Assembly (NCBI RefSeq): GCF_021134715.1 | Contig: NC_060022.1 | Span: 5,275,001-5,339,000, forward strand | Direction of reading: 5' to 3' | DNA length: 64,000 nt | Source of the DNA: Daphnia pulex | Taxonomy: Eukaryota; Arthropoda; Branchiopoda; Diplostraca; Daphniidae | Part shown: positions 1 to 64,000 of the stretch, one piece after another | Layout of the letters: every line of letters starts with the position of its first letter | How positions within the stretch are numbered: position 1 is the stretch's first letter | Notes under the pieces: generated by a model | Seen by the model: the letters and a program-made list of their open reading frames with translations, nothing else | Databases searched by the model: none | Told to the model about the DNA's origin: nothing | Made by a program: the position numbers and the translations under genes

Positions 1-283
1 ATTGAAAACTAGAATTTGTCGTCATCATTTTCCGTGGTAGAGAAATCTTAGCCTACTAATAATTTGGCGATCTTAAATTTACTTTCTATTTCTTAAGATT
101 TTCTTCCAACCATTTCACCCGCAAAGATTTCTATTTCATTACGTTTCTATGCAAGAAGTTGCATTTGCTATTTATAGGACGTTCAAGAAACCAATAAAAT
201 GTTATGAGAAGATGGGATGAAATATGAGCTGGTAACGGCGGTTTTATCGTGCGATTCTTTTCAAATTTGTTTTCCCTACATTT
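1..283. other. AT-rich flank, no gene seen
   Basis: No coding frame, RNA gene or clear polyadenylation signal is visible. This stretch would be the 3' flank or 3'UTR of the small minus-strand secreted-protein gene that ends at 284. Confidence 0.5.
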
Positions 284-1067
284 TTATGGGTTGAAAGATT
301 TACCTTGAATGGCTCGTGAGGTCTCGTCCCGGCCTTGGGAAGTCACATCGTCGGCATCGTTAGCAGCGGCCGAGACCCAGGATGATGATCGGCGGAAACC
401 CGACCGAAAACCGGTGCGGATGGCCGGATGTTGCTGCTTGAGCGCTGAGGTCGCAGACGCTGTCAGCGCAACTAGCGCCAACACTAAGAGAAAGTACCCG
501 GATATCCTGAAAAAAAGAAAAAAAAAATCAATAAAACAAAAAATATGAAGAAATCAAAGGTGCGATTGCGTGAAAAAATCTGTTGCATCAGTATAAACAA
601 TGAGGCATCTAGTGTCCTGGGCATGGCTCCAAGTTTCTTTTGATTTCTCTATTGGTCAAGTCTCGATTAATTTGCGATGAACGCCCATCTGTCGAAACTG
701 CGAATGGTTAGACAGTAACCATCCTTGAAGCGACAAAAAAATTGGCGAGGAAATAACAACATAACCACATGTTCAACACCCTTGAATCAAATTTCAGGCG
801 GGAAATAAAAATAGTCGCGGTTGGCGCAATTAAGTCAGCTGAGAAAAAAAAATTCCTCCGCAAACTTTCAAATCAGTTTAAATTTAGATTTAGACTTTTC
901 CTCTCCTAGCACGCGCGCCATCTAGCGAAGAAAAACAGAAACTTGGAAAACAGATTTTTGTAGATAGAAAGTCGTTCCGAACCGCAACTGGTACACACCA
1001 ATAGAGTGCTCTGTTTTTGAGGGTATAAAACACCTCGATATCATTCGGAGAACGGTTCATACTTCAT
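284..1067 (-). CDS. putative small secreted protein, two exons
   Basis: The model is exon 1 at 1063-1067 (codon ATG plus AA, donor GTATGA) and exon 2 at 284-506 (acceptor tttttcag). The join keeps frame and gives a 75-residue protein that starts MKISGYFLLVLALVALTASA, a textbook signal peptide with small residues at the likely cleavage site. The mature part of about 52 residues is basic near its start (RTGFRSGFRR, with one Arg-Arg pair) and acidic in the middle, and has no cysteine. An intron directly after Met-Lys is a common arrangement in arthropod cuticle, neuropeptide and immune-peptide genes. I do not recognise the family. Exon 2 is well supported by its acceptor and signal peptide. Exon 1 is less certain because its donor is weak and no TATA box is visible upstream of it. 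Confidence 0.45.
1020..1062 (+). promoter_or_regulatory. TATA-type core promoter candidate
   Basis: TATAAAAC lies at 1024-1031 and TCATTC/TTCATAC initiator-like words lie 18-35 bases downstream. No convincing plus-strand gene follows: the frame at 1251-1433 has 60 residues and is unrecognised. The box overlaps the intron of the minus-strand secreted-protein model, so it may be fortuitous. Confidence 0.2.
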
Positions 1068-1697
1068 AGCGTGTTGACATAAAGAGCCATAACACAAAAG
1101 AGATAAGAGAGAATTAAAAAAAAAGTTCAAACAGAATAGGGATAATAAGAAGAAAAGAAGGAAAGAGAAGAGAGAAAGAGAAAGCAAACAAAGTACCACA
1201 TGACCTAAATACTGTTTCGTCAATGGTCGTCTCTGAATATCCACTTACAGTTGCAAATGAGGTCGGAAGCTCTTTTAAAAGCCATAAATTGTGAAAAAAA
1301 ATTTAACACCATCCAACACCATCGCTCCTCTTATCAAAACATTGCAATAATCCAGCGATCTGGTGCCGTTCGTGTGGAACGCAATTCTTCCAAAGATCCG
1401 TGGCCGACTTCAATAAGTCCTTGGAAGGAGTAAAGTAAGTCAAGCCAGCGACCTGATTGCTACTAACTAAGCTAGACGCCTTCATTTGCAAAATAGGAAA
1501 AAAGTCGTTGTGAGGAAACGTGGAGAAACAAATGAATACTAGATTCGCTTCCCGACTTCGGTCTGATTATTAAAAGGGCGTCAATGGAGGAGGAAAAATA
1601 TGACTAAAGGTCGACTTTTCATTTCCAGGATGACTGATGAATAACGATTGTTGTTCCAATACGGATGCTAGGCGTCGGCGAATGACGCCGACGACTG

Positions 1698-2300
1698 TTA
1701 ATGCTCAATTATGTGGTTGACGATCCAGTTCACAAGCGGTTGAGCCATCACGTGGGCGCCTATGATGTGCAAACGTGCATCCGGAGAAAGTCTGGTGGAT
1801 GTTTAGAAATATTTTGGCAGAAAAGATGAATAATAAGAAGAAAATGAGGAAAAAATAGGCAAACGATGATCAAGAGCTTTCCCCAAAACGGAGTGGGAAA
1901 CGGTTTGACGCACGCAAGGATGTGAACTGAATTTCCCATGTGGACTGGATTCTTGGTCATGCCTTCACGAACGCGACACAGTTCCTCTTTCACGCGCTCA
2001 ACCAACAAACGACCGAAATAATTGTCACGATTTGAGCAATATGGTTGGCACTCGCTATTAATACGGCGACACTTAAAAGGTAAATTTTCAAATCAAATGT
2101 AAGATTGTGAAACTGACAAGTGAACTGACTTACCGCATGGTCAGAGTGGAATGAATCGTTTAACTTGAAACAGGTGAATGTCGGTTGCAAAATCACTAGG
2201 CAGAAGATCCAGTTGGGTAATGTATGAGTAGACGTCTTTGAAGCACTTGTCTTGGTAGCGGTAGTCGACGGAATGGACTGTCTACAGGTAGCGGATCGGG
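1698..2300 (-). CDS. possible cysteine-containing secreted protein, fragmentary model
   Basis: One exon ends at 2134 with a perfect donor (GCG followed by GTAAGT). Its frame holds a hydrophobic stretch (NWIFCLVILQPTF) that could be a signal segment. In the same phase, after an acceptor of AAG type, an exon running down from 2071 encodes CRRINSECQPYCSNRDNYFG and goes on as a clean open frame to about 1866, including VKEELCRVREGMTKNP. A third piece at 1698-1791 encodes a hydrophobic tail ending LVNWIVNHIIEH and stop, but no good donor joins it to the second exon. No start codon was found in the first frame (a further upstream exon is needed), and the start given here is arbitrary. The spacing of cysteines suggests a secreted protein. 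The family is not recognised and the model may be wrong. Confidence 0.25.
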
Positions 2301-2478
2301 GAGCAGACCTAGAAGAACTATCTAGCTGGATCGGTCGGCTCAACTGTTGAACTTGGCTGCAGGTCGAGCCATTGAAGAGTGAGATCGACTGAGAAGAAGA
2401 GCTCGAGAGACCGATATTCAATTGGAGAAAGCACCGTAGATAAAGTATACACTCCCACCGGTGCTCTGTGCAATGCAC

Positions 2479-4543
2479 GGAATAGTGGAAAAAGTATACT
2501 ACGCGCCCGTGTCTTCTTCTTTCTCCACCACCAGCAAGCCAACCCTCTCACTGGAGGAGTGCTCTCAGCAGGAGAGATTTTCGCCTCGCAGGCAATGGAG
2601 AAAGTCTTCGTCCTCAATTTTCTCCACAAAACTCCCCTTTTAGTTGGTTAGTGTTGCCTTTCTTTCTCTCAACAGATACAGCGTTTATATACTGTATTTT
2701 CTCCTTCTGCTGGAACAACACGGAAGAATTCACTACATCCTAAATCCTCAAACGTGCCGATGTCACCGATCATCCGATTCAGCACAGACATGCAAATGAT
2801 GCTGACGAATTACGGTTCCCGCATCGAAAATAATTAAGGTGCAACTCCAAGAGAAAGCTTCAAAACAAAAACGACGGATGAAATTGACGACAATCAGCTT
2901 TTGGTTTCCCACTCGGCTGAATAGGCGGTCGCGGAGGCCGGGCTTCGATTTGGCTTGTCGAAAACAAGTTAGAGATTTGACCTAAAAACAAATGGCAGAG
3001 AGAATACGAAATGAAAGGTAACTTAAAAAACGATAAGCGGAAGTGGCTCATCCGTATAGAAATCGAGAGCATTGCCTACGGAAGAAGAATGACCAATCGC
3101 GTGTCGTGCGGTCACCTGCTGCTGAATCGCAAAATCAAATTTCAGGTTTTTGACAATTTTGGGAAATATAGGTTAGCAGACAATTCTAGCATAGTTATGT
3201 TTGAATGCGATAGAAGTTCTGGTCAAAACATGTTTAGCCGGATTTTCTAGCCCCCACAACTGCATCACGGAGGGAAAAATTCCTGTACTCCTTCAGAGTG
3301 GATTCATCCGTATAGTAGACGTCACGGCAAAAGGGAAACTTTTTATGTTTTTTCGATTTCTGGGTTAGCAGGACAAACGAAATGCAGCTGGTTATATTTT
3401 TGTGTGTCCGTCCAGAAAAGAAGTAGGTTGATCTTCTTTTCTTCGTCTTTCTTGTCTTTTTGAGGCTGCTCATCCTCCCCCCTCCTTCTCCTCCCCCTAT
3501 TCGCTTGCCCCCTTCCATTTCAGGCTCCTCCTCACCTTCCCTATATACCAACAATTTTCTCCTTCCGCCCCCCTCGGCTCATCTTTAGACACCTGTTTGC
3601 AATACCTGTGGCTCACCATCGATACTATAGAAAAGTTGGAAAAAATAGAGGAAATTTCAACACGCAAAACGTCCATTTGACACCCTCCCTTTCGCAATCA
3701 CCCTTAGGGATTGGCATTGTTGATTTGTTATCCCATACCCAGTCGGACAGCGGGACCGACAGGAGAATGAGGATGTTGCATGATTCACTTTCTTTTCCCG
3801 ACTGGAAGGCACCGCCTCCACGCTCCGCCAGGTCATCCCTCACTTCCAGATTCTTTCTTAACCTTGATACTTGACCCATATTTCGCCCTTAAAAAAAGGA
3901 AGAAAAAGAAGAGAGAAGAAAGAAAATGAGCCAGGGCTTGTGCCGAATGACCTCATTCAACGCCAGACTCTTCTTTTCTTCATACTCCACGTCGTAATAT
4001 TCCAATAGTACCGGCGCGTGTGTCTAGCCTCACAATCCTTTCCCTAGTCCAACGCTTTAAACGGAGTAAAAGTTCGGTTTCTTCAGGATGACCCGGAAAA
4101 AAAATCTATAAAAAATCAATTATGGCGCATAAAGAATTAACAATAGAAAAGAATAATGCGCTTTCCCCCTTTCCTTATCACACAAAGAAAAATTGGGGAA
4201 AGTCATTCTTCGGAAAGGTTTCAAACCACTAAAGACCGTGCAGGGCACAGCCAACGATTCTTACGCAATACTATGCACGTTTCATGGAGTCACCTGAGTC
4301 ACGTTTTCGCCTCATTCTCCCTTCTTTCACCTGCATCACCCCTTAAAACTCCGTCTGCAAATGGATGAATGAAAGTCATTAACTTGAAAAACACAAAATA
4401 CTGATGACTTTGAAGTTAACTCACTTTGAAGACGAGATGAAAACTTACCGGTTCGAAATCTTCATCTTGTCATTAAAGAAAACAACAACAAATGTATTCG
4501 ACTTCACTCTAACAGGGAAGGAAACATACGACTGGAATTTGTG
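2479..4543. other. intergenic, no supported gene
   Basis: A minus-strand TATA-like word (TATATAAA, about 2684-2692) could serve the uncertain gene at 1.7-2.3 kb. Open frames at 2.86-3.07, 3.23-3.55 and 3.6-3.88 kb are short, overlap on both strands and match no family I know. They were not called. The rest is A/T-rich with purine runs. Confidence 0.4.
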
Positions 4544-4757
4544 TTAAGTTTTGGGCGTTAAGGATGTGGATGAGCTTGCATTTTGTTTAGCTGGGGTTTG
4601 ATCCTTGTTGTCGGTTGGATGATTCCTCGGACCACTGGATAGGGATTTCAACGCGTGGGATACATTCTCGTAGACGACGAATGTCAAAGCCGTGGCCGGA
4701 GTGACCCTCAGTAAGTTAGGGAGCAATCCCTTGTAAAAGCCTCTCACACCCTCATGC
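4544..4757 (-). other. SLC25A32: distal alternative last exon of the carrier
   Basis: The acceptor is ataatttcag. The exon encodes [32 protein letters not shown] and then a polar tail rich in Ser, Thr, Asn and Lys. This version of the last carrier half-repeat is the one that resembles the canonical family C terminus. It joins in frame after TWR at 5139 and so replaces the residues otherwise read through from 5138 to 5027. Confidence 0.8.
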
Positions 4758-6259
4758 CTGAAATTATAAAAGAAAAAGCTGTAGGTCACTCCACACCACT
4801 GTTGTAAAGCCACACTACCTCAATTATAGACACAAGATGACGTCTCCCCGCGAAAATGACAAGACAAAGGCACAAAGAGGGCAATGCGAGATTCGTTATT
4901 GATCTTAATATGTACAGGAATTTCCAACTAAGATTAGCCCGGCATAACGAGCCGTACATAAACAAAAGGGGGGATTCGGTTGTACTCGATTCTGCGCAAT
5001 TTCTTTAAATCCTAACTATATACAGATCACCGTTCTCCGGTGCACATTTCATAAATAAGGAAGACCAGGCAAATATTGGGCGTGACGTGGACCATGTAGG
5101 GCGACAGGCCTTTGTAAAAGCCGCGGACACCTTCGTACCTCCACGTCTGCGATATCACATCCATGACGCCCTTGTAGTCGCGGTATTGGTCCTGTAATCT
5201 TGCTCGCACTACTTGGTATGGGTAAGTAGCCGTTGCGGCAAACAATTTTGACAGGGCAGCAAACGACAAATATTCACTTGTGGCCTAGATACAGGTGATA
5301 ACACATTTTTTATATTAAAATTCAATTCTTCCTATCATCTATTGGTCATAACTTACCAATTTTGTGTCAATTGGTAAATTTCGGTAATTATTGTAACTAT
5401 TCTTCATCTCTTCGTAAGCCATGAATTGGAGGGCACCATGCGAAACACCGAAGATTCCAGGTACGAATCCTTTGTACAAACCGCGAATACCTTCATAGCG
5501 GTACATCTTGACTAGAGCATCGACCATTCCCCTAAAAAACAATGATAAAATGAACATTTCAAACACAAATATCGTAAAATATAGATAAAACCTTACTTGT
5601 ATCTTTTTTCTTCAGAGAGTTTGACTGTTTCGGGTCCGTATTGTAGACAGAGACGAGTTTTCACGACCCATATAGGATTTGTCAATATTTGAGTCGCTAC
5701 ACCTGCTTCAGCAGCCGCTAACATGTGTTTTGTAGGGCTTAATGCTACAGTGGGATCTCCATTTTGCATTTCTACTTTGATGGCATTGTAACTGTAAAAA
5801 AAAATATATACCCATAAATACTCAGAAGTGATCTATTTTGAAGCCACTTACAAAAAGAAGTAGGATCCCCAAGCGCATCCAGCTCCACAGACATTGGGTG
5901 CAACACCTCTGTATAAACCACGGACCCCCTCTGAACGAGTTATACTACATATTGCGTCATATAATCCAGAATACTGAGGTCGTATACTCAGCTGACCGTC
6001 ACTAACTGAAATAAGAAATCATATAAATTATTATTTTTTAATAAAAACAACTCAAAACTAGAGTGAATGTAGATTTAATACCTGCAAATCTGATTTTGAT
6101 CAAGTCCAGAGGATGAAGAATCAATGTGGATGCAACTCCACCAGATATTCCTGCTATAAGATGCTCATACCTCATGTTCGATAAAAAAATGGAAACTCTT
6201 GAGCTAGCATTGGACATGCCAAAGCTAGAGTTTGTCTTATCCATGTTAACTTGTTGCAT
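4544..6259 (-). CDS. SLC25A32: mitochondrial folate/FAD carrier, SLC25A32 family
   Basis: An inner-mitochondrial-membrane carrier that moves folates (and FAD in some species) into the matrix. Common exons: 6082-6259, 5852-6005, 5597-5791, 5357-5531. The fifth exon is used either short (5139-5284, donor GTACGA), joined to a last exon at 4544-4757 (353 residues), or read through to the stop at 5027 (5027-5284, 319 residues). Both forms keep frame exactly. The three carrier signatures are [11 protein letters not shown] (residues 49-59), [11 protein letters not shown] and [11 protein letters not shown]. The Trp in the second repeat marks the folate/FAD/NAD branch. KIRFAVSDG, FFFYNAIK and [20 protein letters not shown] agree closely with the vertebrate protein. 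Met1 at 6259 or Met6 at 6244 could start translation. The gene is head-to-tail with the ATPase gene, on the same strand. Confidence 0.93.
5027..5138 (-). other. SLC25A32: proximal alternative 3' end of the carrier (read-through)
   Basis: If the internal donor at 5138/5139 is not used, translation continues as [32 protein letters not shown] and stop. It parallels the distal exon residue by residue ([11 protein letters not shown], a hydrophobic helix, YE) but has diverged, and it lacks the polar tail. It looks like a duplicated last exon fused to its upstream neighbour. Confidence 0.75.
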
Positions 6260-7920
6260 TTACAATGAGTAAAATCGAAAATGTTACAGACCCAACATCC
6301 TAGATAAATGAGAAAATAAAAAAAACAGTTTAGTTCAATACATTCCACTTTCTTAGTTAGGAAGACACAAACTCATGTTTAACAGACAGCTCTCATATAT
6401 AAATATCCAGCTTTATTTATCTTAAGATTGTTTACAATCTATTAAGACGATAAATTATTAAATACAAGATCATGGAACTTTGCAAGCCTCAACGATAACC
6501 TATTCCTCAACTAATAGGTAAAATGAAATAACATCTTCACAAGTATTAATTTCTTCCTGCTTACATTGACTAATCATGGAAAAGGATACTTATCATGCCA
6601 CTGTTATAAACGAACAAGAAATTCAAAAGTTCAACTGATTCATAAACATTTTTAATAAACATTTCTAGGGCGCCTTTCACAAAAACACAAAAGAAAGTTT
6701 CAACGACAGATTTCTTGTCAATTACTTTGCAATCAACTCCTTCATCCTCCCAGGCAATAAAAGCTTAACAGTGTTCAAAAGTTTCTATCTTATTAGTTGT
6801 AAACAGATTGCAAAGAGATTGAGACATGGTGCAATCCGTATTATGTTACATAAACAAAACGTGACTTTTAGTTACGGACTAGTACATGATCTAGGAAAAT
6901 TACTTTAAATTCCGTTAGTAACAGCATGGGATAATATACCTGAGAAAAAATGGCCAGAGACACGATGCGCCTTGTATCAAGGTTGACGAAAGATTGAATT
7001 GTTTGAGAACGTCTGTAAATGAAAATAATCCGGCCTTGGAATGGTTCCCTGAATAGTACGTAACGTTTCACGGAAAGTATAATAATTGGCCTATGGGTCA
7101 AGGACTTGCGTAATAACTAATGTGTGTGACTGTGTGCTCAGGCGCAGGCGCGCAGATCCTTGCAGGTTGCAGCTTGCAGACAGAAATAAAAACCTCGTCT
7201 GCTCGTCCACTGTTGCCAAGTATGGATTTTCAGTATTACTCTTCGCGGCCGATTGATCCGGATCCGGCAGAAGGAGAATGACACGGGAGACGGGACACGG
7301 ACCAACACGATGGCACTGTATTAGACAGGATCGAAGAAAAATTCAGAAAACTTTGTTAAACTATAAACTAAATTCATCAAATTAAATGTAGATTTTTTCA
7401 AAAGAACCATTCAAAAGAACCAAAATAAATTAAGTTTCAAGGAAATGAAAATGGTGTGTGCGTGTCTGAATTAAGTAGGGCATGGCCTCTCAATTTGGTC
7501 GTGGAAGTCAACAAGATAAAAACCTGAAGGAATGTAAACAAGTTGTTGTTTAAACAAAAACCAGTTTAGAAAGATAATATCAAGATAATACCAGAATCCC
7601 AAAAAAAATATTTTTATTGACTAATAAACAGGTGAGATGCACTATGGAATGGGTGCTCCCCAATCACGACATAGAAATTACAAATAAATCGATAGGCCTA
7701 CAAAAACAGCTAAAAAGGCATAAGGCAAAAAATCATGTCGCGCACCGTCAGTACCTCATATAATTTGCTTATTCGATAAGCACAATTAGCTAGAATGATA
7801 GAAAAATAGTGTTAAACGTTAATCGCATGCCTTTTTAACGCAAAGGATGAAGAACACAACTAAAAATGATGGACTTGAGACTTAACCAACACTGAATTTC
7901 ATGGTGGTATACTCTAATGT
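6260..7920. other. carrier promoter region and ATPase 3'UTR
   Basis: A minus-strand polyadenylation signal (AATAAA, 7613-7618) lies about 300 bases past the ATPase stop and probably ends its 3'UTR. The CpG-richer stretch at 7130-7290 is the likely promoter area of the carrier gene. A 77-codon minus-strand frame at 6868-7101 matches nothing I know and was not called. Confidence 0.4.
7613..7618 (-). promoter_or_regulatory. polyadenylation signal of the P5B ATPase gene
   Basis: AATAAA on the minus strand, 303 bases past the stop codon. It is the only canonical hexamer in that interval. Confidence 0.5.
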
Positions 7921-10900
7921 TTAAAGTGACAATATTTCACTAGTGCTGGCTTGACCTAACGGGGGCCAGTCTTTTTCCAGAGATAACTCCAACTCCACTT
8001 TTTTGTACTTGTTCTTTGGTTCAGAATTTCGAGGATCGTTTGTAGGGCGCTGACTGGACTCATTTTCTGCAACCAAATTTTCAATAAAAAGCGCCACGGA
8101 TGTGTGCAATATTACTAGAAGTATTAGGCAACTGCGGAATAGGTACATGTTGTCGTCGTCATCAGTTCTTGTGGATCCAACAGGAAGCTCCTTCTCATCT
8201 CCTGAGTACCAGTGAAAAGGATTTACGTTGATCCCTATCACTTGGAAAAAGTCAGCCAGCGGGCCAATCGGAAGCAACGTAAGGACTAGAGAGAAGGCTG
8301 TCAGGACCATCATGGCGAACAAAAAGAGTTTGTTGGTATAAAAGGGCTGTCTATAGGGAGGCCCGTAGGAAAATGCTAACGCAAGAATAAGGTACTGAAA
8401 TGAACTGATCGAGAAAATGACGGTTACTTCCCAACAGGGAATAATAACTTCATCGCCCTCTGGACGCACAGGAGTGTACCATGGCTGCAGCATTAAGAGC
8501 AACAGTGCGCCTAGTTGAATTGCCGCTGTCAAAGCTATTTGCATGACGAGGGATAGCATATTGGAGCTGGTAAGTAGAGATCCTCTAGGCCGGTGAACCA
8601 CTAGATGCGGATAGGGCTCTGTGTGTCCCATCAGTACGGCCACTGTTGTCGTTATGAACAAATCATGGTACAAAAACATGTAGTCGCCCAAAGTTGTGCG
8701 TAGAGAGTAAAGAATCAGCACCGAGATGAACTGAATCAAGCTGTAGAGGGCCATGTACTTGAAGACCCCAAAACTAGTCACTAATGCGCAACGACCTTCA
8801 CGGATGATAGTTGGAACGCAGGAAATGTTTCCTGCTCTTGCAGTGAAGGGGGCGGCAACGGATGCCTCAGCATCCGATAATGAGATGCCTACGTGAGCCG
8901 CTTTGAGAGCACCACAATCATTAGCTCCGTCACCACAAAATCCAACGGCGTAGCCAAGTTCCTGAAACTCTTCAACCACCTGTCGTACAAGAACAATAAG
9001 AACCGGAATATAGTTACAAGATTCGCGAAAACAGAAACAGTCATGTGAAAAATTACCTTTGTTTTCTGATCAGGCGTCATCCGAGCTAAAATTGTTGCTC
9101 GCACAAGAATTCTTTGCAGTAATTGAGGGAAATGTTTACGAATTACGTCAAGGGTTTTGCCTCCCAGAGCCAGGTGTAATCGAGGAGTTAGATGTTTACT
9201 ATCTAATCCTCTTTCCGCGTCTGAAATAAGAGCTTGCCTGCGCCACATTCGCGCAATGTTTTCCAAGGGCTGGAAAACTGAGTCTGGCCATGAATCGGTG
9301 AACATGGCGTCCGACTCAGATGAAGACATCACTCCACTTTCTTCAATTTCCGTTTCGTACATTTCTGCCAATGAATATGTGATGGAAGCAGAGGCGGTGC
9401 CTTTCGGTGAACTAGCTGTGACAAGAATGACTTTCTCTCCCACAGGAAGCATATCGCAGTCTCTGCCTACGTTGATTGCTGTTAACAAGTTGTCACCTGG
9501 TTTTAAAAATCAAATCGTCAATAAAATGTATACAATTTAACAACTAACTGATTTTTACCAGTAACCATAACGCAGCGAATGTTAGCGTTCCGTAATTGTC
9601 GAATAACGGGAGTTGTTTCTGGCTTAAGAGTATTATGCATAACTAGAAGGCCAAGGAATTTCAGATTGCACTCCATGTGTTCCCGTTTCATGCGATGCAT
9701 TTGATGCCAAGTCAAACGGCGGTCGAGAACACGATGAGCCAGCGCAAGGACACGGAAGCCACGCATTGTGTACGATCTCAAAACTTTGGCAAAGTTATCA
9801 GGTACGGATGTACTTAAGCAGAGTGTACGAATCATTTCGGGTGAGCCTTTGCATAGCAGTTCCATGTTGGCGCTACCTAAGGTTCGGACAACTACCGACA
9901 TCCTCTGTAGGCTAGAGCTGAACGGGAACTGACGCACAATACCTACTGCATACGGAATCTGAAACAACAATAATTTCAGTCATGACGATCACTAAAATTT
10001 ATTCAAATTCTGTATACCTCAAATCCTGTTTCGGCAAAGTCAAAACCATGTACGCCAAGAAAAGTATCTCGCGTCACGGGTTTGACAACTAAGGGAGCCA
10101 TTACATCGTAACGAGTAATGTCTGCTCCTGGTTCTTCAAGGATCCATTGGGTTGATTTAAACATTTCCAGCTCCAAGGGATCACCAATCAATTGCCCTAA
10201 GAAAATCAAGAGAAACTTTCTTGAAACAAGTTTAGGGTTTTTAAATAAAAAATAAAAACCTTCAATTCGGGTAAGTGTGTGACATGCAGCTAAAGTTACT
10301 AAGACCGGGTCATCTTGTTTGAGTTGAAGGGCTGGATCGCGAACAAGATCATCAAAAACGTTTTCATCTTTCGACCGGGGTGCTACACCACAGAACTCTA
10401 AACCACCTTCTGTCAGCGTTCCTGTCTTAAATCAATTTGAAAAAAAAAAATACAACATCAATAAACGATCCTTTTTATATTAGATTGTGAGGTTTCTTAC
10501 TTTATCAAAACACATAAGCTTCAGTTTGCCGCATACGTTAATACGGGGTGGTGAAATGCAAAAGATTCCATTATGGCGCAGTCGTGATTGTGCATACACT
10601 GTCCCAACCGTCATAGCAGCTGGCATGGCTGGTGGTACGACTATGGTTAGCATATCACAAGCCCTGATGATAATTTCCCATATAGTGGCCTAGGGAAATC
10701 AAGGATAAATTAAACCAAATTCAAATAACTAAAGAAAATACTCTTTCTTACCCCTTTTGTTATATAAACGTATACGCAATACGTAATGCCACAAAGAGCC
10801 ACTCCAAATAATAGCAAGACAAATTTGAGCGAGTCCACGTAGAATTTGAAGCCAATAGGCTTCGGATATAGAATGGAGCGGACTAATTCACCCTTTGCAG

Positions 10901-12499
10901 TCGTGAATCCTGTCCTTATCACGACAGCCAAGACTTTATCTTGGCCATAGTATCGAGTTTGAAGGACTTGTGTTCCACAGAAAAGAGTGTGCCTTTTGTG
11001 AATGTCGGTACAGTAGGGCTCATCCAGATCCGGGACGGGTGTTTTCGTCTCGGGAGCACTTTCACCTAATGAAAAGAAAGCAATTTTAGAGGAATTTGTC
11101 CAAATAACAATAAGAAAATAAGTTTAATAACTGACCTGTTAAAACGCTCTCATTGACAATGCCTGTAATAGATTGGAATAATAACATTGAATAGAGTTAT
11201 ACATGATAATATGTTTAAAACATTTAATTACAAGTGCCAGCTACAAGAACGGCATCGCATGGCATCATGAATCCAGTTGGAGGAATGACGATGACATCTC
11301 CCGGAACCAATCGGATGGCATAAATATTTTCATAAACTGAAATAGAAATCTTTATGTCAGCGATACTTCAAAAATACGTAAATGTAAGGCAATACCTTCT
11401 CCACTGCGACAAACAGTAACCATGGAAGAAATGTGAGCTGCTGTCATATTCTTTAGTGTCTCACTTTGCTGGATAATTTTTTAAAAAAGAAATATAGTAC
11501 TTAATTACTAGATATCTAAACAACCAAATATTATGTTACCCTGCGGATTTCGTAAAGCGCAACGCCAACGGATATAATGGATACCACGAAAATGCATGCT
11601 GCGTAATAGATGTAATCATCGACCGTCCAAACTACGCAACTAAAAATCTCGAAAAGGTAGAAGGGATTGAGAACTTCGTCTATCAATAAACGCCAGTAGG
11701 ATTTGACGTCCACAGACATTGTATTGAAGCCGTGTAGCTGAAGCCTGCAATCAATGAAATCAATCAAAATTATTTCTAGCCTATTGGACAGAGGAATCAA
11801 ATATTTTATACTTTGCTTCTTGAACATGCACAGATTGCCCTTCAAATTTATGGAAATCACAAAGTTGAATGCCTTGTTCGATTCCGGTTAGCATTTGAAA
11901 TCGCTGGTATAAAAAAAGTAAAAAACCATCAATAAAAATAAAAAAATCAAAAGTATCAGATATTACCTGGTACTTTTTGCTCCACAGAAACTTGACATGT
12001 TGATGGATAAAATACCGGGAGTAGGGCATAGCATCCTCTTCAAACAATTTGCTTGTTTCAGAATCCTCCTCTTTATCTGAATCCTCGTTTGATAAAAGAG
12101 AATATTCATTGGGAAAATAATCACCAACATTTTCTTGGTGCACTTTCGCGATGTATGTTTGTCCATGAACATCCTGTAGAAAGAAAAATATTAAAAATTA
12201 TGCCTCTTTATAAAACTAAAGTTAAAACACAAAGTGCATGAAAACACATAACATACCTCTAACACCAATACTTGAGATTCATCTATTGGGCATCTAATGT
12301 ACTGCCAACGAATTCCAAAGACGTTGTGCCAATAAGTGAGAACATATGGAAGGCCCATGCATAATATTGCTAGACAGTGGAAGACGAATGTCTTGACATA
12401 GCTTCTAGTGTAGCCAACTGCTACAAGTTTCTCTTTACTGCCATCTCCTATCACAGTTGAATTGGGCTTGATATTTAAGTTAATGTAGCCCCCAACCAT
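7921..12499 (-). CDS. ATP13A3: P5B-type ATPase, ATP13A2/3-like polyamine transporter
   Basis: An endolysosomal P-type ATPase. Characterised P5B pumps export polyamines from late endosomes and lysosomes to the cytosol. Fourteen exons: 12257-12499, 11967-12173, 11812-11903, 11540-11744, 11396-11468, 11232-11336, 11136-11162, 10752-11065, 10501-10689, 10260-10425, 10018-10196, 9559-9958, 9057-9496, 7921-8979. The coding sum is 3,699 bases, or 1,232 residues, a usual length for the family. Visible marks: PGDVIVIPP and TGES (317-320) in the actuator domain, PPAMP (441-445) in M4, which is the P5B form of this motif, phosphorylated Asp484 in DKTGTLTE, KGSPE (637-641), TGDN (733-736), [14 protein letters not shown] (896-901), and a large last exon with six C-terminal membrane helices. 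The start is the first in-frame ATG after an in-frame TGA. An acceptor at 12528 suggests an upstream noncoding exon. Intron oddities are an AAG acceptor before 10425 and a GTTTTT donor at 10259. Whether it is an ATP13A2 or ATP13A3 counterpart cannot be settled, as arthropods often have one gene. Confidence 0.95.
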
Positions 12500-12527
12500 C
12501 TCACTGTAGGCGCCATACAATCAGAAT

Positions 12528-13424
12528 CTGAAGGGGAAAAATATACAAAAATTATGAAACTACTGCCGATGACGTCGTAATTTTTTTAGTCTGATTAAAA
12601 AAATCCATCATCCAAAGAAAACTTGGACGGAGATTTAACAGTGTGAATAAATTTTCTCTTAACTTTTACTCTTACAACTATTTACTCTATTTCTTAAAAG
12701 CTAAAAACACATAAATGAAATTTAACTGATTGGAAGCACTTTAGAAGTGACATCCTGAAAGAAAAAATCTAGTAGAGTAAAATTATTGTTTCAACCTTCA
12801 CAAAATAAAAAGTCGGGAGAGATTTCCCGGATTTCACTGTTGTTAGATTGTTGTAGTCTCCTCTGTTTACTATTGACTTTCATAAATGAAATAAGGCGTT
12901 GCCATATTCTATAATATTGGTTTTCTTATCTAATTTCTAATTCCGCAAATTCAATCAGAATTCAGATAATCTGAGATAATTCATTAGATTTATAAACAGA
13001 TAAGATAACCGTTTTTATCTTTGAAATGATTATTCTATCATCGTGACCCATGAAAAGGGACAAACAAATTGAAGAATAACCGGACCGGAGAAGAACCTCA
13101 TCAGTTTATTGGCGCATTTCAAAGTTCTTCCTTCTTCTTGAACTGACTTTTGGAAATCTCAATGAGAAAATTCTTTTCATTGACTGTAAGAAACATATTT
13201 TGACCAACCGCTTTATTCGTACAATATAAAAACAATAACAAATCATCAAAAGGGATAAGCGCAGGGTTTATAAGTAACCATTCAGGTTATCGCAGTCGCC
13301 TTTTGGAAAGGTGATGCTATACGGTTGCTCATTTCCGCAAAATGAGGTAAATGTAGCAAATAAAATGGGTATGCACTGCCTGGAATAAATTTTGGACTGG
13401 GACTGCTATAATAGTAAAAGTCTA
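12528..13424. other. intergenic between ATPase 5' end and lysozyme 3' end
   Basis: No coding frame is seen. A good acceptor (tttttccccttcag, ending at 12528) implies that the ATPase has a noncoding first exon somewhere in this interval or beyond. AATAAA on the minus strand at 13212-13217 is the likely polyadenylation signal of the first lysozyme-like gene. Confidence 0.45.
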
Positions 13425-14292
13425 TCACACTACGACAGGGCCATCCCGACATTTGCGAAACTCTGTGTAGAACGGTAAACCTTCCATCTTAGCAAAGCAG
13501 GAGTCGGATTTTCCCAAAACATGGATGCGAGCAAAGTCCTCACAATCAGTAACGGCGTCTTCATTGCAATCCTAATACGACCATTTAAATATTTTTTAAT
13601 CAAAGAAAAATAATTTTCAGTATGAATTGAATAACTACCTGAGCATATTCGTTCATATACAGACGAACAGTTCGTTCAGCGCAAGCTTTATCTTGTGCGC
13701 AAGCCTCAAAGGCTATACAATAAGGAAACATGATTATAAAGACAAGTATTTCAAATTGGTATAACCAAAAATCTACCCCCATCATTTCTTACCTCCTGTT
13801 GCGTTAGGATCGTCGTCTGGTTTGAGGGTAGGTTGCCCTGCATCTGCCCAGTAATTAACCCCAATGAGAAAAGGGCCGCAGAGGTATTGGGATCCAGTTG
13901 TGCACGGGGCAGTCAAATTGCAAAATGAGCTCGCTCGACACAAACATTTCATGCAGTCTTCAGGTATTACAACAGCAGGCTCACCCTCTTGTCCTGAAAA
14001 TAATATTTTTCGGAACTAGATAAATCGATTGAATTTTACAAGGAAAATTAATATAACCTTGGAATATCTAAACAAGTTTTACATTAATACTTAGAATTTA
14101 TCAAAAACATGATTAATTCTATTACCTAATACGCAAAGAGCGAAGAGTACTTTAGTTTAGTGAGTTTACTATTGACATTAGAAATACATAAACCGAAAAA
14201 AAAAAAAAAAACATTTTTTTACCTTGAATAAGCGGGAAAATAAGTACAGCGAAAGCGGCAAAAATGCAAGCAACAGCTAACTTGTTTAACAT
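13425..14292 (-). CDS. i-type lysozyme-like (destabilase family) protein 1
   Basis: A secreted invertebrate-type lysozyme family protein. Exons: 14223-14292, 13793-13993, 13639-13712, 13425-13571, giving 163 residues. Residues 1-23 are a signal peptide (MLNKLAVACIFAAFAVLIFP). The family core CMKCLCRASSFC (37-48), the Cys at 54, then LCGPFLIGVNYWADAG (61-76), AFEACAQDKACAERTVRLYM and DCNEDAVTDCEDFARIH place it firmly in the destabilase/i-type fold. The position of the catalytic Glu of bivalve i-type lysozymes holds Ser45 and the position of the catalytic Asp holds Gly/Thr, so muramidase activity is doubtful. Isopeptidase activity or a non-enzymatic immune or digestive role is possible. Its intron positions and phases match its tandem neighbour at 16.4-17.4 kb. 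Confidence 0.92.
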
Positions 14293-14388
14293 TTTTCTAG
14301 CTTCTGGGAGTTGGGAGCACCAAGGATAGGAGCGACTCAATTCTTCTAGCTATTGACTGCTTCTGGTTTCGCTAACTCCCGGGAAATC

Positions 14389-14396
14389 CTTATATA
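14389..14396 (-). promoter_or_regulatory. TATA box of lysozyme-like gene 1
   Basis: TATATAAG on the minus strand, 97 bases upstream of the ATG and ahead of a short leader. It implies a start site near 14360. Confidence 0.7.
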
Positions 14397-14399
14397 CTC

Positions 14400-16376
14400 A
14401 GTCGGATGGCGACCACTCAATTTGGGTGACCTGAAATTGGTGTTCGAGCCAAATAAAGAAATTGTTGATTAAGGGGAAAGTTAATAATTATGAAATTATT
14501 ACTTTATTTTTTGTACTGTTTTTTTTTTATTTTGTTACTTTTTTCTTCAGCTCTGAAGCGAATGGTACCGCACTCTCACTCGCTCAATTTACTGTACATC
14601 TAACTATAGGTTAAGTGTACGTTGATTCATTCATTTCTGAAAACTTTATAAAATTGTTGGTAAAACAAACGATGTGCTATGTGGCACATCATGGCACGCA
14701 TAAATTTGCTAAAAATGGTCATCATATAATAAGGAAAGAGCAAACTTTTCGTAAACCAGTTTGCGAGGAGACATGCACCTTGTGTGAAACCTTGAGTTTC
14801 CATCATTGTGGAAAAAATCTAATAAAATCACCCGGAGGAAACTACGTACATAAATGCCCTTCAAGACTGGGCTACGATATTTAAAAAAAATAATAACTAC
14901 CGTCTTGGATCGAACGACGATCAGGCCACTACCTTTCAAGCTACCGGTGTACACACAACACTATTCGGTTGTCTGATCGCACTTGTAAGTTGATGTCGCT
15001 TTCTTTTTTTCCCCCTCAGTTAGTTCCTCAATTGTCAAACTAAAGTTCTGGGTGGCAACACGCGGATTTGTTGGTATTTTTAGAATTAGAAAATCTTTAA
15101 AAAGATCTTAGAATCTTAGAAAAAACTGGAAAAAAAACAAACTGGTTATAAGCTGACACTTTGTCGCCAAGGTGATCGAAACAAAGAAAAGCAGAGAAGC
15201 AATAGATTATTCGGCATATCTTGGATCCAAGGTTTCCGATACATTTTAGAATGGTAAAAAAACCCTAAAGCAGAAGCGAATTGAACGGGGAAAACAATTA
15301 GGTACGATGGAGTTTCTTGTTATCAAAATTCATTTCTTGCTAAAAGACTTACCAATCCTAGTAAAAATTCATTACACAATGAGCTAAATGGATGCCAATT
15401 TTTTAAATTAATTACCCAACGTTAGTTTAGGTGAATTTAACCTATCACATGGTTGAACCATTATGCGCGCGGGGCTTTCCTGTATCTGGTGAAAATGAGA
15501 AAGGACGAGATCGTGAGTTGGACTAGTTTTTTTTGGCACGAATATATAACCCAGATTTCAGCAGAAATAAATTAGTGTAAAAATTAATCTATTTTTTTTT
15601 ACCAATCTGCGTTGTAATTAAGAAATCAGAAGATTATTAAATAACCAGAAAGACGTGCAACTTGTACTAAACTTAAATTAGAAACGCACTTTCTCTAATT
15701 AACTCGGGTATACCTGTGTATAGAATTCATAAAATACATGCGAATTTCACAAATACCTGCGGGTCATCTTTAAACTTAAAAACAAAAATGTCGCAAGAAG
15801 CCTTGAGACGGCGAGACGTGCATACCTTGACAACAATTCTTCAAGTTAAGTTCAGCATTTTACTCTGCCATTACTTACTTGCTGAGCAACGTCTAAAGAC
15901 AAATAAGAGGTAAAAGTAGAATATCAATATAAACAAACCCCAATGACCTATTTGGCATCAAAGATCCAATGCAAATTTCTGAAAACAAAACAAAAAAACA
16001 AAAAAAAAAAATAATAATAAAATTGCAATCGCTACGTGTTGGCTGGGTTACTGTTTCTAAACTTCATTGCCAATCTAAAACGATAAAACCTTTCTGTCAC
16101 CTGTACGTGACACGAAACTCTGCGTTTCTGTGTAACTTTCTCCAGCACACATCAGTTTGCACAACAGATAGCGTCTTTAGAAGCTTTTGGCCAAACGCAA
16201 AAACTTTTCGCAATAAACTCATAAAAGCTATTTCGTCGTCAAGCGTATATTGAATTGTAAATCGTTTCAAGAGTCGTTTAAAATTTAAATTATGGAATGA
16301 ATCCCCACGAACTTTTAATTAATACTACGCGAGAAGTACATCCGGCTAGCCACAGTTGTGTCGCAACGATCGATGT
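14400..16376. other. intergenic between the two lysozyme-like genes
   Basis: No supported gene is seen. Short plus-strand frames (14615-14884, 15716-15913, 15969-16253) have no recognisable domain and no splice or promoter context. A minus-strand ATTAAA at 16314-16319 may end the second lysozyme-like transcript. Confidence 0.45.
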
Positions 16377-17359
16377 TTATCCCGCCAAAGATTGAACAGT
16401 GTTTCTACACGCGAGGTAGCCTTGATAGAAAGGCGTCTGAGTAATTGGTGCGTTACAACCAAATCCACCCAAGATGTGGAGGTGAGCGTAGTCGTCACAA
16501 TTAATAGCGCCATCTCCATTGCAATCCTAAAAGCAACAACAACAAAAATAATGATGAAATTGTTTCACAAAAAGAACGCGAGTTAAATCATTAAAAAATA
16601 AAATAAAATGAAATAAAATATTACCTGTGCGAACTTGGCCATGTATCCACGGACCGTCTCTCCAGCACAAACGGCATCTTGGACGCAAGCCTCAAATGCT
16701 ATTCAAGGTTTAATAAAGATGACCTTAAATGGTGCCGCAATTTTTAAGATATGAAAACCAAAATGATTTACCTCCTTTTCTTTCAGGGTCATCGTTCGCT
16801 AGAACAAATTTGCCTGCATCGGCCCAATAAGCCCACGAAATGAGGAAAGGGCCGCAAAGATATTGGTGACCAGTTGTGCATGGTATAGTCATGTTGCAGC
16901 CGGTACTTGCTTGACATAAACATCCAAGGCAATCCTCTGGAACAACAGAGGCTACCTGACCTGAAAGAACGATGACGCAATTACTTAGACGCGTACTGGA
17001 CAAACTGGGGAATTTCCAATGTCTTCGTCCTCGGGATAAACTAACTAGTAAATATTTATTTCGTTTTTAAGAAGAGCCAAGGAAAGTCAGACAAGGTCGT
17101 GAGGAACTAAAAAAACGGGCATTTTGCCCTGGAGGAAACTATATAGAATGCGTTGACCGATGTTGCAACAGTCTAGCCATGAACTTTAATATTCTGATAT
17201 TTTTGTCAAATAGCAGTCTACAATTTTAGATATCTGATTATTTAACCAGTCTGCTATTATAAATTTTGAGACATAACAGAGACAAAAAATTCAATTTTTA
17301 CCTTGGATTGAAGGAATTAAAATAGCCAAAAGGCAAGCGGCAGCGATCTTGAACAGCAT
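16377..17359 (-). CDS. i-type lysozyme-like (destabilase family) protein 2
   Basis: Tandem paralogue of the gene at 13.4-14.3 kb. Exons: 17302-17359, 16772-16960, 16625-16698, 16377-16526, giving 156 residues. The signal peptide MLFKIAAACLLAILIPS is followed by CLGCLCQASTGC (30-41), LCGPFLISWAYWADAG, AFEACVQDAVCAGETVRGYM and DCNGDGAINCDDYAHLHILG. The cysteine framework is kept. Ser38 stands where catalytic Glu is expected and the catalytic Asp position is not acidic, the same losses as in paralogue 1. The last-exon segment DCNGDGAINCDDY resembles a short Asp-rich calcium-loop-like segment. That reading is inference only. Confidence 0.92.
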
Positions 17360-17504
17360 CTTGTGAAGCTGACAGCAGGACAACGACTCAAGGTAGGTTC
17401 TGGTATCTAACCGGTTTTAGGTATTGGGTAACCGCTTCTTCGTAGCAGCTTTAGCTGTTGACTCTCTGGCTGGAAGTTGACTCGGAAAATACAAACCTGG
17501 GGGT

Positions 17505-17512
17505 TTTATATA
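17505..17512 (-). promoter_or_regulatory. TATA box of lysozyme-like gene 2
   Basis: TATATAAA on the minus strand, about 150 bases upstream of the ATG. An initiator-like TCAACT lies near 17480, which is compatible with a start site about 30 bases downstream of the box. Confidence 0.7.
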
Positions 17513-17519
17513 GGCTCCG

Positions 17520-18098
17520 GGCACGGACGACCAACGTCCTTACCACAAATCGATTCGTAATAAGCAATTCCGGATGCCGGATGGGGAATTACACATAGAT
17601 ATAAGTCTCCGGAAGACCCAAAGGATTTCGAGATACGAACAACGACCTTCAGGATGCGAATATTAATAAGTATGGATACCAGGTAGTGTCCTAAGGTTTC
17701 AATCTTCATGGTCAGTAAAAGTGTTCAAGCGTAGTAAGGTAACCACACCCAATTCAATTACCAAATTCTTGTCTCATAGGATCATAGCTAGAAAACGGAT
17801 CCAAATCGTTTTGTATGCAGCCCACGAGAAAATTATTAAACGTCAGTGGCTTTCTTTTATTTTTCTGCATGAGAGATACGTTCAATTATTAATCAACATG
17901 AAGTTCGCTGCGTGCCTGCTGTCAGTGCTGTGCAAGTGCAATTCGAAAATTGAAAATGTTTTCATTGTTCATATGCAGGCAACAGCGGCAACACTGTTGG
18001 ATTGGATTTTGTTTTCGTCGTCTGCTACATTTTGACATTCTCATTTTTGACATAATTGCTAATTCAAAACAAGTTTTTTTTTATCTGCAACTTTGGAA
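17520..18098. other. divergent intergenic region of lysozyme 2 and LZIC
   Basis: Separates the minus-strand lysozyme promoter from the LZIC start. No coding frame is supported. No TATA box is seen close to the LZIC ATG, which fits a housekeeping promoter. Confidence 0.4.
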
Positions 18099-18918
<820 letters not shown>

Positions 18919-18935
18919 AAAGACAGTAAAAATCA

Positions 18936-18941
18936 AATAAA
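18936..18941 (+). promoter_or_regulatory. LZIC: polyadenylation signal of LZIC
   Basis: AATAAA 18 bases after the LZIC stop. This is very close but normal for compact crustacean genes. Confidence 0.5.
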
Positions 18942-20273
18942 TGGATGAAGGATCTATGAAAAATGTCTCCTGCTTATAAAAATCCTATCTTTTTACTACA
19001 TTCAAACTGGTTAATTGGCAAATCGTGTACCGCAATTTTATCCAGATGAAGAATGAGGATATCTAAATGTTTGAAATTTTGCATTGCTCAGTTTTTTCGC
19101 TATGACCGATTCTGGTAAATCATGTTTAATAAAAAAAAAAATAATAATCAAAATTTCTAAATCAAGTCTTTATGCTTAGTTTTTAAGATTTTCTCACCAT
19201 CACTTGGTCAAAATTTCAAAAAATAAATTTTCATGTTCAAGACATGTTCAAGATTTGACCACTAGATGGTGTTCGCTGGTTCTTGGAACACAAAAAGTGC
19301 AAAATTTTGAACTTGTTATTCTCCTTTTTATACTTTATTTGAATTGCAAAATATCTCATCTTATCCAATTAAAAAAAACTTGAATTTCCAGTTCTGCAAT
19401 ACAAGTTGGCAATTGATTAGCAACATAGTTCTAGATTCGTATGTTAGTTTTCATCGGGAGAGTTGAAAAGGTCTCAGAAGGGATTACCGATAAGCTGATC
19501 GGACAAAAGTGGCAAGAGAGAAACATACTGTTCACTATCGTATAACCAAAACAAATAGATTAGTTGTAGCATATCATGTTTTGTGGCAAAAGAACCGAAT
19601 TCACACGGGATCAAACAAATGGCCTGCGTACACGAGAGGAGGAGTCAGTTGGCATCGGTCAGTGAGAGAGTAGAAGTTTTCTTGACAACAACCTCGTGTA
19701 GATAGTTGAAATCGCGCAACAGCTCCGGCCAATGAGGTTTCGATGCGGCAGCCTTTTACTCATTTGCGATTGGCTCGTGAAAGCTTATCCGCGACGTACA
19801 CTTTCACACACACTCTCTACACACCCTTTTTTTCAAGTTTTAGTTGGGAAGAAAAAAAGAGGGGGGGGGGGAGGCGCGCCCCCAGCGCTGCACAGGATGT
19901 ACGATTCATCCACATTTCGATTCGCTCGATGAGCTCTGCACGCGAAAAACCATAGCAACTCCCGCTCGCACGCAATAAAAAAAAGGAGAGAGGAAAAAGG
20001 GAATAATGACGAATATCCTATATAGATGATGCTCCATTTCCTTACAATTTCCAGTTATTTCTTGGCTTTAATACCTTGGTCTTTAATTCGATTCGAGTTC
20101 CTGTGTGCCCTCCCAAAAGGATCAAAGAAGAGGCGCCATCATTTCATTTGAAAAGGTCTTTTAGAGAAGAGCGGGGGGGATTCGCAGATTGGTATCGCAA
20201 ATTATCGACAGAAAGATTGATGGGTGCCGTTGTAACTCTGGCCGAAGGAATCGTAAGCTATACGGTGAAGTGA

Positions 20274-20298
20274 AGAGAGAGAGAGAGAGAGAGAGAGA
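20274..20298. repeat. (GA)n microsatellite
   Basis: An uninterrupted AG/GA dinucleotide tract of 25 bases. It is potentially a GAGA-factor type site as well as a marker. Confidence 0.9.
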
Positions 20299-23225
20299 TG
20301 CTCTTCTGCATTCAGTCCGCCGCCGAAGCATGGGCATTTGCAATATATCAAGTCCCCCAGCTGCCGGGCAAACTAAGTTGTATATCACTCTATTACGAGT
20401 GTGCGTTTAACCGACTCTGTATAACTGTGCACTGCGAATAAACATCGCCGGGGCAAGTTTCCCTCAACCGTCTGGATTTCTCGATAAGCAAGACTCACAG
20501 ACTCGGGCGATACAGCTCCTCTAAACTCTTGGACTTGATTCGCTTGGAAAGTTGAAGCGAAGCAGGCGCCATTGATCCTCCTTACACACTAAACACTATA
20601 CCACCGGCACGGGTTCACTCCAAAGTCCAAAGTAGACCACCACCACCGCATTTAATTTGATTTCTTCTTCTTCTTCTTGCAGCCGAAATCCAACTGGAGG
20701 TGATCAAGTCAGAGTGGTTTTTTTAAACAATTAATTGCGGGAACATATAGAGAAATGACCCACGCTCAAACAGAAAAAAAAAGAGACAAATATTCGTTCG
20801 CACAGACTGGCCCACCCCGAAATAGCGCCGGAGCAAAAGCAAAACAGTTTGTCTTACTTATTTACTGCATTGTGTGGATTAATCGCATCGCTGAATTCCT
20901 TTATGATGAAAAACGAGAAGATTTCGACACCGTGTGGCGCGTTAGTAAGTTGTTGATTTATGCGCCACTCGGATGAAGAAACGGGGCCCCCCAAAAAACT
21001 AAAGAGATTCACTGGACTTTTTCTATTGCGAGTTGTTAAAAGAAAGGAAATAGAAATCCTTGCTGCTGGCCATAAAGTTAAGAAAAATCAATTCAAAAGG
21101 AGAGGGGCAGCTTTATATCAACGGAATATCTTTTTCGGCGACATGTTATCGAACACTGGGAAAACCACGCATTTAGTTAATACGGTATGAAAGATGACGC
21201 CCGAGCTAACGGGTCAAACTACACACACACACAAACACCAATGGCAGAAACGGAACGGCATTCGATGCCGTTAGATTGAGCACTCCCGATGGTGGTGGTG
21301 GTGATGGATCAGTGCGTTTGACTCCACATCCACAATTCCACATGTACACGTTTCACTAACGTAGTATATAGCACGAGTCGCAGCTGCCTTTTTTTTTAAA
21401 TTTTTTACTCCATTTTGTTTCCAAAAAGACGACAGTAATACTAACTACATGGCGAATGCAAACATCGCGGTCGGTCGCTACAACGACTCATCGGAAGAAG
21501 AGCGCGTACGAGCCAAAACGACTCGGCGATTGAGACTTTTGAAACACCTGACACGCGCTCCACCTGATCCGATTCCCAAAAGTGGCAGGTATATCATGAC
21601 ACACACACGACGCCAATAAATACGACGTCGTGCCTCGTAACGATATATTGCGAAACAAGACGAAACGGTGTAATGATGGCGGCGACTATTCTAATCAGCC
21701 CACGCTAAATGATGAGCATCGAAGACTATCAAATCTATCACATGGAAGATAAGAGGAAATATTCGAAGCGAAACCTTGAAAGCGCGCGGCCATCGAGCAA
21801 CGCGAGCCAACCCCATTACCGCGGATAATGAGCACCTTTGGAAAGCGGCTGGAGAATTTATGAAATTGGCTCGACAGAAAAAACTGAACAGCTTTAATTA
21901 TTTATTTCCTACACACAAAAGGGGGGAAGAAAAAGAAGAAGAAAAAAAAGCGCAGAGCGAACACGTTGGGCGGAGGATGGAGGCGGGACCGAATAAGCAA
22001 AGTTATCGATGAATGTGCTCATTGTGGCACACGGCCCGAGGTCGCCAAAGATTTTTTTTTTATTAGCAAATCTCTCTCGCGGGAGAGATAGACTCTGTAC
22101 AACAAAATCGTATTTGGGTACGTATGGGCGGTCATCTCATATATTCTAGCCATGACACACTACTACTACTCTTTAAGGCGAGAGAGAGAGAGAGGAGAGA
22201 CTGGTGAAATAATAATTCGATTCAGTCGTCATTGTCATCCGACTTTGGCTGGTGATATTACGGTCGGTCGGGCGGGCGGGCGGCGAGAGTCCAACAGTAT
22301 GTGAGGGGGTGCAAACAAGGGCGAAATCACCACACGTTTCTCATACATTTGCACAACTCTCGTCTCGTCAGCCAACTGCTGCGAATACGTAAACTGCCAG
22401 TCATGTATGTCGTGTTCAAACATAATAACACAACAACAACACCGGCGACTCCTCCCACTTCTTATATCAAACCTCAAACTTCATTCGATTACGCAGGATG
22501 AAGCAGCTGCTGTAGCAGCAGGAAACGGACGCGGAAAAAAAAAACGGGATACGCGCAATTTACAGCGCAGTTCAGAACAAAAAAATGAAAAAACAAAAAA
22601 GAAACAACCTTTTTTTTTTTTCTGTTGTTCCTCCTCGTACTGTGTTCCATAAGGGGGTTTGGTAGCTGCTCTCGCCGGAACAATTGGCAATTTAACAAAT
22701 GCAGCAGGGCTGGCCAAACAAAAATAAATCAACTTGAGGGACTGTGCAACGTTGGGAATAAATTGTCCGTGCACCCACCCGCGCCGCCGTAACAGTCAGG
22801 GCAATATAAGTGATGAGATCACCATGTGTGTGCCCCATGAAAAGTCATAATTTCAATAACACAACACGAAAAAAAAAAATACAAATATAGGAGGAAGAAA
22901 ATAAGATGAAATAAATGAAATACGGACCCCTTTTTATTTTTTCTCTTTCTTTCTTTCCCCCCACCCGTCCACAAAAGGAGACCAAACCCAACGTGATGCA
23001 CAATGAACCGTCTATCAAGGACCTCTTCAACTCAGTGCTGAATTATGGATAAAGGATCACGATTGATTTCCCAAAGGGATCAGGGCAACAGTAAGTTTGT
23101 CACCTAATACGTTCGGTGTGGGCGCTCTGACGCCGGAGCTAAAGAGAAAGATAGATACTATATTCACCAAAAGTCTTCTTGTTAAAGGTTTGCAAGGGTT
23201 CCGCAACAGCTGTTGTGGTCGGGGG

Positions 23226-23252
23226 AGCAGCAGCAGCAGCAGCAGCAGCAGC
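23226..23252. repeat. (AGC)9 microsatellite
   Basis: Nine AGC units in noncoding DNA. On the minus strand it produces a spurious poly-Leu frame. Confidence 0.9.
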
Positions 23253-25731
23253 ATGCATATAGATATGCGGAGGAGCCGGCTTCAACAGCAATTTCCAACT
23301 GATGGGGGACCATCACACAAGGAAATGGGTCCTCTTCTTATATATATCACTGGGGCGCCTCAACCCATGATTGATACTTGTTACAAGACAACACTCCATA
23401 TAAAAACCCAGGGAGGTTGTCATGCAAACAAAAACAAATGAGGGTCGGTAAATATGCTCTGCCGATACAACAAGGTACCGCATAAGAAACAAGTGAAACT
23501 AACACGGCCAAAAGAAAAAAAGGAAAATAAATAAATATGGCAATGATATGACTGCACGTGTGGTGTAGAGAGCTGCTCTGAAGATGGCCCTTTTCTTTTT
23601 TGGGAGGGGGGTTACGAAATCTTTGCGCTTTTATTGGCTGACATCCAATAAGTCGTAGAGGATCTTCGTTGAAAGGCGAAAAAGGGTGGGGGTGGGTGGG
23701 TAGGGAAGACAGCCCGCATGACGGGCACAATGTTTGCACGAGACATGGAGGAAACCATCCGTCTTGCAGCTTCCTAGCTAGAGAAAAGAGAACAAAAAAA
23801 GGAAAAGGGAGCTCGGTCGAATAGATATAACCGGTGGCCCGGACATTATTCTCTTTTGATGTGACGGACGCGCATCGCATACGACCATGTCAACCTGACA
23901 ATCCTTTGCGGGACCGGGCCGGCCCGGGCACCCCCCTCCTTATTCCCGTTGCTATAGAAAAGAGCACAGGAAAAAATGTCGTCGTCCCCCTTTCCACAAC
24001 TTTTTCTTTTGTTCTTCCCCCCAATTCTATTTCGGGTTTCTTCCTTTTCGGCTATAATTCATTGGCAGAGAGAGAGAGAAACTGCATCCGACTAGAACGT
24101 GTTTTTATCCTCTCTCCTTCCACATTGGATTGACATTCTGAAAACGACGCGGTCGACTTAAACAACGCCAACACAAATTCCTTTAATCGATTTCGACAGC
24201 AATTTTGTCTCGACGGGATCCATCCTGGCGTGATTCTACTACTAAAGACCTCATACTAACGCTGTCAACACTTTAATAGTGTGCCGGCAGACAAGTGCTG
24301 GCAGCCAGCTCGCCCGTGTACATATATCTACTGTTTTAATATATAGTCAATGATCAAAAAGGGGGTGCCAGTGCTTGATTCCCCACTGTTGCTACATGTC
24401 TTGACGGTTATATTGTCTGGAGGAAGCACCCAACGCACACTGTGGCGGCCCGCGTCAAGAAGAGCGGGGCCGGGGCTATTGTCAGATGAATGGACAGGGA
24501 CTTGTTATCGTAAGAGGCGGAAGCGGATGGGGCCGGGAGAAAACCCAAGAGGAAGAAGAAGAAGAGGTAAAGTAAGGAACAAAAAAGAATCAAAATAAAA
24601 AAAAAGGAAGGCAAGTTGTTGGTGACTGGCAATGGTTACCATACACTACTACTACTTGCCCTCCTCCTTATTCAACCAGCAACTCGTACTCTATCATTTT
24701 AACTTATACATTACTCGCGCCGCCTTTGTTGGCACACTGACTCACACTGACTCACGACGAAAAAGCAGGCTGTTTTACTAGTCCAAAAAGGCGAGAGAGA
24801 GACAATCATATACGCGATCTGTTATTAGCTTTCACGAGAGTAGTGGGCAAAGTCCAGAAAAATCGCGGGACTGGCGCCAAAATCACAATGGGAGCGAACG
24901 AACGAACGCGAGAAGAAGAAGCAGTAGAAGCCTTTAAGAGAGGTACTACACCAGCTTTGCTGATAGGTTTGTATGCCGTTTCACCAATTAAAAATATATC
25001 CATGGTGCTGAAATGAGTATGCGTGCCTAGAAGCAATAAATTGCGACGCTCCCAACCCCCCTCTCCTTGCCCGTGGTACGAGTCAGTTCCACCGTCAAAG
25101 CTATTCATACGTGAAAGATGTGAACGTGTGCCTTGCGTAGCAACCAGAGGCATTTCCAGCTTGACTGTCTAACTTTTTGCGAAACAAGAAATATGTCCAG
25201 CGCCGCACAAGAATATAAGAGAAAGAAGCTTAAGCTATCGCCAAATGGCAACTTAATATTACGATTGACGATGGCGCAACGGCCATCAAACTTTTGCCTG
25301 GCATCTAAAAATTGAGAAAGGTGATGGCTATATTCTGACAATGAAACGTTAGCCATTAGACATTTCCCCGAGTCGTATCGAATAAAGTGCACGACGAAAT
25401 ATTATTGTCATCTTTAAACAAAAAAATAAAACATTCAAGAGCCCACATATGGGAGAAATATTTTGGGCGAAATCGAAAAGAAAGTTGACAACCTTTTGGT
25501 GATGAAAAGTCGCCATTTTAGAAATATTCACGACGAGCGCAAAAACAATTGTTTTTAACGTGCATTTATTTGAAAATAATGAAAATTACACACACAAGTG
25601 CTACAACGAGTAGAGGTTGATTAAGTAAGGGGAAAAATACATATTAAAATTTTTAAAAGAAGGAATAAAAGCGTAAAAAGTAATAAAAAGTTTAAAATTT
25701 TGTTTTTTTGAACGCATTATGAGGTTCAAAA

Positions 25732-25748
25732 TTTCAAGTCATAGAATT
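25732..25748 (-). promoter_or_regulatory. 3' element shared by dsx-C and dsx-B
   Basis: On the plus strand TTTCAAGTCATAGAATT, identical over 17 bases to 44466-44482, which is 3' of dsx-B. Similarity continues for 15 more bases (10 of 15 equal, CGCAAAA). Both copies lie 3' of a dsx-type coding exon in the same orientation. The function is unknown. An RNA-level site or a retained enhancer are both possible. Confidence 0.5.
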
Positions 25749-25833
25749 AACCACGCAAAAAAATTTTAGATCCCGCCTGTTCTACATTTTCTTACGGGAT
25801 ATTTCACAAAAAAAAGACCCGCCCTAACAATAC

Positions 25834-25839
25834 TTTATT
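25834..25839 (-). promoter_or_regulatory. polyadenylation signal candidate of dsx-C
   Basis: AATAAA on the minus strand, about 145 bases past the dsx-C stop. If it is used, the conserved element at 25732-25748 would lie just beyond the short 3'UTR. If it is skipped, the element lies inside a longer one. Confidence 0.4.
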
Positions 25840-25983
25840 CAATAGAGCGCGGCAACTTAAAAAAGAATTCAGACGACACATGTACGCTTGAAATGGAGCA
25901 GTATGGCAGTGAGACATGAAAAAGAAGATTTCAACTTTTTTTTTGAACACTTGAATAATAAGCAAAAAAAAAAGAAATTCATT

Positions 25984-26757
25984 TCAATGCGCAGGTTGCG
26001 CATTATAGGGAACGCAGCTCTGATCGGTAATACTTAGCGGATTTCTCCTGTCCGTTAGCTGCTCAGAGCCGGGATACATGTAGAGATGAGAAGGATATGG
26101 ATGCGTGGCCGTGGGAGTCGGCGGGAGCAGCAAACTATTTCTAAGCTCATGAAACGAATGGACAGGAGGACCCGCAATTGCCGAATGAATGTGCTCATGA
26201 GAAATTTGCTCCTGCAATTCCCTCTGAAAATCGTTGAGAGGTACTGCAACCTTTTCCACCAAGACTTCTCTGGCTTTCCTGACATCGTGGGTAAGGGTTT
26301 GCAATTCGACAACAGACAAGTCGGGTTTTGACAGGGCATCTTTCAGTAATAACAGGTATCTTTTCAGGAGGGAACATTCAACGAGAATATTCTCGCCCAG
26401 CAGCAGCGAATACGGTTTACAGTCGGGCAGATTGGAAGCGAATGAAGACGGCGGCCCATTCAAACTCAACATCGCGGACGTCATAGAAGAATTGCTTTCA
26501 CGTTTGGCCGCAGACTGGCGTGACGGCCGAGAGACGAGCGACGCTTGCAAAGAAGAAGAAGACGACGACGTGGGCCCCGGATTGCCCACTGATTGTGCCA
26601 TTATGGAACTCGACGAGGCTCCATCAACGACGGTCGTCTTTTTGGAAGCTACGAGCTTTTCGTACACTTCCCTTTTCTTGTAACTACTTTCGCGATGCAG
26701 TTGAAAAGCGGACACGGGGTGCCCATCATCCACCGTCAATTCCTCATTTTCCGACAT
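25984..26757 (-). CDS. DM-less doublesex-like paralogue (dsx-C)
   Basis: 257 residues in a single uninterrupted coding exon, with an acceptor (tttatgcag) ending 16 bases upstream of the ATG. Residues 117-185 match the C-terminal helical domain of its two neighbours: LLLGEN, then an 11-residue insertion, then L..L..L..DV..A......V...LND aligned column by column with dsx-A (11 identities in 39 ungapped columns). The central part is Ser-rich linker (about 45-110), and the tail is Pro/His/Tyr rich as in dsx-A and dsx-B. There is no CxxC...H...H...C DM zinc module. At the same place is GHPVSAFQLHRE, which could be a decayed DM start (HPxxA kept, zinc Cys lost). It could form dimers with Dsx proteins without binding DNA, which is inference. 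It is third in the tandem cluster and on the same strand. Confidence 0.78.
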   Translation of the reverse strand: MSENEELTVDDGHPVSAFQLHRESSYKKREVYEKLVASKKTTVVDGASSSSIMAQSVGNPGPTSSSSSSLQASLVSRPSRQSAAKRESNSSMTSAMLSLNGPPSSFASNLPDCKPYSLLLGENILVECSLLKRYLLLLKDALSKPDLSVVELQTLTHDVRKAREVLVEKVAVPLNDFQRELQEQISHEHIHSAIAGPPVHSFHELRNSLLLPPTPTATHPYPSHLYMYPGSEQLTDRRNPLSITDQSCVPYNAQPAH

Positions 26758-27094
26758 TGTCGCCCAAATTCTTCTGCATAAACAAAATAATCACAATGCA
26801 ATAAGTCAACTGAAATCAGTTCAGAAAAGAGAGAAAAACGTCTAAAACAATTTGAGCCTATTTAAGAATGGAAAAAGCGTAATCACTCCAAGGAAGACGA
26901 GAGACGAACAATGGAAAGCTGATTGAAATTCTGTCCCAGTGTCGCAGCAGCAGCATGCGATTCTTCGAGTAGAGTTAATCTACTAGTACTAGTTCTCGTT
27001 GCAGCCAGAGAGAGAGAGACAGAGCCAAGGTTCGAAAAGTATTTCAAAAGCAACTTGAAAGTGGTCGGAAGCGAGCGCAACTTCTTCGACTTAC

Positions 27095-27140
27095 TTTGTC
27101 ACACACCAGGGGGAAACTAGTCAGTGTTACGACTTTGAAC
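27095..27140 (-). other. 5'UTR exon end and donor of dsx-C
   Basis: A strong donor (AAA then GTAAGT) sits 322 bases upstream of the dsx-C acceptor. The 42 bases 27087-27128 match 46516-46557 upstream of dsx-B at 30 positions without a gap, donor included. This supports a noncoding first exon common to the two genes. Its 5' end is not determined. Confidence 0.55.
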
Positions 27141-28619
27141 CTTGCCGAGAACCTTCTGTTACCATGTTGCAAGCCGGCCCGGCACACAACCCAGCGCTGA
27201 AGGCGAGAGCACACTGCGCTAAGGGGGAACTAGTGGAATACATTACTCGGCTCGTGTTTACGCTTTGCTACAAGTATCGAGCTGCCGCTGTACCCCTCCT
27301 CGTGTCGTCGTCGTCGTCATTTTGAATACAAAACGAACCAAGGATTCCAATATCTGGCGAGCGACTAAAATTGCTGCACACATCTTCAAGAACACTGAAA
27401 TCGAAGGGTAACGGCGTAGAAATGAAAAAGTAGCCATCTTTCAAAAAACGACAGATATTGCATTCTTTGACGAGCCCAGCGCTGCAGAAGAAACATGTTG
27501 CAAAAACAAAAAGCAAACACACGCAAGAGAAGAAAAATAAAAGATCTAGCTATCGACTTAAATGCTACACGACTCGCATCTGTAATTGCAATCTCAAAAG
27601 GCAAGGAAACGAAATCACCTTCTATATCATTATAGAGAACAGTTTGATTACAAAGCTTCAAAGTCAAATTCTACGCTGACAATGCTTTCCTCTCTCAACT
27701 GGTCCGCCTTTGTGAACTCGATGACGTTGTGTAGCCGTGGGCCCAATCGAGCCACACACAAAGTAGCTGGCCGCAGTCACGCAGTCATGTGAGATTAACG
27801 CCAGTCAACGATTGCCCTAATCGAGTGTTTTTAATCTTATTCCTAGCCGCCGGAGACAAAATCAACTTCATCGCACTCGACATTTCAGAGATGAGCTTGT
27901 GTTTTACAGACATTTAGAAACTGACACAAGTCGGCCTCAACCCCAAGGAGAACCAACCATGGCACACACATGTATATATACTTAGGCCCGGTATTTAAAA
28001 CAATTATTCGCTGTATCGCTGCCTTGAGCTTGCCGTACCCATCAAGGACGTCAGAACAAGTTTAGTTTCATTTACCGTGGACATTCACCACGGGGGGAAA
28101 AGATGAGCTGGAGCGAGGAAAAAAAAGAAAACTGCACGTGCTAGAGAGAGAGGTTTCCACCGTGACAGTCGTTATGTGCAAAAAAAGAGATTGTAGTTTA
28201 AGTCGGACGAAAGATTGTTTACCAGAGGGGGCAAAAAGCTACATACAGTATATCTGATGTTATTGCTCTGACAGAGTAACTTGAAGCAAAGCTCAGGCAA
28301 AGAGTCACGAGTTCCGACTGTTGCCAAGGTCCAGGGCAGTGGGAAACGTCACACACGCACACACACACACGCCAATCGAAAGGTTTGCGCGCTGAAAGCT
28401 CATGGTTTTCTATTCAAAGATGGCAATACTCTCAACGTTTTGACAATCGAAAGATCACTCACACCCCACAATCGATGGTGTTGCCAGCGTATAAATAGAA
28501 GGAAAGTCAGTCACTGGGTAAATATTGTGATTCTATCGTCTGAGGGTCTTTTAAATGTTGTCTACTGTGGAGTCAACTGGACCGGAAGGAAGAGAAAAAA
28601 AAAAGAAATCGCCAATGAA

Positions 28620-28730
28620 TAATTTATAACTTGAAAATAATAGATGGTATCATCGCGGCAAGAGCCGCATTTCAATCGGGCATAATTTTCACAATAGCTC
28701 TCGACTTCCAATTAGGAGTCCACGAGACGG
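28620..28730. promoter_or_regulatory. two-part upstream block, dsx-C copy
   Basis: TAATTTATAACTTGAAAA (28620-28637), then about 67 bases later ACTTCCAATTAGGAGTCCAC (28704-28723). The first part differs at 2 of 18 bases from 40695-40712 and resembles 35365-35382. The second part resembles the CTAATTTGGAG / CTAATTTAGGAG parts of those copies. It lies about 1.9 kb upstream of the dsx-C ATG. Confidence 0.45.
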
Positions 28731-31700
28731 ATCGAGGTTGGCGAGAATTCGCTGTCTAAAACGACAGCAGCACTGCGATGAAAAGAGTTCAGACTTTCAA
28801 AAAGAAAAGGGAGAAACGCGTCACTCACTGGTTCCCACTCCATCGCCATCTCAATCACAGGCTCGACAAGACGGAACAACGGATGAAGGAGACGGGATCC
28901 CCCCCCAAAAAAGAAAAGAAAAACAAAACACTCTCCCGAGAAGCCTCGAACTCCCTTCCCTACGCTCGACAACAGCGATCAGATTGAATTCGGTAGGAAT
29001 CTCACGTCGTAGAATGGAAACGGGGGGAAAAGCCAATACATAAATACAGCTTCAGAAGCCATTGGTAGGTGAAACCCATTATACATTGACTGACATGGGC
29101 TTACCTTGGAATGAATATTCAAAGGTCTCCATCCATCCATCCATTTGGCACGGCGGAGAATTCAGCGGAATCCGGCACCTCACTACTTCCGACCGGTCAA
29201 AAACTCCTCGCGGCCTTTTTTTCCGGTTTATCCGAAAATGATCTAATTAAAGAAAACCAGTTATTATTTCAAGTGGTAGAACAAAAGGAACCCATCAACT
29301 CGCAGTTGTAAAACATTAAAGACAAAAAATTGGAAACACCAGTTTTTTTCTTTGGCAGAAACAAGTGATCATTAGTTACGTCATTAGAAATTGTATTGGG
29401 GCGGCATAAGATGTAATGGTCTTTCATTCACCAGATATAACGAAGTGCCCGATGCATTCAACGTAGCATAACTATGGGACCCTGTTCGCAAAATGCGGTT
29501 CTCAAACTCTCCCATGAAATATTCAAGTGCTGCTAGAGGAAAGAGGGGAGGGCGACCGACCGCAAATTTCTATCAGAATGACAGTAATCAGCGTTTCATG
29601 ACGGACTGCACCCGTGTAGAGTTCCGGCCCGGTTAAAGTTTGTTTATTTTTTTATATTTTACAAAAAGGGGAGCCGTTCAAAATGGAGTGGGAAGCTTTG
29701 GAGGAAGTTTTTTTGCAAAACCTAGACGTTCATTAAAAATTCTTTTTCGCTATTGGTCAAAACTAGAGTTTCGTTCTAAATTTCACCCGTTAGATTTTGA
29801 CGACTTTTCCTACACCTCCTCCATCACTCCATTTTATGCCCAGTGACATTGTAACACATGTTTTCGAGGCCCATATTTTTTCAGCTTAGTAACAAAATCT
29901 AAATGACTTGTAATTTTAATTCAAATATAAAGTAGTCTGATATATATACTGTAGACATATCAATGATCTTGTCAGCAATGACATCAGCCGTTATGGCAAC
30001 GACTTTGTTATAACAGACATAACAAAACGCTATAAAATTTCTAGTTTCAACAGTAGAAGAAGAAAAAAAAGTTCAAAGTTGTGGAGTCGGAAAACTTTGC
30101 CTTGGAAGATAACACGACGCAGAAGAAAGCCGAAAATACATATACTTAATTTTTCAAAACAAAAATACAGAGTGTTGCACAATCGAGTCTTCCTAACATA
30201 ACATCGGTTATCAAATCCTCCCCTCCGCCATTACCAAACGAACCCGTTCTAGAGCAACTTGAGAGAAATGTATCAATACTCGCTGCAACCTTAAATGGGC
30301 AGGCGGCTTCTCATGCCATGGCGAAGATTTATGACCCAAACTGCTGCTTTAGGCCGTCAAACATAATCGCTATATTCAGCTGCCGCTGCTCTAAATGAAG
30401 AATCAGGGCGAATCCACCGAATCGGATGAACTCACCGTCATGCTTGCATGAGCAATGACTCCTAGTCATCTCTCTTTCTTTGACTTTCTCAAAAGAGACC
30501 GTTGTCGAACAGGCAGTAGCCGAACAACTGAGCAACAGACATGACATCGGAACCTTTCTTTATACACAAAATGTGGCTGCCCTCGATGGTTCGATAATTT
30601 CCGTTTGTTTTATTTCTCCCTGCTTTCAACATGACCAACTACTCTTTACCAAAAGTCTCACATTTCTCCATAAAGACTTGACTCAAAACATCGCTCGATT
30701 CCCCACAGACATTCGCATCTCTGAAAACTATACTCACACGACGCCAAAAGTTTTCTTTTTCCACGACCGAGTTTGACCCTTAGCTAGATCATATTGTCAC
30801 TGATGCTCAAATAACGAGTCGAGGCTAAAAATATACGTACAAATGAAACCATATACTAGATGTACTTATCCTGACTACATACTGCTAATATTTTCGGATA
30901 AAACCCTCCCTTTTCGTCGACTACACGCTTATGGCGAGTGAACTTTAGCTGACGATTGTAAAATTTATTGTTATATACCTCAACTGAGCCTACCTCACTA
31001 CTGTGGCAACCTGAGATGGATGCATGCATAAACTTGCAACTTAACATCAATCTTAAGTTCGAACAGAAAACAAATAATCAACAAAGGACCTTGAAAGACA
31101 ATGAAATGTCAAGACAAGAAACTGACATTTACATGAATAAAGTTTATCTTGCCTTTAACTTACAGCAGCCATAAAAGAAGTGGATGAGTGTGCGAACCAG
31201 GTAATCGGGCTTCCTTCAGTGAAAATTCAAAATGTCAAAACATCTTGGAGGGAAGACACCTGGAAATGATATAGATCTTTAGTGGGATATCAATACAGGT
31301 AACTTAAACTATAAAAATGTATAGCATTTTCTAAATTAAGTTGCAATTTAATGTTTGGGTGTAAATTTGACAGGAGTCGTTTTTCACTTGGACGTAAGAT
31401 TTGTCAAAGTAGCAAAGTTTAGGATATAGCTTGTGTTGTTTTAAATTTAAGCATTACAGACATGAATAGATAAAATTAAAATGCAAGCAAAGGTAACTTT
31501 TATATGAATAACAATAAAAAAAACTATTCTGAGAGATATCGGGGAAAATGTTAGCATGGCTAAACCAGCACAATGCAAGAGGAGATACTAAAATCAACAA
31601 ATCTGGTAAAACTGCAAATCTTTAAACTGTTTTTCTAGCAAAAACCATTCAATCTTACAACTTGTATCGATTTCAGTTCGCGCACGTGACATTATACCGC

Positions 31701-32571
31701 TTTCAAGCTCATGATTTCATACGAAATAGACGAAATAGATATCTTTTTTACCTTCGACGGGGTCCGATATGGTGATTGCACTTCTAGCTTGCGAAGGACG
31801 TTGGAAGAAATGTTTCAGAACATTTCGATTTCGGGACATCGATAATTCACTTGGTTCAGCGTGTGCTATAAGTCAGACATCTTTTAACGAGGTTTTGATG
31901 ACAAGGTCGACTGCTCGTAAATTCGTGTGCCCTAGAAAGAGCTGACGGTTGCCAAATTTCCGTTTATCCTCCCGATTGGCTTCTTTTTCTCGAGTCGAGA
32001 GTAATTTCCATTAAAAAAATTGCGGGTAATTTTATTCATACAAAATAATATTCCTCATCCGCCTTTTTTGTCAATATAATTGTGTCAGTCAGTACTTTGT
32101 TACATGAAATTTTGATTCGTTGTTGCCTAGTAACTGGAGAAGGAAGAGAAAAGAGAGGGAATGCCAATGCTCTTTGAAAAAAAAAAAAAAATCTTTTTAT
32201 AGAAATAAATTACATTCTTGTGGTTACTGGGAATTCTGAAAAAGTAATAACATAAAAAATATTATTTGTGAACCCTCCCATAGACCCCCCATCGGTTCGT
32301 TAGTTGAGTGGAACTAACCGTCACAGTTTTCACAATAATTAATGGTACTTTAAATAGCCATGACATTGTCCAATTGTCAGTTTGAATGCCCCAATAACCT
32401 ACCTTGACGACGTTTAGGCCTAGAACCATTGAGCTATCAGTTTTTGATAAATAGTTCGATACTGCTACAGACAAATAACAAATAGTCAATACCGATACAT
32501 TTGTGGTAGGATTTAGTGTATTGAGTCAATATATTCGATTTTATTTTTAGTCGATTTCCAGATTAGAGAAT

Positions 32572-32583
32572 GGGGGGGGGGGG
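32572..32583. repeat. poly-G run
   Basis: Twelve consecutive G. A possible G-quadruplex or assembly-sensitive site in the 3' flank of dsx-A. Confidence 0.85.
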
Positions 32584-32719
32584 CCGCACAAAGAATTTTT
32601 ATTACACTCATCACAGATAACTCCAAAAAACGAAATCAGAGAAGAAAAAAAAAGGTAAATCCAATGGCATAAAATCCAGTGGAGTTAATTTTAAAAAATT
32701 GACAGGTAAACGGATTTTG

Positions 32720-32725
32720 TTTATT
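32720..32725 (-). promoter_or_regulatory. dsx: polyadenylation signal of dsx-A
   Basis: AATAAA on the minus strand, 36 bases past the dsx-A stop codon. Confidence 0.5.
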
Positions 32726-32760
32726 TGTAACTCTAATTTTCTATTAAATCATGGGCCCAA

Positions 32761-33711
32761 TTACTGGTTAACATACGGATAAACAGGAAGCGAAAGGTGA
32801 CGTGGGGGACAAATGACGGTGTCTCGGCTCGAGTGACCGTATAGTTGAGAGACATTAAAAGCATCCTCCGATGCCACTCTACTGGATTGTTCCGAAAGAA
32901 TTGCAAACTGGTTGGCAATGTACGACGGAACAGTGGCAGCAGCATTGGATTTAGCGGTCACATTACTTATCTGCTCTCGTTGCAATCTATCGATAAGATA
33001 TTGATAGATATCATTCAATTGAGTTGAGACTTCGTCTCGAATGATACAAATCGCGGTACAAACGTCATTATCGAGATAAGCCAAATGCTCCATGGTAAGT
33101 CTCGAGTCACGAAGGGAATTTACTAGCAGGGAGGCTCTCCTTCCTAATAGAAAACATTCTAGAGCCATGTTTTTCCCGAATTCTTCGGGCCCACTGCCGG
33201 GAGTGTAATGAGATGGTATGTATTGAGTCGGGTTAGGCTCTATTAATGGGCGCTCCACGTCTAAAGCTGATCTAGTCGAGTTTCTTCCCAAATCGGATGG
33301 CGAAGCAGACGAAGCGAAAGTCCTCGGCGTTGACGAACCGGAAGGAGTATTAGTCTGCATCGTGGGCCTATCAATTCCAAGTTCCCTGTCTTGTTGCTGG
33401 GCCCGTCTGGTGGCTACCTGAGATGCGTTAATTTTCTGTTTCTTGCGTGTCACCCTACACAAGTCGCAGCTGCAACGCCCAAACGGACAGTAACGCTTGT
33501 GTCCTTTCAGCGGGCTATTGATGCCGTGGTTCTTGCACAGGGCACAAGTGGGATTGCGACAGGATGCTCCTTTTCCTGCGCCGAATGAATTTGGACTACT
33601 TTTCAACTCGTCCTCATCCATATGCTCTACATCAATCGTCTCTGAGTGATCAAACTGGGTTTGCGAGGACGGAGATAGCATTTCAGAGGATTCTTCATCG
33701 CTGAAGGGCAT
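32761..33711 (-). CDS. dsx: Doublesex-type DM-domain transcription factor (dsx-A)
   Basis: 316 residues in one coding exon. The 5'UTR acceptor (gtttttttag) ends 24 bases before the ATG. The DM zinc module is complete: Cys56, Cys59, His62, His71, Cys75, Cys80, Cys82, Cys85 in CRNPTCALCKNHGINSPLKG and HKRYCPFGRCSCDLC, followed by the basic recognition helix (VTRKKQKINASQVATRRAQQQD). A Ser/Thr/Pro linker leads to a helical oligomerisation domain at about 185-245 (FLLGRRASLLVNSLRDSRLT, EVSTQLNDIYQYLI). Such nuclear proteins bind DNA as dimers and control sex-specific development. Daphnia carries two such tandem genes, Dsx1 (male determination) and Dsx2 (role unclear). The less conserved DM helix makes me favour Dsx2 here, with low certainty. 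Confidence 0.93.
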   Translation of the reverse strand: MPFSDEESSEMLSPSSQTQFDHSETIDVEHMDEDELKSSPNSFGAGKGASCRNPTCALCKNHGINSPLKGHKRYCPFGRCSCDLCRVTRKKQKINASQVATRRAQQQDRELGIDRPTMQTNTPSGSSTPRTFASSASPSDLGRNSTRSALDVERPLIEPNPTQYIPSHYTPGSGPEEFGKNMALECFLLGRRASLLVNSLRDSRLTMEHLAYLDNDVCTAICIIRDEVSTQLNDIYQYLIDRLQREQISNVTAKSNAAATVPSYIANQFAILSEQSSRVASEDAFNVSQLYGHSSRDTVICPPRHLSLPVYPYVNQ

Positions 33712-34061
33712 CTATTTCGGCCAAGGAGATCGCCTCTAAAAAAACAAAAACAAATGACAAAAATGCTTTTAAATAAAACATGAAATTCACAGAACGCATT
33801 TTAAGTCCATAAAAATTAACAAACTGCACCAAAAAGGACATTTTAGAAAGTTTGAAAGACATAAAAAACCCAACTACATTTTTTAAAGCCGTACTAAGTA
33901 AAAGAATTCATCCAAAAACAAAGATTCTAATTTTTGATCGTTTTCCAAATAGAATGTGCCCAATCGTATAATACCTCCAACAAATCAAATTCAAGCACAG
34001 GAGCACAATTTTTGAAATGAAAACTCGAATACAAGTACAATTTTGGAAGTCGTACACTTAC

Positions 34062-34130
34062 TTGGGAAAGGATATAAGAGCAAACTGTCCGCCACTAGCT
34101 CGACTTAGTCACTGCTTCTGTGTTACCATG
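34062..34130 (-). other. dsx: 5'UTR exon end of dsx-A
   Basis: A donor (CCAA then GTAAGT) at 34062/34061, 326 bases upstream of the dsx-A acceptor at 33735. The same donor-to-acceptor spacing is seen in dsx-C (322 bases), which supports it as the noncoding exon. The exon's 5' end is unknown. Confidence 0.45.
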
Positions 34131-34316
34131 TGAGACCAGGAACTACACATACCGCCACTATGCGACGAAAGAAAAGCCTTGGGATTTTCGGCAGCCATGT
34201 TTTCATCGCTGCTACTTTCGCCTGGGTAGGAGTATACCAACAACCCACACGTACTTCGGTTGAAATAAAATAGATGGGAAACCCATCGCAACCCACGGGG
34301 TTGCGCGCGTAGTCTC

Positions 34317-34601
34317 TCAACTATTTAGCATTCTGAAGAACTTATTGACATGTCTCCTCGGCTTCCTAAACAGCTGGACCTGGACAAGATCAATGGGAAT
34401 ATACAGAGTGCCGTTTGGTAAAAAAATAGTACAGACAATATATTCAAAAAGAAATGAAGCTGGGCTCCCCCACTCTCCGCTGGGCATGTGAACATCCCCC
34501 TGATGCACAATCGTGCAATCAGCGTGACGAACCAAAGTTCGCATGCGGACCATTCGCCCTGTTTGTTCAGACCAGCAACACGGGTATTGGAAAAGTTTCA
34601 T
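34317..34601 (-). CDS. unrecognised 94-residue frame upstream of dsx-A
   Basis: Starts with a true ATG at 34601 and runs 94 codons (start MKLFQYPCCWSEQTGRMVRM) to a basic end with KPRRHVNKFF. It has no signal peptide, no known domain and no clear promoter. It lies just upstream of the putative dsx-A 5'UTR exon, so it may be a leader frame of a longer dsx-A transcript, a separate small gene, or chance. It matches no family I can name. Confidence 0.18.
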   Translation of the reverse strand: MKLFQYPCCWSEQTGRMVRMRTLVRHADCTIVHQGDVHMPSGEWGSPASFLFEYIVCTIFLPNGTLYIPIDLVQVQLFRKPRRHVNKFFRMLNS

Positions 34602-35364
34602 TTCTACGTCTCCTATTGCTAAATGTAGTTTGATCGATTTATCTAATAATAAAAAGAAATAAAAAAAAAAACCTAACGAACGTGGCTTAAAAGGCTATTG
34701 GTACGGACCCGCGCAAAACCACCGGGCGCTGTCATTCAGCACTACAAGATTACCCAGCAGTTTCATAGTGTCATGTCAAAATCAACTGCGATTCAGTGTG
34801 TGTGAGTCGTGAACCGGTTCGATATGTATTTGCTTTTGATAAATGTCCGTCCTTAGATGCCCTTGCGCCCCAAGTCGGCTGTTGCCAAGGGACTCCAGGA
34901 ACTAGTACAATTAAATCTTCATTCCCCAAATTTAAATTCAAGGGTAAGAAAGGAAAGAAAAAAAAAACGGGAAAACATTTTTTTCCCCCTTCAACATTTA
35001 AAGGAACTCACGTCAAAAGCAGCGGAACGTTACAGAGCGCTTCGTACCGCTCCGTCCAAATGAGACTGGCATCTGACTTGACAAGTCACCCGCCATGTGA
35101 CAAGCGTTTCCACCGCAGATGGGCATGGCATCAACGACGCAACGGACGGAATAGCAGCAGCAAAAAAAAAATAAATAAAAGTTACTAAAAATGGGAAAAT
35201 TAAACTGGTGAATACTCCCAAGGTTTTCCTAGGTCAAAGCTGAAGCTGAAGCTAAAGTCGGGAATTGAATTCTTGGATCCTGCATGTAGGAGAAACGGAA
35301 CACAGAGTCTACGACGAGAGAGAAAATGTTCACCCCCAGAAAGAAACGAAGCAACGGTGCAGGA

Positions 35365-35515
35365 TAATTTATAGCCTGAAATGATGGAGGAGCGATAAGG
35401 GGGAGGGGTAAAGGAAGAAAAAGAGTTTGCTCTTTTCCAAAACTTGGAGCGAGACGGGCGAAAGTCCGTGTGTGCGCACGTAGAACACCGCCTTCTAATT
35501 TAGGAGCTAGGAGAA
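35365..35515. promoter_or_regulatory. two-part upstream block, dsx-A copy
   Basis: TAATTTATAGCCTGAAAT (35365-35382) and, 126 bases later, GAACACCGCCTTCTAATTT, AGGAG and CTAGGAGA (35483-35514). The same pair, with nearly the same spacing, occurs at 40695-40853. It lies about 1.65 kb upstream of the dsx-A ATG. Confidence 0.5.
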
Positions 35516-36018
35516 GAGGGATTGCCGCATGAATCGGAATAACTTTTGTCCAGCTTCTTCATTATACACAAGATAACCTTCTTTGACTCTGTGCGCGTTG
35601 ATTGTTACCGAGTTCACATACACACAAAGCAATAATCTATTACACAGACAGAACGTCGGCCACGAGAGACTTTGAACAACACAGCAAATAGTGGACGAGA
35701 AGAGAGAGAAAAAAAGGTGAACCGGGCGAAGAAGAATGATTGCATCTTACACTCATAGCCAATCAACACGAAGTTAGAGAGACACACACACAGCCTCAGT
35801 AAACATTGCCGTCGAGTTTGCAAAGTCAGGGAGTAAACCACCACCACCACATCTCTCATGGCAGTACTCACCTAATTAACAAATTGGATGTTGGTTAAGT
35901 ACAGCCACGCTTAACCTAGATTCGCCGTGGGCGAAATTTCCGACAAGCAGGTCACGTAGGATCTGATTGCTTGTCAAGCCAAAGGATCGCAGGGGGGGAT
36001 CAATGGTTATATACAACA

Positions 36019-36037
36019 GCACACACACACACACACA
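36019..36037. repeat. (CA)n microsatellite
   Basis: A pure CA dinucleotide tract. Confidence 0.85.
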
Positions 36038-36521
36038 AGTTCATGTTAGATTTCATGACTTGAGGGGAAATGGCTTGTCACTTTGGTGTAACCCACAGCC
36101 ACGAGGAGGAGAAGCCACTCGGTGTGCTGATGCTCTATGGGAAAAATGGCGTGCTTCCACGAGGGCCAGAAGAGATTTAAATGCGCGTCGTATCATTAGT
36201 TTTAAGATGGTATCACAACGATGTAAAAGTCAACACAAAATAAGTTATGCAATAAATATGTTGCCATTTCCGAGTGTGATTTATTCATGCTTTCAACCCA
36301 TACGCTGAAAAGTTGGGGGAGAACTATAACGCTGCAATAACGGGTTCCAGATTGTCTATGGATGCGGTCGATAGCGCAGTCACTGTCGGCTAACATTGCC
36401 ATTCGAAACCATCATCAGCGAGTTGGATGGGACAATGACCTGCCATTTTTTTTTATCGGTTCCCGCACGCGCCCTTGGTCCCTGGACTGGAGCCAACTTT
36501 TGTATGCACGCAGCCAGGCAC

Positions 36522-36541
36522 CACACACACACACACACACA
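36522..36541. repeat. (CA)n microsatellite
   Basis: A pure CA dinucleotide tract, 10 units. Confidence 0.85.
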
Positions 36542-39500
36542 AGGTGGCAAAAATGCACGCTACAAGAAGGAGAATAAATAAATAAACGGCAACTTTTTGC
36601 GTCAAGAGAAACTTGGGGGTATTGCAATCTCGACGGGGCCAAGAAGTGGAAGGGGGGAGAGAGATCCGTGACGGGAAACCAACATGGAAAAAAAAGGGGT
36701 ACGAAGAAGAGGCGGGCTGAGCCGATTTTCTCTAGCGTTTCGCGTGCTCCTAGGACATTAGACTGCGGCAATTTTCCCCCCTTTCCCTATATCACGTCAA
36801 GGGCGCGTCAGATCAAACAAGAGAGATCAATATAGGCGGCTATCGTCAAGTGATGTAAGCTGTAATATCTGATCGTCGCACGTCGTAAAATAGCCGCCAC
36901 CAATATAGGGGTCTAGTGTGGGCAAGTAACGCAAGGTGAGAATCGAACCAACTCAAACAACCGTCATAAAAACAAAAGAAGGTGCAAATCTCCTTGCCGC
37001 TCGCCTAGGAGCCTAGGAGCCACTTTTCGGTAAAAAGAATAAAACACAAGATGGACTCGAGGTTGCCAGTTTCAAATTGGATAGGGCGGCGAGTTGATGG
37101 GTAAAACGAGTAACTTGCCATGACCGGCCAAACCTTACCTCCTCCCCTCGCTGGTAACCTACCCCACTTTCTGTCATTTGCCATAAATCACGAAACTGGT
37201 CTTTTTTAACAGGGAAAGTTCTTTTTCTTGTTTCTTTGTTTCGTTTTCTTAAAGCAACCAAAAGAAGAAGAAAGTTTTTGTTCACCAACTGATGGATGAT
37301 CCTACAAATGTAATTACTACCAAATGGCCGGGATTCGAGCCAACAAAAAAAAAGGACATTAGATGACGCAATATTTTTTTACATAATGTAAATCGATTGT
37401 CACAGGTGTTATTTAACTGGGTAGTAGCTAACCACAACACGGTTTTTTTTTTTTAAAGAAAAAAAAGGAAAACATTGATAGTGATATAGTCTCCTTCAGA
37501 TATTGTAAAAATATTCGTGTCAGGGACAACACGCATATTTGTGTAGTCGCCAGGAAGTACAGCATAAAAAAATTGATCAAAGAATTGCTTTGTAATAAAA
37601 AAAAAGGGAATTCTTCACAGAAAGTCCGATGTATCTGTGAGGTATCAATTTTAATTTAAAGCTAAAACTAAAGATATCAAAGATGGTGTATGTAGTAAAC
37701 ACTAACCTTTTCATTGTGAGGACGACGACTATATACTCAACCAAAGGCCATAAAGAAAACTACCGAATTCTTCTTTTTCCATCACATTTTACAGCTTTTC
37801 CATCACGAGCATTGGTGCAATATTTCCCTGTACGAGATAGGAATCAAAACCTCGCGAAGTTGTCGCGGTATTCCCTTTGTTAAAAATTTGAATTCTTCTG
37901 GAATATTCTAAAGTCGGCTTGAAAGCAATCTCGACCACTGAGATATGAATCTCTGGGTACAGTATATGGGAATGCTTTAAAATGCATACATAAACGAGAT
38001 AGCAATCTCTCCGGTAGTCACGTCAGGAAAAAGGCCATCGACATTTCGACATCGGTCTGTTTTTGTTTGACACATGCAAATGCTAAAACTAAATCGCATT
38101 AAGACGTACATACATCTTTTTCTAAACAAAATCACCCACCCTCTAAACCACTGCAATTTAAGTCGTAAATTTTTTCGAGTTACGGTTTAGATACAATTAA
38201 AACATACGTTTACAACTCAAAAAATGTAGCTCGCTAGATATTTTCATATCAATAAAAAAAGTATCCATTGGCAATGGCAAACAGAGATAAAGGACAGCAG
38301 ATTATAAAAACTTTATACTGATGGCCACGGATTGACAAATAAGTCAGAAATGTGATCTACAAATAAATACTGTAGCAGAGTAAGTACGAGTGCTGAAAAT
38401 CTTTCTAAACATTATATAGGTCAGGCCTTATCAAAGAAAAACAGCTTGATTCTGCAACACACCCTGCTGCCAATCTTGATGTTATCTTCCAAACATGTTT
38501 CCCCACTCCGAGTAAACACAACTTCAATTACAGAGTTTGGACTCAGCAAATGCAATAGTTTCTATCGTACTTAGCACAGACATCATGGTGTAGATAGTTT
38601 TAAATTAAAAAGGTAGCTATCAAATGTCCATGCTTCTTTACAGAAGTGATCGTGATCCTCAAAGCCACAAAAGTGTTGGGATGTATGAAACAGGAAAAAG
38701 GGTCAAAACAAACACTGCCTGCACTGAAACACCCCCTTAAGCCTAAAGAGGATCTATAGGCTTCACATGAAAAACATCAAATAAAAAAAAAGTCACGGGA
38801 TTCAATCCTACAGACGAGAGCTGAAATATTGGTTTCGGCAATATTACATTCCATAAAGTCAAATTGGAAACTAAGGTTCTAAATTCAGTTCGGGTATTAT
38901 TTCTATAGTTTAAAATATGTTCTTAGGGTAAAATTACCTTGGGTTTGGGTAAGTAAATTCCAAATAAACACACAGCTGAAGTAAATAAATAGATTAAGCG
39001 ACGGCCATTTTCACATGGAATTTTGTGCATGCGCGGTTGCCAGTATTCCTATGGGAAACGAAAAATTCAAAAAAATGTTAGAAAAATCGAGATTTCGTAC
39101 CAAAATTTCCACATAAAATATACAATAAAAAGTCGTTAAATTCTCACACGGTGTTGTCACCGTGTTAGTACATTTGGGAAATAACCATAGGCAAAACTTG
39201 TTTCTCCGTGAAAGTATTCTAGCATGAAATATTGCCCATTTTATACTGAAACTGTCTTGAACTAAAACAAATTGTAATCGCAAGAGAAACAAATCTAAAT
39301 ACATTTGGAACCACATATAGAGCTGTGATCAATTGAAAAGAACTCGCTGGCTGAAGGGAAATGAATACAACGTCTGAATGCGCCCTGAGGCGAGATCATT
39401 AACAATCTACATTGTTGTGCGTTTTACGAATTACCAAGGTAAGTGGAGTTAAAGTCCAGAAGGTGTTGACGAAACAGTTTCATCAGTCGTAAAATCCAAC

Positions 39501-40694
39501 GATATAGGGCTACGCGTTGAAGAATAGTTTAGCCTTTCTTTTTTTTTTAGATGACGTTGTTGTAGGCGGTTAGCGCGGCCTGTATAACAATCGCCTAGTA
39601 TATATATAGGTGTATCGTTTTCCCTCTTTTCAGCGGGTAGGCTGTACGCGCGGTGGGAAACCCGGCTTAGGGGTAAACAAGCGGCAATTTCTCAGTTCGA
39701 AATGGGGCCATTGATCCTCCCATTCAACGATCCCCACCAAAGTCTAATCTAGAGGTTGGTTCAACAGCTTAAGGTAATGCGCTCTCACATTATCTCAGTG
39801 TACACGTATACACCACCCAGCCAAGTTTTTTTCAAGAAAAGCTGACAAATGTTTTTCCAATAAAAGAATTTATTTATTTTTTCGAATTGCAAACATCAAC
39901 AAGAGCTTAGAGCTTGGACTGATGTAGGACATGTAAAATTATTCAAGTTTTATTACGTGTATGGAGAATCGCGGCCCATGAACGTTAGCGACTGTGACGT
40001 CGCTTCAAGCCTATCTTTCCCCAACTAGCTCCTCCAGGATTGCACATTATGAAACGGAACTCAACCCATGTAGGCGGAGGTCATATATCTGTCCGAAATG
40101 GGTAATTGAGCTTTCACAAGCGTTCTGTTGCTAAGGGAAACTGTAAGATGACGGAATTGCGCGCCAGGAAACGAGAATTCGGCCAATTTTGGCTTTCTTG
40201 TAAAGAAAACATACACGGAAAGCCTATATAATATAAATGTGAATCTATAAGTATTTATTGGAACGAAACTACAAAAAGAAAAAAAGTTCCCCTATTTCCT
40301 GACTAAACCCTCAATGGGCTAATAATAACTACGCTCGAAGGAGGCCAAAACATTTCGTGTAAAAATCAAAACAGCCGTTAGTTATGTGTGTATACAACAG
40401 TTGGTATTTACGGCGAGATTTATTCAACTATGAACTCTCAGTGATTAGTTACTGCTGCTGATAACTGAATAGATATATAGGCCTAAATCGTTTATTTATT
40501 AGTCATTCTACACAATATCGTTGCTATAGTGTATAAAGCTCAGTCATACTTGGCCATTATAAAGACTTTTATTTTTCTTCTTTTTCTGTAAACCTGTAAA
40601 CTGTATTTTAAGAGGCGAATGTTTCAAAATAGTACGTACTGGAAGTTTGCCGAATTCAAAGCAAGGCACACACACACTACAGACAAGGACAGGC

Positions 40695-40855
40695 TAATTT
40701 ATGACTTGAAATCATAGGTTGGGTGTTGTGGCTGGAAGGCAAAAAAAAACACACACGCTACACACGAGGAGAGGGTTATTCCTCACAGTTCACTCTCTGA
40801 ACGGGTTTTGCACGAAACGAAACACGCCTCCTAATTTGGAGACCACTAGGAGATT
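40695..40855. promoter_or_regulatory. two-part upstream block, orphan copy
   Basis: TAATTTATGACTTGAAAT (40695-40712) and, 131 bases later, AACACGCCTCCTAATTTGG then AG and CTAGGAGA (40821-40853). It is the closest match to the dsx-A copy, but no gene follows at the expected distance of 1.6-1.9 kb on the minus strand. It contains TTTATGAC, a word like the posterior Hox (Abd-B type) site, and TAATT homeodomain-type cores. Confidence 0.5.
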
Positions 40856-43800
40856 GAGGCTTTCTAACGTCAAACGCATGAAAGAAAATAAAAACTTGGT
40901 TCATCTGGTCCAGTGTCGAGTTGCAAGACTTTGAAAAGCGATTGGCTAGATTTTCTTTTTGTCGTGAAATAAAATAAAAAGAAGCCATAAAGGCTAAAAA
41001 AAAGCTTTTAGTTGACTTGCTCGTTTTTTTTTCATGTTATCACGACTTTTTACTGTGGTCTGTGTATTCAACTTTGTTGAATAGACGGTACAGTCTCTTG
41101 CCTTTTTTCACTCTTTGTTTCAGGTAAACGGAATAGTCTCATCATCAGTTATCATTCAAAGTCGCGCAGACATACATAATGTTCATTAAAGGACGATCAA
41201 TCCGCTTCATACATAATAACCCTGATGGATCGAGTGTAAATGAACCTAGCAACAAAGTCTTCCAGCTCCTTTCCAATTTTTCTTTCGGCTGTTTGAATAA
41301 AGATGTCCGTGAAATGGCACTTTTTTTTAAAAAGGTGCGGTAAAGTGAAGGTGACAGCTAAATTTAATTAGACCCAAATTCAAGGCTGCACTTCTGTTTG
41401 CTTGAAAGTATCGAGATTTGCGATAAAAGTCGGTAAAAGTAATTTGTTTCACGATTACAAGGTTTATGCGGGCCTATTGTGGCTCTGGTATGCGACATGA
41501 CGTCACGAACTGCAGATATTTTTTCGGTGAGAAAAATCTCCGATTATGAAGTGATCTAGGCGCCCCCTTACTGTGCGGTCGAAAAATCCACGTTTAGCTA
41601 TCAGTGTAAGTAAACCAGTAAACATGTCGGACCCATCACCACAAAAGAAATAAATTTAATGGTGCCACAGGCAGCAGCCATCTTTTGTTTCCCTCTAAAA
41701 CCTTACGGCATAAAGTAGCTTTTTAGACGGATGGTAGAGAGCAAGTACTTCTTTTACACGTTGCAGGGTCATAGAAATAACCGTTTGAAACAATAACTTG
41801 GATACTACAAATTATAATCCAAACCTTAGGAGCAAACCCGGTTGTTGCCAGCCCCACGCAGCAGCATATGTTGGCCTACACACGCCCTTTTTTTGACAAA
41901 AGCCATGTTTAATCTTGCGTTTTTCGGAATGGAAACAATTATAAGTCGGGGATCCAGGCACACAAACGTGATTAGGCCTAAACTACGGCGATAAATCACC
42001 GATAAGTATAAAGTCGTCCTTTGTGTAACTTAACTGTCAGATCGTTTGTATTCCAGAAAAATTTGAATTTTTACACAAGACAAAGATGGAAATTCTGGTG
42101 ATATAAAGACATCGTCTCGTGTTTTTTGTACTTTGGGTACTATAACATTCGTTTTGACAAGATTTTTAGACAATTTCAAAGTCCTTTTGGGAAAAAGGGT
42201 GAACGTCATTTAGAATCTTAAACGAGTCTCTTTTGTGCTGTTAAACAAACTTATGCCTCCATTTTTATGCAGAGGAAAAGTGGGGGTGGTGAGAGAACAT
42301 AAAAAAGAATGACTTTGTTCGCACCATTTAGGCATACAGTATATTAAGCGGTTGAGAAATACATTTTAGTTTGAATTTTCCTTCGTTCCAATAGCAAGCA
42401 CATGATTATCCAAAAGTTTGAGACTTAGAGTCTAAAATTTATCCATTATATGGATTAGAAACTAACAGTTGTTTAAAACAAAAGTTATCTAGAGGCCTAT
42501 CAAGATTTATATATACGTATACTAGTAGTATACTATATCGATGGCTTCATCAAAGCTAACAAAAAAATGCTGTTCAAATTATTTTGTCGCACGTCACCAC
42601 CCGGGGTTGATACGGTTAATCATCTCTTAACAAGACTGTTTGACCAGCGGGGTGACTTGCACATATGTCTTCCCCCCTCAGATTTGTAAGGACGACATAA
42701 CAATCGACAAAGAAAAGAAATCAATTAGCGTATAAGATTATTTATGAAGTTACGTCGATTCGAGTAATTGCCTTTTATAGTATATAAGTCTTCGAAGTAA
42801 CAACCCCTGAAAAAAAAAAGAAAAGATAAATCGCCCCTGCCCAAATATAGTAGGAAGGAAAAAAAAAGGGATCCATCTTCCACACATTTCTTTCGACATG
42901 TATGTTTTACGGTCACTGATTCTTTTTTTCATAGAAATTCTCAATTGTTGTTCGATTTAATCGAGTGCGAAATTTTTACCGTTATGCATTGTTGAACTCG
43001 TTTTCATCCGAGTTCAAGATTTTTAACTGAAATAATTTTCCGCGAACAATTTTTCGTTCTTCTGGCATCATAACTTGTGCGCTACCAAAGTAGGTGTTTT
43101 TTGTTCAGTAAATTATAGCATTTCAAATAAATATTTCAAGAAAATAACATGCCTTGCGCGACAGTTGGTAACGTTTCGAAAGTATTATTTCTTTATTTAT
43201 AGCTTTTCCCCTTCCGTCGGAGAAAAAAAGAACGGAAAACTGTAACTCAAGGCCCGATTCAAATTTTTTGACTGAAATCAATCTGATAGGTTGTCTAAAA
43301 ATTTCAACATCAAAAGCTAACATCCTGTAATGCAAATTAGTATCATCTGTCGCCTCCTTTAAAGGATAGTTGAACAAAAATGGTCACAGACAAGTACAAC
43401 TTCGAAGGAAAAAAAGTGACAATGTTTCGAGCGCAATGAAACGATAAGACGGTGAACAACAAAGTTGGGGACGACTAAACGACGACATGACAGCACTTTT
43501 TAGTGCCGACAATCTAAGCGCGGCTGCTTAGTAGTAATACAACAATAAAATATGATCACAAACTAATTTATTCCCATTGACGTCAAATTCATTTGACGGC
43601 CGGTTGCGCTTTGCGCCAGTAGGCCTAAAGTAATACTTGTGTATGCGTTCAATTTTGAAACTCGTTTTAAGAGTCTTCTTGGCGGACGACAATTTTATTT
43701 TGGGTCCAACTACATTAATTCAGGAATTCAATAATGGGAGGTTATTACATACTTTTTATGTAGAGGAGCAAAAGGTTTACATTAGCGATAGAACGTGAAT

Positions 43801-44985
43801 CTAAAGAAAACGTGAATGGCTACTCTTTAGCGAAATCGTATTGCAAACAAAAGGTGGGGCATAAACTCATGAAGTTGGAAGGAGGCAAACAAATTTTGTC
43901 TATTATTGTCCTAAAATTGTTAATTTAAAAAATGGCGAATCTAAAATGTCCATCAGCGAAAATCTATTCTGGTTTCTCTTCCTGGCAACTGCCGGTCTCT
44001 ATTCTCTCTAAAACAGAATTAGGGAACGACAATCCACTTGCTATAGCTACGATACAAATTCGTAGGCCTACTCAAAAACGTTAATCCAGAAAGACAAAGG
44101 GTCTATCATCAGGTCTCTTTTTAAAATCAGTTGTTCGACCTAGAAACGAATTTCTAGCTCAAAATTCTCTTCTCCAATTCTCCTATCAAAGGCCTCGCTT
44201 ATACAGTACGAATGCTTTCGCGGTTATCAAACACTTGCATAACTTGGGAATAAATCCCCCAATCCAATTGAATAATCCTAACCTTAATCAGTTTCACGAT
44301 ACCAAAAAATATCCCCCTTTACTGGCAAATCCGTTTAACTTTCAAAACAATTTGCTGGTCCGCTTGGCTACAGTTTTTTTAAAAATCAGTCTCAAAATCA
44401 GTCTCAAGTATCGTAACTTTTCCTTTGTCTCATCTCTGCACTATTGCCAGTAAAGCAACTGCCGTTTTCAAGTCATAGAATTGGTATCGCAAAACAAAAC
44501 AAGTCGATCACAGATTTGCAGTTGAAAATTTCACACCAGTCAATTTCAATGATTAAACATCACAATATCAGTCCAGTTCCAAAAATATATCCCATCAAGA
44601 TTTGTGTTCCTTGGGGTTGACAAGCTCAGGTGGTAATCATACACTTAACAATCACGTACAGAGAGGATGTTTTCATCAGGCTGTGAACAATAGACTTCTA
44701 AATCGTTCAGTACTAAAACACGACCAATCAAAGCAAAAAGATTTTCAGGGTATCGTCTTTCGTTGGCATTTGGAATTTTTCACTAAATTTCATAATGAAT
44801 CATGTTAAAGAGTGCGAAGAAGGTTTTCTTAGAGAAGCACACGAAATAATAGAAAATTCAAAAATGAAACAACATCAATGATTTAAAAAAAGAAACGAAA
44901 ACAAGTCATCTAAAATAATTTGCTCGGGCTAGCAAGTAAATCAATGAAGAATAGAATCAATAATAATAATAATAGAAAAAAGAAA
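40856..44985. other. dsx-B 3' flank, no gene seen
   Basis: A/T-rich with no supported coding frame. It probably includes a long dsx-B 3'UTR: the first canonical minus-strand AATAAA I see past the stop is at 43567-43572. The element shared with dsx-C is at 44466-44482. Confidence 0.4.
44466..44482 (-). promoter_or_regulatory. 3' element shared by dsx-B and dsx-C
   Basis: Plus-strand TTTCAAGTCATAGAATT, identical to 25732-25748, lying 507 bases past the dsx-B stop. A near-identical word (TTTCAAGTCATAAATTA) is found in the opposite orientation in the orphan upstream block at 40695-40712. Confidence 0.5.
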
Positions 44986-44988
44986 CGA

Positions 44989-46008
44989 TCAGTTGGGATA
45001 CAAAGTTTGGTGTATGGGTGGATGAGGCCCGTTAATGACCGTCGCTCGGATTTGCGTTTGAAAAGTCGAAGGGATTTGGTAATGATGAATGGATCCCGGT
45101 CCGGGCACAGGATTTCCGTTCTGCAGTGGATCTTGACCATAAAACAGATTGGGATTAGGTGCAAAATTGACATTTCCGGAATGAATCTTGATTTGAATTT
45201 CATGGTGAATTTCATTCAGTTGAAATGAGACTCTTTCAATCTCGGCTTTGACGTCTTGAATGATCCGGAAAAGGAATCCTAGCATTTCAAATCCTAATCT
45301 CTTCTCGCATACAGAGTGTCGTAACAATGAAACATTCTGGCCCATGAGGATGCTCCCGAGCGACAATTGTTGCCCAAAGACTACGGGGCTCGATTGATGA
45401 CCTACGGCGGGAGTAGGTCGGCATGGATTATCGATTTTCACTTTTGGCGCTCTTTCTTCCCTGCCCGGCAGTGAGTGTTGATGCTGCTCGGAACGAGGCG
45501 GCCTCACTTTCCCACAATCGGGTGATGGCGACTGTTGGATCGACGACGAGGGTGTAGTAGTGATTGTTGATGTTGAAGAGCTGGAAATCCTTTCGAGTTG
45601 TTGAATAATTCCCTTTTTACGCAGTTCCTCATCCTGGGCTTGAGCCCGTCTCAGGGCCACTTGCTCCGCATTTATCTTTCGCTTTTTATTCGTGCCATAG
45701 CACAATTCACACATACATTGTCGCCATGGACAGTATCTTTTGTGCCCTTTGAGCGTGCTTATCGTTTGATGATTTTTGCAGAGGGCACATGTCGGGTGGC
45801 GCTGGGTGGCGCCGTTGCTGCTGTCGTTAATCGCGTCGACTCCTTCATTACGGATCCTGAAACTCGAAGTCGAAACGCTGCTCGATCCTTCTTCATCACC
45901 GTCCATGATAATCATATTAGAACCGTGGTGGTGGTGGTGGTGGTGCTCTTTAGCCGAAATGGGCGAGGGTGCCCCCACGGACAACTCTTCTGCGTCGCTG
46001 TCTGACAT
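44989..46008 (-). CDS. dsx: Doublesex-type DM-domain transcription factor (dsx-B)
   Basis: 339 residues in one coding exon. The 5'UTR acceptor (attattag) ends 20 bases upstream of the ATG at 46008. An acidic N terminus and a seven-His run (22-28) precede the complete DM zinc module: Cys74, Cys77, His80, His89, Cys93, Cys98, Cys100, Cys103 (HPTCALCKNHQTISTLKGHK, RYCPWRQCMCELC), then the recognition helix NKKRKINAEQVALRRAQAQD, close to insect Dsx. Ser/Thr/Pro-rich linker, then a helical oligomerisation domain at about 217-275 (LGSILMGQNVSLLRHSVCEK, IERVSFQLNEIHHEI) and a Pro/His tail ending LYPN. Expected to be a nuclear regulator of sexual development. The more canonical DM helix and the large upstream regulatory region make me favour Dsx1, the male determinant of Daphnia, but this assignment is inference. 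Confidence 0.94.
   Translation of the reverse strand: MSDSDAEELSVGAPSPISAKEHHHHHHHGSNMIIMDGDEEGSSSVSTSSFRIRNEGVDAINDSSNGATQRHPTCALCKNHQTISTLKGHKRYCPWRQCMCELCYGTNKKRKINAEQVALRRAQAQDEELRKKGIIQQLERISSSSTSTITTTPSSSIQQSPSPDCGKVRPPRSEQHQHSLPGREERAPKVKIDNPCRPTPAVGHQSSPVVFGQQLSLGSILMGQNVSLLRHSVCEKRLGFEMLGFLFRIIQDVKAEIERVSFQLNEIHHEIQIKIHSGNVNFAPNPNLFYGQDPLQNGNPVPGPGSIHHYQIPSTFQTQIRATVINGPHPPIHQTLYPN
45925..45945. repeat. dsx: coding GTG/CAC triplet run
   Basis: Seven triplets that encode the seven-His tract of dsx-B. Probably length-variable between strains. Confidence 0.85.
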
Positions 46009-46414
46009 TGATGTGTAACGAAAAGCACCTAATAATATTTAGCAAGAAATAAAACGCTGGTTTAGTTTTCATGCCCAAACCAAACAATTGATTCGGCTGC
46101 TAAAAGAGAAAAAAAAAACAACCAATGGCCTACTACTAGGCCGTAAAGAAAGTAATAACTAAAATGGGAAAGTTAGATAACACGGGGCATTAAGCAATCG
46201 ATGGTAACCGATCGTGACGTAAGCAGCGCATTGTTGCGTAGGCCATGATTCTACAAAAATAACGTCTTAAACTATTTTACTTTTTACATCGTCGAGATAA
46301 AAACAAAACAATAACAAAGTGAAAATCAATGAAATTTGCCGTGGACATTACAACAAGAGGCTTTGAAAATTAAAATAAGAATCAATCGACATTAAAAAAA
46401 TGTAAATTCCATAC

Positions 46415-46440
46415 CTCAATCGAATGTAACCAGAACCCAA
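46415..46440 (-). other. dsx: alternative 5'UTR donor of dsx-B
   Basis: TGAG followed by GTATGG gives a second possible donor 387 bases upstream of the dsx-B acceptor. Together with the donor at 46524 it would allow alternative leaders. Known Daphnia Dsx1 transcripts do differ in their 5'UTRs. Confidence 0.3.
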
Positions 46441-46523
46441 AACAAGAAGAAGCTGTGCGCGAAACAACCGGGTAGAGGGAGGAAAATAAAATAGAAATGA
46501 GATCGAGAACCGAGCGGACTTAC

Positions 46524-46570
46524 TCAGTAAGGCACCAGAAGGGAACTAAACTGTGTTCTACGCTTTTCAG
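46524..46570 (-). other. dsx: 5'UTR exon end and donor of dsx-B, shared with dsx-C
   Basis: CTGA followed by GTAAGTCC. The surrounding 42 bases (46516-46557) match 27087-27128 at 30 positions with no gap. It lies 496 bases upstream of the dsx-B acceptor. The exon's 5' end is not fixed, and no TATA box is obvious nearby. Confidence 0.55.
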
Positions 46571-49500
46571 TCTCTGAAGCTTTCCTTCGGCGTGGGGATC
46601 ATGCACTGTCGGTGCTGTGGCACCAAACACACAGTCCCCAACACAAGCAGTCGGATCGTTTTACCCCCTTGACTTGGCCCAGAGGAAAAAGCCGCTTCGA
46701 CTTCCACTCGGCGAATAGTATCACAAGGGCCCCCACCATGTTTATACTACTGATTTCGTCCCTTTATGGTACTCCCAAGACTACCGGAAGGATAGTACAG
46801 CAGCAAATAGTAACAAAAAAAGAAAAGTAGCATAGAGACAGACACACACACACAATCTCCCTCAGAAATGAAAATACACACACTCATATAATTATCCAAC
46901 AAATTCATAAAGACTGTCGGCTAAAATGTGATCGATCGAGACAGAAATATTAATCACAAAGTATGCAAAGCAGCGGCCCAACCCTCCAGCCTTTGGACGA
47001 TACAGTTTTTATTAGAAATATAAACAGAAACGGGGTAAAATTACATTTTAGAATCTAAGCGGCGAAGCCAGAAACGAAAAAATATTAAAACTTTCCACAT
47101 GCAGAAAGAAGTGGGGAGGGAGTTAATCATTTGATCAAGTTACATAAGCCGAGATTAGAATGTTTCAACAGCAACATTAGTGTCTTATAACCAAGCAAAA
47201 GTCTAGACTTCAATGGGCAATCTCACACTGTTTCCGAGAGAAATTTTCCACTTAGAAACACATAAACGTCCCTGATCTACCACCACAAGAAATAACGTAG
47301 ACTCTGTAGGCCATTCAAAGAACTGGAAAAAATATGTCTGACTAAAGCCGGAAGGCATAACCTTACTGGGAGAAAGATGGACGGCGACCGAAAATACCAG
47401 TTTTTTTTTTAAATTTTTGTTTTCTTCTTCCTTTTCTTATCTACCGACAATGTTACTATAGCCCATCAGGGTCATGCACATCAGACTTTCTGTGTTGGTA
47501 TATCGGTAATACTTTCATCTAATCAACAAAACCGCTTCCCGCCCGGGGAAAAAAATCGATTGGCTGCCAAACTAAGTCACGATGACGCAAATTTTTTCTG
47601 ACGTGCACCGTGCAAATGTCAAACGAAAACAAAAGCGCTTCGTTCCGTAATCTGTCAAATCACCATTTAAAATAAAATAAAAATAAAAAGACTTTTTTAA
47701 AGCGAGCGGGAAGATGGAACGATTAAGGTCGTCTAAAAGATCAGGGCTCTTCTTTCGGGGCGGGTGAAGTCATACCCCGCATTCGGAATAGATTCCTCCC
47801 GCTGTGCGAAACACAAAATGCAGAGCTCCAGTGTTGGAAACTCCCGCAGAGTGCGCGCATCTAATACGTCAGCCATTCGGCGAAGTAAAAAAGAGGAACA
47901 ATGTCAGTCAAAAAGAAAAAGAGAGGATATCCATGTACGTATAAAGTTGTTATTCGTATGGGAACTAGTGCACACTAACTATACTGCTGCACAGTATATA
48001 CTCGTACCTATAAGATGATGAATTCTATTGTACACACATACAACAAGACAATAAAAATGAAATGCGGGCCAAGATGGAAGGGAGTGTATAGCGGAGCTGG
48101 AATCGCACTACTATAGTCACAAAGTGTATAGCGCGGAGAAGGGCGGTGAGTCCCGGCACATTCGGATTGGGTACACAAAGCAATGAGCGAGAGGAGGCCT
48201 CAAGTAAAACGCTGTTGCTAGGGTCCTACACCGCCAACCCTGAAGGCCAACACACGGCTGGCAGCGGTCCAAAAAGGCTCGGGGGAGATCCGAGGATTTC
48301 GCCAAAAGAGAAAAAACAAAAAAACAAAAAGAAAAGAAAAAACACATTCGAACGTGAAATACAACAAAACATTTTTTGCGACACACACACTCTCATGTGT
48401 GTAGAGAGAGCCCAACGGACACGTCGGATAATGTCTATAGAACGCGATTTTCTATCTTGAAGAAAAAATAGAAAAAAAACCTTCCCATCAATCTGACCAC
48501 CGTCTTATTGCCTTGAAGGGACAAGGTTAGCATCACAACAACAATAGCTGGGCAGTGGCTTTATATATATAGGACATGGCAAGTCGTCAGCAGGAGCGGT
48601 CGATACGGATGGAAAGGTTTGCAGCAGCTCCTTCGCCTTTTAAAAAAGAAACTGCTGCTGCTGCTGCTGGGGGAGATCTGTTTCGTCCCAACCTTCAACA
48701 TCGCATCGGTGCGAGATTTATGACAAGATATTGTAGCGAAAAAAGAAGAGGACCCGACAAGACGACACAATGCCGAAGATCGAAATAGATCCAAAGTCTC
48801 CAGAGAGAGAATGAGAGAGAGAGAGTGTGTGTGGGACCGAAATAGTCAATGCGGACCCATTTTCTCTTACTACGACCAGTTTTGATACTGTCGCCGGTGA
48901 GTCCCATTGCCAGCACACACACAAATTACATTCACCCAGGGAGAGAAATAGGGCACGGAGCATTTTTTCTTTACTCCCTCCTGTTCCAGCGGTGGTGCAA
49001 CTCGAGCCCTTCTGTCATGGGAGACGGGCAGGAAAAAACAGAAGGTCGAGTTAGAAACTAAGCAGGGAAGAAGACGATTGAGGGTTAAAAGCAATAACGG
49101 ATCATGCGAGGCCAGGAGAACACATCTTTGGACAGCCGCCCAAAACAATCACGCCATTTTCTATCCATAAAAATGCCGGGGACTGGGCCGAATGGATGAC
49201 GAATTCCCTCCTTTGCTTCGGATGAAACCGCGAAAAAATAGCCCAGCGCGTCACACTTCCTGCATACTAGAGAAGCTACTATGTAAAATAGCATTGGCCA
49301 TCAATAAAAAATCAGCACAGTATGTGTAGTTAGCTGCTGCAAACATGCGAAAATGCACAAGGTTGCCGGAAGAGTTGTGTGTTTGTCAGCGGGTCTTAAG
49401 TTACCCCAGCTGTCAATACACTGCGGGCAGACCCCACACACACACACACACTCTACGTTAGAAAGTAAGTAGCGGTGTGTCCAAGTCAAACAAACAAAGT

Positions 49501-50030
49501 CCGATTCAATTGATTATTTCATCTCCCCCCATCCAAACAAACCGCCAAGAAAACAAAAGCCAGCACGGCGATTGATACAGAATTTATCATTTTCTTCATC
49601 GACCAAGAAATAAAAAAGGTAAAATAAAAACACCGTGGTAGGAGGAAGATATGTGCATGTTATAGCCGAACGGAATTTCAAGTGAACACACACACACACA
49701 CACATGGGTCACGCTTCGAATCCCTCGAGCTATTCGACCGCATTCCCGAAAATATTTGCATGACTCGAGGCGCTGTGAAAAATATAACAAAATAAAAAGC
49801 AACTACCCCTACCGCAGTAGTATAGTGGGAATAATAATAATATCCGGCAAAACTTTCTTTGCAATTCACGTTTCGCTTATTATGATTTAACCCATTCAAA
49901 GTGAAAAATAAGTAAGCTTGTTCGTGCGTAATATCGTGTAATCTCAAATATAAAAATTTTAAAAATAAAGAAACGAGAAATGAAAGAAAAAGAAAAAAGA
50001 AAAGAAAAAAGGATTTTTTGAACCGAGATG
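46571..50030. other. proximal upstream region of dsx-B, no gene seen
   Basis: No supported coding frame. CA tracts lie at 49435-49451 and 49686-49704. A minus-strand TATA-like word (CTATATATATAAAG) near 48563-48575 points toward dsx-B and could mark a start site. By analogy with Daphnia magna this is where a promoter-associated noncoding RNA would be sought. Confidence 0.35.
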
Positions 50031-50043
50031 CTCGCAAATTCTT

Positions 50044-50355
50044 TCATTGGTTCCTACGTCGACCAATAGGCGAAATGGCACATCAGTTTGTGTTGTTAGT
50101 CGGGGTCCCGGTTCCTACACGCCATTTCCCCTCCCCTCTTTCCCGTGACACGTGGAGAGACTAGTAGTCACGCACATGCATACACAAGGATCTCCGCTGC
50201 TGCTGCTGCTGCTGTTTTCGCTTCTACTATTACTACACCATCGAGGTAACTGCAATTTATAATAGCCCCCCTGCGGTAGCAACAAAATGCGGATCCAATC
50301 CGGCTTCATTCAGTCATTTGTTCCAACAATGATGAAATCTAAGCAATTGAATTTG
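50044..50355 (+). promoter_or_regulatory. duplicated noncoding block, proximal copy
   Basis: Colinear with 60890-61180. Shared parts in order: TCATTGGTTC, six bases, CGACCAAT (50044-50067); a C/T-rich stretch into GACACGTGGAG (50147-50157); AGTCACGCACA with CATGCA (50166-50180); GTAGCAACAAAATGCGG (50276-50292); then CCAATC and CAATTGA. It holds paired CCAAT boxes and a CACGTG E-box. A (TGC)n run (50197-50214) is special to this copy. The ATG at 50287 opens different frames in the two copies, so conservation is not at the protein level. Confidence 0.6.
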
Positions 50356-50959
50356 TTTTCGAAATCACTGATGCAGAGTCAACAACAGAGTATAATATAC
50401 CCAATCCTATATATTGTTCTATCCGTTAACTTTCACCATTATTGGAGGGGGAGGATGGATGGATGCTGCCATGCTGGATGGGCGAGCAATGGCAGAGAAA
50501 TAGATTCTAAAATGGCTGCACACATAAAAATAAAATACAAAAAAAAGGGATGCGCTTCGAATTACAACCTAGTTGAAAGTGGGCGTGACCCTCTTTTCTT
50601 CTTCTTCTTCTCTCAGCTTTCACTCCACATGGATGGCAGGTGCTCATTCGACTTGAACGAATAGAGATACGTCTCCTCATCTTGTTCTGAGGGAGGTCGG
50701 CATGTCAAGCCATTCCTCCTGCCCTTCGTTATGATTACTATAGAAATTGACAACGACCCTGACGGCATCAAAAAAACTTTTTTGACATTTCGATCAAACT
50801 CAATTTTAAAATAACTCGAAAATAACTCGAAAAAAAGTGGAAAGATTTTTTTGTTTGGTTTTTCTTTCTTTCTTCTAAAAAAACCCCATCCACACACGCG
50901 ATGGTAATGGCAGAATGGGGCCCCTATGGCATCCATTATGTGGCTCAAAGATATATATA

Positions 50960-50981
50960 CTGGGCGAGAGAGAGAGAGAGA
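50960..50981. repeat. (GA)n tract
   Basis: A GAGAG tract in the dsx-B upstream region. One of several GAGA runs there (also near 48808-48822 and 61068-61082). Confidence 0.7.
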
Positions 50982-51229
50982 GGCTGGCGCCGCCATATCA
51001 GCCGAGCGCTAAGCGCGCAGACCCCAGCAGGACGCGTAGATCCGAATAAACTGTTTGAAAGCCTGTAAGGAATGAAAATGAATTGGAATCGTCAACGATG
51101 GTAGTAAATGGAATATATATATGCAGCAGTTCTCTCGTCTCTCTCCTCGCTGGCCTTTCACACCCCCCTCAACAGCTAGGAGGCTATTATCAAAGCGACG
51201 AGAGACAAGCTCAGTCGACATTCCGACTT

Positions 51230-51330
51230 TTCAACCAACTTCTCGCTCTCCTATGAGCTCCTTTTATATCAACAACGCAGAGGCTACGTGGCACAAATGA
51301 AGAGGAATGACCGACAAAACCTGATTGGTC
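51230..51330 (-). promoter_or_regulatory. TATA/CCAAT promoter candidate facing dsx-B
   Basis: TATAAAAG on the minus strand (51261-51268) with a CCAAT box (CGACCAATCAGG) about 60 bases upstream and an expected start site near 51237. A 70-codon minus-strand frame begins with ATG at 51221, with no recognisable product. It could be an upstream promoter of dsx-B or of a noncoding RNA. Confidence 0.35.
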
Positions 51331-53423
51331 GGATGGGGGACGGCGAAGAAATTCTCTCTTTTCTCTCACAAAGAAGAACAACAAGAAACCACCATCGATT
51401 TTCTCGTTCTTTCTCAATGCCACCACCACATCGTCTTTGTCTTGACGGCTCCTACAACATTCTCTAGCGCTCCTTTTCGCCCGGCTCCTTGCAAGTTACC
51501 CAATGAATAGTTGTCGAGCAAGAGGAAGAAATGTGTATGATTACAACAAAACCCACCCGTGTGTGTGTGTTTGTGTGCTGTCTATCTGTTTCAACCGTTT
51601 TGACACAAACAGAATACAAGTTTTTTTTATCTCTTTTTTCCCAGATAACTTCCAGTTCAACGCGGTCCAACTTACCCATCGTCGTGTGTAACAGGAAAGA
51701 AGGAAAAGGAAAAGAGAAAAAAAGTGGCACGCACATATCCTATAAGTATGACTATGTAGCCAGTCATATTGATGTAATGACATGAAGAAAAACTTTACGG
51801 GGAACCAATGGGAAAGTTTCAATAAATAGGAGGGGGGTCGAGAGATTGTGTAGCCTTCCTACCCAAAGTATTTTGTCTGCTATCATATCAACAGTGATGG
51901 GAAACATATCAACAAAGCAGCAGGAGGGTGGCCGTGGTGGTAAGGGGTGAGCGGCCCTCACATCTGCTGATGTAATCGGATCAAAGAAAAACTTTGGACC
52001 ATAAAAGAAGAAGAAGAAACTCTTACGGACGACAACTACACGGTGCTGCTGCCCTATTTTCGACAAACTTGGCAAGAGCGTCAACAAGTTCACTCGTCCG
52101 AATAAAACCCAGGGTGGGGTGAGTCGCAACATGCCCGTCCGTTCACGACCATTGAATCCATCCAGTTGGGTTGAGTTGGGTTGGGGGGTGATGTTTTTTT
52201 CTCTCTCTCTCTTTCTTTCATGGTCCCTTACGAATCGTTCGTCGTCGTTACAGATGGCGTGAAATCCCTCGCTCAAAGTTTTCAAAAGGAACAATACGGA
52301 GAGCAACACAAAATATCATTAGCGACGGTTCGCTTCCTGAATAATAATTAAAGGGATCAGATAAGAAAAGAAGAAAAAAAAAAACTTTCGTGTGGCCGGA
52401 ATTTACCCTCCCTCCTGGAAGGAAAAACAATTTTTGTTTTGTAGTTCGTCGTAACAATCAATGGCCTCGGCCCGTAACCAATTCCAGGCGTGCGGCATCT
52501 AACAACCACCTTTAAGACCATCTGCACACAGGATGATCTAAACACCTTGGCTTAACCGCACGCATGGCACCTACCCTGCCTGGAACATATCGTACCCCCC
52601 TACCTACCTGGAGCGCCAATAACACTGACGCACCCAGCGTTATTAACGTTATAACAATGTAGTTATATAACGATTTCCCAGCTACTACAACTACGTTCAA
52701 TAGGTTACGAGTTACACAATGGGAATTTGTTTTTTTCTCTCTCCATGACGCGCCTCTTTCATTCGCTTCAGTTTCATTAAACAAACGCTCTAGTTTATGA
52801 CCTCAGATTCCGTGACATCAATGAGCCATTACATTCGAGTTTTAGTTTGTTTTTTTATTTATTTAGTACTACTCATTTCGGCTATAAAAACAGGAGCTAA
52901 AGACATTGGTGATTTTCCCTAAAAAATAAAGTTGACGATTTCAATTGTTAGGCGAGTTCTTCTTTCAGTAAGAAAGAAGAAAAAAACTTTTTTTTTGTTT
53001 GCCGGGGCTCGACGATAATAAATAACACACACACACAAGTTGACGCGTTCTATACTCATTGAACTATCCCCAATCCCAGCCGGTCCAGGATCCGCCCGCC
53101 TTGCCCGCCTCTTTTCGTTTTCCCTTTGAACTTGCCGGAGAAATACAAAACAAAATAAAAAGCTTGTTCTTCTTCTTCTTCAATTCCCCAAGTGGAAGAG
53201 AAATAAGAATTCATTATCAACAGGGCAGACTAGTCGTTATCGCCACGACGACCAAAAAAGAGACCTCCAAAAAGGAATTATCATCGACTCAATTATTTCC
53301 TACACCCCCCCATGCACAACCCGCCACCCACCAGAGTTTTTTTTTCAATAAGTTCTTGAATGAAAAATTCTATTCTAAAATTAACGACGAACGAAACCCG
53401 AGGATAGAGAGACTACGCTGGCT

Positions 53424-55408
53424 GCCATTTTGATTTCTTTTTCTCTCTCCGAACGACAGATGAGATTACACGGGGGGAACGTGATCAGATGGGTAGGAAA
53501 AAGAAACTTTTGTATCCAATCAAAATCCAAACTACATAATCTAATTACACTCACATTCGATGGGCTGGTGCCACAGTTTTTTTCGGTGTCGTTTTTTTTA
53601 ATATCCCAAAAGAAAAGTCTATGCGTAGTTTCTAAATGCGTAGCCATGGCAGCCATGTTTCACCGTAGACTGTCGGGATCGTAGCCCCTACACACGAATT
53701 TCTTCACGCTGCCCGAGGGGCCCTAGAGCATCAAAAAGAATTGACTTGGCGAAAAAAAAAGTTGCATCAACGCCATCTGTATATGGGGACCCGATATAGC
53801 GAGCGCGCCGCGTATATATTTTTATCTGCTTGATATCGTAGCAGAGGCCATTTTGGTTGCCTAGATAGTGGGCTAATAACTTAAGCCACTCTCAAGGACT
53901 TTCTCTCTCTCACACTTGTTTTCAAAAATACTGTGATTAAATAACAGATGCGACCAACAAAACAAAAAAAAATAAAATAAATATGCGCATTGATATCTGG
54001 AGGGCATGGCACGGTTGCTATTATTCGAAATCGTTCGTTCAAAATTCGCTGGGTTTTTTCTTTTTCTCTTAAGCAACGGCTTTTCTTCTCTAGGTGGATG
54101 CGTTGGTGGTGTTGTTGTTGCTAGGCAAAAGCAATTTGCTAAACCCTCTCCTCTATCGGCAGAAGGGAATCTGTAGATTGCCATCACATGGGGATGTCAG
54201 ACTCTCTCTTTCTTTCTGGGCTTGAATAATGTTTCAGCTTGATTGCCAGAGTATCGTAAAGTTAGTTGTCGCGCTGTGTTTTTTCCCGACTTTTTCCATT
54301 TTCTTTTCTTTTAACGCCCGAAAAATATATAAGAAGGGTGGAAAAGTTGCATTCAACGACCATATCCCCCTTTGGCGACTATTACTGAATCTATAAATAA
54401 ATATACAGTACACACACAGAGAGAAACAACATACAAAACATCATGATTGAACTTATCGAATTTCCCCTAACCCATCCTTCTTTGGCTTTGGATCGATATG
54501 ACGTAATAAGTCTTGATGGCCGAGGAAGATTGGATTGAAAGGTAAGTTGAGGATAAAGAAGAAAAGAAAATAATTCGCTTGGCTGAACGATCCCAGTCTA
54601 AAATGGTTTGCCATTTCCTCCATTTTGTTTTCTTCTTTCCAATTTTTTCTTTTTTCAAATGAAAATAAGTTTACACACTAATGGATAGAATCGCTTTAGT
54701 TGAGTGGCTTGATAAAAGCCGTAATAAATGTCCATGGAATATATATTTATATTGAGTTGGAATTGTCACTTGGGTATTTCGAAATCAATAATGTTTTTCG
54801 TTGCAATTCAAAAAGTTTTTTTTTTCAAACAAGAATTTATCGTTTTTTTTTCCATTTTGGGAAAAGATAAAAGTTTGACAAGAAATTTGTGAAAGTGAGC
54901 GGAATCTAGTTTGAGTTTTCCTGATAACTTTGCACGTTCCACTAGGCAAAGACGCCGCCATGCCATTTTGACATTGTTAACCGATAGAGCAGCTTTCCTG
55001 CCAAACTAGTCGAGAGAAAAAAAGAGACCGCAAAGATTGTGGTTGGAATAAAAGTAAAATAAAGCATCCATTGGTTGCAATAATTTGCAAGCAAAGCAAA
55101 ATGAAATAAAAGTCAATTTCAGAGAGACACACACCACGACCAAACTTGACGAAAAAGTTGTGAAGCCGTCGGCAAGCCAAGAAAACAGAAACATTCCCCC
55201 AGCTAAAATCAAATAGTTTTGAAAAGACTTACATTTTGACGTGACGTTCATTCAATTGGCGGAATATATATTTTCTGCATAGCGACACGGGATTGATTTT
55301 TCAGTGCAATAGTTTAACAGGGACACACACACACACACACAGGGATTTTCAAGTGGGTTTCACTCGAGGGTCACACGCGCTTCGTGTTATGCTCGGCGGC
55401 CATTTTGG
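53424..55408 (+). promoter_or_regulatory. cluster of GCCATTTTG words (Pho/YY1-like)
   Basis: GCCATTTTG occurs at 53424, 53848, 54962 and 55399, with GCCATGTTT at 53652 and an inverted GCCATTTT at 50509. The core matches the Pleiohomeotic/YY1 site. GAGA tracts lie in the same territory. Four exact 9-base copies within 2 kb are far more than expected by chance. Confidence 0.4.
55323..55341. repeat. (CA)n microsatellite
   Basis: A pure CA dinucleotide tract. Confidence 0.85.
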
Positions 55409-58389
55409 ACGCCGCCAGGGATGAGAGTAAACAGCAACCTCTGTGTTCTCAAAAGTTTTCTGGGGGGAAACTTTTTTGGGACCGAGTTTTTGTAGTTAGT
55501 ACATTGATCACTCGACGCTATAAAAAGCTATTTATCATACGCTTGCCGTTCTAACGACTGCTAAATTGATAAAACTAAGCTTATGGCCCCCGTCATCTTA
55601 CTTCTTTTGGGAAAAAAAGAAAGAAAAGAAAATGAACACTTTTAGATGCTGTTTAGCATTCGCGTTAAGGCGCTCCGAAACGACAGTGAATAACAGGACA
55701 AATGGCTACCAATTATGGCGTTTAAAATGAAAAGATACAACCCATTTGGATGATGCAAATACGTTTGTTCACCTTCGGCGCCATTACCGTTTCCCAAAAT
55801 TTGAAAGCTCAAAACATTATTTGCACGCGGCAAATACAAACTCTCGCTACTACTGAACTCGGTCCCGACCCGCAGACTCACGACGTATTTAGAGACACCT
55901 GTCAATTAGTGTGTGTGTGTATGTGTTGTTGTCCATTAATCATAGAGATTGGACATCTTGCATTCGCGATGATTGGCATCCAATGCATGCAACAAACACA
56001 GAGCGGCGTATTTCTTTTTTTGAAAATTGTTCCCGCTTAATAACTATCGACTTTCCTCCCCGGTCGTGATACGCTGTTAACCCAAGAGCCGGTTTTGTAT
56101 CCTTCTTTATCCACATGTGATGTGAATCATTCTCGAGTTACTGCATTCGCCATTATCTTAATAACGCGCGCAAAAACTTTGGCAGGTGAAATCGCATTTT
56201 AGTTTCAGGATCTTGGCGAGGCCAGTTCATTTAACACCTTTCTAGAGTGCGTGGGCAGGTGGAAAAGATTCCACGTCTATAAACTTTCGAAGGTTATGTC
56301 GCCCATAACCACGTATATGCACTATATATATACGCGGCTATAAGCTCGCTCCTGAGCTAGGATCGAAAATAACGTCGAAAACTTTTGCTCATTTCTAAAA
56401 TGGTGGAATTTGTAACATTTTCTTTCCGGCTGCAACAATTTTGACGACGTGCAAAAGTTTACGACCCAGTCTACCACCACCACCAGCTCGAGTGAGTCTG
56501 CGTGCACTTCACTTTTGAGAAACAATCCCAAGAATTCGCCTTACATTTATGCGACATCCCAAGCGAATATTGAAAAAGAGAGTTGCTTCCACAAGGTAGC
56601 GACGACGATATTTCTACCCAACTCGAAGAAGAAGAATTCCCACATGTTTTGGGCCAATGTGACTCACGTCGGCATCCCTCCAGAGTGATTTACGGTCATT
56701 CAAAGCATCCTTGGCTTCGAATATACATTACAATACACACTCCTAGGCTTTTGTGTGTGCCATTTTCCAGGGCGAAAAAAATTACGTGAAAATATATGAA
56801 GAGTCGAAATTGTGCAGTCACCGAAATATGATAATTACATGCATCCTACAAAATCGAAAATAGCGGTAGTGATGCACACACACAATCTATCGGAAGTCGG
56901 GGATAGAATGTGCAAATCTAATACTCGAAAAACTTTCTAAACGTAACTCAACCCTATCGACAGCGAGTGGGCACTTATCTATATCAAATTAGAATTTTCG
57001 GTTCAGCCGAGGAAAGCCACACTGGCCAGAGGATCATATAATTGTGTGGGACTCGGTTACAGTCTATAAAAGTTGTTGGAAATAACCAATATTTGGCACG
57101 GCCCGGCCACATCCTTGAAGAAAATAAAATAAACACCCAAAAGTCCTATTTTTTTTTCTTTTTAATGACGCCCAGAAAAGAAGACGAAGACGACGGCGAC
57201 CGAAGAAATAACACCCCGTAAAGATATGTTCATTTCGTCCGCCATATTCATCTCGTTCACTGGAGCATATAAATTATTGCAAGATCACTGACTGACTGAC
57301 TACCAGCCCTCTAGCTACTACGACTTGTCTTCAACACGTTTTAAAATAAATTTCTGACGAAAAAGAAAAAAAAATCTTTCGATCGTCGGTTGTTACCCAA
57401 CACACAAAAAAGTAAGAAGAAAAAGAATAATGAGATTGCTTAAAAAGCGATTCTTATTACATGAGTCAATAATGGCCTAACAATTTCTTTGTCAGAAACC
57501 ACAGGAAAACAAAGACCAATTTTTTTCGTCTTATTTTCTCGAGAGGGGCAATCAAAAAGCAACGGTTTTGGCTCGCAATGCGGAAAGAAATGCCACAGAG
57601 GGTATTCCGTGTACGTTTGTGTGTGTTAAAAATAAAATAAAAGATTTCTTTCACGTTGTTGCTATGCAAACAAAAACACATGGCAAAATTTTGGAAAGAA
57701 GAAAGAAAAAAAAAGAAATCCCCCCCGAAACGGCCCCGGAACAAAACGAATCCACCGTTTGTTTGCCAAGAAAATGAGTAGAAAAATCACAAATGACGAG
57801 TTTTGAATCGCATAGATTATATGACTTCATGGTCTGTCATTTAGATCATTATCCCGGTCATTTCATTCGTCTTTTTCCCCTGCCCAGTGTCTGTGTGTGT
57901 GTGTGATACCCCCCCACTGGGCTTTTTCCTATTGCCTATATAAGCTACGTGGATTTTCTGTGTTTAATTCCATCAACTCAGACCGTGAAACATTGAGGAG
58001 CTTGAATTAATCCTTTTGATGGACGCACACACGCCGCCTTTCAGATATATTACTTGCCGCCCCGGGTCCACGATCTGCACGAGCACCCTGGGCGCGTGCA
58101 AATTAACTCGTCAGATGTAAAATTGCGCAAAAAAGCGAAAATAAAAAAAGAAGCCTTGGTCAAAGAGAGAAAGAAAGAGAAAAGAACAAAAACGACAAAG
58201 ATTTGATTGCGAATTTTATAGAAATGGCAAACAATTTCAATTGTTTTTACTCCATGCGAAATTGAAATTTGATTCATCATCTCATTTCCTTGGCGTGTTC
58301 AAAATCGAGGAGCGCAGGTAGCCGGAGATTGAATCTTGAAAGGGAAACCCGATACTCTCTTTGTTTTCTTGCCAGGAAACTGTAGATGA

Positions 58390-58408
58390 ACACACACACA
58401 CACACACT
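58390..58408. repeat. (CA)n microsatellite
   Basis: A pure CA dinucleotide tract. Confidence 0.85.
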
Positions 58409-60889
58409 ACCCTCGTTCCCTCTACTAGTATACGAATGCGTCACTCGATACTTACTATGTGTTCACTTTCAAGGTGAAACCCCCCCACTGGAATCGTTCA
58501 ACAATTGAATGTGACGAACGTCTACTTATAACACGTTCAACAACAAAAGCAATCGAAAGGGGGCGGGATCATCTGGATGTATACAAGCGACGATAAAAAA
58601 ACATTTGACGGATCTATCACGCCGATCTATTTCCAATTCCGAATGAGAAACTCGACAACATTCCTCGGCCACACGCAACGCAATAATTTGATCAAGCCCC
58701 TATGATCAATATGTAAGCAAGACTAAGAGAATCAAAGTGTTGCATCATGCAGATGTGATGAAGAGGAATAACAAACAAAACAAAACAAAAATGTTGGGAT
58801 GTACCCCATGAATATGACAGGCAACATCGGTCAATAAATTAACGCTATTTTCCCATTCTCATTCCGCTACTTAGATGGGGGCTAGCTAGCTAGGTCGCGC
58901 GGATAGCTGGAAGAATACATTTTATGGTAAAAGCTGCTGACGCCAGCGGGGACAGCCCGAGCGCAATAACTAATTCATGTTGATATTGTCTATCTTTTGG
59001 TAAGGGGAATAAATTCATTGGCTCCTTTTTTTCTTTGTTCTGACGACGACAGCAACTCCTAAGATAATTCAGGATCAAGGCGAAAGAAGAAGAAGAACTG
59101 TGTGTGTGGGGGAGTCGGCCTTTTTCGGAACTCTCTAACAGAGAAAAGACCAGTGGACCGGTTCCGCTCCAAATGCGCATAACGGCAATGAATTCAGAGC
59201 CTTTTGGATGTTTTATATGTCCTGTCGATAAGATCCTATATTCGTCTTTGCGAAGGCCAACCGTCCGCAATTGGCGGCCGGCCAAAATCCCGGGGATTGC
59301 GAATGTGTACACACACACACACGCATCCAGAAATTAGAAATACAAATAAATAAAGAAAAAGGAGACGAGAGATATTTCGCGACACTCGCACAGAGTCGGC
59401 AACCGCCTGTCGTTCCTGATAAAGTTTCAGATGCCTCGATTAAGAACTCAAAAACGAAAAAAGAAGTGGGGGACCTTCGCCAGGTTCATCATAAAATCAG
59501 AGTGACAGTCATGATAATTAACAATGAGAAGCGTAGCAAAGTCTAGACATTAAAGATATGAAAATCGTAAGAAATATAAAAGGGCGGCTATTTCTTCTGA
59601 TGAAATTTGATTAATATTAAAATCATTTGACTCTGTCAAAAATATTTTTCGAATGACTCCGGGCAAGACACGGCAAAAATAAAAATAAATAAAAAAAATA
59701 AAATAAAATTTGAGAAAAAGGAGGGACTGAGATTTGAATAAAATATGGCGTGACGCTGTTGCAAATTGATGACGAGAGTAAGTTAGTGTTGAAAAATGCT
59801 ACCAAAAACAATTCGAAAAATTGCATACAAAACAGGAATGTCTCTCGATATAGTCTCTCTCTCTTTCGTACCGACTGGAAACGCTTTTTTACCCTTTTTC
59901 TCCAAAAGAAAAATATAAAATTTGTCCTTTTTTTTATATATATTTCCCGTGCGAGTCAAAGGTTTCACAAGCCGCGGTTCCTATTCGAGGACACAACTGG
60001 TTTGTCAGTCAGCCTCCTCCTCCTCAATGTCAGTCACGGTCCAAAAGCATCCGAAAGAGAAAAGGGAAAGATGGTTATCACACGAGGAAACTAGTCAACT
60101 CTGATTGGGTGAAGGCAAAAAAAAAAGACGAAGAAATAATAATAAAAAAAGAAGAAGGAATGGCAGGACTATTTCTGCACAACCAATCGATCGTATTGGG
60201 TCGACAACTGCGGACTGCTAAACAGATAAGATGGCGCGGCTTATCAATGGACGGGCAGGACGACCGTCAACCAAGACATTTCATACTAAGACAATGTAAA
60301 GCAGGCGGCGCAGCACGGGATATATTCGGCCATAAATGTCCGGCAATAAAAAAAGAAAAGGGATAAAAAAAATATCCGTCGATTTTTCGATAGGGAAATA
60401 AAAATAACAAAAAATGTGAGGCAATCGATGGCACTTGACCATCGTTTCTCAAACATGATAGCATCAATTGAGAGAACAAATCCTGTAGCCAATCCAGGGT
60501 CAAACAGTTTGTTGAAGAGGGGCAGCGCCCAGGTTAAAACAAAGGGGTCGAGTGTTTGCTGTGTTCTTTTATTGATCTTATAACACCCAATATCGTTTAA
60601 ATTGTCTTTGTTCGAACGGCAGATTCCGATCTAAAGCTAACTATTTGAACCCATGTTATATCGCGATAATAAAATTGTAATGTGTAGCTCAATATAGGGC
60701 AACACGCACGCACGCACAAAGAAAAGAAAACCGGCTTGCTATCAATACTAAATAGCGAGCTGGCATTTGAAGATGGATTTTTTCAAAGCGTCAAAACGAC
60801 TTTTCTTTTTCCTGGTGGTGTCCGTGGTAACGTTAGAAACAAGGGTCCGTTCCCGCGTGCTCTCCCCTCCTTTGGCCGGGAGAATTCCG

Positions 60890-61185
60890 TCATTGGTTCG
60901 TCGGGCGACCAATGGCTGAAAATTTCGCTTTGGTGGGTGTCCCATACTTGGCAGATCCCCTGCCCTCCTTGGCCCCCCTCCGCCACCCACTCAACCTCCC
61001 TTTCATCCCGCACGACACGTGGAGTGGCGGAAGTAGAATTGCAGTCACGCACAACACATGCAGAGACAGAGAGAGAGAGAGAACCGGCATATGTCGACTT
61101 TCCAGTAGCAACAAAATGCGGCCAATCTTGATTGTATTCCATCACCTTTGTAACTTCACACTGAATCAGCCAATTGAGAGTCTGT
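60890..61185 (+). promoter_or_regulatory. duplicated noncoding block, distal copy
   Basis: Colinear partner of 50044-50355: TCATTGGTTC, six bases, CGACCAAT (60890-60913), GACACGTGGAG (61014-61024), AGTCACGCACA and CATGCA (61043-61061), GTAGCAACAAAATGCGG (61105-61121), CCAATC, CAATTGA. Same orientation and about 10.85 kb apart. Here a GA tract replaces the TGC run of the proximal copy. Confidence 0.6.
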
Positions 61186-64000
61186 TGGATTCCTTTCACA
61201 CCCTCAATTATTACTGTGTGTACACACACACGAACCACTTTTTTATTTTTCTTACCCCGAAAGAAGAAAAAAATGAAGAAACATTATTTGAAAAGGGAAA
61301 AAAGAAAAAAAGATGGGAACACGGTCGACGATTTGGCTACAGTTAGCAACTAGATGGAAATTACTAACTCGAGTGGGCGTCAAAAACCTACGGCTTGAAA
61401 AGAGCCGAGCACTTATTTTGAATTTTGGCGACGGTTACGTTCGACGTTGACTATTGTGCTGATGGTAGCAACAACTCTCCTTCTTGCATCAAGATCAAAT
61501 TGTGGCTCGTTTTCCGACTAGCTCCTCGAGGCAAATTAGGATGTGTTTGTCGGCGAGGTGGTTCCCATTACACCGGCAGGAGAAACCGGCACAAACTGCC
61601 AGTCATCCAAATAATATCGCAGTCGACTCATCTCTACGAAAACGGACAGGATTCCCAGGGTTTCTTCACTCGGAGCGATTTCCGGGGAAGTAGTATTCAG
61701 ACGCGCGTTTGCCATATGTATAACAAACTTGATAATATCATGTTGAACGCAAAGGGAGTCTGAGGAAAAAAAAAAAACTTGTATTCCCAATGAAAAGACC
61801 CTCCCTTAATTTAAGCAATTTGCATCAGAACGCGTTTCAATCAACTTCAAATGCTTGTCAACGAAAAGAGCAAGAAATATGTGATCAAAAGCAGAGCTAT
61901 TTAAGGATTCGCTGTGATTTTTGCCGAGACAATTACTAATTGCATTTTCAAAAGTTAACAAATTTGAAACAAGGAAAACAAAATGAGACATTCAAGTTGC
62001 CAAGTGAAAATCAATATTCCTACAGATCCTGAATCCAAGCAGCGGGTGGGTGTATAAGTTAGTTTAGATTCTTAGCAGTGCGTGTGCGGTGGTGCACTGG
62101 GGAAACCTTGGAATGGCCTTTTCTCGATGACCACATCCTTTCGTGTACGAAGAAGAAGAAGTTGGGCGCAATGAAAGCATCAACAAATTCATCCGCCCAT
62201 TAACACAAACTTGCAATTGCTATAGAAAATGAATGTTTCGTTTACATTCGCCCAGGAAAAAAATTAAAAAACAAAAAAAAATACTACTTAAAAGCTTTCC
62301 ATACATTAAGAAAATTTTTGCCGTTGTCCCGCTGGAGGCGGTTTCTCAGGACACGAAAAATCCTCCTCTGAATAAACGAATAATGCAAAAGAAAAAACAA
62401 AAAAAGAGGAAAAAGATGTTGAGGCTGTTATTTGGTGGTTGAGGAGGCGATGGGAACCTCCTCTTCATGAGCAAGACTGGCGGAAAATTTCTTTTTCCGA
62501 TAGAAAATATAATCGATGGCCTTGGTTGCTAGGTCGCAAAGTTTAAGAGCATCAGCTACCCATGAGCGATCACGATCATTTAACAATTCAAACACCATAC
62601 AACACAATTGCATAATAAGACAAGAGAATGGTGTCGGGCTATAAATTCTCCTTTGCTGTGCAAACCCCCCACTGTGTAACGGCCATTTCCCCTGTTTTTA
62701 CTGGACGTATAAAGAAAAGAATGAACAAAAAACATATTCGGATTTTTCCAGGGATCAACTCAAGAGGCAGCAGCAAACCCCGCAACCCTACTCTATTCGA
62801 TTCGACTGACTTGGATATTTAGCCGATTATTACGACGACGCCTAACCGCAATAAAATAAAAGTCACTCGGCAATCAAAGTGCAATCGTTTCGGAAAAACT
62901 TTTCACCCCAGCGAGAGAAAAAAAAAAGCGTCACATGAATAAGTAATAAGTTTTCCTACAAGGCGATCATTGAATCAACAAACGCCAAGCAAAGTGTATT
63001 AGCTACACTATATATATAGTGTAAGGAGCCTTAGCCACAGGGCTACACAAACAAGATCTACGAGAGATCCTCTTACAGAGCAGCAGCAGCAGGACGCCAA
63101 TATAAAGTAAAAGTTTACCACACACACACCAACCCAGAGCAACTACCATAATTCCTTAACAACGTTCTCGGGTAACCGTTTAACGCAAACACAAGGCCCA
63201 GCGCCCAGACTGCTGCTGCTCTAATTCCAACCTTTATTTTTTCTTTCTCCGGCGACTTTTCCTTGCGAAAGAAAAAATTTATTGTGTAAACGACGTGGTA
63301 AAGTAATTGGAATCGTTTCTAAAAGTGAAACGCAGCTGATTCCAATAATAAAGAAAAGAAAGAAGAAATCAATCCTGAGAGCTGTTAACGTTTGCGTTCA
63401 CTTTCCAACAAACGGTTAATCACTCGTTCTGTACATTTTGGAGAGGAAAAGGACATAAAAACAACACAAAATGTTTGGTACAGAGAAATCCGAGATGTGG
63501 TAGAGCACCACATCCTCGGCAACCGGAAAAATATCATCCACCGAGAAGAAGAAGAGAGAAACTCCCCGCCAACGCCATCTCTAAATAGTTCTATAAGGTT
63601 TCTCTACATTCCTCGGTAGGGGGGGGATATTGCTGCTTTGTATAGAAGCTCTCTATGGCAACAGTAGAATTATTTTAGGCATATAGTATATACTATATAC
63701 TACGAGGGAAGGCAAACAAAATTAAAAAGAATCCACAGGGACATTTTCTCAAGTCTAAAGTTTTGCGGGGCCCAGTCCGAGTTTCCCTCCGCAAATCCAA
63801 TTGGCGGGGCGTCGTACTTGACATGCGTCCCTTTTATTACTACTGGGGTCGTATCGTTAAAAATACATTTCCAACCGAGTGTGTATGTGTGTGTGTGCTC
63901 TTTATATTCCACCCTGTCAAACTTGTTGCTACGCAAAGGCAAATTTATTGGACTTGAGCCCAATCCGAGAAAGAGAAAAACTCAAGAAAAGAGAGAAAAC
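61186..64000. other. right flank, no gene seen
   Basis: No supported coding gene. An inverted repeat ACACTATATATATAGTGT lies at 63006-63023, and a TATA-rich palindromic stretch near 63680-63702. Frames near 61.4-61.8 and 63.7-63.96 kb have no recognisable domain. Confidence 0.4.

Follow-up and report, generated by a model that had tools for sequence, protein, structure and literature searches.

The coding frame of 257 codons at 25984-26757 on the minus strand of the analyzed window of the Daphnia pulex genome constitutes a third doublesex paralog, here called T3, located in tandem with dsx1 and dsx2. Judged from its sequence, T3 is genuine both as a gene and as a dsx paralog: it has lost the zinc-binding module of the DM domain, probably retains a segment corresponding to the DM recognition helix, and carries a C-terminal domain of the Dsx oligomerization type. 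The original prediction of a tandem, dsx-derived paralog without a zinc module is thus borne out, and the gene is also conserved in related species. As to its function, we give somewhat less than even chances to T3 being a non-canonical Dsx partner of the male side, which would lower or redirect Dsx activity and whose helix segment has been kept. The window is the whole analyzed stretch of 64,000 nucleotides (C6:5275001-5339000), and the genome searches covered 133 Mb in 13 contigs.

Genomic arrangement of the dsx cluster

All three genes lie on the minus strand, as had been predicted, and follow each other in the direction of transcription as dsx1 (46008-44989), dsx2 (33711-32761), and T3 (26757-25984). 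Their coding frames are separated by 11,277 bases (dsx1 to dsx2) and 6,003 bases (dsx2 to T3). The frame formerly labeled dsx-A is called dsx2 because it is related to sequence P0021, the named doublesex2 of Ceriodaphnia dubia, while the former dsx-B is called dsx1 by elimination and because of the nonpolar residues at its interface positions (see below). Features of T3 and its neighbors are listed in Table 1.

Table 1. Features of T3 and the neighboring dsx genes, in coordinates of the window
Feature	Position	Strand	Basis
T3 coding frame (257 aa)	25984..26757, stop codon included	-	C-terminal homology; relatives
dsx2 coding frame (former dsx-A)	32761..33711	-	Pfam DM domain; relation to P0021
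dsx1 coding frame (former dsx-B)	44989..46008	-	Pfam DM domain; elimination and nonpolar interface residues
Acidic start, residues 1-12, MSENEELTVDDG, resembling the Dsx1 start	26722..26757	-	Alignments, by eye
SYKKREVYEKLVASKK, residues 25-40, likely relic of the DM recognition helix	26638..26685	-	Profile placement; alignments
Variable linker, residues 41-111, probably disordered	26425..26637	-	Low confidence in the model
Oligomerization-type domain, residues 112-190	26188..26424	-	BLASTP; profiles; fly alignment; model
PYPSxLYxYP motif, residues 219-229	26071..26103	-	Highly conserved; 8 of 11 columns invariant (16 sequences)
Conserved C-terminus, residues 250-257, ending in AQPAH (AQSAH in P0008)	25987..26010	-	4 of 8 columns invariant
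Candidate 3' splice acceptor AG of T3	26774..26775	-	16 bases before the ATG; sequence only
Candidate polyadenylation signal AATAAA	25834..25839	-	Sequence only

The predicted single coding exon of T3 agrees with its start, Met-Ser, which is kept in all 16 members of the family. The proposal that the three genes have in common a 5'UTR intron close to the ATG is less firm. Candidate acceptor AGs are present 16, 24, and 20 bases upstream of the ATGs of T3, dsx2, and dsx1, respectively; the position in dsx1 is ambiguous, and since AGs with better pyrimidine tracts occur 88 and 91 bases before its ATG, a shared intron position is only a possibility. No promoter DNA common to the three genes was detected under E 0.09 in the 3 kb upstream of each, and nothing in the window reached the Rfam gathering score. 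The nearest recognized gene downstream of the cluster encodes a P5-type cation-transporting ATPase, with exons at 7921-12499 on the minus strand, among which Pfam identifies P5-ATPase at 12191-12499 and, weakly, the C-terminal part of an ATPase at 7921-8754; the nearest ATPase frame found lies 13,484 bases beyond T3.

The C-terminal domain and pairing with Dsx

The C-terminal alignment with dsx-A on which the original prediction was built (39 columns with 11 identities, including the terminal LND) proves to be part of a stronger relationship. BLASTP aligns T3 to Dsx2 without gaps at 24 identities in 76, LND included (two-sequence E 2e-9); the alignment to Dsx1 needs one gap and has 15 identities in 76 (E 0.004). 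A profile-profile comparison of 16 T3 with 23 Dsx sequences, the check envisaged for the Dsx dimerization domain, reaches E 8.5e-18 over 80 columns; with Dsx2 alone, the local profile alignment covers the oligomerization domain only (77 columns, E 1.7e-14). By sequence, T3 therefore possesses the C-terminal oligomerization domain. A structure predicted from alignment A1, which holds 12 of the sequences rather than all 16, forms a two-helix hairpin in this domain (helices 116-143 and 149-192). For the UBA-like fold of the arthropod Dsx domain, structure matches to the T3 model are generic only, with no Dsx chain, fly Dsx included, among the 50 matches listed. Searches for solved relatives by sequence gave no convincing hit (SAV1875, E 0.71; filamin-B, E 0.018), nor did Pfam searches across the T3 family (best E 0.089).

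According to Toyota et al. (2013; PMC3637828), aspartate takes the place of a nonpolar residue at two of three interface positions in Dsx2, and such changes lead these authors to infer that Dsx2 is unable to dimerize. Two of the three positions were placed in T3 by inference from their description and the alignment with the fly domain. The first is occupied by Thr in 13, Ala in two, and Ile in one of the 16 T3 sequences, by Asp in 13, Asn in two, and Glu in three of the 18 Dsx2 sequences, by Phe or Glu in the two Dsx1 sequences (Glu in P0035), and by Tyr in the fly protein. The second is acidic in every T3 (14 Asp, 2 Glu) and every Dsx2 sequence (10 Asp, 8 Glu) and nonpolar in both Dsx1 sequences (Ile, Val) and in fly Dsx (Ile). 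On these residue counts, T3 is Dsx2-like at one interface position and unlike both Dsx1 and Dsx2 at the other. As far as such substitutions can be read, pairing of T3 with Dsx1 is uncertain, and the acid common to T3 and Dsx2 may weaken canonical pairing.

The main alternative, conceivable albeit doubtful, is that T3 no longer pairs with Dsx1 or Dsx2 at all and, associated with itself or with other proteins, serves as a male-expressed adaptor acting via its tail (PYPSxLYxYP, AQPAH). Such a role would accord with an acid in all 16 T3 sequences where Dsx1 and fly Dsx are nonpolar, with a predicted hairpin that finds generic structure matches only, and with the two conserved blocks of the tail, in which 8 of 11 columns and 4 of 8 columns, respectively, are invariant and for which Dsx2 has no clear counterpart by eye. 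However, Dsx2 is acidic at the same position and its domain is still conserved, the acid is compatible with pairing of two similar domains, and the core of the domain is common to T3 and Dsx2.

The N-terminal region

Pfam recognizes the DM domain in dsx1 and dsx2, and in neither T3 nor the other 15 members of its family (0 of 16); a complete PF00751 domain is thus absent. The zinc-binding cysteines are likewise missing: 13 of the 16 sequences have no cysteine before the oligomerization domain, and P0009, P0010, and P0011 have one each. The earlier description of the protein as DM-domain-less is accurate for the zinc module and the Pfam domain, but it goes too far for the rest, as a segment resembling the recognition helix probably persists and belongs to the best conserved parts of the protein.

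The resemblance of this segment (SYKKREVYEKLVASKK) to the helix was first noticed by eye, after which every possible placement was scored. Of all positions in the Dsx profile, the segment fits best on the DM recognition helix, in register. On the Dsx1 profile, which consists of only four sequences (window, P0035, P0036, and P0037; three of them assigned to Dsx1 in this analysis), this placement has the top score of all ungapped 16-column placements of the N-terminal part, and an equally good one occurred in none of 5000 column shuffles and three of 5000 block shuffles. The corresponding numbers, again per 5000, are 26 and 61 for the Dsx2 profile alone and 2 and 15 for the joint Dsx1 and Dsx2 profile, and an earlier run with 300 shuffles agrees. 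In an unconstrained joint alignment of 38 sequences (P0020 was left out due to its different C-terminus), the T3 helix falls on the Dsx helix; P0029, which is short and has no DM match, was left out of alignment A3. The best local profile alignment with Dsx1 (147 columns, E 3.6e-9) starts, by its ranges, at the helix and finishes where the oligomerization domain does, while that with Dsx2 leaves the helix out. Both forced global profile alignments superimpose the two helices, although per-column confidence is low in this part. An hhalign comparison restricted to the N-terminal part has its top match on the helix each time, with E 0.011 for Dsx1, 0.23 for Dsx2, and 0.12 for both.

Scored against individual proteins, the segment reaches 24 with Dsx1 and 22 with Dsx2 of the genome, 33 with the Dsx1-like P0035, and 14 to 25 with other Dsx relatives; the remaining three DM exons in this genome yield 9, 5, and 10, the exon scoring 5 being an unfair control that ends inside the helix. 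Identities with the window's own Dsx proteins amount to four or five in 16. In the model, the segment lies inside a helix spanning residues 17-38, predicted at low confidence. The putative recognition helix of T3 is hence recognized by similarity, weak for the N-terminal part in isolation, and we regard descent of this segment from a DM domain as quite probable.

An independent origin of the basic helix (e.g., as a nuclear-import signal), with T3 derived from a duplicate that had lost the whole DM domain, appears improbable. Basic helices are common, the hhalign values for the N-terminal part alone are weak, identities with the window Dsx proteins are few, and scores go down to 14 for some of the Dsx2 relatives, all of which would suit such an origin. 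Nevertheless, no other position in the Dsx profile fits the segment as well, order and register are right, the joint and profile alignments concur, Dsx proteins score above the other DM exons of the genome, and the segment shares 8 of 16 residues with P0035. Of the DM helices compared, that of P0035 (TNKKREVNAKQVALRR) comes nearest to the T3 motif; this Dsx1-like sequence (source: ena) also ends in the three residues PAH, as T3 does.

We reject, as very improbable, the possibility that the T3 frame is spliced to a DM exon in a larger transcript. The stretch from the candidate acceptor to the ATG contains no in-frame stop, yet the start Met-Ser is invariant, the three longer N-termini in the family are dissimilar upstream of it, and the genome search disclosed no unassigned DM exon: at least five such exons were found, namely those of dsx2 and dsx1 and three on other contigs. 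A DM exon spliced to this frame had been named as a finding that would overturn the original prediction; no spare one was found on the contig of T3.

Conservation and descent

Searches among 5.8 billion proteins returned 11 relatives of T3, and 15 in all with a profile, at 40-99% identity to the window protein; the proposed check for orthologs in related species thus shows the gene to be conserved. T3 is 99% identical to a cluster named by one source "uncharacterized protein LOC124314999 [Daphnia pulicaria]", and relatives are entered as proteins of D. pulicaria and D. sinensis. Across the 16 sequences, 55 columns are invariant, and the majority fraction is 0.86 in the helix, 0.78 in the oligomerization domain, and 0.63 in the linker. 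Three members (P0007, P0010, and P0012) have longer N-termini that, by eye, are unlike each other upstream of Met-Ser. The acidic start of T3 may be compared with those of Dsx1, MSDSDAEELSV in the window protein and MSESDGELSV in P0035.

In an unrooted tree of the oligomerization domain, T3 (16 members), Dsx2 (18 members), and Dsx1 (two members) form three clades with support of 100, 90, and 99, respectively. Since they form separate groups, the split between the T3, Dsx2, and Dsx1 copies most likely predates that between the species. The Dsx1-like P0036 and P0037, whose listed sequences have no oligomerization domain and may be spliced, truncated, or misread, are not part of this tree. The longest contigs of P0006 and the dsx2 relative P0018 are equally long (both 11088), as are those of P0008 and the dsx2 relative P0022 (both 40572), which suggests linkage of T3 and dsx2 in two other assemblies.

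Beyond T3, a search of the genome for a second gene of its kind matched dsx2 weakly (E 0.004) and a stop-broken stretch on contig C9. The latter (G000:C9:2122784-2123047) weakly matches T3 residues 46-139 with four internal stops (E 0.067), probably by chance. T3 as a decaying pseudogene, an idea that the loss of the zinc module could inspire, is hardly credible and is rejected in view of a frame open in 16 sequences down to 40% identity, the invariant columns, a GC3 (0.53) near that of the neighbors (0.46 and 0.49), and the protein entries of D. pulicaria and D. sinensis.

Expression in Daphnia magna

Nong et al. (2020; PMC7458346) describe a D. magna gene located just downstream of dsx2, Dapma7bEVm007306, as uncharacterized and male-biased. 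The legend also writes Dapma7bEVm007396, placed between Dsx2 and Dapma7bEVm007899, which is taken as the same gene. In that study, sex bias was confirmed in eight of eight genes tested. Judging by its position only, this gene is probably the T3 ortholog, and T3 is thus probably active in males. A second cluster of three neighboring uncharacterized male-biased genes was reported on another D. magna scaffold, scaffold00687 (PMC7458346).

The male bias of this positional counterpart in D. magna favors a male-side modulator over a female-side brake; an inhibitor acting in females fits this bias poorly. The earlier statement that no such gene had been described stands in one respect only: the gene is annotated as uncharacterized and probably appears in PMC7458346, but it is not named as a dsx paralog in the available text of that article. 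In the open-license literature, the D. magna identifier was found in PMC7458346 only, and no paper among the matches listed names a third Daphnia dsx or identifies T3 as a dsx paralog. No open-license paper was found that treats the doublesex zinc module and the recognition helix together.

Comparison with known systems

The closest counterparts of T3 are its neighbors. Daphnia Dsx2 (PMC3637828) is likewise encoded by a single coding exon on the same strand next to T3, has the oligomerization domain most like that of T3 (24 of 76 identities), and carries an acid where the T3 domain has one. Its DM domain, however, is complete, whereas the cysteines are missing from T3, which ends in a different tail. 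Daphnia Dsx1, which is required for male traits in D. magna (PMC9043111; PMC3637828), resembles T3 in its start (MSxS..EELSV) and helix (TNKKRKINAEQVALRR), and one local profile alignment runs from the helix to the oligomerization domain; unlike T3, it is complete, with its zinc module.

Comparable cases are known from other members of the family. A DM-less isoform is reported for Daphnia Dmrt99B (Kato 2008, via PMC6604209), which is, like T3, a Dmrt-gene product without a DM domain, but is an isoform of another Dmrt gene of non-Dsx type rather than a separate conserved gene. The iDMY of the lobster Sagmariasus verreauxi, a Dmrt duplicate, has been proposed to act as a dominant negative on its paralog (PMC9690683); this suppression is itself a proposal, and iDMY is a sex-linked duplicate of iDmrt1, while T3, devoid of a zinc module, is a neighbor of dsx1 and dsx2. 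In the butterfly Zerene cesonia, dsxB is, like T3, a dsx duplicate minus one domain, yet the loss is the reverse, the DM domain being kept and the second oligomerization domain gone (PMC8557438).

Id proteins are family members that pair without DNA binding. They belong to an unrelated family and allow a functional comparison only, with pairing of T3 being a proposal. T3 is set apart from all these systems in that it is a conserved gene in its own right, located next to dsx1 and dsx2, and has lost the zinc module but kept the pairing domain.

Proposed role and implications

T3 as a non-canonical, male-side Dsx partner could have evolved and could act as follows. A tandem duplication in the water-flea lineage would have given rise to T3, which then lost the DM zinc-binding module while keeping the oligomerization domain, a conserved tail of its own and, likely, the basic recognition-helix segment. 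In males, T3 would join Dsx2 and/or Dsx1 through the oligomerization domain. Complexes containing T3 would have a single working DNA-binding arm, by which Dsx activity would be lowered or redirected, and the retained helix segment could act as a nuclear-import signal or provide weak DNA contact. T3 would then constitute a self-limiting modulator of the male side instead of a female-side brake. A bolder form of this reading, which we consider rather unlikely, is that T3, as a conserved, male-expressed half-Dsx with the DNA-reading helix and the pairing domain retained, makes Dsx complexes read DNA one-armed or with altered specificity. If true, T3 would damp environmental male determination in a dosage-sensitive manner, and graded male-female intermediates could be explained in this way.

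Among the models of environmental sex determination, Daphnia holds a leading place, and two dsx genes are described as making up its switch. The third member next to them, conserved and probably male-biased, has so far been listed as uncharacterized. T3 is a natural case in which the DM zinc module was seemingly lost while a helix-like part stayed under constraint. It is also a candidate modulator that can be addressed with the D. magna Dsx1 mutants and RNAi already in use, and it may tune how Daphnia turn male.
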